A stretch of 64,000 bases of DNA from Saccharicrinis aurantiacus (GTDB lineage: Bacteria; Bacteroidota; Bacteroidia; Bacteroidales; Marinilabiliaceae): the NCBI RefSeq assembly GCF_001660705.2, contig NZ_LYBV02000020.1, positions 1-64,000 of the forward strand, given 5' to 3'. The notes beneath the pieces were generated by a model. It had not been told where the DNA came from. It did not search any database and saw only the letters and a list, made by a program, of their open reading frames with translations. This document shows positions 1 through 64,000 of the stretch, in pieces. A program made the position numbers and the translations under genes. Each line of letters begins with the position of its first letter. Position 1 is the first letter of the stretch.

Positions 1-34
1 TTACTTGATGCTTTTTACTTGATACTAAAAAAAT

Positions 35-108
35 GCCGAGGTAGCTCAGCTGGTTAGAGCGCATGATTCATAATCATGAGGTCGGCGGTTCAAGCCCGCC
101 TCTCGGTA
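35..108 (+). tRNA. tRNA-Met (anticodon CAT)
   Basis: A full cloverleaf can be folded by eye. The acceptor stem is 35-41 with 101-107, the D arm GCTC/GAGC, the anticodon stem CATGA/TCATG with loop TTCATAA (anticodon CAT at 69-71), and the T arm GGCGG/CCGCC. The discriminator base is A108 and CCA is not fully encoded. The anticodon stem lacks the three G-C pairs typical of initiator tRNA, so this is probably the elongator. A CAT anticodon could also belong to a lysidine-modified tRNA-Ile, which I consider less likely. Confidence 0.93.
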
Positions 109-130
109 CATAGAATACATCAATAATGGT

Positions 131-163
131 AAAGCCTCACAGATACTCTGTGAGGCTTTTTTT
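131..163 (+). terminator. Intrinsic terminator after tRNA-Met
   Basis: A perfect 12-bp stem (131-142 with 148-159) has a 5-nt loop and is followed by a run of T to 163. It lies 23 nt after the tRNA. Confidence 0.85.
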
Positions 164-167
164 GATT

Positions 168-202
168 AAAAAAAGGCCCTAAGATAATATCATCCTAGGG
201 CC
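168..202 (-). terminator. Intrinsic terminator of the EF-G-like gene
   Basis: Arms GGCCCTA (175-181) and TAGGGCC (196-202) form a 7-bp stem. On the minus strand it is followed by seven T (168-174). It lies about 43 nt after the stop of the EF-G-like gene, and back to back with the tRNA terminator. Confidence 0.75.
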
Positions 203-244
203 CAAATTATACTTATTGTTATTTGATCTTACACAGATTCAGAT

Positions 245-2401
245 TTAAGCTTCTTCTAGCTCCTTTTCATAGCTTTTTAAGAGCTCTTGCTGCACATCAT
301 GAGGTATAATGTCATATTTAGCAAATTTAAGTGTAAAATGAGCTCTTCCACCTGAAATAGAACTTAGTGAGGTTGAGTACTTATCCATTTCCTTTAGAGG
401 AACTTTAGCTGTAATTACTTCAAAGCCTTTTTCACTACTCATACCTTCTATTATGGCTCGCCTACCTTGTAGGTCACTCATAACATCTCCCATTCTATCT
501 GAAGGTACTTTAACCACTACTTCGTATATAGGTTCAAGTATTTTTGGACCTGCGGTTTTAAATGCTGCACTGAAGGCATTTCTGCCTGCTAGTTTAAACG
601 AAATTTCATTTGAGTCTACTGCATGCATTTTACCATCATATACGCAAACTCTAATGTCACGCGCATATGACCCGGTTAACGGACCTTCTTCCATTTTCTC
701 CATGATGCCTTTCATTATCGCTGGTAAGAAACGGGCATCTATTGCGCCACCAACAATACAGTTATAGAAAACCAATTTACCACCCCAAGGAAGCTCAACT
801 TCCTCTTTACCTCGAATAGGCATTTTAAACTCATGCCCATTAAACTTATAGGTTGATGGTTCTGGCATTCCCTCAGTATAAGGCTCAATTACCATGTGTA
901 CCTCACCAAATTGTCCTGAACCACCAGATTGTTTTTTATGACGGTAATCTGCTTGTTCTGCTTTTGTGATGGTTTCGCGATAAGGAATTTTTGGACGCTC
1001 AAAACCAATGTTTATTTTGTCGTTGTGTTCAATTCTCCACTTTAGTGTATTTAAATGGAATTCACCTTGACCAAATACTAATATCTGTTTCAATTCTTTT
1101 GAATATTCAACTATAATTGTAGGATCTTCTTCGTGCATACGGTGAAGAACTTCTCCCAGTTTCTCATCGTCACTATCGTTTATAGGAAATATTGCTGTTC
1201 TGTATTTATAATCTGGATAGTGAATTGCCTCAAAAGCGAATTTGCAACCTTTTTCGTTAAGCGTATCGTTCGTTTTTGTTTCTTTTAGCTTTACAGTAGC
1301 CCCTATATCTCCTGCCACAAGTTCTGTAATTTTATGTCTATTATGACCAGCAACGCAGAATAATTGCGACAAACGCTCTTTTGTATCTTTCGTCATGTTT
1401 ATAAGGTCAGAACCTTCCTTTACAGTACCTGAAATTACTTTGAAGAAAGAAACTTCACCTAAGTGTGGTTCTATACTCGTTTTAAATACAAAAACAGAAG
1501 CTGGTCCATTAGGATCTGGGTTTACCTCTACTAAGTCCTTAGTTATGGGTTTTGGCATTTCAGATACATAGGGAACGATGTTTCCTAAAAACTCCATCAT
1601 GCGTCTAACACCCATATCTTTTTCTGCTGAAACACAAAAAACGGGATATAAATCCAATGCCAATAGCCCTTTATGAATGCCGCTTCTCATTTGATCTTCA
1701 TCGAGAGTTCCTTTATCAAAGAATAGTTCCATCAAATCTTCATCATTCTCAGCGGCAGCCTCAACTAAAGTATTATGTAATTCGTTGGCTTTATCTTTTT
1801 CACTGTCAGGTATGTCAAGTATTTGAGGTTCGCCACCATCAGGTCCCCACTGATACATTTTCATTTTAAGTACATCAATCAAAGCATCAAAGCCATTACC
1901 AACTGTAATAGGGTATTGTACTATCACTACCTTACCTCCGAAACTATCTTTAGCTTGATCAATTGTTTGTTCAAAATTTGCCTTTTCGTGATCTAGTTTA
2001 TTTACTATAAATATTACTGGTTTTTTGTATTCTTCAGTATATCTGAAAAGGTTTTGTGTTCCTACTTCAACGCCATGGGAAGCGTCTAAAACCATTAATG
2101 CAGTATCTGTAACATTAAGAGAAGTAATGGCTCCTGTTACGAAATCATCAGAGCCAGGGGTATCTATAAAATTAATCTTCTTCCCTAACCATTCTGTAAA
2201 CATCACTGATGAGAATACTGAGTAACCGTATTCGTGTTCAACAGGATGGTAATCTGATACTGTGGTTTTACTTCCGATATCACCTCTACGGTTGATAACA
2301 CCACCCTCAAATAACATAGCTTCGGCGAGGGTGGTTTTACCCGAGCCTGAACTTCCGAGAAGGGCTATGTTCTTGATCTCATTTGCTTGATATACCTTCA
2401 T
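245..2401 (-). CDS. EF-G-like translational GTPase (EF-G2 type)
   Basis: A translation elongation factor G paralogue of about 718 residues with the full EF-G domain layout. It has a P-loop GSSGSGKT (about 16-23), G3 DTPG (80-83), G4 NKLD (134-137), then domains II to V. The residue after DTPG is Ser; in canonical EF-G it is the catalytic His (DTPGH). The usual RGITI switch I motif is also not recognisable. This fits the EF-G2 class of Bacteroidota; the Bacteroides thetaiotaomicron EF-G2 is reported to support translation without GTPase activity. The start is taken at the ATG at 2401, because the nine-codon extension would begin with TTG and family members start at MKVY. The gene stands alone and ends in its own terminator. 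It is unlikely to be the main fusA, which normally sits in the str operon. Confidence 0.88.
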   Translation of the reverse strand: MKVYQANEIKNIALLGSSGSGKTTLAEAMLFEGGVINRRGDIGSKTTVSDYHPVEHEYGYSVFSSVMFTEWLGKKINFIDTPGSDDFVTGAITSLNVTDTALMVLDASHGVEVGTQNLFRYTEEYKKPVIFIVNKLDHEKANFEQTIDQAKDSFGGKVVIVQYPITVGNGFDALIDVLKMKMYQWGPDGGEPQILDIPDSEKDKANELHNTLVEAAAENDEDLMELFFDKGTLDEDQMRSGIHKGLLALDLYPVFCVSAEKDMGVRRMMEFLGNIVPYVSEMPKPITKDLVEVNPDPNGPASVFVFKTSIEPHLGEVSFFKVISGTVKEGSDLINMTKDTKERLSQLFCVAGHNRHKITELVAGDIGATVKLKETKTNDTLNEKGCKFAFEAIHYPDYKYRTAIFPINDSDDEKLGEVLHRMHEEDPTIIVEYSKELKQILVFGQGEFHLNTLKWRIEHNDKINIGFERPKIPYRETITKAEQADYRHKKQSGGSGQFGEVHMVIEPYTEGMPEPSTYKFNGHEFKMPIRGKEEVELPWGGKLVFYNCIVGGAIDARFLPAIMKGIMEKMEEGPLTGSYARDIRVCVYDGKMHAVDSNEISFKLAGRNAFSAAFKTAGPKILEPIYEVVVKVPSDRMGDVMSDLQGRRAIIEGMSSEKGFEVITAKVPLKEMDKYSTSLSSISGGRAHFTLKFAKYDIIPHDVQQELLKSYEKELEEA

Positions 2402-2802
2402 AAAACTAAATTTAATAGGCTTTCTCAATTACAAATAAGTCGATGACGCATAGCCAAAGGAAGGCTTTTAAGAGCAGTGTTGCGGCAGGAGTATTTGTTG
2501 AAGTGAGAGAACCATAAGTTAATAAATAAGGGATTTTATACTCCTAAGCCTAGTTTATAAATGAATTGGATATGACTAAGATTAAGGAGTGTTTCAAATT
2601 TAACAAAATTTAAGAAATTATCAAGTGATCAGTGTTTTGATTTACAACATTTTGCTTGTTTGTAAACATTATAAATTAGGTAACCAACTTATTCAAATTT
2701 TCAGATATAATAGGGTATTGAATGTGATAATTATTAGTTGTAATTTACCTAATGAGAGATTAACCTAGAAATGAATTTTTAATGCAACTAAAAGGCTAGG
2801 GT
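2402..2802. other. Intergenic region, no gene seen
   Basis: About 400 bp of AT-rich DNA between the divergent EF-G-like and DUF190 genes. It must hold both promoters, but I could not point to a convincing TTG/TAnnTTTG pair. No hairpin or coding signal is evident. Confidence 0.4.
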
Positions 2803-3177
2803 ATGGTGTTAGAAGGAAATGAGAAGAAGTTGAAAATTATAATCTCTGAGTCAGAAGTAATTTATCAGAGAAATTTATATGAAGCCATAATATTTGCTGC
2901 TAAAAAGTATACTATGGCAGGTGTAACTGCAACAAAAGGATTTTTGGGATTTGGTGCTGATGGCCCAAAAAATGGAAATAGAGGCATAAATTTTAAAACT
3001 GAACCTCCAATTACTATTGAAATTGTAGATAGAGAAGAGCGTATAGAAGATTTTTCAAAGGTTGTATCTAGCTTATTAGATAAGGCCAATGCTTCAGGTA
3101 TTGTTTATATTGAATCCGTAAATGTTGTATGTTTCAGGAAACAAGAGGATGCAAAGACTTCAGCAAATCACATCTAG
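2803..3177 (+). CDS. DUF190 family protein (PII-like fold)
   Basis: A 124-residue protein covering the full DUF190 family. Recognisable segments are the N-terminal KKLKIIISESE strand, LYEAIIFAAKKYTMAGVTA, the glycine-rich GFLGFGADG loop (about 47-55) and the ITIEIVDREERI strand. DUF190 proteins resemble nitrogen PII proteins in fold and are often found beside crcB/fluC fluoride exporters; no such gene is here. The molecular function is not known. The gene is cytoplasmic (no signal peptide) and is probably transcribed alone, since a separate promoter precedes the next gene. Confidence 0.8.
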   Translation: MVLEGNEKKLKIIISESEVIYQRNLYEAIIFAAKKYTMAGVTATKGFLGFGADGPKNGNRGINFKTEPPITIEIVDREERIEDFSKVVSSLLDKANASGIVYIESVNVVCFRKQEDAKTSANHI

Positions 3178-3218
3178 CATCTAAGCTTACGCAAATATTT
3201 TATCGCACTTATTTCTTG

Positions 3219-3248
3219 TTGTTGATTTGAGTGTTAAGCTTATATTTG
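3219..3248 (+). promoter_or_regulatory. Bacteroidota-type promoter
   Basis: TTG at 3219-3221, a 19-nt spacer and TATATTTG at 3241-3248 match the Bacteroidota TTG/TAnnTTTG consensus. It predicts a transcript start near 3255, just ahead of the ATG at 3267. It therefore argues against the longer GTG-initiated reading frame from 3231. Confidence 0.65.
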
Positions 3249-3266
3249 CGTAAACATTTTTTTCAT

Positions 3267-4871
3267 ATGATGCGTAACAAGCTTGTTTTACTATTTCTTT
3301 TAGTCGGAGTCAATATATTCGCTCAAACCACTTCTGTAAAAGTAGCTCCTAAATTGGTGTTATTTATTAATATTAATGAGTTACAAACGGATCATTTTTT
3401 AGCCTTAAAACATAAGTTTGGTAAAAACGGTTTTAATCGTTTATTAGATGAAGGAACCCTATATACTAATGCACAATATGGTACATTTTCTTCTTTTCAT
3501 GGATCTAAACGAAGCACTTTACTCACCGGAGCTTACCCTTCCGACCATGGTATAATTAGCGATAAGTGGTATAATCGTTATGGAAAGGATTCTGAATCAG
3601 CTTTTCAATTTACAGGAACCGATAATATTGCCCATCCCGATTCTGGTGATTTTTCATCCAGTAAGAATAAACTAGCTACTATTTGTGATGAGTTGGAACT
3701 GTTTACCCGAAATCAATCAAAGATTGCCTCTATAGGTATTAACCCTGCTGATGTTGTTTTTAATACAGGACATAAATACTCTAATATGTTTTGGTTTGAT
3801 AGAACAACAGGGGAGATGATTACTCAAGGTAAAGATACATTGCCCGAGTGGGCTAATAAATACAACTCGCATGGTTTTCCTGCAAAGAATATAAATAACT
3901 TGTGGGGGCCATCAACCGATATAAGATCCTACCATGAGTATTTAGGAGATCATAAAACTGAAATAAGACACTTTTTATATCAGCTCAAACAAGAAGGGAA
4001 TACACCATTTGATCGTTTCTCAGGCTCACCTGAAATAAATACTGTTTTGAGAGACTTTTCTGTAGCCATGCTATTAAATGAAGCTTATGGTAAAGATGAA
4101 TATACAGATTTTGTAAGCATCAATTTTACTTGTAAACCCAAGGTGTTAAAAGGTTCTAAGAATTCCTTATTATGTGCTGAACAAGAAGATATGTTACTGC
4201 GTTTGGATCAAGAAATTGCATCACTCTTAAAAGTGATTGAATCACAAATAGGTACAGAGCATACCCTAATTATGCTAACGTCAACGCCTAGCCAGCGTTA
4301 CATGCCAGAGCAGATGAAAGCCCAGGGAATGGAAGGCGGTTCTTTTAACGGTAAAAAGATATCGGCTTTATTAAATTTATATCTTATGGCTCTACATGGC
4401 CAAGGAAAGTGGGTATTGGGGTATCATGATAGGCAGTTTTATTTAAATCATGATTTGATAAAGAAAGAAGGTTTAAAGTCGTCAGATCTGCGCGATGAAG
4501 CGTCTGAATTTTTATTAGATGTTGCAGGTATAGATAAAACGATCTCAGGAAGTTTATTAAGGACAAATACCTACACCCACGGTTTGTTTAAAGAGATGCA
4601 AGATTCTTATGCTTATAACAGATCAGGTGATATAATGATATCCTTATTATCTGGCTGGAGCGAAGAAGTTGACCTGAGTGGGCAGAAAGTAGAATCAATA
4701 AATCATAACATAAAAGTACCGCTAATTTTTTGGGGCAGTGATATTAAGCATGGTGCAATTTATCGTAAAGTTGAGATGGTTGATGTAGCTGCTACATTAT
4801 CTGCACTAATGCAAATTCCTATTTCAGAAGGTAATATTGGCGAACCTCTTCACGAAGTACTTTCTCATTAG
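3267..4871 (+). CDS. Secreted alkaline-phosphatase-fold protein, active site lost
   Basis: A protein of about 534 residues with an N-terminal signal peptide ending at FAQ. It aligns along its length with PafA-type alkaline phosphatases: the LVLFI strand, GFNRLLDEG, the LTGAYPSDHGI block, FWFDRTTGEM, the LRLDQEIA helix and VPLIFWGSDIKHG near the end. Every catalytic position I could place is changed. The metal-binding Asp of VVDQMR is Asn (about residue 37), the nucleophile Thr is His (about 78), the STDYVGH ligands are replaced, the ADHG ligands read STPS, and the last His before VPL is Lys. It is probably a non-enzymatic periplasmic or surface protein that keeps the fold. The start follows from the upstream promoter and the signal peptide. 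Confidence 0.75.
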   Translation: MMRNKLVLLFLLVGVNIFAQTTSVKVAPKLVLFININELQTDHFLALKHKFGKNGFNRLLDEGTLYTNAQYGTFSSFHGSKRSTLLTGAYPSDHGIISDKWYNRYGKDSESAFQFTGTDNIAHPDSGDFSSSKNKLATICDELELFTRNQSKIASIGINPADVVFNTGHKYSNMFWFDRTTGEMITQGKDTLPEWANKYNSHGFPAKNINNLWGPSTDIRSYHEYLGDHKTEIRHFLYQLKQEGNTPFDRFSGSPEINTVLRDFSVAMLLNEAYGKDEYTDFVSINFTCKPKVLKGSKNSLLCAEQEDMLLRLDQEIASLLKVIESQIGTEHTLIMLTSTPSQRYMPEQMKAQGMEGGSFNGKKISALLNLYLMALHGQGKWVLGYHDRQFYLNHDLIKKEGLKSSDLRDEASEFLLDVAGIDKTISGSLLRTNTYTHGLFKEMQDSYAYNRSGDIMISLLSGWSEEVDLSGQKVESINHNIKVPLIFWGSDIKHGAIYRKVEMVDVAATLSALMQIPISEGNIGEPLHEVLSH

Positions 4872-5056
4872 CTATCTGATAAATATTCCAATTTTCCTTT
4901 TAAGTTTATGCAGGGGCATAGATATTGTTTTATAATAATATGTAATCGCTAATAAATGAGAAATCTAATGTTTATGGGGCTTCAGGACTAGTAAGTGCAC
5001 CACATAAATGTAGATTCAATTCTTTTTTATAACAATTATGTAGGATCTTAAAACGA

Positions 5057-5305
5057 ATGCTTATGTCGATACAAAACGCGAAAAAATTTATTCAGTCCGT
5101 TCAAACAGATAGTGTTTTTAGAAGCGAACTTTATAAAGTAGATGGATTAGATGGCCTCAATACCTTTATTACAAAAAAGGATTTGCCATTTTCTGAAACA
5201 GACTTTGAGGAGGCGCATAGCATGATGATGTTTAAATGTCAGTTTGCTGAAGAACACGATGAATTGGAAAATACAGTTAACTTAATCAAGTTAATTGCAA
5301 TGTAG
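5057..5305 (+). CDS. Nif11-like domain protein
   Basis: An 82-residue protein. Its first part matches the Nif11/nitrile-hydratase-like leader domain: MSIQNAKKFIQSVQ, then DSVFRSEL, then a LPFSETDFEEA segment resembling the FSEEELEEA end of that family. There is no double-glycine cleavage site or Cys/Ser/Thr-rich core, so it does not look like a typical modified-peptide precursor. An alternative ATG at 5063 would give the family's usual start. It is followed 28 nt later by a small gene on the same strand, and the pair ends in one terminator, so they are probably co-transcribed. The function is unknown. Confidence 0.6.
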   Translation: MLMSIQNAKKFIQSVQTDSVFRSELYKVDGLDGLNTFITKKDLPFSETDFEEAHSMMMFKCQFAEEHDELENTVNLIKLIAM

Positions 5306-5333
5306 AATTGGTAATACTATAAACTTTTATGCT

Positions 5334-5642
5334 ATGAATTACAGACCGCTTGGATATGTTATGGAGATTTTAGAATCGGTGGGTTTACCGGTTTCTTATA
5401 GCTACGATGATTTAGTTTTTGTTGAGAATAATAGTGTTTTGGTGCGCTTTAACGATGAAGATGCGAAACAATTATTTTTCTATTTCAATAAAGATTTGGA
5501 TACAAATGTAGCCACCTCAATAGAGCCACTTTTATTAGAGGCAGCCTACGAAAAAGGATATACTTTTATCAACTCAGGTAGATATGATATTCGCGAAAAA
5601 GATAAGGATAACGAAGAATTAGAAGTAGTATTTCTGAACTAA
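5334..5642 (+). CDS. Small hypothetical protein, possibly YbjN-like
   Basis: A protein of about 102 residues from the ATG at 5334; the frame extends further up only through a TTG that overlaps the preceding gene's stop. It is acidic, without signal peptide or membrane segment. It alternates helices and strands (MEILESVGLPVSY, DDLVFVENNSVLVRF, LFFYFNKDLD) in a way that recalls the YbjN / type III chaperone fold. That resemblance is only an impression. It follows the Nif11-like gene and ends just before a strong terminator. Confidence 0.6.
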   Translation: MNYRPLGYVMEILESVGLPVSYSYDDLVFVENNSVLVRFNDEDAKQLFFYFNKDLDTNVATSIEPLLLEAAYEKGYTFINSGRYDIREKDKDNEELEVVFLN

Positions 5643-5653
5643 GGGGATATAAA

Positions 5654-5705
5654 AAAGAACGTTCCAAAAGAAGGGCAATTCAAAATTTGGAACGTTCTTT
5701 TATTT
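5654..5705. terminator. Bidirectional terminator
   Basis: A perfect 15-bp inverted repeat (5654-5668 with 5686-5700) is flanked by A and T runs on both sides. It sits between the converging gene pair ending at 5642 and dgt ending at 5707. Confidence 0.85.
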
Positions 5706-5706
5706 T

Positions 5707-7050
5707 CTAGAATCGTTTATCGGCTAAGCCTATACCATTTATTTTACGGTATAAATCGAGGGCATAAATATCTGTCATACCACTTATATAGTCTAAAACA
5801 GATTGCAATTTTTCGTAGGTTGTGGCATCTTCAGCAACCGTAAATTGCTCAGGAATAAATGCCAATAACATTTTTGATAAGGTGTCTTTGGGTGTTAAGA
5901 TAGCCTGAGAGAATTCGTGTAATAATGAGCCAAGTATTTTAAAGCCAGATATTTCTATTTCCACAACAGAAGGATGCCTATATATTTTCTCAAGTGAAAT
6001 TTTCTCACAATACTTCATGGCATCTTTGGTACAACCGCTTAAATGATCTGTTAGGCCTTTCTCAAATTCTCCATTCATTATTAAATTATAATTTTCTTTG
6101 AAAATTTGCGTACATCTATTAACCAGTTTGCCAATAACAGCTGCTCTTATTGTGGCAATTTGTTCGTTAATATCGCTTACCTCTATACAAGCAGTTTCAA
6201 TTTTTTGGCAAGTACTAGCATCTTCAGGTTCCTTGAGGAAGGCCATGAGGATATTTTTAGTTTCTTCAGTACTTAATATTTTAAGCTTATGCGCATCTTC
6301 AACATCCATTACACCATAACAGATATCATCAGCTGCTTCAACTAAATAAACCAAGGGATGGCGACAATAGACATCAGGTTCCTTTTCAATGATGCCTAAC
6401 TCTGCCGCTACTTTTTTAAACATCTGTTTTTCCGACTGGAAGAATCCATATTTCTTTTTATCACTAAGGCCTGATGCATAAGGATACTTAACTATTGAAG
6501 CTACAGAGCTATAGGTAAGAGAAAAACCACCTTTTCGTCGGCCATTAAATTGATGCGTTAAAATGCGGAATGCATTTGAGTTTCCTTCAAAATCGGTTAA
6601 ATCATTCCATTGAGCATCAGAAATATCATATTCGGCTTTTAAGTTCTTGCCTTCGCCACTTTTAAAATAATGAGAAAGTGCAGTTTCACCAGAATGGCCA
6701 AATGGAGGATTTCCCATATCGTGAGCTAAACATGCCGTAGCTACAATAGAGCCAATTTCGTTAATAAGTTCATTTTTTTCTCCGTATTCATGGAGTAAAT
6801 ATTCACTAATATTGTGTCCCAAAGAGCGTCCGACACTGGCTACCTCTAAACTATGTGTTAGTCGGTTGTGCACAAAAATACTTCCCGGTAACGGAAATAC
6901 TTGAGTTTTATCTTGCAAACGACGAAATGGAGAAGAGAAAATTAAACGGTCATAATCGCGCTGAAACTGTGTTCTTTGGTGTTTTATATCTGAAACTCTA
7001 TCTTCTTGACCTGTTCGTTTAGTCGATAGTAATTGATCCCAATTCATCAT
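5707..7050 (-). CDS. dgt: Deoxyguanosinetriphosphate triphosphohydrolase (dGTPase)
   Basis: Hydrolyses dGTP to deoxyguanosine and triphosphate. The protein has about 447 residues and the HD-domain metal ligands: an early His in NRLTHSLEVA (His 64-65) and the HD pair in ACLAHDMGNPPFGHSG (about 109-110). It also has the family's N-terminal motif FRRLQDKTQVFPL. I start it at the ATG at 7050 (MMNWDQLL) rather than 7134, because the upstream 28 codons are hydrophobic, unlike the family, and overlap the terminator of the neighbouring gene. It converges with the Nif11-like pair. Confidence 0.9.
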   Translation of the reverse strand: MMNWDQLLSTKRTGQEDRVSDIKHQRTQFQRDYDRLIFSSPFRRLQDKTQVFPLPGSIFVHNRLTHSLEVASVGRSLGHNISEYLLHEYGEKNELINEIGSIVATACLAHDMGNPPFGHSGETALSHYFKSGEGKNLKAEYDISDAQWNDLTDFEGNSNAFRILTHQFNGRRKGGFSLTYSSVASIVKYPYASGLSDKKKYGFFQSEKQMFKKVAAELGIIEKEPDVYCRHPLVYLVEAADDICYGVMDVEDAHKLKILSTEETKNILMAFLKEPEDASTCQKIETACIEVSDINEQIATIRAAVIGKLVNRCTQIFKENYNLIMNGEFEKGLTDHLSGCTKDAMKYCEKISLEKIYRHPSVVEIEISGFKILGSLLHEFSQAILTPKDTLSKMLLAFIPEQFTVAEDATTYEKLQSVLDYISGMTDIYALDLYRKINGIGLADKRF

Positions 7051-7115
7051 GTAAATGTTGCTTTTTGTGCTTTGTAAAAATAGTAGATTTATTGCTACAA
7101 GAACGCATAAGAAGC

Positions 7116-7146
7116 ACAAAAAAAGAGGACACATACTTGTGCCCTC
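7116..7146 (-). terminator. Intrinsic terminator of the small secreted protein gene
   Basis: Arms 125-133 and 138-146 of this kilobase (7125-7133, 7138-7146) form a 9-bp stem with one G-U pair. Seven T follow on the minus strand. It lies 25 nt after the stop at 7171. Confidence 0.65.
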
Positions 7147-7170
7147 CGCATATAATATAAATTCGAGCGG

Positions 7171-7971
7171 TTATTTTTTTACCACTCTTTGAACTTGCGT
7201 TCCATTTTTTACAATATAAACCCCATTGGGTTGGTCAGAGATGTCGATAGTTACTTTTGTTGAAATAGCCTCCTGTGTTTTTACCAAATGGCCAGAAGTG
7301 TTATAGATATTTATACTGCTATTACTATTAACATTACTGATGTTTATGATATCATTTACAGGGTTTGGATATATTACAAGTTCTTCATCTTTTGTGATAT
7401 TAACATCCGTACTTGTTGTTTCAGATATATTTATTGAAGATATATACAATTGCGGATTCCCAGTAACTCGGTACACACCTGCTCCAAACGTCATGGTCTC
7501 GCTTGTTGCTGTTATCATTATGCTATAGTCAGTCCAAGAACCATGATCAGCTACAACTTCTTCATCTTCAACTGTTACATTCGGAATATTTGTATTATTA
7601 GTTTCCCAAGCATACATTGCCATCTTGATATTTGGGTTTTGAACCATTGCATTTATTTTAAGTTCGTAGGTTTTGCCTATTGTTAAGCCGCTAAGCGAAT
7701 AGGCAAACCAAGCACTTTTATAAAGTGTTGGAACAATACGAAGACCAGGAAGTGTTGCATAAGCTGATGCTTTATACTGTAGTGTTGCACCGTTATCTTC
7801 AGAGCTTGCAAGGGTGAACCCTGATGGCAAAGCATCGTCCATTGTGTAAGTTTTTTCAAGTGTCCAACCGTCAGTTCCTTCTGCAGACCATGCTTGATTA
7901 AGTAATGAGGTTTGAGCATTTACAGAAAGTGCTACGAAGCTTAGTAGAATTAATAATGTAGAAGTTTTCAT
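7171..7971 (-). CDS. Secreted protein with T9SS type-A sorting domain
   Basis: A 266-residue protein: signal peptide (about 1-19, ending VNAQ), a beta-rich module of about 160 residues that resembles a carbohydrate-binding domain (WSAEGTDGWTLEKTY, then alternating strands), and a C-terminal T9SS sorting domain. The sorting domain begins at VIYPNPVNDIINI and runs to VQRVVKK. It lies directly downstream of the GH86 gene on the same strand, so it probably helps bind or process the same polysaccharide. A long hairpin in the 107-bp gap suggests its level is set separately. I do not recognise the middle module with certainty. Confidence 0.75.
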   Translation of the reverse strand: MKTSTLLILLSFVALSVNAQTSLLNQAWSAEGTDGWTLEKTYTMDDALPSGFTLASSEDNGATLQYKASAYATLPGLRIVPTLYKSAWFAYSLSGLTIGKTYELKINAMVQNPNIKMAMYAWETNNTNIPNVTVEDEEVVADHGSWTDYSIMITATSETMTFGAGVYRVTGNPQLYISSINISETTSTDVNITKDEELVIYPNPVNDIINISNVNSNSSINIYNTSGHLVKTQEAISTKVTIDISDQPNGVYIVKNGTQVQRVVKK

Positions 7972-8006
7972 AAAATTATTGATTTTTGAGATTAATAATC
8001 GTTGAT

Positions 8007-8068
8007 AAAAAGTTCATCTCAGCGCTTTATTTATTCTTGTATGGAGAATATAAAGGCTGAAATGAACT
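8007..8068 (-). terminator. Long imperfect hairpin between two secreted-protein genes
   Basis: Arms 8011-8036 and 8044-8068 pair over about 24 positions with a few bulges. On the minus strand they are followed by five T. It sits between the GH86 gene and the downstream T9SS gene, and reads as a leaky terminator or an mRNA-stabilising 3' end. Confidence 0.55.
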
Positions 8069-8078
8069 ATAAAGGATC

Positions 8079-11000
8079 TTAGTTTTTAATAAAACTGATA
8101 CGTTGAGTCTCTGATCCAGAGAGTTTAAGAATGTACATTCCTTTTGGAAGAGCACTTAAATTGATTCGTGCTGTTCCGTTTCTATTTGTTATGTCCTCGT
8201 TTAAGATAAGCTGACCTGTGTACGAGAATATCTCAAGTAATTGGAATATGTTCGGATTTTCGATGAAGATATTTAAGTCTGACTTAGTAGGATTTGGGAA
8301 TATTTTCACCAAGTTTTTATCCTCAGTAGATAAATTCGTACTGATGTAATCACCAATTCTTACTAATTCAATTTTATCTAAATTCCATTGCCAATCGCTA
8401 CCCGATGCTTCAATTTTGAAGGTGTGTAAACCAACAGATAATTGAGCAGTTGATGATGCTACAATTGGAACATAGGTATCCCATTCTCCTGTACCATTAT
8501 TCGGAATATTATCAGTACAAATAAAGGCACCATCAACATAGGCAGTTATATTTCCATCGGGTGTTGGGCACGAAATATAATAGGTGATTTTATACGTTCC
8601 TGATTCTGCAATATTAAAATTATACTCTGCCCAGTCGCCATTATTTACATGATTTATACCAACTCCAGGGTTTAGATTGACTCCTCCATCTTTTCCATCG
8701 GCATAGTCGCCACCATCAGCAATAAAATCTTCAGCTTCAATTACAATTGGGTCAGATAGTTCACCAACGGTAACGTTACAAGATGCGCTTAGATCTGTGT
8801 TCTCAGTTGAAGTAGCAGTTATAATTGTTGTTCCTTCAGCTAGTCCTGTAATTACACCATTAACTATACTCACTATTCCATCAACAGAACTGCTCCAAGT
8901 TACACTAGTGCTCGAAGCACCGTTAACAGTAATTGTGGGAACAAGTGTTTCCTGATTACCGATGGCTAAATGAAGAAATGAAGTGTTTAATACCATTTTG
9001 TCAAAAGGTACACCTACATATTCTAGTTTAAATTTATCAAGGTTCCATTGCCAATCTGAAGTACCCGCCGCATTTAACCTGATGGTTTGTAAACCTTCGC
9101 TAAGGCTTACTTTTGTCGTCATCTTGTAATCAGTAAAACTATCCCATGTAGTTGAGGTAAGCTTTACGCTACCTTGGCTTACACCTTCAAGTAATAACTC
9201 TATTACACCATCAGCAACCGCTGTGGCAGCCACAAAGGTTACTTCGTATTCTCCTGCTATGGGAGCAATCACATCATACTCTAAATAATCACCTTTCTGA
9301 ACATTGTTAATGGCTATCCCATTGGTAAAAGTATATTTACCAATGTCGCCAACAGCACCTCCCATAGCTGCCCAATCTTCTGCTTCAATTATTAAAGTTG
9401 GCTCAACATTAACAATACATGTTGCAAGTACAGTTTCGTCCTCCACGGATTTGGCCGTAATTGTAGTACTGCCTAAATTAGCATTAGCACTTAATTCTCC
9501 ATTTGCATCAATAGAGGCAATATTTGGGTTGCTCGATATCCAAGTAAGCCTTTTTAAAGATTCGGGTAAAGTACTTGGGGTATAATCTGCAGTAAATGTA
9601 TAGTTTGCATTAGGAAAGACACTGATTTCACTCGGTATCATTATTGACTTAGGACCTTGTGTAAATGAACTTACAGCATTAAGTGTAACGGCATCCGATT
9701 TGTTTCCATCTTCAGAGCTTACTGTAATTGTAAATTCACCTTCAGTGTGTGCTGTAACTGTTCCATCTGTAGCAATAGATGCAATGGTAGGAGCGCTTGA
9801 AGTCCATGTAACGTTCTTATTAAATGCACCTGATGGTTCAATTACAAAGCTTAGTATTGGACTATCGCCATTAATTTCTACTTGATTGAAAACTTCATTT
9901 AGTAAAATGCTTTCAACATGAATAATGTCCAAGATTTCAAGATTAGTATTCGTTTCATAAATGCTGTTTTCTCCATCTTTTAGAACCGCTCTTAGCGAAT
10001 AGTTAGTTCCTATGGCTGGAACACTTGCTAAAGAAAGATTTATTTTAATGTCTGTTTTTCCAAGAGCATTAATATTTGCTGTTTGAGATGCGAGTATAGT
10101 TGTCCCATCTTGAATTAACTCAATACTTAGCGAACGAACTCCATTTACATTTACAGGAACATTGATGGTATAATTATCATTACCAACCAATTGATTAGGC
10201 AGTGCATCTGAATAAATCGTTTCTTCACCAACAATGCCAACATTTACAGTAATTGATTCTGTAAAAATAGCATCTCCATTATGCTCATCAGCAATGCTAG
10301 CTGTTACTATTGCAGATTCACCAATTACCTTGCCTAATACTTTTCCTGTTACAGGATCAACCTCCACAATATCATTATCTGAAGAACTCCAAATTACAGC
10401 TTGAGCAGTTGCATCAACAGGAAGGATACTTGCGTGTAAAGGCGTAGTTACATAGTAATCGACCTCTATGGCATTACCTTCGTTAATAGTAATCCCAGTT
10501 ATCGGAGTACTAAAATATGGTTTGGTATCTACTGTAATAGTAGCTTCCTTATTACCATTATTACTAATTGCTTTAATAACTGTTGATCCGCTTGAGCTTA
10601 TTGCTGTAACTACGCCCTGTTCATCAACTGTTGCAATATCAGTATCATTCGATTCCCAAGTGATTTTCTTATTCGTAGCATTCTCAGGCGTAAAAGTAAG
10701 TGCCAGTGATTCAGTTTGATTTTGCATAAGTGATATATTAGCAGGCAAAGAAATTCCTGTTAATGAAACACCATCATTGTTCACAGAACGCATTGGGTCT
10801 GTTGTAAAATTGAAAACTTGCAACATTACAGTAGTGTAGGTTACATTGTTGCCAAATTGGCAGGTAATTGTATTGTTTTCTTGTAAATACTCTTTAGGCA
10901 CATCTATTTCATACACACCAAACCAATAGTTTCTGCCAGGGTTATCTTCACCTCTCCAATCAAGATCTAAATCTGAGCTAAAACTAGGGTTTGAGTGCAA

Positions 11001-12866
11001 TACATTACCGTTAATGGTAATTGAACCTGGTATTTTACCACTATCCCAAAACTTACCACCAATTCTTATAACTGCTTCAGCTGCTCCGCTAGGAACAATT
11101 ACATTGTTAACTTGTGCGCTTAAGTCTGTTCGACCATCCACAACCTTTCTGAAAACATCTCCACCCGTTGGCGTATTTCCTGTTCCAAATCGTTCACACA
11201 TATATTTTACTTCCTTCATTTCATCGGTAATTGAAACCGAATTTTCAAAAGTATAATCTAAAATAATGGTTGCATCTCCATTAAGAACAATTGAACCTGG
11301 TGCTGTTTTATATTCAGATACATCGTATATAGCTTCTCCATGTGTACCTAATGATTCATTGAAGTATAGGTTTTTTACATTTACACTTTTGATGGTATTT
11401 GTACCTCCTCCAAACAGATTTAAATCTATTGTTTCGGCCTGAGAATGAAGATTATTTAAAATTAAATACACATGGTTACCATTGATATATGCATCAACCT
11501 GAACATCTCTATCTGATGATTTGGTCTCTACTCTTGTGCCATCAACATCACTCCACTGTTTATACCATAATAGAAAATCTGTCCATTGCCAATCTCCATT
11601 TTCATCTTTATCAAGGAGGGTAGACGGGTATCTTTTGGTTAGATTCCCATCGGCATCATATTCATCACCCCACTCTGCTTTTACAGGAGCAAAAGGCATG
11701 GTTAAGGTAATATGAGAAGGGCGTTCTAAAAACTGCATAAACATAGAATTAAAAGGCTTTAGGTTTTCCCAAGCTCTACGTTTAGGACTTACTTCATCAA
11801 GGTAACCTGATACAGAACCAAATTCTGAGACAATGAGTTCTTTAGGAGCACCTAACTTGTAGTTATCGTACCACTCAATCATATCAAGAGCAGCTTCAAC
11901 ATTAGGGCCTGCGCGGTTAATGCTATTAGAGGCTTTGGGCCAATCATAAAGGTGAATACTCCAGAAGTCCATGGTAGGGCAGGCATCCATAAACCCTTGA
12001 AATAATACATCCCATTGAAACCAATCGTTTTTATAGTATGGTTCTAGGGAAGTATTTACAGCATCAGGATCTATTCCCCAACCTAAGACCTTCTCAACCG
12101 ATTGTCTGCCTATGCCATCACCCTTCTCAAAATCGTGTTGTCCCCAGGTCATCCCTCCAACTTTAGGAGCTTTTTCACCTAAACGTTCGTCTAAGGCTTT
12201 TTTCACTAAATTGTGATATTCCCAAATATGCTCATAGCTTGAGAATAGCAATTTACCAGTCATAAATTCCATGTCAATTTCATTTACAACTTCCCAATAA
12301 GTAGGTAGTGGCTCTCCTGGTTGCCCCATGTACTTTCTGAATGCATAGTCTAAATATAGTTCTACCCATTCTGAAGAGGTTTCAACATTTTTAGGTTGCC
12401 ATCCACTCCATGTGGATCCATTATCATACCACGATAGGGTTGGATATAATGGATGTGGGTTAGTACCCATAATCATGGCTCCTTTGGTTTCATATTGATG
12501 CGCTATAGTTTTCTTTGCATATTCATCCTTTAGCCAGCTTCCAAAACCTTTAAACCATAAAGAATCAACATGGTTTCTGTTGTTCTCATCTTCTTCAGAT
12601 GCTTGAAACTTCCATGTTGAGGAACCATTATCCCTGCCGAAGTACACATCTAAATCATTAATAAAGTAATCTAGTTTATCTTCTTCACCAATCCAGTCAA
12701 TTTCGGTAGGTGTTGAGTGTACGGTGATGTGTCGTTCTCGACCAAAATCGGAAACGCCGTTTACAGAATGTTTAATGTTTAGATTAACATCAACATTCAC
12801 CTGTGCAATCATATGCGCCATTGTTATGGACATAACAGCACTAAGTAATAATTTTTTAATTTTCAT
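8079..12866 (-). CDS. GH86 beta-agarase/porphyranase, multi-domain, T9SS-secreted
   Basis: A 1595-residue endo-acting red-algal galactan hydrolase. Order: signal peptide (1-21); GH86 catalytic module and accessory beta-domains (about 25-690); bacterial Ig-like domains (about 702-780, 788-877, 983-1065, 1072-1155, 1288-1368), with another beta-domain at 885-980; two CBM6 modules (about 1158-1284 and 1374-1504), each with the agarose-binding-type QWNLDK ending; T9SS type-A domain from KIFPNP (1521-1595). Likely catalytic glutamates are E196 in WEVVNEID (acid/base) and E348 in VSEFGS (nucleophile). WGQHDF, SIHLYDWP and VDGTRVETKSSD are typical of GH86. Whether agarose or porphyran is cut cannot be told from the sequence. 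No SusC/SusD pair or other agarolytic enzyme is in the window. Confidence 0.82.
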   Translation of the reverse strand: MKIKKLLLSAVMSITMAHMIAQVNVDVNLNIKHSVNGVSDFGRERHITVHSTPTEIDWIGEEDKLDYFINDLDVYFGRDNGSSTWKFQASEEDENNRNHVDSLWFKGFGSWLKDEYAKKTIAHQYETKGAMIMGTNPHPLYPTLSWYDNGSTWSGWQPKNVETSSEWVELYLDYAFRKYMGQPGEPLPTYWEVVNEIDMEFMTGKLLFSSYEHIWEYHNLVKKALDERLGEKAPKVGGMTWGQHDFEKGDGIGRQSVEKVLGWGIDPDAVNTSLEPYYKNDWFQWDVLFQGFMDACPTMDFWSIHLYDWPKASNSINRAGPNVEAALDMIEWYDNYKLGAPKELIVSEFGSVSGYLDEVSPKRRAWENLKPFNSMFMQFLERPSHITLTMPFAPVKAEWGDEYDADGNLTKRYPSTLLDKDENGDWQWTDFLLWYKQWSDVDGTRVETKSSDRDVQVDAYINGNHVYLILNNLHSQAETIDLNLFGGGTNTIKSVNVKNLYFNESLGTHGEAIYDVSEYKTAPGSIVLNGDATIILDYTFENSVSITDEMKEVKYMCERFGTGNTPTGGDVFRKVVDGRTDLSAQVNNVIVPSGAAEAVIRIGGKFWDSGKIPGSITINGNVLHSNPSFSSDLDLDWRGEDNPGRNYWFGVYEIDVPKEYLQENNTITCQFGNNVTYTTVMLQVFNFTTDPMRSVNNDGVSLTGISLPANISLMQNQTESLALTFTPENATNKKITWESNDTDIATVDEQGVVTAISSSGSTVIKAISNNGNKEATITVDTKPYFSTPITGITINEGNAIEVDYYVTTPLHASILPVDATAQAVIWSSSDNDIVEVDPVTGKVLGKVIGESAIVTASIADEHNGDAIFTESITVNVGIVGEETIYSDALPNQLVGNDNYTINVPVNVNGVRSLSIELIQDGTTILASQTANINALGKTDIKINLSLASVPAIGTNYSLRAVLKDGENSIYETNTNLEILDIIHVESILLNEVFNQVEINGDSPILSFVIEPSGAFNKNVTWTSSAPTIASIATDGTVTAHTEGEFTITVSSEDGNKSDAVTLNAVSSFTQGPKSIMIPSEISVFPNANYTFTADYTPSTLPESLKRLTWISSNPNIASIDANGELSANANLGSTTITAKSVEDETVLATCIVNVEPTLIIEAEDWAAMGGAVGDIGKYTFTNGIAINNVQKGDYLEYDVIAPIAGEYEVTFVAATAVADGVIELLLEGVSQGSVKLTSTTWDSFTDYKMTTKVSLSEGLQTIRLNAAGTSDWQWNLDKFKLEYVGVPFDKMVLNTSFLHLAIGNQETLVPTITVNGASSTSVTWSSSVDGIVSIVNGVITGLAEGTTIITATSTENTDLSASCNVTVGELSDPIVIEAEDFIADGGDYADGKDGGVNLNPGVGINHVNNGDWAEYNFNIAESGTYKITYYISCPTPDGNITAYVDGAFICTDNIPNNGTGEWDTYVPIVASSTAQLSVGLHTFKIEASGSDWQWNLDKIELVRIGDYISTNLSTEDKNLVKIFPNPTKSDLNIFIENPNIFQLLEIFSYTGQLILNEDITNRNGTARINLSALPKGMYILKLSGSETQRISFIKN

Positions 12867-13258
12867 GATTTCGATTTATTAGTAGATTAACATACTAAAT
12901 GTATCGATCTATTGTTCAGGCTTTAAGGGGTGTTGTGTTTCAAGTGTGGGTTTATTCGATAACTTGTAACTATAGGGGTTGATATGATAACCAACCGTGA
13001 TAATATATTAGATTACCGAAATCTAGACTTTAAGGTGTCAGAAATATATTTGATTAAACAGATTATACAATAACATAGTTGGCGCAGTAGCTGCATTATG
13101 TTCATCTAACCCTATTGTATTTATATTACTTATATGTAGTAGTATAACTTGTTTTTTCTCATGGTTATATTGAGGAGCATTATTTTAAATACCCCCGACT
13201 AAATTTTCATATAATGATGAGATGTAACTCATTTATGTATAGCGGAGTATTAATACGC
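12867..13258. other. Intergenic region upstream of GH86
   Basis: Nearly 400 bp without a gene. A minus-strand TACATTTA near 12900 could be the -7 element of the GH86 promoter. A plus-strand TATATTTG near 13046 leads to no gene and has no terminator behind it. I see nothing else. Confidence 0.35.
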
Positions 13259-13975
13259 TTAATAGATTACCGTTCTATAGTGCTTCATTTCTTTATCTAG
13301 TACTTTTGCTTTGCCATTGGTTACTTTATCCAATAAAGCCCAAAATCTAGGTCCGTGGTTTTTTTCAACAGTGTGGCAGAGCTCATGTAAAATTACGCTA
13401 TCAATTAAATTGTTGGGTAAGCGCATTAAATGTAAATTTAAATTGATGTTATTAACATTAGAACAGCTTCCCCAACGCGATTTTAAATTCTTAATAAATA
13501 CCTTCCGATAACTGAAGCCATGGATTTCAGCCAACTGATGCAAACGTTTTGGCAGATAGTTTTTCGCATACATACGCATAGCTTCTTCTATTCCGTATCT
13601 AATATTTTCTTGAATAATAGGCGATTTAACATTCTGATTTTGTGGGTAATAGATTGCGAGTATCCCATTCTTTAATTGCAATTTTACTTGGCTCAGGGCC
13701 GATTTTTTAATTAGTACAGAGAAGTCACGTGTTTTAAATTGAGTGTGCTCATCAAAAATGGTCAAATCGCTTTCCTTTTCTTTAACCTTAATCATATTCT
13801 GCTTGATCCATGCTGCATTATCATGCACAAATTGTAAGGCTTCTTTTGGGTGCATGTGTTTGGGCACAATTACCTTCACCCCCTCAAAAGGTTTAAGTTT
13901 TATCGATAGGCGTTTCGCTCTATTGCTTACCTCAAATAATACAGGACCTACATCCTTTATATTAACCATCTCCAT
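13259..13975 (-). CDS. YgjP-like (DUF45) metallopeptidase
   Basis: A predicted zinc metallopeptidase of about 238 residues of the YgjP/DUF45 (WLM, M48-like) family. The zinc site is the HELCH motif with a third His in NHGPRFWALL (near the C-terminus), preceded by the family signature SRWGSCS. It has no signal peptide, so it acts in the cytoplasm. The start is the ATG at 13975; the longer frame begins with TTG. The gene stands alone, divergent from the sulfur-transfer flavoprotein gene. The substrate is unknown. Confidence 0.82.
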   Translation of the reverse strand: MEMVNIKDVGPVLFEVSNRAKRLSIKLKPFEGVKVIVPKHMHPKEALQFVHDNAAWIKQNMIKVKEKESDLTIFDEHTQFKTRDFSVLIKKSALSQVKLQLKNGILAIYYPQNQNVKSPIIQENIRYGIEEAMRMYAKNYLPKRLHQLAEIHGFSYRKVFIKNLKSRWGSCSNVNNINLNLHLMRLPNNLIDSVILHELCHTVEKNHGPRFWALLDKVTNGKAKVLDKEMKHYRTVIY

Positions 13976-14062
13976 AGCTGCAAAATAAATAAAACTAATC
14001 AAGTAAACTTATTTGTTCTGAAAATATTATTATATCTAGAAAGGTAGATAATTAATTATTTC

Positions 14063-14100
14063 TATATTTGCACATCAATACATATTTAGATGTGTTGATG
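14063..14100 (+). promoter_or_regulatory. -7 element with an overlapping palindrome
   Basis: TATATTTG at 14063-14070 fits the Bacteroidota -7 box; no good TTG lies at the usual distance. Immediately after it is an 11-bp inverted repeat, CATCAATACAT (14073-14083) and ATGTGTTGATG (14090-14100), with one mismatch. It covers the expected transcript start, as an operator would. Confidence 0.45.
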
Positions 14101-14132
14101 AATAGTTTGAACAATAGAAAAATATTATATAA

Positions 14133-16583
14133 ATGAAGTACATTATTGTAGGAGGTGTTGCTGGAGGAGCTACCACAGCTGCGCGTTTGCGAAGAGTTGA
14201 TGAAGAGGCAGAAATAATTATGCTCGAAAAAGGGCCACATATTTCTTATGCCAATTGTGGATTACCTTATTATATTGGAGGTGTAATAAAAGATAGGGAT
14301 AAACTACTGGTACAAACACCAGAAAGTTTTAATGCCCGGTTTAATATTGATATCCGCACATTTTCTATGCTTACTTCAATTAATACTGAAGCTAAAAGTA
14401 TTCAAGTGAAAAAGATGCAAACAGGAGAAGTGTACACTGAAACCTACGATAAGTTAATTCTATCCCCAGGAGCTTCGGCTGTAAAGCCTCCAATACCAGG
14501 TATTCATTCAGATAATATTTTTACGCTACGTAATGTTGAGGATACTGATAAAATAAAAGCTTTTGTTGATGATGAAGAACCCAAAACAGCTGTAGTTGTA
14601 GGTGCCGGATTCATTGGTTTAGAAATGGCTGAGAACCTGCATCACGTTGGTGTTGATGTTACTGTTGTGGAAGCATCAAGCCAGGTTATGAATATGATGG
14701 ATAGTGAAATCGCCGCTCCACTTCATCAGCATTTTAAAGAGAAAAGTGTAGCCTTATTTTTAGAGGACGCTGTTAAAGAGTTTAAACAAGTTGGAAACAT
14801 CGTTGAAGTTCACTTAGCTAGTGAGCGTATTATTAAAGCCGATTTTATTATTCTTTCCATTGGGGTTAAGCCAGATGCTAGTATTGCAAAAGAAGCCGGA
14901 CTAAAAATAGGAGAAACTGGTGGTATTTGGGTTGATGAATATTTACAAGCTTCTCATAAAGATATTTACGCGCTTGGCGATGCCATAGAGTTTCCACATC
15001 CAATTACTAATAAACCAAGTTTAGCATTTTTAGCTGGGCCTGCTAATAAGCAAGGACGAATTTTGGCCGATAATATGGTTTATGGTCATAATAGATCTTA
15101 TAAGGGTTCAATAGGAACAGCTATTGCTAAAGTATTTGATATGACTGCCGGTATTACTGGTATGACGCATCGAGGTCTTAAAGCAGCCGGAATTAAACAT
15201 GAGAGTACTATTGTAAATGCAGGTTCGCATGCAGGTTACTATCCTGGCTCTATGCAAATGATTCTTAAAATTAGTTTCGATCCAGATAATGGAAAATTAC
15301 TTGGAGGTCAGATAGTAGGTTATAAGGGAGTTGATAAACGCCTTGATTTATTGGCTACTACCATTAAAAATGGCGGAACAATTTACGATCTACAAGAAAT
15401 TGAGCATGCTTATGCACCACCTTTTAGTTCAGCAAAAGATCCGGTAAACCAAGCTGGATATAATGCAGAGAATATTATGAAGGGCTTATTTAAACCGTTA
15501 TCCCCATTTCAGTTTAAAAAGCGTAGTGCTAAAGATTCTTTTGTTTTAGATGTTCGAACAGCTACAGAATATGAAATTGATACCATTGATGGAGCAGTGA
15601 ATATTGATGTTGATGAGATAAGAGATAATTTAAATAAGATTCCGAAGGATAAAAAAATAATGATCTATTGTGGGGTTGGATTACGAGGTTATGTTGCCGC
15701 GAGAATTCTTCGTCAACATGGTTATGAGGATGTTTACAATTTATCAGGAGGATTAAAAGTTTATAAACAAACCATGGCAGAACAATCTAATCCAATATTT
15801 TTTGAGCCCGTACTTACGGAAGTAGAAACAGAAGCACCTATTAAAATAGATACCAAATTATTACAAGTAGATGCTTGTGGTTTGCAATGTCCAGGGCCAA
15901 TTTTAAAACTTAAAGATACCATTGATACAATGGAAGATGGCGACCAGATGGAGGTAGTCGCTACCGATCCTGGTTTTTATAGTGATGTTGAATCATGGTG
16001 TAAGGTTACTGGAAATGAATTAGTAAAGCGCGAAAATAAATCGGGCGAAATAACAGCCGTTATCAAAAAGCAGAAGAAATCAGTGGCTCCAAACGGAGCA
16101 GCGCCTTCTAAATTGGATCACAAAACAATGGTTGTTTTTAGCGATGATTTAGATAGAGCCCTTGCTTCATTTGTTATTGCCAACGGAGCTGCCAGTATGG
16201 GTAAAAAGGTTACCATGTTTTTTACTTTTTGGGGATTAAATGTGATTAAGAATCCTGATAAACCAAAAGTAAAAAAGGATATGATGGGCAGTATGTTTAG
16301 TAAAATGATGCCAGGGCATGCAGGCAGACTAAACCTATCCAATATGAATATGGCAGGTATGGGCCGTCGTATGATGAAACTGCGCATGAAGGATAAAAAT
16401 GTAGATGCCCTTGAAACCATGATTGATAAAGCTAGAGAAAGTGGTATTAACATGATCGCTTGTCAAATGAGTATGGATATTATGGGTGTAGATAAAAAAG
16501 AATTAATAAGTGGTGTGAAAATTGGTGGAGTAGCTAATTATTTAGAAGAAGCCGAACAATCTAATTTGAATTTATTTATATAG
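14133..16583 (+). CDS. CoA-disulfide reductase / rhodanese / TusA / DsrE fusion
   Basis: An 816-residue cytoplasmic protein with four sulfur-handling modules. Residues 1-450 are a pyridine-nucleotide flavin disulfide reductase: FAD motif GGVAGG at the N-terminus, the CoADR active-site Cys42 in NCGLPYY, and a second dinucleotide motif VVGAGFIGLE. Residues about 460-560 are a rhodanese domain with Cys513 in IYCGVG. Residues about 575-650 are a TusA domain, CGLQCPGP, with Cys582 and Cys586. Residues about 660-816 are a DsrE/DsrH-like domain with a conserved Cys in MIACQMSM. Together they could reduce per- or polysulfides and pass sulfane sulfur along. The gene has its own promoter and a downstream hairpin, so it is monocistronic. 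Confidence 0.88.
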   Translation: MKYIIVGGVAGGATTAARLRRVDEEAEIIMLEKGPHISYANCGLPYYIGGVIKDRDKLLVQTPESFNARFNIDIRTFSMLTSINTEAKSIQVKKMQTGEVYTETYDKLILSPGASAVKPPIPGIHSDNIFTLRNVEDTDKIKAFVDDEEPKTAVVVGAGFIGLEMAENLHHVGVDVTVVEASSQVMNMMDSEIAAPLHQHFKEKSVALFLEDAVKEFKQVGNIVEVHLASERIIKADFIILSIGVKPDASIAKEAGLKIGETGGIWVDEYLQASHKDIYALGDAIEFPHPITNKPSLAFLAGPANKQGRILADNMVYGHNRSYKGSIGTAIAKVFDMTAGITGMTHRGLKAAGIKHESTIVNAGSHAGYYPGSMQMILKISFDPDNGKLLGGQIVGYKGVDKRLDLLATTIKNGGTIYDLQEIEHAYAPPFSSAKDPVNQAGYNAENIMKGLFKPLSPFQFKKRSAKDSFVLDVRTATEYEIDTIDGAVNIDVDEIRDNLNKIPKDKKIMIYCGVGLRGYVAARILRQHGYEDVYNLSGGLKVYKQTMAEQSNPIFFEPVLTEVETEAPIKIDTKLLQVDACGLQCPGPILKLKDTIDTMEDGDQMEVVATDPGFYSDVESWCKVTGNELVKRENKSGEITAVIKKQKKSVAPNGAAPSKLDHKTMVVFSDDLDRALASFVIANGAASMGKKVTMFFTFWGLNVIKNPDKPKVKKDMMGSMFSKMMPGHAGRLNLSNMNMAGMGRRMMKLRMKDKNVDALETMIDKARESGINMIACQMSMDIMGVDKKELISGVKIGGVANYLEEAEQSNLNLFI

Positions 16584-16644
16584 AGTTTATAGGGACTGAA
16601 AGTTAACTTTAACAATATCATTATAATTTTTGTATTGTCTATTG

Positions 16645-16678
16645 ATACCTCACATCAAAACTTGATGTGAGGTATTTG
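16645..16678 (+). terminator. Hairpin, probable terminator
   Basis: A perfect 14-bp stem (16645-16658 with 16662-16675) with loop AAC. The T run is short (TTTG), so termination may be weak. It lies about 60 nt after the fusion gene. Confidence 0.6.
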
Positions 16679-16990
16679 TGTAAATAGAGTAACTCCTCGT
16701 TTAAATCCACATTAGTATTATAAAATTTGTTATGCTTAATTTTTTTGTTTCACTCATAGTAATAACCATAGACCTCCTTGCTTTCAAGCCTTATTTTATA
16801 GGGTCTTTAATGCATATAACGAAGCTCCAATTCAGAATACGTGCTTAACAAAGCAGTGAGCTTTAGTATTATAATTGTGAGAATTAATGCATTATTTTCG
16901 ATTTTCCTTTATATAATTGTATCCATAAATCATTATTGTAAGTATACAAGAATGAATTTGTATTAACCTAAATAATAAATAACTCTAATC
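16679..16990. other. Intergenic region
   Basis: About 310 bp without coding signal. It must contain the promoter of the metalloprotease gene, but I found no clear consensus match. Confidence 0.35.
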
Positions 16991-18793
16991 ATGAAGACAA
17001 CACTTACACTTTTACTACTATTAATTAGTATTGTACATACACAATCTTATGCTCAGGATATTGAATTTTCAAATCAATTAGTAGAACGTTACAATAAGCA
17101 TTTAAATAATGCACAACTAAAGAGTACAGAACAACAAAGTAAACTTTGGTTAACCCCACTGCTGAAAGAAGCTCAATTAAATTGGGATAAACTTACACCT
17201 AAAGCACAAGAAGTCTTCTCGGTTTATAATAATGCACCTAGTTTTAGTGGAACAGAACTTACCTTTGAATCTGGTATTTTTACGTTTCATTATACAATAG
17301 ATAGTGATGACCCTAGTGAGGATGTGGATCCTACAGATGATGACGATAATGGAGTGCCAGATTATATTGATAACATGGCTTCTGTTTTTGTTGATAAAGT
17401 GTTTGATGAATACCATAGCACAATGACTTATACAGTACCTCCCAATGTAGATATTGCTAATGGTACAGGAACCTATCATGTATATGTTAGCGGAAAAGCG
17501 GCAGGAGAGTGGGTTTATGGCTATGTATCTTCAGGAGATAAATATACAGATAACCACAATTCAATAGATATTGTAGAGCGGTATTCTTATGGTAGTCATA
17601 TGGTAATGCGTAACAATTATCAAGGTTTTGGAAATACTGCTACTCAGGAAGAAAATGCGCTTAAGGTAACCGCAGCTCATGAGTATATGCATGCTATTCA
17701 GTTTGGTATTGCAGCAACTATGGATGGATGGTTCTTTGAAGCTTGTGCCGCATGGTCTGAAGAAGTTGTTTATCCTGGTATAGATGATAATTTTCAATAC
17801 ATGCCATTTATTTTCTTCTCAACTGATGTTGCCTTAAATTATGAAAATGGTGAGGATCCTGATGATGATACATATGATGGACATTGGTACGGATCATGGT
17901 TATTTATTCAGTATTTGTCAGAGCAATTTGGTAACGAAATAGTGAAGAGTATTTACAATACAAGTATAAATTATTATACTTTGAATGCTATTGATATAGA
18001 GCTTTCAACAAATTACTCTACCTCGTTGAAAGAAATGTTTATAAAATTCCATGTGGCAAATGCTGTATTAAAAGATAATGCAGATTTTTCACCTTATAAT
18101 TATAGCAGAGCAGGTGATTATTACTCTTATTTAGCATATTATTCTGGATATTCATTTGCTTCAAAGGCATACGAAAATGGAGCAAATTATCTTAATTTCT
18201 CAGGGCAAGAAATAGAATGGATTAGCAACGTTGATGGTAACAATCAATTAATGCGTTTGAGTGCCGACTATTTTAGCCTAGTGGCATCAAAGCCTTTCAA
18301 AGTAAAACTGAAGGCTTCAAGTAGTCTCGATAATATGCAATTGGTATTGGTTAAGATACATTATGGGGCCGACCCACAAAAGATAGAGGTGGTTTATGCT
18401 GATGAATATAATGAAGTGATTGTAAACGATTACGATTCATGGCAAGGATTTTTTCCTTTGGTGATTCGTATTGATGAGGAGGTAGAAACAATTGAACCAT
18501 TTAATTATTCTCTGGTAATTAATAGTGATTTACAAAGTTTAGTAAAGTACAATGAGAATTCGGAGATAAAAATTGCGCCTAATCCTATTAATAATTTATT
18601 GAATGTATACGGCACAAAAACAACAGATGTAGTTGTTAGTCTTACAAACATGACAGGTGTTGAAGTGCTTCGTAGTAGCCTTATGGATAATAGTATTAAT
18701 GTTTCAGATTTAAGCAACGGAATGTACTTTTTGTCAGTTTTTGAAAACAGTCAATTGGTAAGCATCAAAAAGGTTATTATCTCACATCATTAA
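16991..18793 (+). CDS. Secreted putative metalloprotease (MXAN_6640 type), T9SS
   Basis: A 600-residue protein: signal peptide (1-21, ending SYAQ), a propeptide-like helical stretch, an Asp-rich DDDDNGVPDYIDN calcium-binding-type loop (about 115-127), and a zinc site HEYMH at 230-234 with WFFEACAAWSEE downstream supplying the likely third ligand. This pattern is that of the MXAN_6640 family of putative metalloproteases. The last 75 residues, from IKIAPNPINNLLNV, are a T9SS type-A sorting domain, so it is exported to the surface or medium. A lipoprotein gene follows 50 nt downstream on the same strand. Confidence 0.8.
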   Translation: MKTTLTLLLLLISIVHTQSYAQDIEFSNQLVERYNKHLNNAQLKSTEQQSKLWLTPLLKEAQLNWDKLTPKAQEVFSVYNNAPSFSGTELTFESGIFTFHYTIDSDDPSEDVDPTDDDDNGVPDYIDNMASVFVDKVFDEYHSTMTYTVPPNVDIANGTGTYHVYVSGKAAGEWVYGYVSSGDKYTDNHNSIDIVERYSYGSHMVMRNNYQGFGNTATQEENALKVTAAHEYMHAIQFGIAATMDGWFFEACAAWSEEVVYPGIDDNFQYMPFIFFSTDVALNYENGEDPDDDTYDGHWYGSWLFIQYLSEQFGNEIVKSIYNTSINYYTLNAIDIELSTNYSTSLKEMFIKFHVANAVLKDNADFSPYNYSRAGDYYSYLAYYSGYSFASKAYENGANYLNFSGQEIEWISNVDGNNQLMRLSADYFSLVASKPFKVKLKASSSLDNMQLVLVKIHYGADPQKIEVVYADEYNEVIVNDYDSWQGFFPLVIRIDEEVETIEPFNYSLVINSDLQSLVKYNENSEIKIAPNPINNLLNVYGTKTTDVVVSLTNMTGVEVLRSSLMDNSINVSDLSNGMYFLSVFENSQLVSIKKVIISHH

Positions 18794-18843
18794 AATCTGC
18801 AGATGAAATTACCATCTGACCAATGAATAATAAATTTTAATCA

Positions 18844-19302
18844 ATGAAACACTTAATATATTTATTAGCACTACTGACTGTTCTGATATCAGCTTGTCAA
18901 ACTACAAAACAAACTGCAGTTAAAAGTAATGAGGTAGTAATTAAGTTATCTAAGTCGCCAGGAAGAAGTATTAACCCTTCATACAGTCTTGAGTTGTATC
19001 CTGATGGAAAAGCCGTTTTAAACGGACGAAAGAATATGGAACAGCTAGGGAATCACTCAAAGAATATTGGATTAGAAAGAGTAGACCTTCTAATCAAAGC
19101 TTTTGAAAAGGCGAAGTTCTTTGATTTTGAAGATGAATATACAGCAATGATTACTGATTTACCTACTACGTATATCACATACACCTCAAAAGGCGTAAGT
19201 AAAAGAATTCGAGATTATCATGGGGCACCCGAAGAATTAAAAGCTCTTGAAAAGCTGCTTGAAGATATTGTAGCCGAAGGAAATTGGCAAAAAATGGAAT
19301 AA
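18844..19302 (+). CDS. Lipoprotein, DUF6438-like
   Basis: A 152-residue protein with a lipobox LISAC (Cys at about 18), so it is membrane anchored. The mature part has the pattern of DUF6438: YSLELYPDGKAVLNGRKNM, then a helix, then FDFEDEYTAMITDLPTTYITYTSKG and a C-terminal LEKLLEDI helix. The function is unknown. It may be co-transcribed with the metalloprotease gene, and the transcript ends at a strong hairpin. Confidence 0.72.
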   Translation: MKHLIYLLALLTVLISACQTTKQTAVKSNEVVIKLSKSPGRSINPSYSLELYPDGKAVLNGRKNMEQLGNHSKNIGLERVDLLIKAFEKAKFFDFEDEYTAMITDLPTTYITYTSKGVSKRIRDYHGAPEELKALEKLLEDIVAEGNWQKME

Positions 19303-19304
19303 TT

Positions 19305-19344
19305 AAAAAGCTCCAATATGCAAGTGTTCATATTGGAGCTTTTT
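19305..19344. terminator. Bidirectional terminator
   Basis: A perfect 16-bp inverted repeat (19305-19320 with 19329-19344) with A and T runs lies between the convergent lipoprotein and AIM24 genes. Confidence 0.88.
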
Positions 19345-19364
19345 ATTTATATACTATTTGAATA

Positions 19365-20135
19365 TTAACTTTCAAGTAGTGTGTTTAATAAACCACCACT
19401 ACTTTCTTTTCCTCTATTTCCGCCAGTAGGTGCTATCTGAGCTATTAATTTACGAATTGGCATTGATTGTAGCCAAACCTTACCATGTCCTCTTAGAGTG
19501 GCTAAAAATAATCCTTCGCCACCAAATACCATCGATTTTAAGCCCCCAGCACGTTCTATATCAAAGTCAATTCCATCCTGAAAACCCACTACGCAACCAG
19601 TATCAACTCTTAAGGTATCACCTTTAAGTTCGTGTTCCACTATAGTGCCACCAGCATGTATAAATGCCATTCCATCACCCTCTAGTTTTTGCAATATAAA
19701 ACCTTCGCCACCAAAGAAACCTGCAGTCAACTTACGGTTAAAGTGCATACTAATTTTGGTACCTAATGCAGCACATAAAAAAGCATCGCGCTGCACAATA
19801 ATTTTCCGGTTCATATTTGCCAAATTTACTGGTATAATTGTTCCTGGATAAGGAGCCGCAAAAGCAACATGGCTTTTACCAATACCACGATGTGTAAAGT
19901 GCGTAATAAATATCGATTCACCAGTTATGGTTCGGGATACGGCAGAAAATAATTTTCCCATCATCCCCTGATCTGGTGCTGAACCATCGCCCATCTTGGT
20001 TTCAAACTGGATGCCTTCTTTCATGTACATCATTGCTCCAGCTTCAGCAATAACAGTTTCATTAGGATCTAATTCAATTTCTACAAACTGAATATCATGT
20101 CCTTTAATTTTGTAATCAATTTCGTGCGATTTCAT
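19365..20135 (-). CDS. AIM24 / TIGR00266 family protein
   Basis: A protein of about 256 residues with the glycine-rich beta-repeat pattern of the AIM24/TIGR00266 family ([51 protein letters not shown]). It is a soluble, trimeric-type beta-prism fold of unknown biochemical role. Bacterial members often sit in stress-response gene sets. The start is the ATG at 20135, because the longer frame would begin with TTG. It converges with the lipoprotein gene and has no obvious operon partner. Confidence 0.88.
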
Positions 20136-20327
20136 TATTGTGAACTTTAAAAGTTTTTTCAAGAATTTTAATAGCGCTACACTCCTTAGTATATAACGTA
20201 AGTAGCCTTACTATTATACAAATTAAGTTATAAATTTTTATTTTTTTTCTGAATAGGCTTGCCATCGGAAAATTTATGTATTATCTTGTATATGAATTCT
20301 TTTTATAGATTAGGTTAAAGAAATGTG

Positions 20328-20351
20328 TTGCTTTTACATTCTATGTAAAAG
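20328..20351 (+). promoter_or_regulatory. Palindrome upstream of a small-RNA unit
   Basis: A perfect 9-bp inverted repeat, CTTTTACAT (20331-20339) and ATGTAAAAG (20343-20351), begins just after a TTG at 20328-20330. If that TTG is a -33 element, the palindrome fills the promoter spacer and could be an operator for the unit starting near 20356. The -7 element is poor. Confidence 0.35.
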
Positions 20352-20355
20352 TGTT

Positions 20356-20406
20356 TAGTTAGGTTTGGTTAAGTATAGGGGAGGAGTGGTTACCTCCCCT
20401 TTTTTT
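20356..20406 (+). ncRNA. Candidate small RNA, copy 3 of a three-member family
   Basis: The 15-nt sequence GTTAGGTTTGGTTAA (20358-20372) is followed after 5 nt by an intrinsic terminator: GGGGAGG (20378-20384), an 8-nt loop, CCTCCCC (20393-20399) and seven T. No gene lies upstream on this strand, so the terminator must serve a short transcript. The same 15-mer with the same geometry occurs at 59610 and 60569. The terminator sequence is unrelated to those two. Confidence 0.55.
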
Positions 20407-20537
20407 ATGCCTAATAATTTCTTCTGTTTTTAGATAAAGTAACAAGAGTAGACCTTGGCATAATTATGACACTATAATGGAAGAAAGAATTTATAATTAA
20501 AACAAAGTATTAAGCTTCATTGATAATGTAGAGGTAA

Positions 20538-21785
20538 TTATCTTATCAAGTGAATAGCGCCTTCTAGTTTCTTCTTTTCATCTTTATTAAAGCCTTCTGC
20601 AGTGATGTAATAAAAGTAAACGCCTTCTGATGCTTTGCGCCCTTTAATTTTTCCATTCCATCCTTCACCCGGATTATTGGTTTCATACACTTTGCGTCCC
20701 CATCTATTCAAGATAACCATTCTAAATTTTTCAATGGATTTGTATTGTACCAAGAAAATATCATGTGTGCCATCATCATTTGGAGTGAAAGCATTGGGTA
20801 CTTCAATTGACATTTCAATTACTTTTATTTCAGTTCCACTGTATGTATCTGTGCAGCCTGTTGTTCTGTTTAGAATGCTTAGCCTTGCATTATAGGTTCC
20901 AGCTTCTGAGAAAACGTAATTGGGTTTAAGAATATCATAATCGGCTCCAATTTCGCCTTCAGGGCCCTCAATTTGCGTATTATAGTATACCCACTCTCTA
21001 TCATCAATACTGCCTTTTGAGATATCTTCGAAATTTACTAAAACAGGAGCGGAGTAACTATCTGAACTACTTATCTCATTTTCATAATCTCTTTCAGAAA
21101 CTGTCGCTTTGTATTCTGCCTTCACAGCAATCTCTTCAATTTCTATAGTATTACTGTTAAGCGTATAGAAATTGAATGCTTCAAGGTTTAATGCATAAGA
21201 TGTTTTTTCAACCGGAGCAGGTAGTGCAGGGTTGGGCTCATCAACATTCTCAAAATCATCGTTGGGAGTTATGGTCCAATTGTAGGTGTATTCATATTCG
21301 AGGTTGATAGCCGCTGACGTAGTAATGTCGTAATAAGTTAGATTTTTTGAAACAATATCAGTTTTCATCCGCACATACTCACAACTTGTAGAAGTGGAAT
21401 CAATATCTACTGATTCAATTACAGGAACAAATACCCAGCAATGGTGTGTTTCAGTTATTGTACCAGTTTCACCACCCTCAAGGATTTCTACTTTATAGCC
21501 GCCTTCTTCTATATCCTGATTATAAACAGGGCTATTATTGGAGTATTCCTCTTTCCAAACACCATTTGTATTCGTATACCAAACATAGGTGGGCACTGCT
21601 GGCGGGTTAATAGGGCTTACCGATATGACTCCTGCACTAAGATTGGAGTATAAAAAAACGGGATCTTGCGTAGGGTGTGTTGTGTATTTTGTTTCTGTTT
21701 CGCTATTGTTTCCTGTGGCTTGCATTTGCGCAGAAAGAAGTGCGGTAGAGAATAATAATATAGCAAGAAGAGTATATAATTTCAT
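20538..21785 (-). CDS. Secreted protein with T9SS type-B (CHU_C) domain
   Basis: A 415-residue protein: signal peptide (1-19), several Ig/PKD-like beta-domains (about 30-330, acidic and rich in Tyr, Thr and Asn), and a C-terminal gliding-motility-type sorting domain. The sorting domain is recognised by VPNAFTPNDDGTHDIF, VILNRWGRKVYE, GWNGKIKG and GVYFYYITAEG. Type-B substrates leave by T9SS and stay on the surface or are released. The passenger has no catalytic signature, so a structural or adhesive role is likely. It is 82 nt downstream of the TPR-HTH regulator gene on the same strand and could share its transcript. Confidence 0.82.
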   Translation of the reverse strand: MKLYTLLAILLFSTALLSAQMQATGNNSETETKYTTHPTQDPVFLYSNLSAGVISVSPINPPAVPTYVWYTNTNGVWKEEYSNNSPVYNQDIEEGGYKVEILEGGETGTITETHHCWVFVPVIESVDIDSTSTSCEYVRMKTDIVSKNLTYYDITTSAAINLEYEYTYNWTITPNDDFENVDEPNPALPAPVEKTSYALNLEAFNFYTLNSNTIEIEEIAVKAEYKATVSERDYENEISSSDSYSAPVLVNFEDISKGSIDDREWVYYNTQIEGPEGEIGADYDILKPNYVFSEAGTYNARLSILNRTTGCTDTYSGTEIKVIEMSIEVPNAFTPNDDGTHDIFLVQYKSIEKFRMVILNRWGRKVYETNNPGEGWNGKIKGRKASEGVYFYYITAEGFNKDEKKKLEGAIHLIR

Positions 21786-21867
21786 TGTTCTTTATTTCAA
21801 GCTTATAAATATAATTGTTAAAGATATTTATTTAAACGGAATGCATTTATAATAATTGTATTTCGTA

Positions 21868-23478
21868 TTAAATTGACGAGATGTAACTGGTTAGATTGAT
21901 ACTTCTATCTAAATCCATTTTTTTACGCAAGCGATGCCGTGCTTTATGCACACTATCGGTTGAAATTCCCAATAGATGCGCCATTTCTTTTCCTGAGAAG
22001 TTTAATTTGATGAGGGCACATATCTTTAAATCACCATGACTTAGCTTTGGAAACTGTTCTTGTAGTTTGTCGTAAAAATCTTTATTCACAGCAATAAAAC
22101 GCGTATTAAAATCATCCCACAAAGTATTTTCATTATGTTTTAATGCATTTAGTAGCACTTTTGATTCGCGATTGTCTTTTTGAGATTTCAGATACTCTCG
22201 CACAGTAATCATCATTTCCTCTTTCTCAATTAACTGTAATGTAGATGCGGTTAATTCCTTATTTTTTAATTCAAGTAGTTTTTCTGATTCCGTTTGCTTC
22301 TGTAAGTTAAGTTGTTTTTCTTTTTTGTGTTTTTTAGCCTGATATCTATTCCTAACAATTAGTCCTCCTATTATTAGCAATAGAAATACGGAATACAATA
22401 TAGCCCTGAACATGATTATGGATTGACGGTTTTTGGCCAATTCTAAATTCTGCTTTATAATCTCATCATTCTTTTGATTGATATCTTCCATATACCTGCT
22501 GCGAATGGTAATGAAGTCATTGTTAGAAATCGCTTTTGTGCTAAAGTAGCGCTCGTTCATATTCTTGGATAATTGCAAATGGGTATATGCCTTTTGATAT
22601 TGTTTTATTTGATAAAGTAATAGTGCATATTGTTCATGTATAAAAGGACTTAAGTCAATATGTTTTTTCTTTGTCTCTAATAATTGAAGCGCTCGCTCAA
22701 AATAATTGATGGATGCAGAATAGTTCTCTAGTTGTTTCTGTACAATACCTAAATACGTGTAAATGATTACCAAATACTCCTTGTCTGATATCTTTTTATC
22801 CGTCGGCTTAATTTCCTCAAACACTTTTTTTGCACTATTAAGTGGTATCAAGGCATCTTTGGGTTTATTTAAACTACTAAGGAGTATGCCTTTTTCCACA
22901 TCTAAATACCCCATATTTACTGGGTTTGTATTAATGGTATCCGAAATAAGATAACAACTATCTAAATACACCAAGGCCTTGTCGTATTCCCTAAAATGCC
23001 TGTGAGAGAGGGTAACGCTAAAGTAGGCCGATACTAACCTATGCACGTTTAACTTATGCTTAGGCACTAATTCTTTATGTAATTCTAAAGCACGTTGCAA
23101 ATAAAAGTTGGCATCGGTCTTTTGATATAGCATATAGTTGAGCACACCAAAAATTTGGCAAGCGCCGGCTAATAATACAGAATCCTTCAGTTCTTCGGCT
23201 AGGTATAATGCCTCGCCTGCATACTCAAAGGCAGAGCTGTAATTCTGCGTAGTTTGGTTATACTCACTCAGCTTTAATAGGGCTGTAATTTTTAAAGAAT
23301 CGTTGCCTTGATTATCCGCAATTGTAAATGCTTTTTCTAAAGCTTGAAGTTCCGGACTCTTCTCTTTTGATACTTGCTCATGGTTTCTAATATCTGTTGA
23401 GGCTTGTCCTGATGTTAGTTGAGAGAATATAGTTGCTATTACTAGTATTAATATACTTCTGTATTCTTTAAGTGTCAT
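21868..23478 (-). CDS. Membrane-anchored TPR regulator with LuxR-type HTH
   Basis: A 536-residue protein: N-terminal signal or anchor (about 1-25), a TPR array (about 40-320, with repeats such as LLKLSEYNQTTQNYSSAFEY and YLGIVQKQLENYSASINYFE), a membrane span (about 353-376), a charged coiled coil (about 380-440) and a C-terminal helix-turn-helix (about 476-526: LSHGDLKICALIKLNFSGKE, then MAHLLGISTDSVHKARHRLR). The TPR part would be periplasmic and the HTH cytoplasmic, giving a one-protein transmembrane regulator, a design common in Bacteroidota. It is divergent from the GH127 gene with a 197-bp shared upstream region. Control of that gene is possible but not shown. Confidence 0.8.
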   Translation of the reverse strand: MTLKEYRSILILVIATIFSQLTSGQASTDIRNHEQVSKEKSPELQALEKAFTIADNQGNDSLKITALLKLSEYNQTTQNYSSAFEYAGEALYLAEELKDSVLLAGACQIFGVLNYMLYQKTDANFYLQRALELHKELVPKHKLNVHRLVSAYFSVTLSHRHFREYDKALVYLDSCYLISDTINTNPVNMGYLDVEKGILLSSLNKPKDALIPLNSAKKVFEEIKPTDKKISDKEYLVIIYTYLGIVQKQLENYSASINYFERALQLLETKKKHIDLSPFIHEQYALLLYQIKQYQKAYTHLQLSKNMNERYFSTKAISNNDFITIRSRYMEDINQKNDEIIKQNLELAKNRQSIIMFRAILYSVFLLLIIGGLIVRNRYQAKKHKKEKQLNLQKQTESEKLLELKNKELTASTLQLIEKEEMMITVREYLKSQKDNRESKVLLNALKHNENTLWDDFNTRFIAVNKDFYDKLQEQFPKLSHGDLKICALIKLNFSGKEMAHLLGISTDSVHKARHRLRKKMDLDRSINLTSYISSI

Positions 23479-23583
23479 ATTATTAGATTCTTAATGATTT
23501 TCAAAAGTAAAACAAATATTTTATATGTCCTGTTAAAATACTGCTAAAAGTATCAGTTGTCCTGTTTTTGTCAGGCCTCGTTA

Positions 23584-23615
23584 TTGTTTTATTTCGTTAA
23601 TAAGCTCTAAAATTG
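23584..23615 (+). promoter_or_regulatory. Probable promoter of the GH127 gene
   Basis: TTG at 23584-23586, 21 nt, then TAAAATTG at 23608-23615, one base from the TAnnTTTG consensus. It would start transcription about 53 nt before the ATG. Confidence 0.4.
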
Positions 23616-23675
23616 CAGAAGTATTATTACAAAGATTAACATTCACATCAATCATATTTTAAAACTATAAATACA

Positions 23676-25697
23676 ATGAAAAAGTTAGCTTTATTACTAT
23701 GTTGTGTTTTTGCTTTGCAGCTTGCCTCTGCACAAGAGCACGGAATTATTAATAACTCAGAGAGTCCGTATGTAAAACTAAAAAGTGTTGACATGGGCGA
23801 CTGTGTTTGGACTGATGGTTTTTGGGCCGAGAAATTTGATGTAGCAAAAAATAGCATGCTTCCATATATGGAAAGCCTTTTAACTGGTGATACAGGCCAT
23901 GCGCTTAACAACTTTAAAATTGCTGCTGGTTTAAAAGAAGGAAAGCATAAAGGTATGCGTTGGCACGATGGCGATTTCTATAAATTTATGGAAGCCTACA
24001 TGTATATGTATGCGCAAACTAAGGATGCAGAAATCTTAAAAAAATTAGATGGTTGGATTTCTATCATCGAGCAAGCCATGCTTGAAGATGGTTACCTACA
24101 AACGCAAATTCAGTTAAACGATAAAGTAAATCGTTACGAGAATCGTAAGTACCACGAGATGTATAACACAGGTCACCTTTTAACAAGTGCTTGTATCCAT
24201 TACCGCATTACTGGGCAAAAAAACTTCTTAGATTTAGCTGTTCGTCATGCCGATTTATTGTACACTTTATTCATGCCAGAAGATAAACATTTTGGTCGCT
24301 TCGGGTTTAACCAAACTCAAATTATGGGTTGTGTTGAATTATACCGTACAGTTGGCGATGCGAAGTATTTAAAGTTAGCAGAAAAGTTCATCAATAATCG
24401 CGGACAATATAAAGTAGAAGAAACACCAGAAACTCAGGGTTACCCAATTGGTGATATGGTGCAAGAGACTACTCCTCTTCGCGAAGAAGATGAGGCAGTA
24501 GGACACGCTGTATTAGCTTTATATTATTACGCAGGTGCTGCTGATGTATATGCCGAAACCGGTGAAAAAGCTTTAATTGATGCTTTAGATAGACTATGGT
24601 ATAACGTTACACAACAGAAGATGTATGTAACTGGTGCTTTAGGTCAAACACACTACGGAGCATCTTCAAACCGTCAGTTGATCGAAGAGGGATTCTTAGA
24701 TGCCTACACAATGCCAAACACACATGCTTATAACGAAACTTGCGCGAATATTTGTAACTCAATGTTCTCTAAGCGTATGTTAGATATCAAAGGAGAATCG
24801 AAGTATGCCGATATTATGGAACTTGTGGTTTATAACTCTGGTTTATCAGGTATTAGCCTTGAGGGTAAAGACTATTATTACGCCAACCCATTGCGTATGA
24901 TTAACGGAACAATTGACTATGATAAAATGGTAACTGAGTTTCCTGAGCGTCAGCCTTACTTAGATTGTTTCTGTTGTCCTCCAAACTTGGTTCGTACGGT
25001 ATGTAAACTTTCAGGTTGGGCTTATAGCAAGCCAGCCAACGGTATTGCAGTGAATCTTTATGGCGGAAATAAACTGAACACAACTTTATTAGATGGTTCT
25101 AAATTAGAGCTTGAGCAAGTAACCAAATATCCTTGGGAAGGACGTGTAGATATTACCATCAATAAAGCTAAAAAAGCCGCTTTCGATGTAATGGTGCGTA
25201 TCCCTAATTGGGCAGAAGGAACCAAAGTTTTGGTTAACGGAAAAGATGCTGGAGTAGCTGTTGAGGCAGGTAAATTTGCCACTATCAAACGCGCATGGAA
25301 AAAAGGCGATGTGCTTACTGTTGATATGCCAATGGACGTAAGATATGTTGAGGGTAATACTTTAATTGAGGAAGCTCGTAACCAAGTGGCCATTAAGCGT
25401 GGACCAATTGTATATTGTGTTGAGTCGCCTGACTTACCAAAAGATGCCAAAATCATGGACATCTACCTAAGTAGCGATAAAGACTTTAAGCCAGTATACA
25501 AAAAAGACTTATTAAGTGGTGTAACTTCAATTGAAACCGAAGTATTGGTACGTAAAAACAACAACGATGCTGATATGTATAAAATGGTTTCAAAACCTGA
25601 GTTCGAAGTAGTAAAATCACAATTGGTACCTGTTTACTCATGGAGTAACCGTGGTCGCGCAGAAATGACTGTATTTATGCCAATAATCTGGAAATAA
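23676..25697 (+). CDS. GH127-family beta-L-arabinofuranosidase
   Basis: A 673-residue secreted or periplasmic enzyme that removes terminal beta-L-arabinofuranose or a related sugar. It has a signal peptide (1-19), an (alpha/alpha)6-barrel start (DGFWAEKFDVAKNSMLPYME), HEMYNTGHL, and the family's zinc/cysteine site: Glu and Cys in YNETCANIC and the Cys pair in DCFCCPPN, one of which is the expected nucleophile. The C-terminal half is the usual beta-domain (MVRIPNWAEGTKVLVNG, IKRGPIVYCVE). Codon usage is a little richer in C than that of the neighbours, which suggests high expression. It has its own promoter and terminator, opposite a TPR-HTH regulator gene. Confidence 0.9.
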   Translation: MKKLALLLCCVFALQLASAQEHGIINNSESPYVKLKSVDMGDCVWTDGFWAEKFDVAKNSMLPYMESLLTGDTGHALNNFKIAAGLKEGKHKGMRWHDGDFYKFMEAYMYMYAQTKDAEILKKLDGWISIIEQAMLEDGYLQTQIQLNDKVNRYENRKYHEMYNTGHLLTSACIHYRITGQKNFLDLAVRHADLLYTLFMPEDKHFGRFGFNQTQIMGCVELYRTVGDAKYLKLAEKFINNRGQYKVEETPETQGYPIGDMVQETTPLREEDEAVGHAVLALYYYAGAADVYAETGEKALIDALDRLWYNVTQQKMYVTGALGQTHYGASSNRQLIEEGFLDAYTMPNTHAYNETCANICNSMFSKRMLDIKGESKYADIMELVVYNSGLSGISLEGKDYYYANPLRMINGTIDYDKMVTEFPERQPYLDCFCCPPNLVRTVCKLSGWAYSKPANGIAVNLYGGNKLNTTLLDGSKLELEQVTKYPWEGRVDITINKAKKAAFDVMVRIPNWAEGTKVLVNGKDAGVAVEAGKFATIKRAWKKGDVLTVDMPMDVRYVEGNTLIEEARNQVAIKRGPIVYCVESPDLPKDAKIMDIYLSSDKDFKPVYKKDLLSGVTSIETEVLVRKNNNDADMYKMVSKPEFEVVKSQLVPVYSWSNRGRAEMTVFMPIIWK

Positions 25698-25720
25698 CCC
25701 TATCACTAATATTTATTAAG

Positions 25721-25755
25721 AAGCCCGGAGGTACTAAGTATCTTCGGGTTTTTTT
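25721..25755 (+). terminator. Intrinsic terminator of the GH127 gene
   Basis: A 9-bp stem with two G-U pairs (AGCCCGGAG with CTTCGGGTT) and a long T run to 25755, 24 nt after the stop codon. Confidence 0.75.
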
Positions 25756-25837
25756 ATGTCTGTAGCTTTGCAAATAATTTACTATTAATATATATACACC
25801 TAATTACAAGCTGTAAGTTCCATTAATAATTTAATAA

Positions 25838-25930
25838 GGGGCTTCCCCTGCGGGTCACGCTATACGCTGTATCTTTTTGTCCCGAAAAAGGCCAAAAAGG
25901 ATGCCGCTCCTATCGTTAAGCCGGGCCCTT
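25838..25930. repeat. GC-rich structured intergenic repeat
   Basis: An island of about 90 bp that is clearly richer in G and C than its surroundings. It holds an imperfect hairpin whose arms are 25871-25882 (ATCTTTTTGTCC) and 25890-25902 (GGCCAAAAAGGAT), flanked by GCGGGTCACGCTATACGCTG and ATGCCGCTCCTATCG. From memory this resembles dispersed non-coding repeats seen in many marine Bacteroidota genomes. I see only one copy here. Confidence 0.5.
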
Positions 25931-26124
25931 CTCACCTCATACCATCCTAAATTAGTCAATGCAATATAAAGCCCAATACATTATAATTTTCGCAAAATCG
26001 CACCTTGAGCCAATTGTCCATTAGGCTGAACTTATTGTCCGCATACGCCTGCTCATAAGCCCCTACATTTGTAACATAGAAATAAATACAAATAATGAAG
26101 CACACGCTTCTTAAAGCTTATAGC

Positions 26125-26688
26125 ATGAAAAATTTAAAAATTCACACAATCGAAACAGCTCCTGCAGCGAGCAAAGAATCTTTAGAGCAATCGTTAAAAG
26201 CCTTCGGGATGGTACCAAACTTACATGGTGTTTTAGCCGAGTCGCCAGGTTTATTAGAAGCCTATAAACAATTGCACGAGTGGTTTGTAAATGCATCGTT
26301 TAATGCCGATGAGTTAACCGTAGTATGGCAAACCATTAATGTGGAGCACGAGTGTCATTATTGTGTGCCAGCACATACCGGTATTGCAAAAATGATGAAG
26401 GTTGATGATGCTATTACAGATGCCTTACGAAACGAAACAGTTCTTCCAAGCGAGAAACTAGAAGTCTTAAGAGAGACAACACTAGAGATTGTCCGTCAGA
26501 GAGGAAGACTTACAGGTGCAACACGCGAAAAGTTTTTCAGTGTAGGCTATGAGAATAAACACTTGCTTGATATCATCCTGGGCTTATCGCAAAAGGTGAT
26601 TAGTAATTACGTAAATCACTTGGCAGAAACACCTGTTGATAATGGCTTTGTGAAGTTCAAGTGGGAAAAATCAGTTGCAACTCATTAA
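26125..26688 (+). CDS. AhpD-like carboxymuconolactone decarboxylase family protein
   Basis: A protein of about 187 residues of the AhpD/CMD all-helical family. The redox site is C77-x2-C80-x3-H84 within EHECHYCVPAHT, with the upstream acidic residue in place, which is the alkylhydroperoxidase pattern. The N-terminal stretch SLKAFGMVPNLHGVLAESP is typical. Start at the ATG at 26125; the extra ten codons from 26095 look non-family. It leads a run of same-strand genes (DoxX-like at 26698, DsrE-like at 27113), so a redox or thiol-stress operon is likely. Confidence 0.82.
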   Translation: MKNLKIHTIETAPAASKESLEQSLKAFGMVPNLHGVLAESPGLLEAYKQLHEWFVNASFNADELTVVWQTINVEHECHYCVPAHTGIAKMMKVDDAITDALRNETVLPSEKLEVLRETTLEIVRQRGRLTGATREKFFSVGYENKHLLDIILGLSQKVISNYVNHLAETPVDNGFVKFKWEKSVATH

Positions 26689-26697
26689 TTAGAATTC

Positions 26698-27120
26698 ATG
26701 TCAAAATCAGTTAAGATACTAACAGGTATTTTAGGGTTTATTATGTTAGTGCCAGGGTTGGCAAAGTTCGTCAACCCTTTTAAATCCTTCATTTTTCAGC
26801 ATCTTGTAATTATAGGTTTTCCATTTCCTGAGTTTACACAATATGCCGTTAAGTTTGGCGAAGTAGGAATAGGAGTTCTTCTTTTGTTTCTTGCAATCAA
26901 AGGCAATATGCTAAAAAAACAGACTCAGAAAATTACCTTCTGGCTAGCCAATATTGCTGTAATTGCTACTATGGTGGTTGCCATTTATACACACCTGCAT
27001 CCTGATGTGCCGGCTGAGATTTTACCAATGGAATATAAGCCACCCCTAATGGGAATAGCATATATTTGTTTAACTGTTACAAATATGTATTTGTATAATA
27101 AAACTAAGGACAATGGATAA
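26698..27120 (+). CDS. DoxX-like membrane protein
   Basis: A 140-residue inner-membrane protein with four predicted helices (about 5-25, 45-63, 76-97, 112-132). It has the DoxX signature near the first helix (GFIMLVPGLAKFVNP) and a conserved GEVGIGVLLL in the second. DoxX proteins are linked to thiosulfate or quinone-related redox work in several bacteria, though most copies are uncharacterised. It starts 9 nt after the AhpD-like gene and overlaps the next gene by 8 nt, so the three are translationally linked. Confidence 0.78.
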   Translation: MSKSVKILTGILGFIMLVPGLAKFVNPFKSFIFQHLVIIGFPFPEFTQYAVKFGEVGIGVLLLFLAIKGNMLKKQTQKITFWLANIAVIATMVVAIYTHLHPDVPAEILPMEYKPPLMGIAYICLTVTNMYLYNKTKDNG

Positions 27121-27448
27121 ATTAAACATTTTGTGGACGACCACAAACCGCGACACAATTAGTAAAATGATTGTAATGTATGCTTCTAATGCCATTATTA
27201 ATGCTTGGTGGAAAGAAGTTAATGTTATTATTTGGGGTGCGTCGGCACAGTTGGTCGGAGAAAATAGCGAAGTGCAGCAGGAAGTATTAGACATGATGAA
27301 AGCAGGCGTTCATGTAGAGGCTTGTCAGGCCTGTGCTGAGCAATTTGGTGTGGCTGAAAAAATAAAAGCACTCGGCGTAGATGTTTTATACATGGGCGAA
27401 CCTTTAACCCAATATCTAAAAAACGACGAGAAAGTACTTACACTCTAA
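27113..27448 (+). CDS. DsrE-family protein
   Basis: A 111-residue soluble protein with the DsrE/DsrF-like fold: an ILWTTTNRDT strand, VNVIIWGASAQLV, and a cysteine region MMKAGVHVEACQACAEQFGV holding two Cys (CQAC). The spacing of these Cys at the third strand matches sulfur-carrying or redox members. It overlaps the DoxX-like gene by 8 nt and ends the short operon. Confidence 0.78.
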   Translation: MDKLNILWTTTNRDTISKMIVMYASNAIINAWWKEVNVIIWGASAQLVGENSEVQQEVLDMMKAGVHVEACQACAEQFGVAEKIKALGVDVLYMGEPLTQYLKNDEKVLTL

Positions 27449-27553
27449 AAGTGTACAAGAACAAAACTATCATTTGAGATGTTCGCATTTTAATACCAAA
27501 TGCATTATTAAAAGATTGATAAATAAATTGAATTATATTGGGTTTTTACGATG

Positions 27554-27595
27554 CATAAAATAGATGTATAGCCATAGCTACATTGATATTTTATG
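27554..27595. promoter_or_regulatory. Imperfect inverted repeat upstream of the peroxiredoxin gene
   Basis: CATAAAATA (27554-27562) pairs with TATTTTATG (27587-27595). An inner stem, ATGTATAGC with GCTACAT, has one bulge pair. It lies 87 bp before the peroxiredoxin ATG and 106 bp after the DsrE-like gene, and has no T run. An operator or leader structure is possible. Confidence 0.35.
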
Positions 27596-27681
27596 AAGAA
27601 GTTAAAGCTTAATAGAAGTAATTTATATTAATCATTTGATGATGGTTTTGGTATAAACTAACACAATTCAACAAAAAGAAT

Positions 27682-28434
27682 ATGAAATTGAATACACGCA
27701 TCAAATTATTTGTTTTAGTATTACTAACAATAACAGCAAATAGTATTTCGGCTCAAGATAAACAGAGCCCTAAAAACGCAACTCAAATGAAATCACTCGG
27801 AGAGCAATTGGATGAACGAGCGCAATGGGCGCAGCAAAATTTTAGTAAAGAGGTAAAAGATATTTATGCCAATGGCGTTGAATCGGTAATAGCTTCGGGT
27901 ATTTATGAGCGGGTTTTAAAGGTGGGAGACAAGGCACCTAATTTCACCTTAAAGGATCAGATGGGCAAAGAGCTTGCACTATATGATATGCTTAAAGAAA
28001 CTCCGGTTATATTAACGTGGTATCGCGGTGGATGGTGCCCTTATTGTAACCTTACGCTTCACGCGCTTCAGGATAATTTGGATGAATTTAAAAAAGCAGG
28101 TGCTAACTTATTGGCACTAACGCCTGAATTACCGGATAATTCAATGAGCACGGCTGAGAAAAACGAACTCGAATTTAGCATACTAAGTGATTTGGATAAT
28201 AAGGTGGCCCGAGAATACGGATTGGTATTTAAACTGGCTCCGGATGTGGCTAAAATTTACGATGCCAAGTTCGACCTTAAATCTTACAATGGTAATAATT
28301 CCGACGAATTGCCACTTGCAGCCACCTATGTGATTAATAAAGATGGTGTAATTAGTTATGCTTTTATTGATGCCGATTATACCAAACGTGCTGAGCCAAG
28401 TGAGATTATAAAAGCCATTGAAGCTATAAAATAA
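27682..28434 (+). CDS. Secreted peroxiredoxin-like protein (AhpC/TSA)
   Basis: A 250-residue protein: signal peptide (1-24, ending ISAQ), a helical linker, and a thioredoxin-fold AhpC/TSA domain (about 75-250). The redox motif is WYRGGWCPYC, i.e. CPYC in the peroxiredoxin-like subfamily; KVGDKAPNFTLKDQMGKE is the usual entry to the fold. It probably reduces peroxides or disulfides in the periplasm. An AraC-type regulator gene begins 6 nt after the stop, so the two are co-transcribed. Confidence 0.85.
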   Translation: MKLNTRIKLFVLVLLTITANSISAQDKQSPKNATQMKSLGEQLDERAQWAQQNFSKEVKDIYANGVESVIASGIYERVLKVGDKAPNFTLKDQMGKELALYDMLKETPVILTWYRGGWCPYCNLTLHALQDNLDEFKKAGANLLALTPELPDNSMSTAEKNELEFSILSDLDNKVAREYGLVFKLAPDVAKIYDAKFDLKSYNGNNSDELPLAATYVINKDGVISYAFIDADYTKRAEPSEIIKAIEAIK

Positions 28435-28439
28435 GCAAG

Positions 28440-29285
28440 ATGATTCTGAACCAGTCGAATTTTGAATACAAAGGGCGTGAGCTTATTTCGCGGGTTACCG
28501 TAACAGCCCCATTCCGAAAAGAAGGTATTTTTGAGAATGAAGGTTGCTTCCTTTATTTTAAGGAGGCTGGTTTTAAAATGCAGTCTTCAACATTAAAAGA
28601 CATGCCCATAAAATCGAAAGAAGCGGTGCTGTTACGTTGCGGTACCTACTATTTCGATTTGCTAAATAGTGTTGATAGCGATACGGTTGATGTATTGGCC
28701 ATTCATTTGGTACCGGAACAACTAAAAGCTATTTATGGCGATGAGCTACCTGCCATTATTGAAAAAAGTAAAACGGCAAAGCAAAGCAAAGTTGTTGCTT
28801 CTGAAAATATTATAGCACGCTTTATTGAGTCGCTCGAGTTTTATTTTGAGAATCCAGATTTAGTTAGTGAAGATATACTCGAACTTAAGGTAAAGGAATT
28901 GATATTATTGCTAATTCAAACCAAGAATATTGATTCGATTGTTGATTTGATCTCCGATTTGTATGCCCCAAAAACTGCGCAACTCAGAAAGGTGATAGAT
29001 ACGCATTTGTTCTCCAATTTTTCAGCAGATGAATTGGCTAAAATGAGTAACCTGAGTTTATCCTCGTTCAAAAGAGAGTTTAAGAAGGTTTATAACGATA
29101 GTCCGCAAAACTATATTAATACCAAACGTATTGAAAAAGCACAAATACTTTTAAAAAGTACAGCGCTTAGTGTGAGTGATATCGCCTATGATATTGGTTT
29201 TAACGACCCACAATATTTTACCCGTCTGTTTACAAAACATACTGGTATTACTCCTAGTGAATTCCGTAATCAGAATTCGAATTAA
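28440..29285 (+). CDS. AraC-family transcriptional regulator
   Basis: A 281-residue DNA-binding regulator. The C-terminal 95 residues carry the double helix-turn-helix: FSADELAKMSNLSLSSFKRE and then VSDIAYDIGFNDPQYFTRLF with the closing HTGITPSEFR. The N-terminal half is a cupin-like effector domain (GCFLYFKEAGFKMQ, KEAVLLRCGTYYF), similar to ExsA/AraC_N types. Downstream of and nearly touching the peroxiredoxin gene, it may control that pair. Confidence 0.88.
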   Translation: MILNQSNFEYKGRELISRVTVTAPFRKEGIFENEGCFLYFKEAGFKMQSSTLKDMPIKSKEAVLLRCGTYYFDLLNSVDSDTVDVLAIHLVPEQLKAIYGDELPAIIEKSKTAKQSKVVASENIIARFIESLEFYFENPDLVSEDILELKVKELILLLIQTKNIDSIVDLISDLYAPKTAQLRKVIDTHLFSNFSADELAKMSNLSLSSFKREFKKVYNDSPQNYINTKRIEKAQILLKSTALSVSDIAYDIGFNDPQYFTRLFTKHTGITPSEFRNQNSN

Positions 29286-29306
29286 AATACTATAAAACAA
29301 AAAAAA

Positions 29307-29400
29307 CAGCGAAGCGTCTCCGCTTCGCTGAACCCATAAGCCGAACATTGCATAAGAATAGTCACTCACAAATTTGTGTCACCTATTCTAAATTCGGGTT
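29307..29400 (-). other. Structured intergenic unit with a minus-strand terminator
   Basis: A perfect 10-bp hairpin (29307-29316 with 29321-29330) is followed on the minus strand by eight T, a strong terminator. No minus-strand gene precedes it. Just upstream on that strand is a nested hairpin: AGAATAG/CTATTCT (29355-29361, 29383-29389) enclosing the palindrome CACAAATTTGTG. This could be a small minus-strand RNA or a relic of a small mobile element. On the plus strand the hairpin may still protect the AraC mRNA end. Confidence 0.4.
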
Positions 29401-29637
29401 TTCGTTATTCTTTTTAGCGCTTCACTTTAATACCTAGCACTTCGAGCAATTGAGGTTGATAGCGATGCATACCTCCTTAATCGTATCCTATTTCAATTCA
29501 ACTTTAAACAATTTCTATTTCTAATTGTGTTTAGAATGCCTTAATTTTAAGAGAAATGGAAAAATGGCGCGCTTGCAGTCAGTGTTTCTACTTCAGTCAT
29601 TCAAATTGAATAGCTAGTTAATTAATAAACTCATACT

Positions 29638-30717
29638 ATGTATACAAAAGCAATTTACCCCATTAGCACTGTAGTGCGATGGACAAGGAGGTATCTCTTT
29701 TTCTTTGTACTCTTATCACTTGTACCTGTAATATTATACGAAGTAGTAGATTGGAAATGGCTACATCTGCCATGGCTTCCTATCGGATTGGTTGGTATGG
29801 CCCTCGCATTTATCAGTGGGTTTAAAAATAATGCCTCCTACGGAAGGCTTTGGGAAGCTCGAAAAATATACGGAGGAATTGTAAATACATCTCGATTATT
29901 GGCCACAATGGTTAATGATTTTATTACCAATGAGTATGCCAAGGAAGCCAAAACAGATGAGGAGTTTTTCAAGATTAAAAAAACGATTATTATGCGCCAT
30001 GTGGCCTGGATGACAGCCCTCAGGCATGCCCTTAGGGTTAAGAAAAACTGGGAAACAACGGTAAGTAACCTATCGGATAAGGAGCATATGAAAGCCATTA
30101 AAGTAAGGGAGTATGAGCATACCTTAAAGGAGGAGTTAGCCGGTTATTTATCTGATGAAGAAAGAGACCAAATATTAAGTAAAACCAATAAACAAACTGC
30201 TTGTCTTAACCTTCAGTCCAGTCATTTTAAACAATTAAAACTGAACGGATATATCGACAATTTTAGGCATGTGGAGTTTAAAAACATCATTGGCGAGCTA
30301 CTTACTTTGCAGGGGCAAGCAGAGCGGATTAAAAATTTTCCTTACCCCCGACAGTTTGCCACTCTGAATCTGTTTTTTGTTTGGATTTTTATATTTCTAT
30401 TGCCATTAGGGCTTATGCATGAATTCGATAAGATTGGCTATGCATTACTCGAACACGAAAATGTTAATGTATTGCACCTGTTCTTTGCTAAAAACTTTGT
30501 GTGGTTAACCATTCCCTTTAGTATCGTTATTTCGTGGATTTTCATGTTAATGGAAAGAGTAGGCGATGTTTCTGAAAATCCGTTTGAAGGAATGAGTAAC
30601 GACATACCAATTACAACGATATCCCGAGCAATTGAAATTGATATACGCGAAATGATAAGGGATGATAAAAATGAAATTCCGAAAGCACATCCTGAATATT
30701 CAAATACACAGATGTAA
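29638..30717 (+). CDS. Bestrophin-family chloride channel
   Basis: A 359-residue membrane protein of the bestrophin/UPF0187 family. Membrane segments lie at about 20-38, 42-60, 240-260 and 285-305. The conserved GFKNNASYGRLWEARKIYGG block follows the second helix, and the FPYPRQFATLN motif precedes the third. These proteins form pentameric anion channels in the inner membrane. The gene appears to be alone; the 350 bp upstream hold the structured unit at 29307-29400 and nothing else I can name. Confidence 0.88.
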   Translation: MYTKAIYPISTVVRWTRRYLFFFVLLSLVPVILYEVVDWKWLHLPWLPIGLVGMALAFISGFKNNASYGRLWEARKIYGGIVNTSRLLATMVNDFITNEYAKEAKTDEEFFKIKKTIIMRHVAWMTALRHALRVKKNWETTVSNLSDKEHMKAIKVREYEHTLKEELAGYLSDEERDQILSKTNKQTACLNLQSSHFKQLKLNGYIDNFRHVEFKNIIGELLTLQGQAERIKNFPYPRQFATLNLFFVWIFIFLLPLGLMHEFDKIGYALLEHENVNVLHLFFAKNFVWLTIPFSIVISWIFMLMERVGDVSENPFEGMSNDIPITTISRAIEIDIREMIRDDKNEIPKAHPEYSNTQM

Positions 30718-30862
30718 GATGCTTTGAGGTAAATTGCGCTAAGTTTATAGTAATTTGGGTGTTAATACCAAAAAGTATACAACTACTACCAAAATGTTTA
30801 AGTGCTAAATGCCTTTGATGAACGACCTTTGTACCATAATATTTTAGTAACTAAAAGTTTGA

Positions 30863-31816
30863 ATGATGACTGATAGCAGATTTGGAAGAAAAGGATGGAC
30901 ACCAGAGTTAATGAAATCGCAAGAGGGGAAAATATTTGTTATTACCGGAACCACTAGCGGAACTGGATTTGAAGCAGCAAAAATTCTTCTATCGAAAGGT
31001 GCCAAAGTAGTGATGTTGAATCGTAACCCTAAAAAGTCAGAAGATGTAATTGCAAGCTATAAAAACGAATTAGGAAATGCTATTGATGTATCCTATATAA
31101 CTTTGGATTTAGGTAAGTTGGCCTCTGTTAAAAAAGCAGCTAAAGAGGTGCTTGAAACCGTGCCACGCATTGATGCTTTAATGCTAAATGCCGCCATTGC
31201 ACAAGTGCCCAAGCAAGTGCTCACCGAAGATGGTTTTGAAAGCCAATTAGGAACCAATCATTACGGAAATTTTTTACTACAAGGATTATTATTCCCTTTA
31301 ATTGAAAAATCAAAAGGACGCATTGTAACCGTGGGTAGTTTGGGTTATAATATGGGCATTAAAGCCATAAAATTTGATGATATGAATTGGGATAAGGATT
31401 ACACCGGTAATAATGCTTATAGCCAAAGTAAGCTGGCTCAAATTATGTCGGTTTACCAATTACAAGATAGATTAAAACAAGCCGGCAAAACTGATGTGAA
31501 AGCTTATGCCTGTCACCCGGGCTCTTCACGAACTTCGCTTATTAAAACCAGTGGTAGTTTAATGCTTAGAATTACCTTTGGATTGATGAAACTATCGCCC
31601 TTAACACAATCAGCTGAAAAAGGAGCTTACCCTGAGTTAATGTGTGCCACCGAAGATGATTTGGATGAAAAAGGCTTTTACGGTCCTACAGGCCGAAGCA
31701 ATTGGGTTGGGCCTGTGGGAGCACATAAAATAGAAGCTCACGCTAAGGATATGAACGTTGCAAAAAAGTTATGGGATTTATCAGAAAAAGAAACGGGTTT
31801 AAAGTGGGCTATATAG
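30863..31816 (+). CDS. Short-chain dehydrogenase/reductase
   Basis: A 317-residue SDR with the NAD(P)-binding motif TGTTSGTG (28-35), a central MLNAAIA in place of NNAG, Ser in TVGSLG and the catalytic YSQSK (Tyr186, Lys190). Length and the FVITGTTSGTGFEAAK start resemble the protochlorophyllide-reductase/retinol-dehydrogenase-like branch; the true substrate is unknown. It leads a same-strand set with a membrane protein (31863) and an AraC regulator (32390). Confidence 0.85.
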   Translation: MMTDSRFGRKGWTPELMKSQEGKIFVITGTTSGTGFEAAKILLSKGAKVVMLNRNPKKSEDVIASYKNELGNAIDVSYITLDLGKLASVKKAAKEVLETVPRIDALMLNAAIAQVPKQVLTEDGFESQLGTNHYGNFLLQGLLFPLIEKSKGRIVTVGSLGYNMGIKAIKFDDMNWDKDYTGNNAYSQSKLAQIMSVYQLQDRLKQAGKTDVKAYACHPGSSRTSLIKTSGSLMLRITFGLMKLSPLTQSAEKGAYPELMCATEDDLDEKGFYGPTGRSNWVGPVGAHKIEAHAKDMNVAKKLWDLSEKETGLKWAI

Positions 31817-31862
31817 CTATTAAAGCAGCTCATCAATTTTAAATATTAAAATCAATAACGCT

Positions 31863-32375
31863 ATGGATATTTTAAAAACTGCAACAGATTGGGCTAAAGC
31901 CGAGGTTTTTTCAACCGCATTTTTTATCGTTTTCGGATTTGCTTTTGTATTAGCAAGCATCGGTTTTTGGCAGCTAGGAAAAACAGACATGGCCAAGGCA
32001 TATATTATTCCAACATTGGTTGCCGGAGCAATGCTTTTAACAATAGGTTTTGGTTTGTTTTTTACCAACATATCCCGAATTTCGAGTTTTGCAGCAGATT
32101 ACAACACGGATGCCTCAGCCTTTGTAGAAGCAGAAATAGTACGTGTAGATAAAGCGATTAACGAATATAAAACGATAGTTTTTAAAGCTATTCCCATAAT
32201 TATAGCAGTATGTGCTTTGCTTATTATTTTTATGAATTCGCCAGTATGGCGCGCTAGCATGATTACAACCATTGCCATGTTAGTAGTTATTTTATTGATT
32301 GATGGTACTGCTCGCGATAGAATTGAGGTATATAAAGCTGAATTAATTTCACTTGAAATGCCTTTAAATAAATAG
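31863..32375 (+). CDS. Hypothetical four-helix membrane protein
   Basis: A 170-residue protein with four predicted transmembrane helices (about 17-37, 47-68, 108-125, 131-147) and a polar loop of about 35 residues between helices 2 and 3. I do not recognise the family. It sits between an SDR and an AraC regulator with gaps of 46 and 14 nt, so it is probably co-transcribed and linked to their function. Confidence 0.7.
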   Translation: MDILKTATDWAKAEVFSTAFFIVFGFAFVLASIGFWQLGKTDMAKAYIIPTLVAGAMLLTIGFGLFFTNISRISSFAADYNTDASAFVEAEIVRVDKAINEYKTIVFKAIPIIIAVCALLIIFMNSPVWRASMITTIAMLVVILLIDGTARDRIEVYKAELISLEMPLNK

Positions 32376-32389
32376 TTTGATTTGTAGTG

Positions 32390-33313
32390 ATGAGAGAGAT
32401 AAACTTTAAAAATATTACCGAGTTCAACTTGGCGCAGAATTTACCTGAGCCAGAGAATCCGCTTTTCAGTATTGGTCAGAAAACCATGAGTACCGATGAG
32501 ATAAATAATTGCATCTCCTCAAAGGAGGAAGCCAGTTATACCAATCAGTTTTATATCATCAGTTTAAAAAACATTGTATCTGGCGAAATTATTTATGGCC
32601 GCACAAAGTACGATTGTAGCACAGGAACACTACTATTCTCTGCACCCAATCAAACCTATACGGTAAAAGATATTGTAATTAGTTCTGAATCGTGGTTTTT
32701 GGCTTTTCACGATGATTTTATTCAAGGATTGGATATTCGTAAAAGGATTAAGAATTACAATTTCTTTAATTACAATGTTAACGAGGCGCTACATCTTTCG
32801 CCCAAAGAGGAACAAACCATAAAAACAATCTTTAGGAATATTGAATCGGAATACCAAAACAATCAGGATGAGTTTAGTAAAGAGATTATCATCTCTCACC
32901 TTGAAACACTTTTAAAATATGCCGATCGTTTTTACAAGCGTCAATTTTTAAATAGAAAAGAGATTAATAAGAATTTAATGACGCGGTTTACCGAAATTTT
33001 AGATGCCTATTTTGAAAGTGGACAGCTATCAGAAAATGGAATTCCAAGCGTGCAATGGTTGGCATCTCAGTTAGAAGTAAGCCATCGCTATTTGAGTGAT
33101 AGTATTAAAGCAGAGACCGGGAAAACTGCTGTTGATCAGATTAACTTGTATTTAATTGAGGAAGCAAAAAACCTATTATTAGATCCCGCCACCTCAATAT
33201 CCGAAACTGCTTACAAGTTGGGTTTTGAATATCCGCAATACTTCTCTCGTTTATTTAAAAAGAAAACCGGACTGAGCCCCAAAGAGTATATTGAGTCAGC
33301 TTCGTTGAATTAG
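32390..33313 (+). CDS. AraC-family transcriptional regulator
   Basis: A 307-residue regulator with a C-terminal double HTH (about 210-305: VQWLASQLEVSHRYLSDSIK and then SISETAYKLGFEYPQYFSRL with KKTGLSPKEY). The N-terminal half is an AraC-type sensing domain. The ATG at 32390 is used; the codon before it is GTG. It follows the membrane-protein gene by 14 nt and probably controls this SDR operon. Its stop lies 12 nt from the stop of the converging acyl-CoA ligase gene. Confidence 0.86.
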   Translation: MREINFKNITEFNLAQNLPEPENPLFSIGQKTMSTDEINNCISSKEEASYTNQFYIISLKNIVSGEIIYGRTKYDCSTGTLLFSAPNQTYTVKDIVISSESWFLAFHDDFIQGLDIRKRIKNYNFFNYNVNEALHLSPKEEQTIKTIFRNIESEYQNNQDEFSKEIIISHLETLLKYADRFYKRQFLNRKEINKNLMTRFTEILDAYFESGQLSENGIPSVQWLASQLEVSHRYLSDSIKAETGKTAVDQINLYLIEEAKNLLLDPATSISETAYKLGFEYPQYFSRLFKKKTGLSPKEYIESASLN

Positions 33314-33325
33314 TTATTAAAGCAG

Positions 33326-35098
33326 TTAATACATAGCTTCAATTGTTGATTTATAATTTATATTTACCTGCTTACGACGTACCTTCATGGAGTTGGTAAG
33401 CATGTTGTTGGATATGCAGAAAGGCTCCTCAACTAAATTAAACTTAATAACTCTTTCGTGCGATGGTAATAGTTTCTGTAATTCTTCAAACTCACTAGTG
33501 ATCCATTTAATAATCTCAGATTCTTCGAGTAAGCTACCTATGTTATCGTAAGCTATTTTTAATTCATCGGCATGTTTTATAACGGCATCGTAAACCGGAA
33601 CTACGAGTGCAGTAAGGTATTTACGGTTGTCGCCAATAACACAAATTTGCTCCACAAGAGTTGATTGGCTTAATACCAACTCCACCTTTTGAGGTGAGAT
33701 ATATTTACCGGTAGAAGTTTTAATAATATCTTTAATTCGCTCCGTCATGTGTAGTTTGCCAGGCTTGGGAATATATCCTTGATCGCCTGTATGGTACCAA
33801 CCATCCTTTAATACTTCGGCGGTTTCTTCGGGTTTGTTGTAATAACCCTTAAATACTGTTTCTCCTTTTACCAGAATCATATTATCCTCTGATATTTTCA
33901 CCTCTACACCAGGTAAAATATCGCCAGTATAATCAAAATCGTAGTTAGTAAAAGCCATGTTAGATACTGTTGCCGAGGTTTCAGTAGCACCATAACCATA
34001 AGTAATAAACATACCAATGGCATGGAAACATTTTAGTATATGTGGGCTCAAGGCCGAACCAGCACAAGGTAACATACGAAAGTTCCCCCCAAATACAGCA
34101 CGTACTTTTTTATACACAAGTGTATCGGCTAACTTTTGTTTTATGGCAAGGCTTTGTGGTACTTTTTTGCCATCTTTTTGATATTCGATATATCGTAAGC
34201 CAACGTTTAATGCCCAACGAAAAATAGCTCGTTGGGGTGCGCTCCAAGTAGCTGCCTTCTGGTGAATGGCATCATAGGTTTTCTCAAAAAACCTTGGAAC
34301 GGCACACATTACTGTAGGCTTTACTTTTGGCAACACTTCTATAATTTTTTTAGGATTATAGTTGTACACATTGGTAGCACCACTGTAAAGCAATAAGTAG
34401 GTCCACATGCGCTCAAAAACATGACTTAGAGGCAAAAAAGCAATGGATACATCATCTTCGCGAAGCTGAAGTCTTTCGTTGTTTCTTTTAAAGGCACACA
34501 TAAAGTTTTTATGCGTTAGCATAGCCCCTTTAGGTTCGCCAGTGGTGCCCGAGGTATAAATAATGGTTGCTAAATCGTCGGTACTTACATTATTTAGCCT
34601 TTCATTAAAGCTGGTATCATCAGCTACAGCCTTTGAGGCTGCTACATCAATAAAACGCACAATTCTTGGATCGTCGCTGTCCTCACAATTAAAGGTAATA
34701 ATCAACTCCAATGAGTCACAGCTATCTAGAGCCTTTTTGGCATGTTTAAGCTTTTCAGCATCGCCCACAAATAAAACACGCATATTGGTTTCATCAACAA
34801 TGTAACTCAGTTGTGAATAAACAGCAGTTGAATAAATTGGTACCACAGCTGCGCGTATTGAAAGAATGGCCAAATCACTAATAGTCCACTCGGGCATATT
34901 AGGACTGTAAATACCAATATTACTGTTTTCTGCAATATCTTGGTGCAGTAAATATTTTGATATTTGTTCTGCTATCTGCTTAAATCGTTGCCACGATATT
35001 GTATTGTAATCGTCCCCTTGCTCGTATTTAAAAACCGTTTTACTTCCGTATTTATCGGCTCTATTACGGAGCATGTGTGCTATATGTATATCAATCAT
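33326..35098 (-). CDS. Long-chain fatty-acid-CoA ligase (AMP-binding)
   Basis: A 590-residue acyl-activating enzyme. The AMP-binding P-loop IYTSGTTGEPKG lies at about 178-189, followed by LPLSHVFERMW, the YGATETSATVS adenine-binding block and WYHTGDQGYI with KDIIKTSTGKYI near the end. This is the FadD/ACSL pattern. It forms acyl-CoA from free fatty acid and ATP at the inner membrane. It lies 3 nt downstream of the acyltransferase gene, so activated acyl chains and their transfer are probably coupled. Confidence 0.9.
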   Translation of the reverse strand: MIDIHIAHMLRNRADKYGSKTVFKYEQGDDYNTISWQRFKQIAEQISKYLLHQDIAENSNIGIYSPNMPEWTISDLAILSIRAAVVPIYSTAVYSQLSYIVDETNMRVLFVGDAEKLKHAKKALDSCDSLELIITFNCEDSDDPRIVRFIDVAASKAVADDTSFNERLNNVSTDDLATIIYTSGTTGEPKGAMLTHKNFMCAFKRNNERLQLREDDVSIAFLPLSHVFERMWTYLLLYSGATNVYNYNPKKIIEVLPKVKPTVMCAVPRFFEKTYDAIHQKAATWSAPQRAIFRWALNVGLRYIEYQKDGKKVPQSLAIKQKLADTLVYKKVRAVFGGNFRMLPCAGSALSPHILKCFHAIGMFITYGYGATETSATVSNMAFTNYDFDYTGDILPGVEVKISEDNMILVKGETVFKGYYNKPEETAEVLKDGWYHTGDQGYIPKPGKLHMTERIKDIIKTSTGKYISPQKVELVLSQSTLVEQICVIGDNRKYLTALVVPVYDAVIKHADELKIAYDNIGSLLEESEIIKWITSEFEELQKLLPSHERVIKFNLVEEPFCISNNMLTNSMKVRRKQVNINYKSTIEAMY

Positions 35099-35101
35099 TG
35101 T

Positions 35102-35980
35102 TTACGCTTTTGTATGCTTCCATCGCTTGTGCGACCACAACCAGTTTTCTGGTTTCTTTCTGATAATTTCTTCTAACTTGTTTTTGTACAAATCGGTTAT
35201 CTCGCCGTCCTTGCATTTCGAAGGATCTTCAACAAGAACAGATAATTCTAGTTCGTAAAAACCGCGTTTCACTCTTTGTATGTCAATATAAATTACCGGA
35301 TAGTTATTGATTTTAGCATGTCTTTCGATACCAGAAAGAAAGGCCGTTTCAATACCTAAAAATGATGTCCAGTGTGCATATTTTAACTGGTTTCCTTTGG
35401 AAGGACTTTGATCGGCAGCCATTAAAAATACATAATTCTGATCTTTATATTTTTCAAAGGTAGCAGCTGTTTGTTTTATCGAAGCCAATTCAGTACCACA
35501 TTTACTGCGACTATCGCGCAGTATCTTATCCATATACTTGTTTCGAACCGGTTTGTAGAAAGCCACAAAATTATTATCGCACTGCAGGCTTCCTGATAAG
35601 CTTCCCCATTCCCAATTGGCATAATGACCCGTGGCACCAATAATTCCTTTGTGTTTCTTAAAGATATCTTGTAAAAGCTCAGGGTTCTTTATTTTATGGC
35701 GTTTTACTACTGTTGACTTACGTATGGTGAAAGTTTTAAAGCTCTCAACAAAATTGTCGCATAAGTTTCGGTAAAACAGTTTGCGAAGAAGTTTTAATTC
35801 GTCATCTGTTTTTTCGGGGAAAGCCTTTTTTAGATTAGAAGAAACTACCTCAACTCTGTACTTTGCTACATTGAGCATTATAAAACTGGCAAAGTTAGAA
35901 AACCAATATAATGCCCTAAATGGCATTACACTCACTATAAGCACTAAGAGGTAGAAAATACCTGTCAAAAATAATTTCAT
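35102..35980 (-). CDS. LpxL/HtrB-type lipid A acyltransferase
   Basis: A 292-residue inner-membrane acyltransferase with an N-terminal hydrophobic anchor (about 1-36). It has the HX4E catalytic motif (His119 to Glu124 in GHYANWEWGSL), FVAFYKPVRNKYMD, and a MAADQSPSKGN block typical of the LpxL/LpxM family. It is expected to add a secondary acyl chain to lipid A or to another lipid. The first gene of a two-gene operon with the acyl-CoA ligase. Confidence 0.88.
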   Translation of the reverse strand: MKLFLTGIFYLLVLIVSVMPFRALYWFSNFASFIMLNVAKYRVEVVSSNLKKAFPEKTDDELKLLRKLFYRNLCDNFVESFKTFTIRKSTVVKRHKIKNPELLQDIFKKHKGIIGATGHYANWEWGSLSGSLQCDNNFVAFYKPVRNKYMDKILRDSRSKCGTELASIKQTAATFEKYKDQNYVFLMAADQSPSKGNQLKYAHWTSFLGIETAFLSGIERHAKINNYPVIYIDIQRVKRGFYELELSVLVEDPSKCKDGEITDLYKNKLEEIIRKKPENWLWSHKRWKHTKA

Positions 35981-36525
35981 TCTAAAATGTTCTATTGTTT
36001 ATAAACTCTCACACCACTATCAACCTCCTTCAAAACAATACAGATGAATGTTTTAACTTTTGAGGACTTAAATGCATTAAAAGAAAAGTCGTCTCTTAGA
36101 TACTTATTCTGTTAAGAAAGGTTACAAAGTATTGTAACTGCTAGCCTTTAGCATAAATATAAAATAGTAACCGTATTACCTATTGTTTTGTTGTATTGTG
36201 TTTTAGATAATACTTGTTATTAAATATTTATTGGTAATAATTTTATTCAGGTAATCCGATACTATAATTAACTCTTTGCAATAACAGCTCAAAATACATG
36301 CCGTAAATTAGGGAGTAATGACTTTGGGGTATATTAAAATACGCATGCGCTACTTCATACCATTAATCTGGCTTAGTGTTAATTGCGAGCTGTTATCTAT
36401 ATGTCTCAATTCGATCTTGGTGTGTTTTTTACCATTCATCTATAGAAACAAGTTACTCGTCTATGGATGTTCTAAATTAATGCTTATTTAAGTATATTTA
36501 ATGTAAACTTCTAAAACATAGCGAA
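35981..36525. other. Intergenic region with weak signals
   Basis: About 545 bp between divergent genes. TATATTTA at 36494-36501 may be the -7 box of the plus-strand gene. There is a 10-bp inverted repeat with a long spacer (36281-36290, 36387-36396) and an imperfect CATCTATAG/CTATGGATG pair near 36440-36470. No coding signal. Confidence 0.35.
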
Positions 36526-39168
36526 ATGTATAATATTTTAACTACACTGATGATTCTTGCATCGCTAAGTATATTTGAAATAGCGAGAGGCGAAGAGAAC
36601 CCAAGTTCAACACCATTTAATTGTGATTACAATGCCTATTTATTTCAGAAAAAAGATGTATTTGCTATTGACCTGGCCTCAGGAAGCGCTTATTTGGTTG
36701 CTGTAGATGTTGTTAAAAATGGCAACATAAATGCAGCGGGGTATAATCCAGTTGACGGATTTATATGGGCTTCTGTAACAACACCTCAAAAAACGATTAT
36801 CCGAATAGGAAAAGACTTTGGTGTTACTGAATTTGAAGTGCCTGAGTTACCTAACACCAATCGTTATATTGGAGACGTTAGTAATACAGGTATTTATTAT
36901 GCTAAAGGTGGCGGCACAGAATTACACCTTATTGATTTGAATATTGAGAACTACGATGGTGATGTTAGTCATCTGAAGACTATGAATTTATCTCAGGATA
37001 TATCTATTCATGATTGGGCCTTTAATGCGGTAGATGGATTCTTATATACGGTGGAGAAGAAAACTAATATTTTATATCGTGTTAGTCCAGAATCAGGTGA
37101 TGTAATAGCCCTAGGTGAGGTTCCAATTTTAAGTGGTGTTAATTATACCTATGGAGCAGTTTATTTTGATAGTGAAGGTAGGTTTTATGTATCCTCAAAT
37201 AATACCGGTACAATTTATATTATTTATGATGTACAAGACATAGAGCCCAATGGTGTAATAAATTCAAATTTGTTTGCTTATGGTCCATCAAGCAGTAGTA
37301 ACGATGGAGCTCGTTGTCCAACTGCTCCTGTGCCACAAGAAGATTGTTTAAATGGAATTGATGATGATGGCGATGGCCTAATTGATTGCGATGATCCATC
37401 TTGTTCAGGTGTTGCAGAATGCCCAGTAATTACGATTACCAGCTCAGGTAATGATGGTGGCTTAGAAAGTAATAATCGTCTAGGGGAGAAAATCAATCAG
37501 CGTAATTTCAATAGGGTTAAGAACAATGTAAAATTTGACAAATTAAAAGCAGCCAAATTTACAGGAGTACCTTCGTTAAAAGCCTCAACAAATGGTGTTC
37601 CTGAAATTGGTTCAATGATTCCCGTAGAGTCACCTATACCTGGTTTAATAGGAGTTACATCCACACCGGGAGATTTAATAGATATAACTAATGCAGTTGA
37701 GATTCATTCAATTGATTACCTTGATGAAGAAGACACGCGCGCTGCTTTAATAGCTATTAAAACAGAGAATGGTGTTTATGAGCATACAAAGTATATATGC
37801 GATAGAATGAGTGGGTCTGAAATATTATCTGTTAATAATATTATTATTGGTGGTGATAGTGATAGTGATAGTGATGATATTGGTGGTCATCACTTTATAA
37901 AAACCGAAATAAAAACCCCTGAAGGAGCTAAAGAACATGTTATAAGTTTTGCAGCACGTTTGCAAGATGATCAGTTTGTTATTGAATCTCATTGGAATTT
38001 AGATCAGTTTACTGCTGATAGTGATTATTATAACTTCCAAATTTGGGCTAACAATGCAGATGATTTGGTTACAATTGCGAATAGCATTCTAGAATTAATA
38101 GAAGCTCAAAAAACAATTGGTTCTTACAATTTATCTGCAGAGCCTCCTGTTTTTGTAAAAAGTGGTGCTTATAAGAATGGTGTTTTAAATCTTCAAATAA
38201 TTAATACCCTTTATCAGGTAGATGGTTTAGGATATCAGATTGATGGGGGTATGTCGCCAACAGAAACAAGTGCTGAAATCGATAAAGAAGAGACTCTTAC
38301 CTTAGATGAATATCTTAATGATGTTAATATAGAGATTGGGCAGATGTTTGATTTTGGTTTCAGGTTGAGTAATAGTAAAGATATGTCACCTGATGATCTG
38401 TTTTTCTCTGATGGTGCTTATGGAGTTGATACTAATGACGGAGCAACAACAATATTAGATTATTCAGTTACAAATAATAGTTTCTTATATGAAGGTGAGG
38501 GGCAAAGAATTGAACGAAATGCTAATTTAGAAATTAGTACAGATAGTTATGGCGTACTATATCGTTCTTTAACCCCCCGATTCATATCAAGCGATTTCTC
38601 AGCGTTTAATAGTTTGAGTTTTAATGCCTCCGGCAATGGCGAATTAATAGTTTCATTATTTAAAACGAGTGTTGAGGACTGGAGTAATCAATTTAAAACT
38701 CAAATAACACTCACAGATTCTGATGAAAGGTATAATTTATTATTCTCAGATTTTGTTGGTGGAGAACCAGAGTTTAATGCAACAGACTTAACAACATTAG
38801 TATTTATTATGGAGGCCTCCAATCAAGGAGTTGAAGAGAATAGGCGTTTAAATATTAGCGATATAGAGTTTTTATCTGTGCCTACTGATATTGATGGTAT
38901 TCCTGCAGATGAAATTGAATTATCAATTATTCCTAATCCAATAAGAACTTCTGGTGTTATTCAATTCTATTCAGATTCAGGAGAAAATTATAAACTTGAA
39001 CTATTATCAAGTACAGGGGTAAATGTAAGGACCTACGAAGGAGTGGCATACCAAGGTCTTAACGAAATACAAATTGATAAAGACGATATTAAAAGTGGGG
39101 TTTACATATATAGATTAATCACTCCAAATGGGAAAAGAAATAAAGGTAAGGTAGTTTTCATAGATTAA
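36526..39168 (+). CDS. Large secreted protein with T9SS type-A domain
   Basis: An 880-residue protein: signal peptide (about 1-22), a domain of about 240 residues with repeated beta-blade patterns (IDLASGSAYLV, AFNAVDGFLYTVEKK, YVSSNNTGTIYII; DUF6923/beta-propeller-like), a short calcium-binding-type loop CLNGIDDDGDGLIDCDDPSC (about 275-294), a Ser/Asn/Lys linker, a long mixed domain with a DSDSDSDD stretch coded by three GATAGT units, a possible galactose-binding-like module (about 620-780) and a sorting domain from SIIPNPIRTSG (about 800-880). The function is unknown; an adhesin or cell-surface protein is likely. It is monocistronic with a strong terminator. Confidence 0.75.
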   Translation: MYNILTTLMILASLSIFEIARGEENPSSTPFNCDYNAYLFQKKDVFAIDLASGSAYLVAVDVVKNGNINAAGYNPVDGFIWASVTTPQKTIIRIGKDFGVTEFEVPELPNTNRYIGDVSNTGIYYAKGGGTELHLIDLNIENYDGDVSHLKTMNLSQDISIHDWAFNAVDGFLYTVEKKTNILYRVSPESGDVIALGEVPILSGVNYTYGAVYFDSEGRFYVSSNNTGTIYIIYDVQDIEPNGVINSNLFAYGPSSSSNDGARCPTAPVPQEDCLNGIDDDGDGLIDCDDPSCSGVAECPVITITSSGNDGGLESNNRLGEKINQRNFNRVKNNVKFDKLKAAKFTGVPSLKASTNGVPEIGSMIPVESPIPGLIGVTSTPGDLIDITNAVEIHSIDYLDEEDTRAALIAIKTENGVYEHTKYICDRMSGSEILSVNNIIIGGDSDSDSDDIGGHHFIKTEIKTPEGAKEHVISFAARLQDDQFVIESHWNLDQFTADSDYYNFQIWANNADDLVTIANSILELIEAQKTIGSYNLSAEPPVFVKSGAYKNGVLNLQIINTLYQVDGLGYQIDGGMSPTETSAEIDKEETLTLDEYLNDVNIEIGQMFDFGFRLSNSKDMSPDDLFFSDGAYGVDTNDGATTILDYSVTNNSFLYEGEGQRIERNANLEISTDSYGVLYRSLTPRFISSDFSAFNSLSFNASGNGELIVSLFKTSVEDWSNQFKTQITLTDSDERYNLLFSDFVGGEPEFNATDLTTLVFIMEASNQGVEENRRLNISDIEFLSVPTDIDGIPADEIELSIIPNPIRTSGVIQFYSDSGENYKLELLSSTGVNVRTYEGVAYQGLNEIQIDKDDIKSGVYIYRLITPNGKRNKGKVVFID

Positions 39169-39197
39169 TTAGAAGTTTTAGATTGTTTAGTTTTCTA

Positions 39198-39227
39198 GGT
39201 AGTCGCTTATGCGGCTACCTTTTTTTT
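39198..39227 (+). terminator. Intrinsic terminator
   Basis: GGTAGTCGC (39198-39206) pairs with GCGGCTACC (39211-39219) with one G-U pair, followed by eight T. It ends the transcript of the large T9SS protein. Confidence 0.85.
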
Positions 39228-39413
39228 GCTTAATGCAGTTAGCATAGTGACTTATATCAAAAATATCGTCATATGATTGATGTAAATTATTCCTTAAGTG
39301 CCTCTTTTTCTTCATGAAGCATCAATGTGGCTATGGCTATATATCTGTTTTATTCATAGCAGAAGCTTTAAATTATTCAATTTCTCATCAATTATTTAAT
39401 AAGGTATTTGGTA

Positions 39414-41549
39414 TTACCAATCCATATCAGTCGACTTATATTTTGAAGGCTTTTTACTGCGCGATTCATTATTTTTTTGCTCTTGCTTTAATACATCTTG
39501 CGCATTATCGTTAGGCGGGGGAAATCCTTCTACTTCATCCATGCTACTTAATTCTGCTGAGGCTTCGCTTTGTGCTTCGGCAAAATCAGATTCACTCTCT
39601 TGGTCACTTTCCTCACTTTCGCCTTCTTCATCAGATTCTTGCTGTCCCTCGGGCATGTTAGGATCCTGATTATACTGGCTGTTAAAATAGTCAATAGTTT
39701 CCTGAATTAGCTTAGCTGCATTGCGTTGGTGACTTGATAAATTATGCTGTTTTTTTGAGGTAATCAATTTAGCTGCTTTTTGTTGAAACATAAAAGTAGA
39801 ATCCATTTTATTGATGGCTATTTTATGTATCGTATCTTGCTCAAACTGTATTTGTAATACATTGTGAATCGAATCAAGCGCAGTCTCTAAATTCCAAATT
39901 AGTTGTAATGCAAGGCGCGTAGTATCACTATATTGTAACTGTGTTTGTGCAAACTGCTGTAACTTTTCGGTACGATTATCCTGAGTGAAATTTTGTTTCT
40001 TATTTAGTTTCTTACGTAGGAACCAAGTTACATTGTTATTATGCTTCTGCTGCAATTGCAATTCGTTGGTCAACACTTTTAATATCTCCTTTACAGGATC
40101 ATTCATTTGATCTTGCAACTGATTTTGCTTTTCAATTTCTGCCAATAATTCATTCTCACTTTGCTTAACAACTTCGTAGTTGAATATGGCATCTTTTAGT
40201 TTTGGGTTTAGTTCTAAGGCAATTTTGTAATAGCTTAAACTTTCGTTGTAGAGTTGCAGTTTTAATTCATCAATATCAAATTCCTCGTCCTCTTCAATAT
40301 CTATTTCTATATGAAAAGTTTGTTGGTACAAACAATTAGCAACATTATATGCCAAAGCAGCTTTTGTTTCCCGATGTGTACTTTGTTCGTAAGCTGTTTT
40401 GTAATCGTTTGTAGCCAATATATAGGCTTCTTGATTGGTACTTAATTGTGCACTTTTGTTTAGTTGTTTAATCTTATTTTGCTCATTATTACAACTGAGC
40501 AATGATAATATGAAAAACGGAATAAGAACCTTAGTGATTTGATGTCCCTTTCTTTTAGAGATGGCTAGTGTGATAAAAACTAATAATAAAGCCAATGCTA
40601 TAAACCATTGAAACTGCTCTTTAAAGCTGCTAATGTCAGATTCTATTTCACTTTTGAGTTGTGCATTGTTTTTATGTTGCTGATAGATATTAATTAAGTT
40701 AATGGTTTTGCCAACCGTTTCTTCATAAGCTCCTTTGGTAATTTTGGCTATTTGTTTGAGGGCTTCAGGTTCTAATGCTGTTTTTACGGGTTCTCCATGA
40801 TGTTGTACATAAGGGGATGTTTGCATTTTATCAGCATCTGTTTCTGGTATTAAGCTCTCAATATTGGCATTCCCAATACCAATGCTTACCAAGTTAATTT
40901 GGTTCTTTAGGAAGTATTGGCCCAATGAATCTAATTTGCCCATATCACCGCCATCCGATAATAGTAATACATCAACTAAAGCCTGTTTTTGCGTTTCAAG
41001 CAAATCGTTACAAACCCGTTCCATGCCTGTTGAGATATAGGTGCCACCTACATTAGCCGATTGCCAATCCACATCTTGCACTACACTCTTAAAAAAGTTA
41101 TAATCGTAAGTAAGAGGACAAGCAATTTGCGATGCACCAGCAAAAACCACCAATGCAATTCGGTCACCTTCCAAGCTCTCAGCAAACTCTATAATAGCTT
41201 GCTTTGAAGCTTCAAGTCTGTTGGGTTTCAAATCCTCAGCCAACATACTTCTGGATACATCAAGCAGAATTACAATATCTTTTCCTTGGCGGATGGAGGT
41301 GTCTGTTTTTAAATTCCAAGCGGGTTGTGCCAATGCAAAAATCAGTAAAGCACAAGCAGATAACATTAAAGAAATTTTTAGGTTGCGCAGCTTTTTTGGT
41401 CGCTCAAAAGCACTATCTTTTCTATGTGGAAATAATATTTTTAAAGCCTTACTACGTTTTACCGATGCACGCAAATAAAGAAACAGCAATATGCCAACCA
41501 ATGGCATAAAGCTTAAATATATGGGTTTATATAGTACTAATGCTATCAT
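39414..41549 (-). CDS. BatB-BatC fusion (VWA plus TPR)
   Basis: A protein of about 711 residues joining two Bat aerotolerance proteins. BatB part: membrane helices (about 10-27 and 57-75), a von Willebrand A domain with MIDAS DVSRS (97-101) and a helix (314-330). Then comes a second hydrophobic stretch ending LLSC (339-353), just like the lipobox of a separate BatC, and a TPR region (about 365-480), a Gln/Lys-rich helical part and a very acidic Glu/Ser tail. Start at the ATG at 41549, which overlaps the batA stop as ATGA, so translation is coupled. Last gene of the Bat operon. Bat proteins are linked to stress tolerance and envelope integrity in Bacteroides. Confidence 0.85.
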   Translation of the reverse strand: MIALVLYKPIYLSFMPLVGILLFLYLRASVKRSKALKILFPHRKDSAFERPKKLRNLKISLMLSACALLIFALAQPAWNLKTDTSIRQGKDIVILLDVSRSMLAEDLKPNRLEASKQAIIEFAESLEGDRIALVVFAGASQIACPLTYDYNFFKSVVQDVDWQSANVGGTYISTGMERVCNDLLETQKQALVDVLLLSDGGDMGKLDSLGQYFLKNQINLVSIGIGNANIESLIPETDADKMQTSPYVQHHGEPVKTALEPEALKQIAKITKGAYEETVGKTINLINIYQQHKNNAQLKSEIESDISSFKEQFQWFIALALLLVFITLAISKRKGHQITKVLIPFFILSLLSCNNEQNKIKQLNKSAQLSTNQEAYILATNDYKTAYEQSTHRETKAALAYNVANCLYQQTFHIEIDIEEDEEFDIDELKLQLYNESLSYYKIALELNPKLKDAIFNYEVVKQSENELLAEIEKQNQLQDQMNDPVKEILKVLTNELQLQQKHNNNVTWFLRKKLNKKQNFTQDNRTEKLQQFAQTQLQYSDTTRLALQLIWNLETALDSIHNVLQIQFEQDTIHKIAINKMDSTFMFQQKAAKLITSKKQHNLSSHQRNAAKLIQETIDYFNSQYNQDPNMPEGQQESDEEGESEESDQESESDFAEAQSEASAELSSMDEVEGFPPPNDNAQDVLKQEQKNNESRSKKPSKYKSTDMDW

Positions 41550-42601
41550 GGAATTTTGCGTAATAAGGTGTTGCGAAGTATTATTTCGGAGCAAAGTGTC
41601 AGTAAGGCCAATAGTGCAAAAATGTAAAACACATCCTTTTTTTCTATCACCGATATGGTTTTGATATCGCTCTTTTCAAGTTCATCAATTTCTTTATACA
41701 CTTTGTTAAGCGTACCAAAATCGTGTGCACGCCAAAACTTGCCTCCTGTTAAGTTCGACATTTGCTGTAAGGTATAGTCTGTTTGGCTTAAATCTTCGGG
41801 CAACTCAATAGTTTGTCCTTCGTGTTCTATTTCTTGTGTATCGGGTTCGTCTTGTAACGAGATGGTATAAATTTTAATGCCCCATTTATTGGCCAATGCT
41901 GCTGCTGCCATGGGTTGGTATTTACCACAGTTATTTTCGCCATCTGTTAACAGGATGATGATTTTACTTTTTACAGAAGTATCATCTGTTTTTTGTACGT
42001 TTTGCTGATCGTAAATATCATCCATGCGTTCAAGGCGCGCTGCAGCAAGGGCAGTTGCATCGCCATAAGCAGTTCCATCTTCGTTGGGGCGATCTTCAAT
42101 TTCAAGTTTATCCACAAAGTGCACCAATACATCAGGCCCCATAATAAACGGACAAATGGTATTGGCAAATCGTGCAAATGAAATGATACCTATAACATCG
42201 TGTGTGCGTCCCATAAAAGTAGAATCGTTACCCTTTATAAAACCAGCTATAACATGTTTGGCTACTTCCATTCGAGTAGCAGAACTATCTGCAATTTGAA
42301 CATTCTGATCCATACTACTCGAGATATCCACCACCAGTTGCATGGCAATCCCCTTTGATTTTCGTTCAGACTTTGCATTTGTAGTTACCGGGCGTGCTAG
42401 GGCAAATATTAGAAAAAAGGCAGTTGCTATCTGCAATATATAAGGCAGCTTATAATACCATTGCTGACGTTTATTTATGAGTTGCATTGCAGCATCATTC
42501 GACATGGAAATACCACTAGCCGTATTTTTGCGCTTGCGGTAAATCACAATTGCAAGCAATAGCGGAAGTAAAAATAATGCTATGGGTGATTCAAATTGCA
42601 T
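41546..42601 (-). CDS. batA: BatA, VWA-domain membrane protein
   Basis: A 351-residue inner-membrane protein: two N-terminal helices (about 6-20 and 52-70), a von Willebrand A domain with MIDAS DISSS (92-96) and a later LLTDGENNCG, and a C-terminal helix (about 325-342). This is the BatA layout. It probably forms a membrane complex with BatB-BatC and is acted on by the MoxR ATPase coded upstream. It overlaps batBC by 4 nt. A structured repeat fills the 216 bp between it and the preceding lipoprotein gene, which may affect polarity. Confidence 0.87.
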   Translation of the reverse strand: MQFESPIALFLLPLLLAIVIYRKRKNTASGISMSNDAAMQLINKRQQWYYKLPYILQIATAFFLIFALARPVTTNAKSERKSKGIAMQLVVDISSSMDQNVQIADSSATRMEVAKHVIAGFIKGNDSTFMGRTHDVIGIISFARFANTICPFIMGPDVLVHFVDKLEIEDRPNEDGTAYGDATALAAARLERMDDIYDQQNVQKTDDTSVKSKIIILLTDGENNCGKYQPMAAAALANKWGIKIYTISLQDEPDTQEIEHEGQTIELPEDLSQTDYTLQQMSNLTGGKFWRAHDFGTLNKVYKEIDELEKSDIKTISVIEKKDVFYIFALLALLTLCSEIILRNTLLRKIP

Positions 42602-42640
42602 TGACTATATGTATATTTTATATTTCGTATTATATCATTT

Positions 42641-42838
42641 AATTGCTCAAGCCGCAAGGGCTTTTACTTTCTCCCTGCAGTCGCAGAAAGTAAACAAAGA
42701 GGACCGTGGCTGCAGCACTCGCTTACCCACTTTTGTTTCATTGCTGAGACAAAAAATAACTCGCTGCGCTCAAACAGCTTTTTGTCTTTTCATCAATTTC
42801 AACAAGTGGGTCCCAAGCTACGTCACTGAGGCCAACCC
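42641..42838. repeat. Structured intergenic repeat inside the Bat operon
   Basis: About 200 bp of GC-richer DNA with nested inverted repeats. TTTACTTTCT (42663-42672) pairs with AGAAAGTAAA (42685-42694). ACCCACTT (42725-42732) pairs with AAGTGGGT (42804-42811), enclosing GACAAAAA (42748-42755) with TTTTTGTC (42779-42786). The element reaches into the 3' end of the upstream lipoprotein gene and supplies its last codons. A plus-strand frame of 108 codons crosses it but has no gene-like features. It looks like a dispersed non-coding repeat of the kind found in Bacteroidota genomes. Confidence 0.6.
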
Positions 42839-43699
42839 ACGATGCATATTTTTCAGTTTAGTTATTAAAAAATCTATTAACTTGTTCCGACGTTCTGATT
42901 CAGCTTGATTATTAGCAAAACTTTGTTCTTTATAATAGCTATCATATTCGTTAATAAGTTTGATATATTCTGTAGGTTGAAGATGTGCCTTAAAACTAAT
43001 TAAGAGCCTTTGTAAATGGCTATCGAATTTCATTGGGCTTGTCGGCTTAAGCCTTAATGATTCTATTTCTTTTAATAAGTATGCCTTTTCATCACGATCA
43101 ATAATAGGTGTCTCAACTTTAGTTTGAAGCCTTCTCTTATAGATGTAAAATCCTCCTGCCGATAGCAGAATAATGATTGTTATAAATACAAATGGGAAAC
43201 GAAAGGGTAATTTTGTAATGATTGGTTTTGGCTCGGCATTTTTATCATTCAGCACTGAGTTTATAAATATCTGTATGCTATCAGTTTTTACCTCAGCCCC
43301 ATTATTGAATTGCACATTAAAGCCAGAAAACCATATTGTATCGGCTTGCTTAGCAGAGAAAATAAATTGGTATTGATGCAATAATCTATCTGCACTTGAA
43401 GCAACAACGATGTTCTTATTGAAATGCGCTAATTGCAAATGCTTCTTGTATTGTTTATCTATGGAAACCTTAGGCGTAAGTTCTTCATTACTCTCAATAT
43501 TTAAACTAAAATTAATATAATCAGGTAAATGATATTGCGTTTTTTGTAATCGAAGCTCAACAGAGCTTTCTTCTAATGAATAATGCTGTCTTAGGCTAGT
43601 ATCTTCTTTCTTATTGCAAGCTAATAATACTACTCCCATGAGGGAAGCAAACATTAATTGGTAGAATAAATTGTATGTATGATTTCTATGCGCCCACAT
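42818..43699 (-). CDS. Bat-operon lipoprotein (BatD-like small protein)
   Basis: A 293-residue protein with an N-terminal lipobox (VVLLAC, Cys at about 28), a periplasmic beta-rich domain (about 35-165), one membrane span (about 170-190) and a basic cytoplasmic tail of about 100 residues. This is the usual layout of the DUF4381/BatD-like gene found between DUF58 and VWA genes in MoxR operons. The family assignment is by position and layout only. The last eight codons and the stop lie in the structured repeat, so the original C-terminus may have been changed. It overlaps the DUF58 gene by 14 nt. Confidence 0.7.
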   Translation of the reverse strand: MWAHRNHTYNLFYQLMFASLMGVVLLACNKKEDTSLRQHYSLEESSVELRLQKTQYHLPDYINFSLNIESNEELTPKVSIDKQYKKHLQLAHFNKNIVVASSADRLLHQYQFIFSAKQADTIWFSGFNVQFNNGAEVKTDSIQIFINSVLNDKNAEPKPIITKLPFRFPFVFITIIILLSAGGFYIYKRRLQTKVETPIIDRDEKAYLLKEIESLRLKPTSPMKFDSHLQRLLISFKAHLQPTEYIKLINEYDSYYKEQSFANNQAESERRNKLIDFLITKLKNMHRGLASVT

Positions 43700-44570
43700 G
43701 ATTCCGTCCTTTTTTGCGTTGACTAAAAAAATGCTTTAAACTAATTACTGCGTCATCATTTGCATTAAGCTTGAGATGTTCGCAATTTACATCGAGCAGC
43801 ATACGATGTAATTTGCCTTGTTGCTCACGGAGTGATGCATTTATTTTTTTAAGTAGCTTTCGGTTAGATGTGTTAATAATGCCTGAGGTGCCACTTTCAA
43901 TAGCATTCATTTCAATTAAGCCCACATTTGGTAATGCTTCGTCTAAAGGGTCGCTTACTTGCAAACAAATTAAATCGTGCAATTCCGATACCAACTCCAA
44001 TTCCTCTTGATAATTAGAATCCATAAAATCGGAAAGAAGAAATACCAAGGCATTTTTCTTTTCTAAGGAAATTAATTGTTGTAAGGCTGTTTTGATGCTC
44101 GTTTTTTTAGAATGGGTAGCTTCTTTATATAGTAAGTTGATGGCTTTTATACTTTGCGATGCCGTTTTTGAAGGAGGTAAATATCCCTCTATTTCATCTG
44201 TAAATTTAATAATAGAAACCTGATCGCGGTTACGCACGCAAAGCATGGTAAGTAAGGTAGCTAGTTTGGTAATAACACTTTGCTTGCTCGACTCTAAACT
44301 ATGCACCAAACCAGAAGCAGAAGCATCTACCAATATAAAAACAGATAATTCTTTATCCTCTAAATTCTGGCGGATATATAAATCACCGGTTCGTGCAGTC
44401 ACATTCCAATCAATCATTCGAATCTCATCACCCGGGGCATACTTTCGTATTTCAGCCAATTCGTAGCCGTGGCCTTTAAAGGCACTGCGGAATAAGCCTG
44501 CTAACTGTTCATCAACAATTTTAAGAAATTGCAGGTGAATATCGTGAATGTCGGTTTCGTGTACTGACAT
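43686..44570 (-). CDS. DUF58 domain protein of the Bat operon
   Basis: A protein of about 294 residues of the DUF58 family: GHGYELAEIRKYAPGDEIRM, IDWNVTARTGDLYIRQN, followed by a degenerate VWA fold (VFILVDASASG and LLSDFMDS). It is cytoplasmic and typically coded next to moxR; a partner or target of that ATPase. Start at the ATG at 44570, next to the moxR stop; the longer frame would start with TTG. Confidence 0.86.
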   Translation of the reverse strand: MSVHETDIHDIHLQFLKIVDEQLAGLFRSAFKGHGYELAEIRKYAPGDEIRMIDWNVTARTGDLYIRQNLEDKELSVFILVDASASGLVHSLESSKQSVITKLATLLTMLCVRNRDQVSIIKFTDEIEGYLPPSKTASQSIKAINLLYKEATHSKKTSIKTALQQLISLEKKNALVFLLSDFMDSNYQEELELVSELHDLICLQVSDPLDEALPNVGLIEMNAIESGTSGIINTSNRKLLKKINASLREQQGKLHRMLLDVNCEHLKLNANDDAVISLKHFFSQRKKGRNHVGA

Positions 44571-44571
44571 A

Positions 44572-45564
44572 TTAGGCTTCTTCAAGAGCTACGTTTTTAA
44601 GTATGGTATCAATAACCTTTTCGATGCTAATTCCGCGCGACTGAGCTTTGTAATTTACTACCACGCGATGGCGTAAAATATCGGGAGCCACAGCATGGAT
44701 ATCTTCAGGAGTAACATAGGTGCGCTGTTGTAAAAAAGCTTTTGCTTTTGCCGCCTTTGCCATAAATATGGTAGCCCTAGGCGATGCACCAATCTTAATA
44801 TATTCGGCCACCTCGCTAACGTACTTTTTAGGTTCTCGGGTGGCAAAAATTAAGCGAATAATATATTTTTCTAAGCGCTCGTGTAAGAATATTTCATCAA
44901 GCGAAAGCTGAATACCTTGTATCTCGGCTATGTCAACCACTGGTTCTAACTTCACATCAGCCTTGGCTTTCGACATGGCTTGTAGTATTTGATGTTCTTC
45001 TTCAAAACTTGGGTATTCCACATTTAGTTTGAACATGAATCTGTCAACCTGCGCTTCCGGTAACTCATAGGTTCCCTCTTGTTCCAAAGGATTCTGTGTA
45101 GCCAAAACAAAAAAAGGTTTTGGTAACTGAAGCGTTTCTTTACCAATGGTTACTTGCTTTTCTTGCATGGCTTCTAACAAAGCCGACTGTACTTTAGCAG
45201 GAGCACGGTTTATTTCATCGGCTAATACAATATTGGCAAAAACAGGTCCTCGCTGGGTTTCAAAACTACCGTCTTTCGGACTATAAATTAAAGTACCCGT
45301 TAAATCTCCAGGTAATAAATCGGGAGTAAACTGTAAACGTTTAAATGATGCATGTAAAGTATCGGCCAGGCTGTTAATAGTTAGGGTTTTTGCCAAGCCA
45401 GGGACCCCCTCTATAAGAACGTGACCATTACATAATAGGGCCATGAGTAATTTATCAATTAAATCACTTTGCCCAATGATTACTTTACTGATTTCTGTTT
45501 TAATTTTATCAAAAAGCAGTGCTTTCGCTAATAATGCTTCGTTTTCAGTTTTTATATCGTTCAT
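44572..45564 (-). CDS. MoxR-family AAA+ ATPase
   Basis: A 330-residue cytoplasmic ATPase with Walker A GVPGLAKT (53-60), Walker B VLADE (113-117), the MoxR signature NRAPAKVQSALLEAMQE and sensor-1 ATQNPLEQEGTYELPEAQ. It is thought to act as a chaperone for the VWA proteins coded downstream (BatA, BatB). It follows batE by 29 nt and precedes the DUF58 gene directly. Confidence 0.92.
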   Translation of the reverse strand: MNDIKTENEALLAKALLFDKIKTEISKVIIGQSDLIDKLLMALLCNGHVLIEGVPGLAKTLTINSLADTLHASFKRLQFTPDLLPGDLTGTLIYSPKDGSFETQRGPVFANIVLADEINRAPAKVQSALLEAMQEKQVTIGKETLQLPKPFFVLATQNPLEQEGTYELPEAQVDRFMFKLNVEYPSFEEEHQILQAMSKAKADVKLEPVVDIAEIQGIQLSLDEIFLHERLEKYIIRLIFATREPKKYVSEVAEYIKIGASPRATIFMAKAAKAKAFLQQRTYVTPEDIHAVAPDILRHRVVVNYKAQSRGISIEKVIDTILKNVALEEA

Positions 45565-45593
45565 TATAATAGGTCTTTATACTTACTAATATC

Positions 45594-46394
45594 TTATTTT
45601 ATAATTTTGGCACCATCTTCTTGTATCCAAGCTTCTTTGCCATCGATTAACTTTATTTTAATCCATTCATTACGTTGCTCTAACAAGGTAAACTCACAGC
45701 CTTTGTTTAGTCCACTCATTAGTGCATCCTCGTAAACCAAGCTGTTTCCTTTTTTAGCAATGATGCTATCTTTTATGATGATACCCTTTGTAGATTCAAT
45801 GCTGCTTAAGGCCAATAATATGGTTATGGGCAGCAGTACCGCAAAGCCAATCCATCTGTAGAAAACCGGGAAACGTTTTTTTATTGGGGTGATGAAAAGG
45901 AGCAATACTATGATATACAATGGAATAAATAGTAACACTTTAATTGGGGTAGCGATGCTTCGGATATACTCCATAGTTAGGGCATACCGCGATGAGGTAT
46001 TTTCTTCGGTAGCATCAGTCACTAACGATTGTGCATATTGTAGGTTATGACTCACATCCTTGTGATAGGGCAAATATTTCTGAGCCATTCTATAGTTATA
46101 TATGGCTAAGCCTAGTTCGTCCATTCTAAAATAGGTATTCCCTAAATTGTAATGTAGCCATCCGTTTTTGATGTTCGATTTTTGTATTAAGTACTCTAAT
46201 CTATTGGCAGCTTTTTGATAGTTCGCTTTTGCAGAATCAGGATTTGCAGCTTGTAATTCATCTGCCTGTTCAAATAGTTGAAGTGCTTGTTGATAGCTTT
46301 CATAATTTTTATCGGCATAAGCCGAAATCCCAAAACAGAGCATCAATATGGCCAAATGGTATCTTATCAAGTATTTTTTTATTTCTGTAAGCAT
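45594..46394 (-). CDS. batE: BatE-like TPR/SH3 membrane protein
   Basis: A 266-residue protein: signal peptide (about 1-27), a TPR region (about 35-125, with LHYNLGNTYFRMDELGLAIY), two membrane helices (about 150-168 and 178-197) and a C-terminal SH3-like domain ending GKEAWIQEDGAKIIK. This is the BatE architecture. It overlaps the end of batD by 16 nt, so the two are translationally coupled. Confidence 0.84.
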   Translation of the reverse strand: MLTEIKKYLIRYHLAILMLCFGISAYADKNYESYQQALQLFEQADELQAANPDSAKANYQKAANRLEYLIQKSNIKNGWLHYNLGNTYFRMDELGLAIYNYRMAQKYLPYHKDVSHNLQYAQSLVTDATEENTSSRYALTMEYIRSIATPIKVLLFIPLYIIVLLLFITPIKKRFPVFYRWIGFAVLLPITILLALSSIESTKGIIIKDSIIAKKGNSLVYEDALMSGLNKGCEFTLLEQRNEWIKIKLIDGKEAWIQEDGAKIIK

Positions 46395-48151
46395 ATTTTA
46401 GCAAGTTTATTGATGCACATTTTAACCTCTTTAGTATTGGCTAAAGTTGATTTATCAGTTTGAGAAAAGCTATTGCTGAAGTAAACTGCATAGAAATCTT
46501 TAATTGGTTGTAAATCGATATTTACAGAGTAAAAAGAACATACTTCAGTTATTTTATTGGGCAGTAAAACTTCATCTGTAACCGCAAAAGCATCCTGAAA
46601 GAAAATTTGTATTGCATTCTGGGTTTCCTCAATAGTATTGCGTGGACTGTTATTAAATACTCTTGTTGCTTTACGAATGTTTCTTTTCTGAGTGGCGGAT
46701 TGGCTGGTGAAAGATACATACGCTTTATTGCCTAAAAATATGGCGATAGGCAAGAGGATTAATGACCACCAAAACCAATGGTTTCCTTTTTGTTTCTGTT
46801 GCTTCAGGGCATCTTTTTGTGTGTATAACTGGAGTATCCCGTAAGGATTAGATGTTAATGCATTTTTTTTAACAGCAGTTTGTGTAGAATCAGCAATATC
46901 ACTTGTGTTTGCTTTATTGGGTAGTACTTGTATATTTATGGCATTGGTATTGATAAATGCATAGCTGTTTTTAGATGTATCAAAGTAAGGAATGCGAATT
47001 TCAGGTAACGCCTTCGTTTTTACGCTATTAATACGGATTAATTTATCGATGGTAATTAACGAATCATTATACGAAACTACAGGGTTTGCCTTAGTAAATG
47101 AGAAATCATTATTCAGAAGGGTATTAAGTTCTGGTAAAGCAAATGTCTCGGGAAACGGATAGTCTTTAATTATGAATTGCATTTTTAAAGCTTCGCCTGC
47201 TTCAATTTGTGCTTCGCTTAAATTAGCCTCGGCATTGAAAGCACCGAATAAGCCACTAAAATTTGCAGGTTTGTTTTTCCTAGGGAGTTCTTTAACATGT
47301 AGTTTTATGGTTTTGGATTGACAAACCAATCGCTTGTATTTATTTGAGGTTTCTGTATCGAATAGGTTATTATCGAAGTAAGCAGGGTAGGCATTGAAGG
47401 AAGTATTTTGCTTTAGGTACGAGCATAAAACAGTAGATGGTTCTATCTCGAAAATACCTGCTTGCTGGGGTACGATGGTTAGCTGAAATTCGATGCCTTT
47501 ATATGGTGTGTTATTAATATCAACATCGTGTATGCTTGCAATTATACGCTTGCCCGAAACGGGTAGACCAATATCGTGCTTTGAGAATTGTGCTGTTTTA
47601 CTAGGTGTGTATACTTTAAAATATTTGTTTTTGTAAATGGGTAAATCAATATTTACGGCCTTTAGGTTATTAAGAGGAATAGCCGATTGCCAATTAAAGT
47701 ACAGCGTAATAGGCTGAAATTGATAACAGTTGTTTTCTGAAACAGTTACCTCAAGCCGTAAATTAGGATTACGCTCAGGAGCTTGCACTATTAAAGGAAA
47801 GTTATCAGTTTTAAGATTTCCTATAGCTGCTTGTGGTAGTAAAAGCGAACCTGCTTTAACAGGAATAAACTTATATCTGAAGATGGTTGTGGTTTGATCT
47901 TCGGCTTCTACTTTCTTTTTTTCAAGTAATTGGTAACTGAAAGCTTCAGAACTCGCTAGTTTGGGTTGTTTTTTAACATCAGAACCAGCTATTATTAAAG
48001 AAGCCACAAAATAATCGCCTACAAAATAGCTTTCGTTGCTGCTTTTCCAAAATGCAGTTTGTGCTTCCGTTGAAATTATAGAAATTAACAAACAGAATAA
48101 TACCAACAGTCGTTTTCCAAATTGTGATTTGTGTATTGGATGTTTAATCAT
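46379..48151 (-). CDS. batD: BatD, oxygen-tolerance protein
   Basis: A 590-residue protein with a signal peptide (1-30, ending STEAQ), a large periplasmic beta-rich region with the BatD pattern (VGDYFVASLIIAG, FRYKFIPVKAGSLLLP, TIVPQQAGIFEIEPS, a repeat of the same modules), a membrane span (about 458-475) and a cytoplasmic tail of about 115 residues. First gene of the operon here; in Bacteroides fragilis batD and batE come after batA-C, so the order is changed. The promoter should lie in 48152-48259, but no consensus was found. Confidence 0.85.
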   Translation of the reverse strand: MIKHPIHKSQFGKRLLVLFCLLISIISTEAQTAFWKSSNESYFVGDYFVASLIIAGSDVKKQPKLASSEAFSYQLLEKKKVEAEDQTTTIFRYKFIPVKAGSLLLPQAAIGNLKTDNFPLIVQAPERNPNLRLEVTVSENNCYQFQPITLYFNWQSAIPLNNLKAVNIDLPIYKNKYFKVYTPSKTAQFSKHDIGLPVSGKRIIASIHDVDINNTPYKGIEFQLTIVPQQAGIFEIEPSTVLCSYLKQNTSFNAYPAYFDNNLFDTETSNKYKRLVCQSKTIKLHVKELPRKNKPANFSGLFGAFNAEANLSEAQIEAGEALKMQFIIKDYPFPETFALPELNTLLNNDFSFTKANPVVSYNDSLITIDKLIRINSVKTKALPEIRIPYFDTSKNSYAFINTNAINIQVLPNKANTSDIADSTQTAVKKNALTSNPYGILQLYTQKDALKQQKQKGNHWFWWSLILLPIAIFLGNKAYVSFTSQSATQKRNIRKATRVFNNSPRNTIEETQNAIQIFFQDAFAVTDEVLLPNKITEVCSFYSVNIDLQPIKDFYAVYFSNSFSQTDKSTLANTKEVKMCINKLAKICLQK

Positions 48152-48259
48152 GATTCAAAAATACATAATGCAGTTGGCTTTTGTGTACTTGTGCGTATCA
48201 AGATTAGTACTTCGGGGAGTGTTTAATAGATTAAATATTGAGGGGTACATTGTTTGTTT

Positions 48260-49207
48260 CTACTCATGGTAACTATAGAGTTCTTTTACTAACAGAATGA
48301 TTTCTTCCTGAAGTTCTGGCGGACTGATCACTTTAACTTCAGTTCCAAAACTAATAATCCATTTAGCAAAATAGATGAGGTTACCATAGGCAAAATCCAT
48401 TGTATAATTATTACCATCAAATTGCTCATTTAGCAAACCATAAAAATACTTTGCAAGGGATACCTGAGTGTAGATGCTTTTATCAATTTGGAGGGTAATT
48501 TTTTTCAGGTCATTTTGTGGCGAAAGGGTATTAAAATAATCTTCAATATTAATTAAGTTCTCATCACCATAGTGTTCATCTAATACTTTAAGCGAACAGA
48601 TGCGATCTAACCTAAAATCGCGATAGCTATTTCTTAGTCTGCAATATGAAATTAGGTGCCACGTTTGCCAATAATTACAAAGGCACATGGGTTCAATTAC
48701 TCTAGAACTTATTTTACCATTATAATTTGCTTCATATTCAATCTCTAATAACTTTTTATTTACAAGCGCATGCTGAATATCATTTAGGAATAGGTCAGTG
48801 TCATGATTGTTAGTGTTATTAATATTGTAAACACTTATTTTTTGATCTAATGATTCTAGATAATCCTTTTCGTTTGAGCGTAATACTGATTTAAGTTTAA
48901 ATAGAGCAGTGCTGAAGGCTTCTTGAATTTTTATATCGCTCATTTTTGACATGAGCTTTTCTGCTAATATAAAAGCACTGGCTTCATCTTGCGTAAACAT
49001 GATAGGAGGCAAATTGTATCCAGAGCATAAGGAATACCCCTTACCGGCTTCGCTAGCAATGGGTACACCACCTTCTTCGAGGGCTCTAATATCTCTATAA
49101 ACAGTTCGTAAGCTAATATTGAAACGATCAGCAATTTCGGCAGCTGTAATACAGCTTTTACTTTGAAGTTGTATAAGTATGGCACTTAATCTATCTATTC
49201 TATTCAT
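48260..49207 (-). CDS. WYL-domain transcriptional regulator (YafY type)
   Basis: A regulator of about 315 residues. The N-terminal winged HTH (MNRIDRLSAILIQLQSKSCI, AAEIADRFNISLRTVYRDIR) is followed by a WYL domain (LLEIEYEANYNGKISSRVIE, WHLISYCRLRNSYRDFRLDR) and a WCX-like C-terminus. Start at the ATG at 49207; the longer frame starts with TTG inside a palindrome. It follows the GyrI-like gene and probably senses the same class of small ligands. A perfect inverted repeat lies 11 nt upstream of its start. Confidence 0.88.
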   Translation of the reverse strand: MNRIDRLSAILIQLQSKSCITAAEIADRFNISLRTVYRDIRALEEGGVPIASEAGKGYSLCSGYNLPPIMFTQDEASAFILAEKLMSKMSDIKIQEAFSTALFKLKSVLRSNEKDYLESLDQKISVYNINNTNNHDTDLFLNDIQHALVNKKLLEIEYEANYNGKISSRVIEPMCLCNYWQTWHLISYCRLRNSYRDFRLDRICSLKVLDEHYGDENLINIEDYFNTLSPQNDLKKITLQIDKSIYTQVSLAKYFYGLLNEQFDGNNYTMDFAYGNLIYFAKWIISFGTEVKVISPPELQEEIILLVKELYSYHE

Positions 49208-49217
49208 TGTTATAGAG

Positions 49218-49253
49218 GCATATTCTAACTCATAAAAATAAGTTAGAATATGC
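49218..49253. promoter_or_regulatory. Perfect palindrome before the WYL regulator gene
   Basis: GCATATTCTAACT (49218-49230) and AGTTAGAATATGC (49241-49253) form a 13-bp perfect inverted repeat with a 10-nt spacer, between the GyrI-like stop and the regulator ATG. There is no T run, so an operator for autoregulation is more likely than a terminator. Confidence 0.5.
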
Positions 49254-49260
49254 AATTTAC

Positions 49261-49713
49261 TTATTCTACTTCAATAAATATTTCAGTAACACAATTAGAT
49301 TGGTCCTCAAAATCGCAGTTGAGGTAAACTTCACGATTTCGTCCACTTGGTTTAAGTTTATTCTTAACCACATCTTGTATTAGCTTACCATATACATTAC
49401 CAAATTCACTCCAAGGGCCATTGTGGGTATACGAAATGCCTTTCATCTCGGAAAGGGTAAGAAATTGAATAAACTCAGTATCGGTACCCGCTTTGGCAAC
49501 AGGCACGCAAATATTAAGGTCGAATATGGTATCAAGCTTATCGTCGCAGCCATTATAATCCCAGATTTGTGCTCCCGTAGGTTCAATTCCTTGGGTGCTG
49601 AGTTCTTTGTAAATTGCCTCTGGCGTAACGCCAACTTCATCCGTTATGGTATTAAGAGATGTTTTAATACTGTGGCATGCTACTAATGTTTCATTCATCT
49701 TAGTTGTCTTCAT
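49261..49713 (-). CDS. GyrI-like small-molecule-binding protein
   Basis: A 150-residue protein resembling the GyrI/AraC effector-binding (SOUL-like) fold: LNTITDEVGVTPEAIYKELS, a DLNICVPVAKAG strand, a SEMKGISYTHNGPWSEFGNVY block and the final TEIFIEVE strand. Stand-alone proteins of this fold bind small, often drug-like, molecules. It is upstream of the WYL regulator gene on the same strand (gap 53 nt) and may supply or remove the regulator's ligand. Confidence 0.7.
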   Translation of the reverse strand: MKTTKMNETLVACHSIKTSLNTITDEVGVTPEAIYKELSTQGIEPTGAQIWDYNGCDDKLDTIFDLNICVPVAKAGTDTEFIQFLTLSEMKGISYTHNGPWSEFGNVYGKLIQDVVKNKLKPSGRNREVYLNCDFEDQSNCVTEIFIEVE

Positions 49714-49814
49714 AATATTATCGTTTTAGATGTTTATTAGTACAAATAAAACAAGGGGGAGTGACAACAGTATGTCAGTAGCTTTTATGTGGGGAGTTAA
49801 TTTTTTAAAAAAAG

Positions 49815-49845
49815 GCAAAAAAAAGGTTGACCTATTGGTCAACCT
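49815..49845 (-). terminator. Terminator overlapping the rng stop codon
   Basis: GGTTGACC (49825-49832) and GGTCAACC (49838-49845) make an 8-bp stem followed on the minus strand by eight T. The hairpin contains the rng stop codon (49832-49834), so ribosomes finishing translation should compete with its folding. Confidence 0.8.
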
Positions 49846-51382
49846 CTTTATTATCTTCATCTGTGATCTTGAACTCTAAAAAACTTAACGAAGCGGAAGG
49901 TATCAATTTCAATCCGAATGTATATTTAAACTTCCACTTAAGGAAGATTGAAGGAAAGCCTTTCGTTAAATAAGCTCCCAAATACGGATGAACCTTCAGG
50001 GTCAATTTCTTTTTCTTGTGTCCTTCAACAGCTTTTCTAATGCTGCTCTCCAGTTTTTCTTCCAGTAGGATAGCTGGTGCAATTTTACCTGTTCCATAGC
50101 AGGATGGGCAAGACTCATTAGTCTCTATTTCCATTTCAGGTCTAACACGTTGACGTGTAATTTGCATTAATCCGAATTTACTCAGCGGCAGAATATTATG
50201 CTTTGTTCTGTCGGGGCCCATAGCCTCTTTCATGCGCTCATACACTTTGTGCCTGTGTTCGGCCTTTTGCATATCAATAAAATCAACAACAATAATTCCA
50301 CCCATATCGCGCAAACGCAATTGGCGTGCAATTTCATCGGCAGCCGCTAAATTAACATCAAGAGCATTGTTCTCTTGTGTGTTTGCGCTTTTTGACCTGT
50401 TACCACTATTAACGTCGATAACATGAAGTGCTTCCGTGTGTTCAATAATAAGATATGCGCCACTTCTAAAGGATACTGTTTTCCCAAAAAGTGCTTTAAT
50501 CTGTTTCTCAATTCCAAATTGATCAAAGATAGGGACGTTTCCCTTGTACTCTTTCACAATCTTTTCTCTGTCGGGTGCAATTAGCCCAACATATTCTTTT
50601 ACCTCGTTATACATATCTTTATCTGATACGTAAACGCTGTTGAAAGAAGGATTCATTATATCCCTAAGAATGGCCGAGGTGCGTCCAATCTCTCCAACAA
50701 CAAGAGCTCTAGGCTTTAAATGGAATAATTTAGCCGTTGACTCTTCCCAACGTCGAAACAGCGTGCTTAATTCTTTATCAAGCTCTGCAACGCGTTTACC
50801 CTCTGCTACGGTACGTACAATTACACCGAAGTTTTGGGGTTTAATACTTTGTATTAGTCTTTTCAAACGGTTACGTTCTTCAGAAGATTTAATTTTCTGA
50901 CTAACGGATACCTTATCTGAAAAAGGCATTAATACAAGGTTTCTTCCTGCAATGGATAATTCAGAAGTTAGCCGTGGCCCCTTTGTTGAAATGGGCTCCT
51001 TTGCTATTTGCACCAATACTTCCTGACCTACTGTAAGAACATCTGAGATTGAACCGTGTTTATCAATATCCGGTTCAGCTTTAAGCTTGTTTAAGGCAAC
51101 TCCTCCCTTTTTGGTAGTGGCAGCTATATTAAGAAACTTTTTGAGGGTACGAAATTGGGGTCCAAGATCCAAATAATGCAAAAAAGCATCCTTTTCGTAA
51201 CCAACATCAACAAAAGCAGCATTTAAGCCTGGCATTATTCTTTTTATCTTACCCAGATAAATATCGCCAACCGTAAATTTTACGTTGCTTTTCTCTCTTC
51301 TTAATTCAACCAACCTTCTATCCTCGAGCAATGCAATCGAAAGCTCGTCGGGAGATACATCTACAAATAGTTCTGCACTCAA
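49832..51382 (-). CDS. rng: Ribonuclease E/G family protein
   Basis: A 516-residue endoribonuclease: S1-type RNA-binding domain (about 35-130, GDIYLGKIKRIMPGLNAAFV), the RNase H-like core, catalytic aspartates in HVIDVNSGNRS and IVVDFIDMQ, and the zinc-linker CPSCYGTGK near 430. It processes rRNA and decays mRNA. The first codon is TTG at 51382; the encoded MSAELFVDVSPDEL matches the family N-terminus and no ATG lies in frame nearby, so a TTG start is real or an even rarer ATT is used. It follows a small basic gene and HU on the same strand. Confidence 0.92.
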   Translation of the reverse strand: MSAELFVDVSPDELSIALLEDRRLVELRREKSNVKFTVGDIYLGKIKRIMPGLNAAFVDVGYEKDAFLHYLDLGPQFRTLKKFLNIAATTKKGGVALNKLKAEPDIDKHGSISDVLTVGQEVLVQIAKEPISTKGPRLTSELSIAGRNLVLMPFSDKVSVSQKIKSSEERNRLKRLIQSIKPQNFGVIVRTVAEGKRVAELDKELSTLFRRWEESTAKLFHLKPRALVVGEIGRTSAILRDIMNPSFNSVYVSDKDMYNEVKEYVGLIAPDREKIVKEYKGNVPIFDQFGIEKQIKALFGKTVSFRSGAYLIIEHTEALHVIDVNSGNRSKSANTQENNALDVNLAAADEIARQLRLRDMGGIIVVDFIDMQKAEHRHKVYERMKEAMGPDRTKHNILPLSKFGLMQITRQRVRPEMEIETNESCPSCYGTGKIAPAILLEEKLESSIRKAVEGHKKKKLTLKVHPYLGAYLTKGFPSIFLKWKFKYTFGLKLIPSASLSFLEFKITDEDNKEVDQ

Positions 51383-51506
51383 AATGGTAGGTATTTCAAT
51401 AATTTAAGAACGATGCCTTAGTATTATGTCATCAATAAATTTTGATGAGATGTTACTTATTTGTAACATCAATATTAAGGTCTTTTTTTTAATGTCTACA
51501 TACAAC

Positions 51507-51550
51507 AAAGAACAGACTGGTAAGACAAATGTCTTTTTAGTCTGTTCTTT
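51507..51550 (-). terminator. Hairpin between the small basic gene and rng
   Basis: AAAGAACAGACT (51507-51518) pairs perfectly with AGTCTGTTCTTT (51539-51550). The loop is 20 nt and the T run is weak. It lies 30 nt after the small gene on the minus strand and may end the HU transcript or tune read-through into rng. Confidence 0.5.
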
Positions 51551-51580
51551 ATTATGTTTTTTACCACAATGTGGAGAAGA

Positions 51581-51673
51581 TTACTTCTTCTTCTTGTGTC
51601 TGTTTTTTCTAAGACGCTTCTTACGCTTGTGCGTAGCCATCTTATGTCTTTTTCTTTTTTTTCCGCTTGGCAT
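51581..51673 (-). CDS. 30-residue basic protein, AURKAIP1/COX24-type (ribosomal)
   Basis: A very short gene, ATG at 51673, TAA at 51581. The product starts MPSGKKRKRHKMATHKRKKR and ends in four Lys; 19 of its 30 residues are Lys, Arg or His. This is the conserved Bacteroidota mini-protein annotated as AURKAIP1/COX24 domain, related to mitochondrial mS38, and I believe counted as a ribosomal protein in this phylum. It sits between HU and rng, its usual place. Confidence 0.8.
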   Translation of the reverse strand: MPSGKKRKRHKMATHKRKKRLRKNRHKKKK

Positions 51674-51704
51674 AACCTAACTTTTAAACTTATTAATAAC
51701 CAAA

Positions 51705-51989
51705 TTAATTTACGTTGTTTTTCACTTTTGTTACAAAGCTCTTAGAAGGCTTAAATGCAGGAATAAAGTGCTTTGGAATAATGATCGTAGTATTTTTTGA
51801 AATATTACGAGCAGTTTTCTCAGCTCTTTCTTTTACAATAAAGCTACCGAAACCACGTAAATATACATTTTTTCCATCCACTAAAGACCCCTTAATAGTC
51901 TCCATAAAAGCCTCAATAGTCTTTTGCACTGTAACTTTCTCTATCCCTGTATCTTTAGAAATCTCGTTTACAATATCAGCCTTTGTCAT
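51705..51989 (-). CDS. HU-family DNA-binding protein
   Basis: A 94-residue nucleoid protein with the full HU/IHF fold: MTKADIVNEISKDTGIEKVT, the LRGFGSFIVKERAEKTARN beta-arm entry and IPKHFIPAFKPSK at the DNA-binding arm. It bends and compacts DNA. It is 31 nt upstream of the 30-codon basic gene on the same strand, and divergent from mutY. Confidence 0.94.
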   Translation of the reverse strand: MTKADIVNEISKDTGIEKVTVQKTIEAFMETIKGSLVDGKNVYLRGFGSFIVKERAEKTARNISKNTTIIIPKHFIPAFKPSKSFVTKVKNNVN

Positions 51990-52090
51990 CTTTCTATAAA
52001 ATTATTTAATAATCAAGTAATTACAATGTTTTTCAAAATTTGAGACTGCAAAGATAGAATGATATTCGAAATAAAAAAAAACAAAAAGCT

Positions 52091-52098
52091 TATTTTTG
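52091..52098 (+). promoter_or_regulatory. -7 element of the mutY promoter
   Basis: TATTTTTG fits TAnnTTTG and lies 15 nt before the ATG at 52113. It supports that start over the in-frame codon at 52059. No good -33 TTG is visible. Confidence 0.5.
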
Positions 52099-52112
52099 CT
52101 AAAAAATATACA

Positions 52113-53165
52113 ATGAGAGATTTCAGTAGTGAATTGATTTTGTGGTACAAAGCGCATAAGCGTTCCTTGCCATGGCGCAAAACAAAGGATCCGTACCATA
52201 TATGGATTTCTGAAATAATATTACAGCAAACGCGTGTTATACAGGGGATTTCGTATTACGATAAATTCACAAATACCTTTCCAACAGTAGGAGATTTGGC
52301 ACTTGCTACTGAGGATCAAGTACTAAAATTATGGGAAGGATTGGGTTATTATTCTAGAGCCAGAAATATGCATGCGGCAGCAAAAAAAATTTACTTTGAA
52401 CTAGATGGAGTATTTCCGAGTACATATAACGACTTGATAGAATTAAAAGGTGTCGGTCCGTATACAGCCGCCGCTATTAGTTCAATATGTTATAATGAGC
52501 ACAAAACGGTTGTTGATGGTAATGTGTTTCGTGTATTATCCAGGTTATTTGGTATCGATACAGCTATTAATAGTACCATTGGTAAAAAGCAGTTTGAAAA
52601 GCTCGCCCATAGTTTAAATACCGGAAGTGAGCATGGTTTATTTAATCAAGCTCTTATGGAGTTTGGGGCCTTACATTGTACACCTAAACTTGCCAAGTGT
52701 GAAACTTGTATTTTTCAAGATACTTGCGAAGCGCTTAGGAGTGATAAAGTAGATGTTCTTCCTGTTAAAGAGAAGAAGTTAAAAGTGAGAAATAGGTATT
52801 TATCATTTCTTTGCATTATTGATGCCAATGACAATACATTAATCCAAAGGCGCGAAGGTAAAGGAATATGGGAGGGCTTGTATCAGTTTCCTTTATATGA
52901 ATCAGATGAAGAGGTTTCAATTGAGAATTTCCTCAATTCTGATTTTGTTAAAGAGTTGGTTTTAGTTGCTAAAAAAGAAATAGTTTATACAAATCAGGTA
53001 AAGCATAAATTAACCCATCAAACTCTTTATATCAATAAAGTAATTTTAAAAATTGATCAGTTACTCAAAACAAATATCTTTGACATTGAGAGTATAAGTA
53101 ATCTTAAAGAATATGCTTTTCCAAAACCTTTAACAGATATAGTGGCTCGCTTTAGCAAAGAGTAG
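52113..53165 (+). CDS. mutY: A/G-specific adenine glycosylase
   Basis: A base-excision repair enzyme of about 350 residues that removes adenine opposite 8-oxoguanine. It has catalytic Glu34 in WISEIILQQT, the helix-hairpin-helix LKGVGPYTAAAI (111-122), catalytic Asp135 in VVDGNVFRV and the iron-sulfur ligands Cys189, 196, 199 and 205. The C-terminal NUDIX-like domain (about 225-350) recognises 8-oxoG. The start is set by the -7 element just upstream. First gene of the mutY-ssb-gldE-gldD cluster typical of Bacteroidota. Confidence 0.94.
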   Translation: MRDFSSELILWYKAHKRSLPWRKTKDPYHIWISEIILQQTRVIQGISYYDKFTNTFPTVGDLALATEDQVLKLWEGLGYYSRARNMHAAAKKIYFELDGVFPSTYNDLIELKGVGPYTAAAISSICYNEHKTVVDGNVFRVLSRLFGIDTAINSTIGKKQFEKLAHSLNTGSEHGLFNQALMEFGALHCTPKLAKCETCIFQDTCEALRSDKVDVLPVKEKKLKVRNRYLSFLCIIDANDNTLIQRREGKGIWEGLYQFPLYESDEEVSIENFLNSDFVKELVLVAKKEIVYTNQVKHKLTHQTLYINKVILKIDQLLKTNIFDIESISNLKEYAFPKPLTDIVARFSKE

Positions 53166-53176
53166 AGTAATTTCTG

Positions 53177-53184
53177 TATTTTTG
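53177..53184 (+). promoter_or_regulatory. -7 element of the ssb promoter
   Basis: TATTTTTG, 62 nt before the ssb ATG. No clear -33 TTG. ssb may thus be transcribed apart from mutY. Confidence 0.45.
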
Positions 53185-53245
53185 CAAATCTTACTTATTT
53201 AAGTATTTTTAGAAAAGTAAGTTTAATCCAATAACTAAATAAGAA

Positions 53246-53734
53246 ATGTCGGTAAATAAAGTAATCCTAGTAGGGAATGTGGGTAAAGACCCTGAAGTTA
53301 GATATTTTGAAAATGACAGAGCTGTTGCTAATTTTCCGATAGCAACTACAGAGCGTGGTTTTAAAACGGCATCAGGGCAAGAGGTTCCTGAAAGAACAGA
53401 ATGGCATAATGTTGTTATTTGGGGTGGATTAGCAAAAGTAGCCGAAAACTACGTTAGAAAGGGTACTCAAATTTATGTTGAGGGAAAACTCCGTACACGT
53501 TCGTGGGATGATAAAGATGGAAACAAAAGATATACAACAGAAGTTTATGTTGATAACCTACAGTTATTAGGAAGAAAATCAGATAATCCGGGTGGAAATA
53601 CGCAAGTCTCAACAGGATCTCAAGGATATAAAGAGCCTACTATTACGGAGCCTCCACAAGCTGGATTTACATCTAATACACCTAACGAACAATCTTTTAA
53701 TGACTCGGATGAAACCGATGATTTACCTTTTTAA
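53246..53734 (+). CDS. ssb: Single-stranded DNA-binding protein
   Basis: A 162-residue SSB: OB fold (about 1-110; MSVNKVILVGNVGKDPEVRY, TEWHNVVIWGGLAKVAENYV, GKLRTRSWDDKDGNKRYTTE), a Gly/Gln/Thr-rich linker and the acidic tip DDLPF that binds partner proteins. It binds ssDNA in replication and repair. It lies between mutY and gldE and has its own -7 element. Confidence 0.95.
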   Translation: MSVNKVILVGNVGKDPEVRYFENDRAVANFPIATTERGFKTASGQEVPERTEWHNVVIWGGLAKVAENYVRKGTQIYVEGKLRTRSWDDKDGNKRYTTEVYVDNLQLLGRKSDNPGGNTQVSTGSQGYKEPTITEPPQAGFTSNTPNEQSFNDSDETDDLPF

Positions 53735-53768
53735 TGTTTAACTTAGCCAATTAATTTTAACTACAGTA

Positions 53769-55094
53769 TTGATTTACTCACATATAAATACAACAATTTT
53801 AGCTATTGAGTTATTGCCCCTAACCACTGGTGTAATGACTGCTATAGTAGCGCTTTTTATTTTGCTTTTATTGTCAGGTATGCTATCTGGTTCAGAAGTA
53901 GCGTTTTTCTCACTAACACCAAGTGATTTACACAATATTGAAGATGGAGAAAATAAGAGTGCAGCATTAATTCAACAGCATTTAAACGATCCCGAAACTT
54001 TATTGGCGACTATATTGATAGGCAATAACTTTGTAAATGTAGGTATTGTAATATTATCAGCCTTTATTTCTAATTCATTAATAAGCTTCGGTGAAACAGC
54101 TTGGGTTAAGTTTGCCATCGAACTTGTTGGAATTACGAGTTTAATATTATTCTTTGGTGAGATTTTCCCCAAGGTTTATGCCAGCAGATTTGCAGTTAGG
54201 TTTGCGGAGTTTATGGCTTATCCATTGACTTTATTAAAAACTCTTTTTCGACCATTTAGTTATATTTTGGTAAAATCATCAGGCTTTGTAAATAGGCGCG
54301 TTGCTAAAAAACAAAGCTCTATATCAATGGATGATATCTCACATGCTTTGGAGTTAACAAGTAAGGAAATTACTGACGAAAAAGATATACTAGAAAGTAT
54401 CGTAAAGTTTGGTAATATTAGTGCTGCTGAAATTGCTACTCCTAGGGTAAATGTTGTTGATGTTGAAATATCGAGTTTATTTACCAAAGTGCTTGAGATT
54501 ATTGTTGAATCAGGCTTTAGCCGTATTCCAATATTCGAAAATACTCCAGATAATGTAAAAGGTGTTTTATACGTAAAAGATGTATTGCCTTATTTAGAGA
54601 AAGGCGATGATTTTAATTGGCAAGAACTCATCCGAGAACCTTATTTTATTCCAGAAACAAAAAAAATAAACGATTTACTAGAAGAATTCAAACTTAATAA
54701 AATTCATATGGCCATTGTGGTTGATGAATATGGAGGTACTTCTGGGATTGTTAGTTTAGAGGATATATTAGAAGAGATTGTTGGCGAAATATCTGATGAG
54801 CAAGATGATGAGGAAGCTACTTATACTATTCTGCCGGATGGAACCATTCTATTTGAAGGACAAACCTTACTAAACGATTTTCATAAGGTAACTAATATCG
54901 ATGAGGATTATTTTGATGAAGTAAAAGGAGAAGCAGAAACCTTGGCGGGATTATTACTGGAACTGAAAGGAGAGATACCTGATAAAACAGAGATCATCAA
55001 ATATAAAAAATGTGAGTTTACGATTGTCGATGTTGATTCACGTAGAATTATTCAAATTAAATTTGAGGAAAAACGAATCGGACGTGTTCGTTAA
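53769..55094 (+). CDS. gldE: GldE, CBS/CorC-type membrane protein
   Basis: A protein of about 441 residues with a CNNM (DUF21) membrane domain (four helices within about 20-190; [19 protein letters not shown]), two CBS domains (about 205-330; [40 protein letters not shown]) and a CorC_HlyC domain (about 345-435). It is the gliding-motility-associated paralogue GldE by its place directly before gldD. The first codon of the frame is TTG; an ATG at 53835 just before the first helix is the alternative. GldE is reported to support GldD function. Confidence 0.9.
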
Positions 55095-55118
55095 ACAATT
55101 GCCTTAAAAAGCTATATA

Positions 55119-55703
55119 ATGAAAGGGAAATTAAATAAACAGCTAGGCTTAATTATAGCTTTAATTATAATAATCACTGCTTGTACACATTCAACAACCC
55201 CAAAACCACGTGGATACTTCCGAATCACTTTTCCTGAACACGAGTATTCATTATATCAAGATGGTAAACCCTATACGTTTGAAGCTTCAAAACATGCTAA
55301 TGTAATAGCGGACCCGTCTCCACATGCAGAGCAATACTGGTTAAATATTCGTTACCCACAGCACAAAGGCGTAATTCATTTCAGTTACAAGCCCGTTGAA
55401 GATAATCTTGCTGTGATACTTGAAGATAGTAGGGGATTAGCCTATAAACATTCCATTAAAGCAGATGCCATTGGAGAACGTGTTTTTGCTTCAGATGAAA
55501 ACAAAACCTATGGTATTTTATATGATATTAAAGGAGATGCAGCTTCATCTTTACAGTTCTTTTTAACGGATAGTGTAAAGCACTTTGTACGTGGATCCTT
55601 ATATTTCGATGTTATTCCTAACAAAGATTCATTGGCTCCAGTTGTTGATTTTATAAAAGAGGATGTAATGCACTTAATGGAAACATTAAAGTGGGAAGAT
55701 TAA
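55119..55703 (+). CDS. gldD: Gliding motility lipoprotein GldD
   Basis: A 194-residue lipoprotein with lipobox IIITAC (Cys at about 22). The mature part has the GldD signature PRGYFRITFPEHEY, YWLNIRYP, GVIHFSYKP and a C-terminal FFLTDSVKHFVRGSLYF. It is essential for gliding and T9SS activity in Flavobacterium johnsoniae. It follows gldE by 24 nt. Presence of gldD does not by itself prove gliding, since non-gliding Bacteroidota also keep it. Confidence 0.93.
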   Translation: MKGKLNKQLGLIIALIIIITACTHSTTPKPRGYFRITFPEHEYSLYQDGKPYTFEASKHANVIADPSPHAEQYWLNIRYPQHKGVIHFSYKPVEDNLAVILEDSRGLAYKHSIKADAIGERVFASDENKTYGILYDIKGDAASSLQFFLTDSVKHFVRGSLYFDVIPNKDSLAPVVDFIKEDVMHLMETLKWED

Positions 55704-55716
55704 AGACTTTATAATC

Positions 55717-56343
55717 ATGCCTCCAATTAATACTATAAATCACAATAACGGTTTTGTAAAGGTTTGGAAGATTGAAGAAACGGTTGATGAAATATTAGCA
55801 GAACTTCAAGTTTCAGATGATGATTTGCAAAAAGTAAATTCGTTTAAGCTTGTTAAGCGAAAGCTTGAGTTTCTCTGCACACGTTGTCTTATAAGCGAAG
55901 TTATCGGTGTATATCCAAAAATAAGCTATTTAGAATCGGGTAAGCCAATACTTGAGAATAGTGATTATACCATAAGTATTAGTCATACTAATGGCTTTGT
56001 TGCTGTTGCTTTTACCACAAATGGTGTTCCGGGTGTAGATATCGAATACCCTTCTGATAGAGTGATGAAAATAGCACAACGATTTATTTCAGCAGATGAG
56101 GATCTATTTATTCCTGTTGCAGATAGCAATAAATACTACTCCTTAATATGGTGTATTAAAGAGGCTTTGTATAAGCTATTAGATACAGAAGGTGTAATTT
56201 TCAATGAAGACTTACTTTGTAAACCATTTGTAATTAGCAATCAAGGTATAGTTAATACTTCTGTTTTTGTAAATGATAGTACAGAATATATAAATATTCA
56301 CTACTTAATCACTCCTGAATATTATTTGGCTTATAAGGTTTAG
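55717..56343 (+). CDS. 4'-phosphopantetheinyl transferase (Sfp type)
   Basis: A 208-residue protein with the Sfp/AcpS superfamily motifs: SISHTNGFVAVA, GVDIEYPSDR (magnesium-binding Asp and Glu) and IWCIKEALYKL (WxxKEA). It transfers phosphopantetheine from CoA to a carrier protein. No carrier-protein or polyketide gene is in the window, so it probably serves fatty-acid synthesis or a distant pathway. It starts 13 nt after gldD, in the usual Bacteroidota order. Confidence 0.9.
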   Translation: MPPINTINHNNGFVKVWKIEETVDEILAELQVSDDDLQKVNSFKLVKRKLEFLCTRCLISEVIGVYPKISYLESGKPILENSDYTISISHTNGFVAVAFTTNGVPGVDIEYPSDRVMKIAQRFISADEDLFIPVADSNKYYSLIWCIKEALYKLLDTEGVIFNEDLLCKPFVISNQGIVNTSVFVNDSTEYINIHYLITPEYYLAYKV

Positions 56344-56402
56344 CATTGTTTATTATGCGAACTCTAGCTAGCTTTACCCATACGCATATCAATACAAAAA
56401 GA

Positions 56403-57134
56403 ATGATACTTGAGTTAATTAAAGATAAGCAGAAAGCAGGTAAGAAATTACTTGCCATGCTCATTGACCCTGAAAAATATCCTCAGAATAACCTAATTAA
56501 AGTAATAACTGCAATAGAATCGGCTATGCCAGACCTTATATTGGTGGGAGGTAGTTTAGTTTCGGTGAAGACAGATAAGGTAATTAAATCTCTTAAGCAA
56601 CACCTTGATATCCCAGTAGTGCTTTTTCCAGGAAGTTTATTACAGGTTACCCCTGAGGCAGATGCTTTGCTTTTTATATCGCTTATTTCAGGGCGTAACT
56701 CAGATTTATTAATAGGCAACCATGTTGTAGTTGCTCCTTTTCTAAAAGAATCTAATTTAGAAGTGCTTAGTACGGGGTATATCCTTGTTGAAAGCGGTAA
56801 AAGAACTTCAGTTGAATACATGAGTCAAACGGCTCCTATACCTGCTGATAAATCAGATATTGCTGCCGCAACCGCTATTGCCGGAGAAATGTTAGGGCAT
56901 AAACTAATTTATCTTGAAGGAGGGAGTGGAGCAGAGGTGCCGATTCCGCAAGAATTGATACAAAAAGTGAAGCTTAGTATTGACATTCCTCTTATAGTAG
57001 GAGGGGGTTTAAATACCGCAGAAAAAGTAAAAAATGCATGCGACGCTGGAGCAGATGTTATTGTTGTTGGAAATGCATTTGAAAAGGATATTTCTTTACT
57101 ATCCGAATTTCGAAAAATTATTAAGTCTTATTAG
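56403..57134 (+). CDS. Geranylgeranylglyceryl phosphate synthase-like
   Basis: A TIM-barrel prenyltransferase of about 243 residues of the GGGP/PcrB family, group II. Motifs: LLAMLIDPEKY near the N-terminus, LILVGGSLVS, VVLFPGSLLQVTPEADALLF, IYLEGGSGAEVPIP, LIVGGGLNTAEKV and VVGNAFEKD. It joins a polyprenyl diphosphate to sn-glycerol-1-phosphate, a reaction best known from archaeal lipids; Bacteroidota members are active, but their product's role is unclear. The family start is the ATG at 56403; a TTG at 56346 and an ATG at 56355 are upstream in frame. It is the last gene of the gld-linked run. Confidence 0.88.
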   Translation: MILELIKDKQKAGKKLLAMLIDPEKYPQNNLIKVITAIESAMPDLILVGGSLVSVKTDKVIKSLKQHLDIPVVLFPGSLLQVTPEADALLFISLISGRNSDLLIGNHVVVAPFLKESNLEVLSTGYILVESGKRTSVEYMSQTAPIPADKSDIAAATAIAGEMLGHKLIYLEGGSGAEVPIPQELIQKVKLSIDIPLIVGGGLNTAEKVKNACDAGADVIVVGNAFEKDISLLSEFRKIIKSY

Positions 57135-57217
57135 GGTTTTATAATGGTCAAACTATCAGATAATTGAGGGTGTGTAAAGTGAATAATAAATTTTTTGTAC
57201 TTTTTTGTTTTTTTTTA

Positions 57218-57246
57218 TTGATATACAACTTTTAATCATACATTTG
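57218..57246 (+). promoter_or_regulatory. Promoter of the cold-shock protein gene
   Basis: TTG at 57218-57220, 18 nt, then TACATTTG at 57239-57246, a full match to the Bacteroidota consensus. Transcription should begin near 57254, giving a leader of only about 20 nt. Confidence 0.7.
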
Positions 57247-57274
57247 TAATAGTTAGTTTTTATTTACATTTATT

Positions 57275-57466
57275 ATGAAAGAAGGAAAAGTAAAATTTTT
57301 TAATGAATCAAAAGGTTTTGGTTTTATTAAAGACAATGAATCAGACAACGAGTATTTCGTTCACGTAACTGGTCTAATCGATGAAATCAAAGAGGACGAC
57401 GACGTTACTTTTGAATTAAAAGAAGGAAAAAAAGGATTAAATGCGGTTAACGTAAAGTTAGCATAG
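57275..57466 (+). CDS. Cold-shock-domain protein
   Basis: A 63-residue CspA-family RNA chaperone. RNP1 is KGFGFI (13-18) and RNP2 is YFVHV (27-31), with Tyr in place of the usual first Phe. The 5' leader is short, unlike that of enterobacterial cspA, so thermosensor control by a long leader is unlikely. It has its own promoter and terminator. Confidence 0.92.
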   Translation: MKEGKVKFFNESKGFGFIKDNESDNEYFVHVTGLIDEIKEDDDVTFELKEGKKGLNAVNVKLA

Positions 57467-57506
57467 ATTAAGATATTTCGATATATAATTTATATTACGC
57501 AAATCC

Positions 57507-57545
57507 AAGCCCTCACATTTATAATGTGAGGGCTTTTGTTTTTTA
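57507..57545 (+). terminator. Intrinsic terminator of the cold-shock gene
   Basis: A perfect 13-bp stem (57507-57519 with 57523-57535), 3-nt loop and a T-rich tail to 57545. Confidence 0.88.
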
Positions 57546-57668
57546 TAGGTAATCGAAATGTATTATTCATAGATGTTATTGGTCAATAAGTTAACTTCAA
57601 TCAATTAGGACTTGAAATACAAATAAAATATCCCTAAATTGGATTAATACTACTTAATAATCACTACT

Positions 57669-58622
57669 ATGAATAAATGTAAATTATTGCTATTAACAGT
57701 TGTATTAGGGGCATTTATGACCTTACATGCTCAAAATCTTGAAGATTTTATATCAAAGTATACTTCAGAGAATGGGCAAAAATATATGCAGCCCTTTGCT
57801 GATGCTTTCTCCGCTAATCTTAATAGTGGACTGTACCATAATTCGAGTATTGAGAAATGGGGTTTCCAAATGTATATAGGAGTTGTTGCTCAATCAGCAA
57901 TTATTCCTACCAAATCAAAGTATTTTATGGCCAAATATGACGATCCATCTTCAGGACTATCAGGTGAGATTGAAGCGCCAACTGTTTTTGGACCTGCTGA
58001 AGGACCTACTGTGACACACCCGGATAATGGATTAAGTTATGTTCTCCCAGGAGGATTTGATGTAGATCATATGCCCTTACTGATGCCACAACTCACCATA
58101 GGGTCGGTATATGGTACAGACTTAACAATTCGTTATACCAAAATGAATATTGAAGATGCAGGTGAGTTAGATGTATTTGGTTGGGGAATTAGGCATAGTA
58201 TTAATAATTATCTCGATAGTATTCCTGTTGATATAGCAATTGGTTATTACAATCAATATTTTAAAGTAGGGGAGTATCTTGATGCAAGTTCTAATATCAT
58301 TAGTTTGCAGTGTAGTTACAATACCTCGTTTGTTACTTTTTATGGAGGTTTATCTTATGAAACAGGAAAGGTAAAGGTTCAATACGATTATAGTGGAATA
58401 GAACCAGAAGTGAATTCTGAGTCTACAGAACCTGGAGATAAGGTGGAATTTGATATGGATGCAGCTAATACCATTAGAGCAACACTTGGTATAACCTTAA
58501 ATATGGGGCCTTTTAAAGTTAATGGAGATTATAATTTTGCTAAACAGAATACTGTTAACGTAGGAATAGGGTTTGGAATAAATGAACGGGAAAGATATAG
58601 GAAATCTAAGGAATTAAAATAA
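57669..58622 (+). CDS. DUF6588-type outer-membrane protein
   Basis: A 317-residue protein with a signal peptide (1-21, ending LHAQ), then a long series of amphipathic beta-strands (GFQMYIGVVAQSA, LTIRYTKMNI, VDIAIGYYNQYF, VTFYGGLSYETGKVKV, KVNGDYNFAKQNTVNVGIGF), which suggests a beta-barrel. The opening NLEDFISKYTSENGQKYMQPFADAFSANLNSGLYH is like the DUF6588 family. The role is unknown. A lipoprotein gene follows 63 nt downstream. Confidence 0.7.
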   Translation: MNKCKLLLLTVVLGAFMTLHAQNLEDFISKYTSENGQKYMQPFADAFSANLNSGLYHNSSIEKWGFQMYIGVVAQSAIIPTKSKYFMAKYDDPSSGLSGEIEAPTVFGPAEGPTVTHPDNGLSYVLPGGFDVDHMPLLMPQLTIGSVYGTDLTIRYTKMNIEDAGELDVFGWGIRHSINNYLDSIPVDIAIGYYNQYFKVGEYLDASSNIISLQCSYNTSFVTFYGGLSYETGKVKVQYDYSGIEPEVNSESTEPGDKVEFDMDAANTIRATLGITLNMGPFKVNGDYNFAKQNTVNVGIGFGINERERYRKSKELK

Positions 58623-58685
58623 CTCCCGATTTTCACGGGGGTAAGTATAATTAGTTGAGTTAAATAATTTGTAAAATATAATGCA

Positions 58686-59252
58686 ATGAAAAAGTTAGTA
58701 AACTTATTTATAATTTCCATCCTTTTAATTGCTTGTGATGAAAAGGAGATAAAGCTATACCCAACAATTGAGCATGACGCAACAATTATAGTTGCAGATA
58801 ACGGAAACTTTGAAAAACAAGCTATAATTTATGCTAGTACTATTAATGAAAGTATTCAAGATTTGGAGTTTGAAGATGCAGGAATAGAAGATGTTTACAT
58901 TGAAGGTGTATGGATTAACGTAAAAACACTAGGTATGAATGAGGCTGATACAATAGCATTAGATCTTACGATTAAAGAAGACAATCAGCTTAAGTACTTA
59001 TTAGATAATTATGAATTAGTTATTCCAGATGATGAGGAAGAAATATTTCTACCCGACTACCTTCAAAAAGAAGGGGTGGATGCATTACATAATTTATTGA
59101 AGGATATTGTGGTGAGCGGTGCCGCAGATACAGATATTGAATTTCTGGCAATGGGCAAAGCAAGTCCTGAGGATAGTTATATTAATGTAGAATTAGAGAT
59201 TCATATTAAGGGAACTGTAGTTTTCTCGCAAACAATTGGATTAGAGGAATAG
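58686..59252 (+). CDS. Acidic lipoprotein, function unknown
   Basis: A 188-residue lipoprotein with lipobox LLIAC (Cys at about 17). The residues after Cys are Asp-Glu-Lys-Glu, an acidic stretch like the export signal that sends Bacteroidota lipoproteins to the cell surface. The mature protein is very acidic and beta-rich, with a Glu/Asp run VIPDDEEEIFLPD in the middle. I do not recognise it. It follows the DUF6588 gene and may be co-transcribed. Confidence 0.65.
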   Translation: MKKLVNLFIISILLIACDEKEIKLYPTIEHDATIIVADNGNFEKQAIIYASTINESIQDLEFEDAGIEDVYIEGVWINVKTLGMNEADTIALDLTIKEDNQLKYLLDNYELVIPDDEEEIFLPDYLQKEGVDALHNLLKDIVVSGAADTDIEFLAMGKASPEDSYINVELEIHIKGTVVFSQTIGLEE

Positions 59253-59327
59253 TCTCTGATATTGAGTATTGTCAAGTGTAAGTGATTCATTTGCAGGATT
59301 AGGTTTAATCTAAGTAATTCGAATATT

Positions 59328-59477
59328 ATGATTTTAGGTGTATCTGAATGGCTAAGTGGTAAATTGGGTTGGAATGTTAAAGGCATACGTATTGCATTTA
59401 TTTTATCGGTATTAATTTTCGGAGCAGGAATTGGCTTGTACCTAATGCTTTGGATTGTTAAGATGTTTTCGAAGTAG
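59328..59477 (+). CDS. 49-residue PspC-like membrane protein
   Basis: A short frame from ATG 59328 to TAG 59475-59477. The product has GVSEWLSGKLGWNVKGIRIA followed by one hydrophobic helix with Gly-Ala-Gly-Ile-Gly and LYLMLW. This is the core of the PspC domain, as in R-I-x-G-V-x-x-x-L-x-x-x-x. It is shorter than usual PspC proteins (60-70 residues) but complete in frame, 75 nt after the lipoprotein gene. Confidence 0.6.
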   Translation: MILGVSEWLSGKLGWNVKGIRIAFILSVLIFGAGIGLYLMLWIVKMFSK

Positions 59478-59606
59478 TGCTCTTGCAGGATCAATACAGC
59501 CTAAATTAATTGTATATCATTACCAATAATTCCATGGCAAATCTATTTTTATCAAAATAAGTTATGGATAAAGATTGCGGATATAAAAAATATTCGTATA
59601 TTGCGG

Positions 59607-59668
59607 TGGGTTAGGTTTGGTTAAAGATTGAAAAGCTGCTATCGTTCTCACGATAGTGGCTTTTCTTA
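59607..59668 (+). ncRNA. Candidate small RNA, copy 1 of a three-member family
   Basis: A promoter is visible: TTG at 59575-59577, 19 nt, TATATTG at 59597-59603, giving a start near 59607. The RNA would begin GGG, contain GTTAGGTTTGGTTAA (59610-59624), then AGATTG, then a 14-bp terminator hairpin (59631-59644 with 59651-59664) and a T-rich tail. Over 50 nt are nearly identical to copy 2 at 60567. Base pair A641-T654 here is G-C in copy 2. Confidence 0.6.
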
Positions 59669-59712
59669 TTTTATACCCATCAGTGAAAATAGGTTCATTA
59701 GCAATAGTTTTG

Positions 59713-60336
59713 TTAAAACTTAATTTTAGCCTTAAATATATTTGAGTGACTCGCCTGTTGAATATATAGCTCTCTATCAACACCATGTATGCCAAGGTCT
59801 TCTGCTTTATCTTCTTTGCGTAAATATCTTTTTGATTCCTTAACAAGTTGTTTTCTTTCTTCTTCAGTCATCCTATATTCTGGAGCCTTTTGATTAGCAG
59901 TAGTAGTGGATAATAATATCTGATTTTGATTAAGGGTATCTGATACATTTAGATTTGAATAATAGAGTATCAGTTTTTCTATATTTTGCTTATACTGATT
60001 TAGAATGGTTGAATCTATTGATAAGTCATATGCTCCTTTATATTTTTCAATAATATTCACCTTAAGAGCTGAATCCTGATAACAGATAACTCCTTGTACA
60101 TAACAAGAATCACTTATTTCAGGGAAGAGATAGAAAGCGACTTTCTCAGTATAGCTAATAGTATCTCCAATTAGTGGGTGCAGTTGAACGGGTTTCTGCG
60201 AATTTGCGCTATTGCTTACACATAATAATGAAACGAATAACGATAATTTTAAAAATAGATGCTTACGCGGATAATTGCAAATTTTGTGTGACACATTGAA
60301 AAAGCGCCTATCTTTTCTTGTTTCGTTGATTTTCAT
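59713..60336 (-). CDS. Hypothetical secreted protein
   Basis: A 207-residue protein whose hydrophobic segment (about 27-45) ends SNSANSQ, as a signal peptide would, but is preceded by an unusually long basic stretch. The rest is polar and helical, with a Lys/Glu-rich region MTEEERKQLVKESKRYLRKE near 155-175 and a conserved-looking GIHGVDRELYIQQ end. I do not recognise the family. It lies between the two near-identical small-RNA units and is opposite to them in direction. Confidence 0.6.
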   Translation of the reverse strand: MKINETRKDRRFFNVSHKICNYPRKHLFLKLSLFVSLLCVSNSANSQKPVQLHPLIGDTISYTEKVAFYLFPEISDSCYVQGVICYQDSALKVNIIEKYKGAYDLSIDSTILNQYKQNIEKLILYYSNLNVSDTLNQNQILLSTTTANQKAPEYRMTEEERKQLVKESKRYLRKEDKAEDLGIHGVDRELYIQQASHSNIFKAKIKF

Positions 60337-60555
60337 AATGTTTGATGTTTAGGTTTTAGGGGATTTGTATAAAAAAATATTACCACATCAAAAGTATTAA
60401 TATTATGTACGTAATCAAATTATGAGATTTTATTAAATAAAGTATCAATACACAAGTTCCAATATGATTTAAAGCTTGGTTTGTTCCAGCGTTATAATTA
60501 AATCAGCAGGCCTGATTTTTTTCGCTTATATATGTTACTATCTAGATTTTTTTAC

Positions 60556-60563
60556 TATATTTG
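60556..60563 (+). promoter_or_regulatory. -7 element of small-RNA copy 2
   Basis: TATATTTG, an exact match to TAnnTTTG, 6 nt before the conserved GTTAGGTTTGGTTAA. No coding gene lies downstream on this strand, so the promoter serves the small RNA. The -33 region lacks a clear TTG. Confidence 0.6.
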
Positions 60564-60566
60564 TGT

Positions 60567-60627
60567 GGGTTAGGTTTGGTTAAAGATTGAAAAGCCGCTG
60601 TCGTTCTTATGACAGTGGCTTTTTTTA
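60567..60627 (+). ncRNA. Candidate small RNA, copy 2 of a three-member family
   Basis: Starts about 4 nt after TATATTTG; contains GTTAGGTTTGGTTAA (60569-60583), AGATTG, then a terminator hairpin (60590-60603 with 60610-60623) and T run. Against copy 1 the hairpin shows one compensatory change (A-U to G-C) and two changes that keep pairing (U-G to C-G, G-C to G-U), as expected for a conserved RNA structure. Confidence 0.65.
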
Positions 60628-60888
60628 CTTGGATCCTTTAATAAAAGAGTTTAGACTTATTACGAACCCTCAGAGTATGGGGTACAAGTGAGTTAACACG
60701 AGATTTTTATGCTTATATGAGGCATTAATTTGTTAAATAGCACATGTCTGTTTTTGAGGTAATTAACTCTATTAAACTAAACAAATCCCTTTCGGAGAGG
60801 TTATCTAAGAAGAATAACTGAAGTTATCTTGTCTTTCAATCGAATATATTTTAAGAATTTTAGTATGTGTATTAAAGATACTATCCTC

Positions 60889-61743
60889 TTAAGATTGTCC
60901 GAGGTGGTGTCTGCAATAACCACTAGTATTATTGGTTTTAGATTTGCAGCGGTTGCCTGTGCTCTTGGCAATGCCTTTACATTGCATGGTTGATGTTTTT
61001 TTCTTTACTGTTTTGGATTCTGTTGTGTTAGATTTACGTTGCCAATCGTCGATATTGCCTAACTGACTTTCAAGTTGTACTTCTAAGGTGTCATCTAACT
61101 GAGAGAAGAAATTGATACCAGTTAAGGTTTCAATGCTGTCTACTGAGATAATGAATTGAGTAAGTTCTTTGTCTGATTTTTGGTTAGGTAACACAAAGCC
61201 TATCATTTTTTGTGTTGATGGTTGATATATTACTTTGTAATAGTGACTAGGTACAGTTACTTTATTTGCACCAATACTTCCTTTGTTGTCTTTAAATATT
61301 GGCCCTGATACAACATGGGTTTTAGTGTTCCATCCCCACTCTCTTACTAATACTTCTAGGTTTTTCCAAATACCCCTATTAAAATTGGGTTCTTGAGGGC
61401 TTATATTGGACATGAAGAATGTTTCGCTCATAGAAGTGTGGTTTAACTTCATGGTTGCAGCTGGACATAGATGACCACGGTCGTATCCTGAGTTTTTATA
61501 GTCAGCCAATGTAGCTGATTTTGTGGATACTTTTGGGTCGGGTCTGAAATCATCAGTCCGTGTTTCATTGCCTGCATGGATTGTATAATATACCCATTCG
61601 GCTTGTTCGTGGGCTTCAATATATGAAAGTGAGTAATATTGGTGTTCTATTAGTTCTCCGTTAGAGGAGGGATGATATTGCGCAAAAAGAATAAAGGAGT
61701 AAAGGCTTAATACAATGGATAGAATATACTTTCTCATAAACAT
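60889..61743 (-). CDS. Secreted DNA/RNA non-specific endonuclease (NUC1 type)
   Basis: A 284-residue nuclease: signal peptide (about 1-21, ending LFAQ), the beta-beta-alpha metal motif YDRGHLCPAA (DRGH at 88-91, His91 catalytic), the metal-binding Asn in NISPQEPNFNRGIW, and VVSGPIF. It degrades DNA and RNA outside the cytoplasm. After residue 235 comes a Lys/Thr-rich linker and a small Cys/His module, CKGIAKSTGNRC then YCRHH, resembling a zinc-binding element (DUF5763-like) seen in other Bacteroidota nucleases. An ATG at 61737 is an equally good start. Confidence 0.88.
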   Translation of the reverse strand: MFMRKYILSIVLSLYSFILFAQYHPSSNGELIEHQYYSLSYIEAHEQAEWVYYTIHAGNETRTDDFRPDPKVSTKSATLADYKNSGYDRGHLCPAATMKLNHTSMSETFFMSNISPQEPNFNRGIWKNLEVLVREWGWNTKTHVVSGPIFKDNKGSIGANKVTVPSHYYKVIYQPSTQKMIGFVLPNQKSDKELTQFIISVDSIETLTGINFFSQLDDTLEVQLESQLGNIDDWQRKSNTTESKTVKKKTSTMQCKGIAKSTGNRCKSKTNNTSGYCRHHLGQS

Positions 61744-62074
61744 AACTTTTAGAATTGTGTTATGAAGAGTTATGTTTGTATTTCATAGTGTGTTTAGGAA
61801 CCGCGAAAGTAACAGAATTATTGGAAGGGGGTGCTGTTGTTTGTCATGATGGTGGTTTGTATCTAGCACTCAAGTATGAGGTGAAGTGTTCTGAGGTTTT
61901 TGTGTAGATTTTTTCTTAATGGATATATTACTCTAGGTAGTAATTCGATGTTTTTATGATTAAACTTAATAAATATTATTGATGAAGCGTGTTGTGGTTT
62001 GAAACTAGTTTACCAACAGTTTGGTGGTTTAGCACTGAGGCTGAAGTGGTTTGTGGTTTTAAGATTTGTAAAAA

Positions 62075-62097
62075 GTAGCCCCAACAGGACTCGAACC
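62075..62097 (-). other. tRNA 3'-end fragment, probable attachment site
   Basis: Read on the minus strand, this is GG-TTCGAGT-CCTGT-TGGGGCT-A: half a T arm, the acceptor 3' strand and the discriminator base of a tRNA. The 5' part that would complete the T stem (ACAGG) and the rest of the tRNA is missing. Such fragments are left at the far end of elements that integrate into tRNA genes. By its direction the element should lie at higher coordinates. Confidence 0.6.
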
Positions 62098-62331
62098 ACC
62101 ACATGTAAATCGCAGAATATCAATGAATAAAGAAAAATTATTTTTCTATAATTCCCGAATTACTCACCAATTATTTGGTTAATATTGAGTTCAATTATAA
62201 TGCTTTGAATATTACAAAGATACGAAAAACCATACGCTTTGTATACTAAAATGTATCAAATTAAATGGTTTTAGTTATTAGAATATTACCTGGTAATAGT
62301 TCTGAAAGCACTTATGAAAATGATAAATTGC
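62098..62331. other. Intergenic edge of a probable integrated element
   Basis: About 230 bp of AT-rich DNA between the tRNA fragment and the end of the Fic gene. No coding signal. The 330 bp on the other side (61744-62074) also lack a gene. Confidence 0.35.
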
Positions 62332-63462
62332 CTACTTATTAAGCAAGTTGACAACTGGCATTCCGATCAATTCATAATTCGTACTTCTTCCTCCTGAAGC
62401 TTCTTTTTGTAGTATTTCTTTATCTATTAAATCATTAATATCTCTTACCGCAGAATCTTTTGAACACTTTGCAATTTTCGCCCATTTTGAAGAAGTTAAT
62501 TTTCCATCGAAACCATCCATTATTCGATTAAGAAGTTTCTTTTGTCTTTCGTTAATGATTGTTTTTGCATGCTTTTGCCAAAATTCAGATTTAAATAACA
62601 CCATGGTCAGTACCTCATTTGTTGATTTGAGTGCATTTATTAAACAGTCCAAAAACCATGTGATCCAATCTGTAATATCAAGATTCCCCTTTTGTGTTTT
62701 TTCCAGTAGCTCATAGTATTGTTTTCGCTCATTTCTAATTTGTGCTGACATACTATAAAATCTTTGAGTTGTTTTATCTGATTGTGCTAAAAGCATATCA
62801 GTTAAAGCTCTCGTTATTCTACCATTACCATCATCAAATGGATGTATTGTTACAAACCATAAATGAGCAATTGCTGCTTTAATTACTAAATCTAGCTCAT
62901 TACTATTATTAAACCACTCGAGAAATCTTGTCATTTCCTTTTCCAATAATTCTGAATCAGGAGCCTGAAAGTGCACCTTTTCTTTTCCCATTGCTCCAGA
63001 AACTACTTGCATTGGACCTGTTGTGTCTTTTCTCCAATCTGCTACAACAATTTTATACATTCCACTTCTTCCCGTTGGAAATAAAGCTGCATGCCAATCG
63101 AACAATCTATCTTTGGTTAATGGCTCAAAACAATTCTGCGTTGCATCCATCATCATTTCAACAACGCCTTCCACATTTCTATCAGAATACACAGACCCTG
63201 CTATTTCAATTCCTAATCTTCGTGCAATTGAAGAGCGAACTTGATCGGTATTTAAAAACTCGCCTTCTATTTCAGAGGATTTTATCACATCAAGCGTCAG
63301 CGTATCAAGCATAGCTTCACTTCTTAAATCGAAACCTAAAGTCTCCATTTTTCCAATTAGTCGGCCTTGTAAATTTCGCGCTTCACTTAATTGGCTCAAG
63401 AATATATTACTGTTCCAAGTAAACTCAGGCCATTTGTCTTGTTGATGTATAAATGCTTTCAT
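62332..63462 (-). CDS. Fic-family AMPylator with HTH tail
   Basis: A protein of about 376 residues. An N-terminal DUF4172-like region holds the inhibitory motif SSEIEG (62-67), which fits (S/T)xxxE(G/N). The Fic core has HPFDDGNGRITR (about 208-219), the intact catalytic HPFx(D/E)GNGRxxR motif. The C-terminal part (about 295-376) is a winged-helix-like domain (MDGFDGKLTSSKWAKIAKCS, DSAVRDINDLIDKEIL). It is expected to transfer AMP to target proteins and to be self-inhibited. Start at the ATG at 63462; the longer frame begins with TTG. Direct repeats upstream may be its own binding sites. It lies on the probable integrated element. Confidence 0.88.
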   Translation of the reverse strand: MKAFIHQQDKWPEFTWNSNIFLSQLSEARNLQGRLIGKMETLGFDLRSEAMLDTLTLDVIKSSEIEGEFLNTDQVRSSIARRLGIEIAGSVYSDRNVEGVVEMMMDATQNCFEPLTKDRLFDWHAALFPTGRSGMYKIVVADWRKDTTGPMQVVSGAMGKEKVHFQAPDSELLEKEMTRFLEWFNNSNELDLVIKAAIAHLWFVTIHPFDDGNGRITRALTDMLLAQSDKTTQRFYSMSAQIRNERKQYYELLEKTQKGNLDITDWITWFLDCLINALKSTNEVLTMVLFKSEFWQKHAKTIINERQKKLLNRIMDGFDGKLTSSKWAKIAKCSKDSAVRDINDLIDKEILQKEASGGRSTNYELIGMPVVNLLNK

Positions 63463-63492
63463 TTGATGCATATTTTGCAACGAATATAAAGC

Positions 63493-63557
63493 TTAATCAT
63501 CGCAAATAAAAATTAATCGTCGCTATTATTGCATCGATTATGACAGTTATTCGACGC
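63493..63557. promoter_or_regulatory. Direct repeats upstream of the Fic gene
   Basis: TTAATCATCGC (63493-63503) and TTAATCGTCGC (63513-63523) are spaced exactly 20 bp apart, with a weaker third copy TTATTCGACGC at 63547-63557. They lie 31-95 bp upstream of the Fic start, a good place for a repressor. Confidence 0.45.
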
Positions 63558-63679
63558 AGCTTCTCATTTTTGCTTGCTAGTATTTTAAAAATACGTACTA
63601 TAAAAAGATCAAAATGATACAAATTGTATGGGTGAAAGGTGTGTTTATTAATAGGGAGTTGTGGCTTCTTTTCTTAATC

Positions 63680-63874
63680 CTAGAGATAGTTTTGGATTAA
63701 GTGAGCTTCTATTCCTGTATACTTGGCAAACTCCTCTGTAGTGATGTATTGATGAGGTTCTTTACCAAGGCTCTTGCGTATTTTCTGAAGTAACCTCCTG
63801 GAGGTCTTCTCACTTTTACCTGTTATGCGCTGTACATCTTTAGGGTAAATACATATGCGTGATAATTTCATCAT
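63680..63874 (-). CDS. Small HTH-like DNA-binding protein
   Basis: A 64-residue protein. ICIYPKDVQRITGKSEKTSR and LLQKIRKSLGKEPHQYITTE, then EFAKYTGIE, form a compact helical unit of the kind carried as a small regulator or excisionase-like protein on Bacteroidota mobile elements. Two ATG codons in a row start it. It is upstream of the Fic gene on the same strand with a 200-bp gap. Confidence 0.65.
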   Translation of the reverse strand: MMKLSRICIYPKDVQRITGKSEKTSRRLLQKIRKSLGKEPHQYITTEEFAKYTGIEAHLIQNYL

Positions 63875-64000
63875 TGCTTTTATACACTATCTATACTTTA
63901 TCCATACTTCTAATATACTTAAAGTATACTAAATACGGACATAATTTCCTTTGGGGGTCATATGGGACAGGGATATTTGAAATGCTCTAAAACAGCTATT

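Follow-up and report, generated by a model that had tools for sequence, protein, structure and literature searches.

The window, by which we mean the whole 64,000-nt stretch of Saccharicrinis aurantiacus DNA that was analysed, carries near its right end two nearly identical short units on the plus strand, which bracket a gene of the opposite orientation. A PspC-domain gene (59328–59477, plus strand) ends 129 nt before the first unit at 59607, and the neighbouring gene to the right of the second (60889–61743) is a nonspecific-endonuclease gene. The features of the two units, of the gene between them and of a more distant third copy of their 5' block are as follows (with the basis of each in parentheses):

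59597..59603, plus strand: TATATTG, the −7-like promoter element of copy 1 (sequence; one T short of TAnnTTTG and unmatched by a TAnnTTTG scan)
59607..59629, plus strand: unpaired 5' seed block of copy 1 (15-mer search, predicted fold)
59630..59665, plus strand: 16-bp terminator hairpin of copy 1, then a T-rich tail (fold, pair table)
60556..60563, plus strand: TATATTTG, the −7 promoter element (TAnnTTTG) of copy 2 (sequence; no TTG at the −33 distance)
60566..60588, plus strand: unpaired 5' seed block of copy 2 (15-mer search, predicted fold)
60589..60627, plus strand: terminator hairpin of copy 2 (16 bp, ending at 60624), then its T tract (fold, pair table)
20358..20372, plus strand: third exact seed block in the window (15-mer search)
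20377..20406, plus strand: terminator hairpin of the third copy (8 bp, ending at 20400, unrelated to the other two), then a T tract (fold, z −1.81)
59713..60336, minus strand: gene between the two units, 207 aa; N-terminus signal-like as judged by eye; no match in Pfam (ORF list, Pfam search)

The original prediction named a block common to 59610 and 60569, and the 15-mer GTTAGGTTTGGTTAA is exact at both of these places as well as at 20358; a search of the window that allowed up to 2 mismatches gave these 3 matches, a number reached in 0 of 100 shuffled sequences (shuffle mean 0.23). The two units have the unpaired 5' block GGGTTAGGTTTGGTTAAAGATTG in common, followed by a 16-bp terminator hairpin; the block TGGGTTAGGTTTGGTTAAAGATT, which begins at 59607 and 60566, is predicted to be unpaired and has the hairpin and a T-rich tail 3' of it. 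The long terminator hairpins claimed for these sites are thus present in the predicted folds (−22.1 and −24.3 kcal/mol, z −4.63 and −5.00, respectively), and so are the compensatory changes, A-U/G-C, U-G/C-G and G-C/G-U, all of which keep the pair. Standard pairs fill 80 of 80 pair cells over the five near-identical copies in this genome, although with so few sequences the covariation is weak when taken alone (score reached in 46 of 500 shuffles). The third copy, which the prediction had grouped with these two, has only the block in common with them; the hairpin that follows is unrelated to theirs and has a weak predicted fold (12 of 200 shuffles do as well).

Both TA-rich −7 elements are where they had been claimed to be, and they begin 10 nt 5' of the matched block. 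The bracketed opposite-strand gene is likewise present; the claim that its product is secreted agrees with the N-terminus as judged by eye only. Thus the observation was borne out for its blocks, hairpins, pair changes, elements and bracketing, and it failed in one half of the statement that no gene lies upstream on the same strand: this is true of 60569 (no plus-strand ORF of at least 60 aa ends between 59477 and 60566), but not of 59610, with the PspC-domain gene 129 nt away. An Rfam scan of positions 59500–60700 at E up to 10 gave 13 matches, no Bacteroides sRNA family among them; the best of these, trpB (E 0.42, 26.1 of 59 bits), was rejected. At the gathering threshold the whole window contains only tRNA and Flavo-1 matches, the Flavo-1 RNA being at 25849–25926 on the minus strand (58.1 bits).

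The S. aurantiacus genome (5.88 Mb in 69 contigs) has eight exact copies of the 15-mer: the three in the window, C13:69441, a trio at C32:93970/94047/94148, and C49:15666 (contig and position). We aligned these eight with C28:289181, and each of the nine has a predicted fold of block plus hairpin, with z from −2.48 to −6.53 in eight of them and −1.81 at 20358. A copy with a damaged block is present at C13:74067, and contig C28 carries seven units of ~305 bp whose terminators have variants of the block; six of the seven are matched by R1, a sequence model made from the nine aligned copies. With the bridge subfamily described below the total comes to ~39 sRNA genes, 15 of the window type (six array units and the damaged copy among them), 22 paired and 2 single. 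Several candidates were discarded: at C19:60271 (L009) a block with one mismatch has no hairpin behind it (z +0.98) and is a chance occurrence, C47:2490, C14:97815 and C41:8482 have no terminator hairpin by eye, and a match of the model R2 (below) at L278 843–914 (plus strand) has no block by eye and was not counted.

The C28 array (288596–290800, L024) has a feature of its own. Each of its seven tandem units contains the same 14-residue ORF, MNEWVLNIEGKWVL, 5' of the terminator, and a block is recognisable in six of them. Among the units 2 of 45 ORF columns vary (both silently) vs 114 of 270 columns outside it, gaps counted; the ORF was not found in the other loci collected for this analysis. 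From its sequence it may be a conserved micro-ORF or leader peptide within an sRNA array, beside a gene that by eye is pyrophosphatase-like.

R1 matches 20 of 61 genomes, including all nine of the genus (own genome included). An exact 22-mer was found by genome contig search in 22 stretches, all of them in records of Labilibacter, Plebeiobacterium or Saccharicrinis, which NCBI places in the Marinilabiliaceae, Marinilabiliales. We extracted 68 unique copies, among them one without the block (in genome G047) and two with damaged blocks (C13:74067 and one C28 unit). Most copies in related genomes have a longer block, CTCATAGTTTAGGGTTAGG..., which starts earlier, with CTCATAGTTTAGGGTTAGGTTTGGTTAAAGATTG, in 33 of the 40 listed copies of the other eight genus members and in only 1 of 15 here (C32:93970). 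Class A copies have TATCTTTG-like elements 22–23 nt before TAGGG; the class B copy, which has a different conserved upstream sequence, occurs exactly once in each of the nine genus genomes among the 68 listed copies. TAnnTTTG is present 9–12 or 22–23 nt before the block in 19 of the 68 copies, 15 of which also have TTG at the −33 distance. On contig C310 of genome G007 (L096) four seed copies lie within 13.9 kb, ~7.7, 3.0 and 3.2 kb apart and two of them at contig ends; this spacing perhaps reflects a repeated unit that carries the sRNA.

For a second model, R2, we took 43 long-form copies (19 genomes) and left out the other eight of the 51 listed, near-duplicates and short forms among them; the model matches 52 of the family's 71 genomes. 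In the 43-copy alignment columns 2–30 are invariant or at least 90% conserved, while all nine hairpin pairs show two-sided change, the covariation score is reached in 0 of 500 shuffles, and slid pairings score lower than the true hairpin pairing. It is this near-invariance of the block beside a hairpin that drifts with its pairing kept, together with a FopS-related profile (below), that points to regulatory sRNAs. A search of relatives for homologous sites that keep neither the 15-mer nor the pairing gave no refutation of the original prediction; the prediction had not foreseen the ~39 copies, the more than one promoter type, or the longer block of most copies in relatives. Our literature search found no prior description of such sRNAs for Marinilabiliaceae or Labilibacter.

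The closest known parallel is FopS (RF04319). In the available text of PMC11697453 (Ruttiger et al. 2025), FopS is described from Bacteroidaceae as 14 paralogous sRNAs of Bacteroides thetaiotaomicron, with northern bands of ~65 and ~70 nt, an unpaired 5' seed (R1'), a terminator hairpin and canonical promoters; its seed block represses SusC translation, RbpB antagonises this, and GibS has the R1 seed in common with it. FopS is mentioned once in the available part of PMC12119571. Records of Bacteroides, Phocaeicola and Prevotella contain the printed 35-base FopS consensus without a mismatch, and in Parabacteroides it has a near-exact form (25 plasmid-collection records match). In 25 IMG/VR viral-contig stretches (L152–L176) 24 bases of the seed are likewise found exactly; one stretch (L154) adjoins tRNAs, in line with the phage carriage suggested in the available text of PMC11697453.

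A second subfamily, TTTTTCATAGATTAGGGTTTAGGTTAA plus hairpin, is found in the same genome and family; it was first seen as weak R2 matches, and judging from its sequence it appears to bridge the window-type family to FopS. It forms tandem pairs at 11 places in this genome (three on C69, and C25, C26, C33:36677, C67, C13:142989, C1:120078, C14 and C24:183401; loci L252–L254, L273–L277 and L279), and two single copies of this type are at C33:32529 and C1:357119. The σ54-type promoter motif TGGCA-N6-TTG is present at −36 or −38 in 10 of the 10 tandem units that the pattern caught, and the eleventh pair (C1) has the near match AGGCA-N6-TTG; in a sample of this genome the motif was counted 35 times over 1.73 million strand-bases. 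The genome encodes a σ54-type protein (PF04552, 2.9e-53). The same motif stands at −34 to −49 before FopS-like copies in other genera (L255–L257, L264, L267 of genus g12, L269, G015, G016 and G027). The Qrr RNAs of Vibrio are σ54-driven sRNAs. Like these, and like Rfp36 of Flavobacterium psychrophilum, a σ54-driven sRNA and so a precedent within the phylum (PMC9723704, in its available part), the bridge subfamily would be expressed from predicted −24/−12 promoters; the likeness lies in promoter type, and Hfq was not found here.

Profile searches connect the two sides. Against 22 FopS loci (176 kb) R2 found 15 of the 22, and its top 12 matches are all on FopS genes; its matches to FopS have weak E values, from 0.02 to 3.3, and of its 20 matches in all 5 lie off FopS genes. 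In the other direction a model of 18 FopS genes (R3, from 13 of the 25 viral loci and all five plasmid-collection loci), run against 33 sources, gave no match at any window-type copy, its two matches being elsewhere. When run against 85 kb its best 4 of 10 matches fall in the bridge subfamily (three genes of this genome, one of G074; E 0.0008–0.01), and 8 of the 10 are on sRNA genes: 5 bridge or long-form places out of 22 listed, plus 3 tandem partners. The best 14 of the 26 matches of the RF04319 model in this genome are on genes of the sRNA set (12 tandem-pair members and two single copies judged by sequence) and none of the 26 is a window copy; the highest score is 32.8 bits against a cut-off of 56, and 8 of 14 control genomes also match at E up to 10. 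GibS (RF04182) has no match at E up to 1 in four loci of this genome (L252, L253, L005 and L120).

As in FopS, these are short RNAs with many paralogs (eight exact seed copies, ~39 with variants, array units and tandem pairs) and a predicted single-stranded 5' seed followed by a Rho-independent terminator hairpin of free sequence. In the long-form relatives and in the bridge subfamily TCATAG, TTAG and GGTTAA are retained and the middle of the seed has changed; the long form's unpaired 5' block has UCAUAG..UUAG..GGUUAA, often with AAAGAUUGG before the hairpin, and many FopS genes run on as AAAGATTGG into the hairpin as the copies described here do. In having one copy per genome class B resembles GibS. 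Unlike in FopS, the seed is rewritten, and the R1' consensus GTGTTTTTCATAGTATTAGATTTAAGGTTAACAAA is not found in the window copies, which have no CATAG and no preference for SusC (below); the promoter element 10 nt before their matched block leaves no room for the anti-start-codon part, CTCATAGTTTA. The σ54-type promoters of the bridge subfamily and the lack of a detected RRM_1 protein in the genus are further differences. Thus, on these comparisons, kinship of the family to FopS is supported, with scores below the Rfam threshold; we regard it as FopS-like, not as FopS.

Pairing predictions were made with 594 start regions, drawn as a sample from the window and from 800 kb of the same genome. 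The original prediction proposed a search for mRNAs complementary to the 15-mer near start codons, and here the antisense target-site search gave nothing: the window seed did no better than 60 shuffles (37 as good on contrast to coding sequence, 49 in the tail), and of the 44 matches to the antisense pattern CCTAAACTATGA in nine genomes 34 are simply the reverse strand of sRNA genes, which leaves 10, against 21 for a reversed control. SusC genes were treated separately, 30 of the 39 over the cut-off being compared with the 594 sampled genes. In silico the bridge seeds pair better with the SusC starts (F2a p 0.001, F2b and C33 <0.0005), as does the FopS seed (p 0.024), whereas neither the window seed (p 0.41) nor the long class A/B seed (p 0.34) shows such a preference. 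When start-codon contexts were matched (19 SusC vs 169 others, 40 part-shuffled seeds), p was 0.0002 for F2b (2 of 40 shuffles as good), 0.044 for F2a (4), 0.007 for C33 (6), 0.07 for FopS (10), 0.40 for the window seed (9) and 0.47 for the long own seed (22); the bridge seeds thus prefer SusC only modestly. Since the window seed has no such preference, the modelled pairing suggests that the targets of the window branch are probably other than SusC.

Seeds with CAUAG (the long own seed and FopS) have a better mean energy, with 0 of 60 shuffles as good; we dropped this as evidence because it is largely plain start-codon pairing. In its best matches the long own seed is unremarkable (46, 29 and 11 of 60 shuffles as good for the best, top 5 and top 20), and with CAUAG held fixed the numbers of 25 part-shuffles as good (mean and top 20) are 20 and 24 for the long own seed, 5 and 0 for F2b, and 0 and 2 for FopS. 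The start region of the bracketed gene 59713–60336 ranks 4 of 594 for pairing with the long seed, which is not significant against shuffled seeds.

We consider it likely (probability roughly 0.7) that each of the two units encodes a trans-acting antisense sRNA of ~60 nt, and that both belong to a re-seeded branch related to FopS in the Marinilabiliaceae. What the analysis shows is sequence, conservation of pairing, copy number and kinship in profile searches; transcription, mRNA pairing and repression are inferred. A promoter with the TATATTG or TATATTTG element would start the transcript near GTGGGTTAGG, the predicted primary 5' ends of the sRNA genes being GTGGG, AACTCATAG and GAAGAGC. The 5' block would stay single-stranded and pair with mRNA start regions, so that ribosome entry is hindered, and the hairpin would end the RNA and protect it; in this branch the seed would have been rewritten (GGGTTAGGTTTGGTTAAAG), the window copies being without its anti-start-codon part. 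The original proposal, a small regulatory RNA that makes contact through an unpaired 5' block, is accordingly still the best-supported reading, now with 43 copies in 19 genomes and a FopS-related profile. Against it stands the state of the promoters, as the canonical σABfr form has −33 TTTG and −7 TAnnTTTG and 60566 has the −7 element without a −33 TTG, 59607 only a TATATTG. In addition, the copy at 59610 could be the 3' end of the same-strand gene that ends 129 nt before it. The RF04319 scores below the cut-off, the weak R2 matches and few R3 matches, and the negative pairing tests of the window seed also count against it.

That same position, the incomplete promoter motifs, and the fact that several copies are in tandem or close together would also suit terminators with a conserved lead-in, which either end upstream transcripts or are a dispersed repeat without function in trans. 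We think this improbable, as across genera the hairpin sequence varies freely and the unpaired block does not, which is unexpected for a terminator or a decaying repeat, and as promoter motifs do accompany copies of the block (the −33 TTG in 15 of 19 TAnnTTTG copies, the σ54 motif in 10 of 10 pattern-caught tandem units). Another alternative is that the block binds a protein and does not pair with mRNA. CsrB and RsmY are RNAs that titrate proteins, and the GGUUAGGUUUGGUU block might likewise be a decoy for an RNA-binding protein, for example one with a cold-shock or KH domain; GGUU is repeated in the block, the window seed has no excess pairing with start regions, and a cold-shock-domain gene lies at 57275 of the window, RRM_1 and Hfq not having been found in the genus. 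Yet RNAs of the CsrB type carry many sites in loops, and here there is a single linear block, whose long form, moreover, carries CAUAG, antisense to the start-codon context as in FopS; such a decoy is an unlikely explanation. Finally, the window-type copies might be decayed FopS relatives that have lost the functional part of the seed: CTCATAGTT is kept in 33 of the 40 listed copies of the other genus members vs 1 of 15 here, the block at C13:74067 is damaged, and the window seed gave no target signal. However, the remaining GGTTAGGTTTGGTTAAAGATTG is identical in seven copies whose hairpins differ, and decay seems to us very improbable.

The trans-acting sRNA reading has a further aspect in the partner proteins. 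Of the family's 71 genomes 44 have an RRM_1 protein (PF00076, the RbpB type), but none was found in the nine of the genus (the control, Bacteroides ihuae, was positive), and Hfq was found in 0 of 41 relatives. R2 counts are 2–13 in the genus, the largest of all (12 and 13) being there; this is an observation on one genus and one event, with a model built mostly from that genus, and we claim no statistics for it. We tentatively suggest, at somewhat less than even odds, that in this RRM-less genus FopS-related sRNAs were enlarged to the ~39 of this genome and split into σ54-controlled, SusC-leaning tandem pairs and a re-seeded window branch aimed at other mRNAs. This suggestion is weakened by the 18 other RRM-less genomes of the family, which have only 0–5 R2 matches. 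If it is true, it would be a natural test of an sRNA network that works without its protein partner. What is found in this marine relative of the gut Bacteroides is a related, here larger, sRNA set in a genus with no detected RRM_1 or Hfq; its promoters fall into two classes or more, and so do its seeds. This set makes testable the need for RbpB in a FopS-type network, the way in which a change of seed shifts the target set, and the signal that σ54 might bring to the control of glycan transporters outside the gut.
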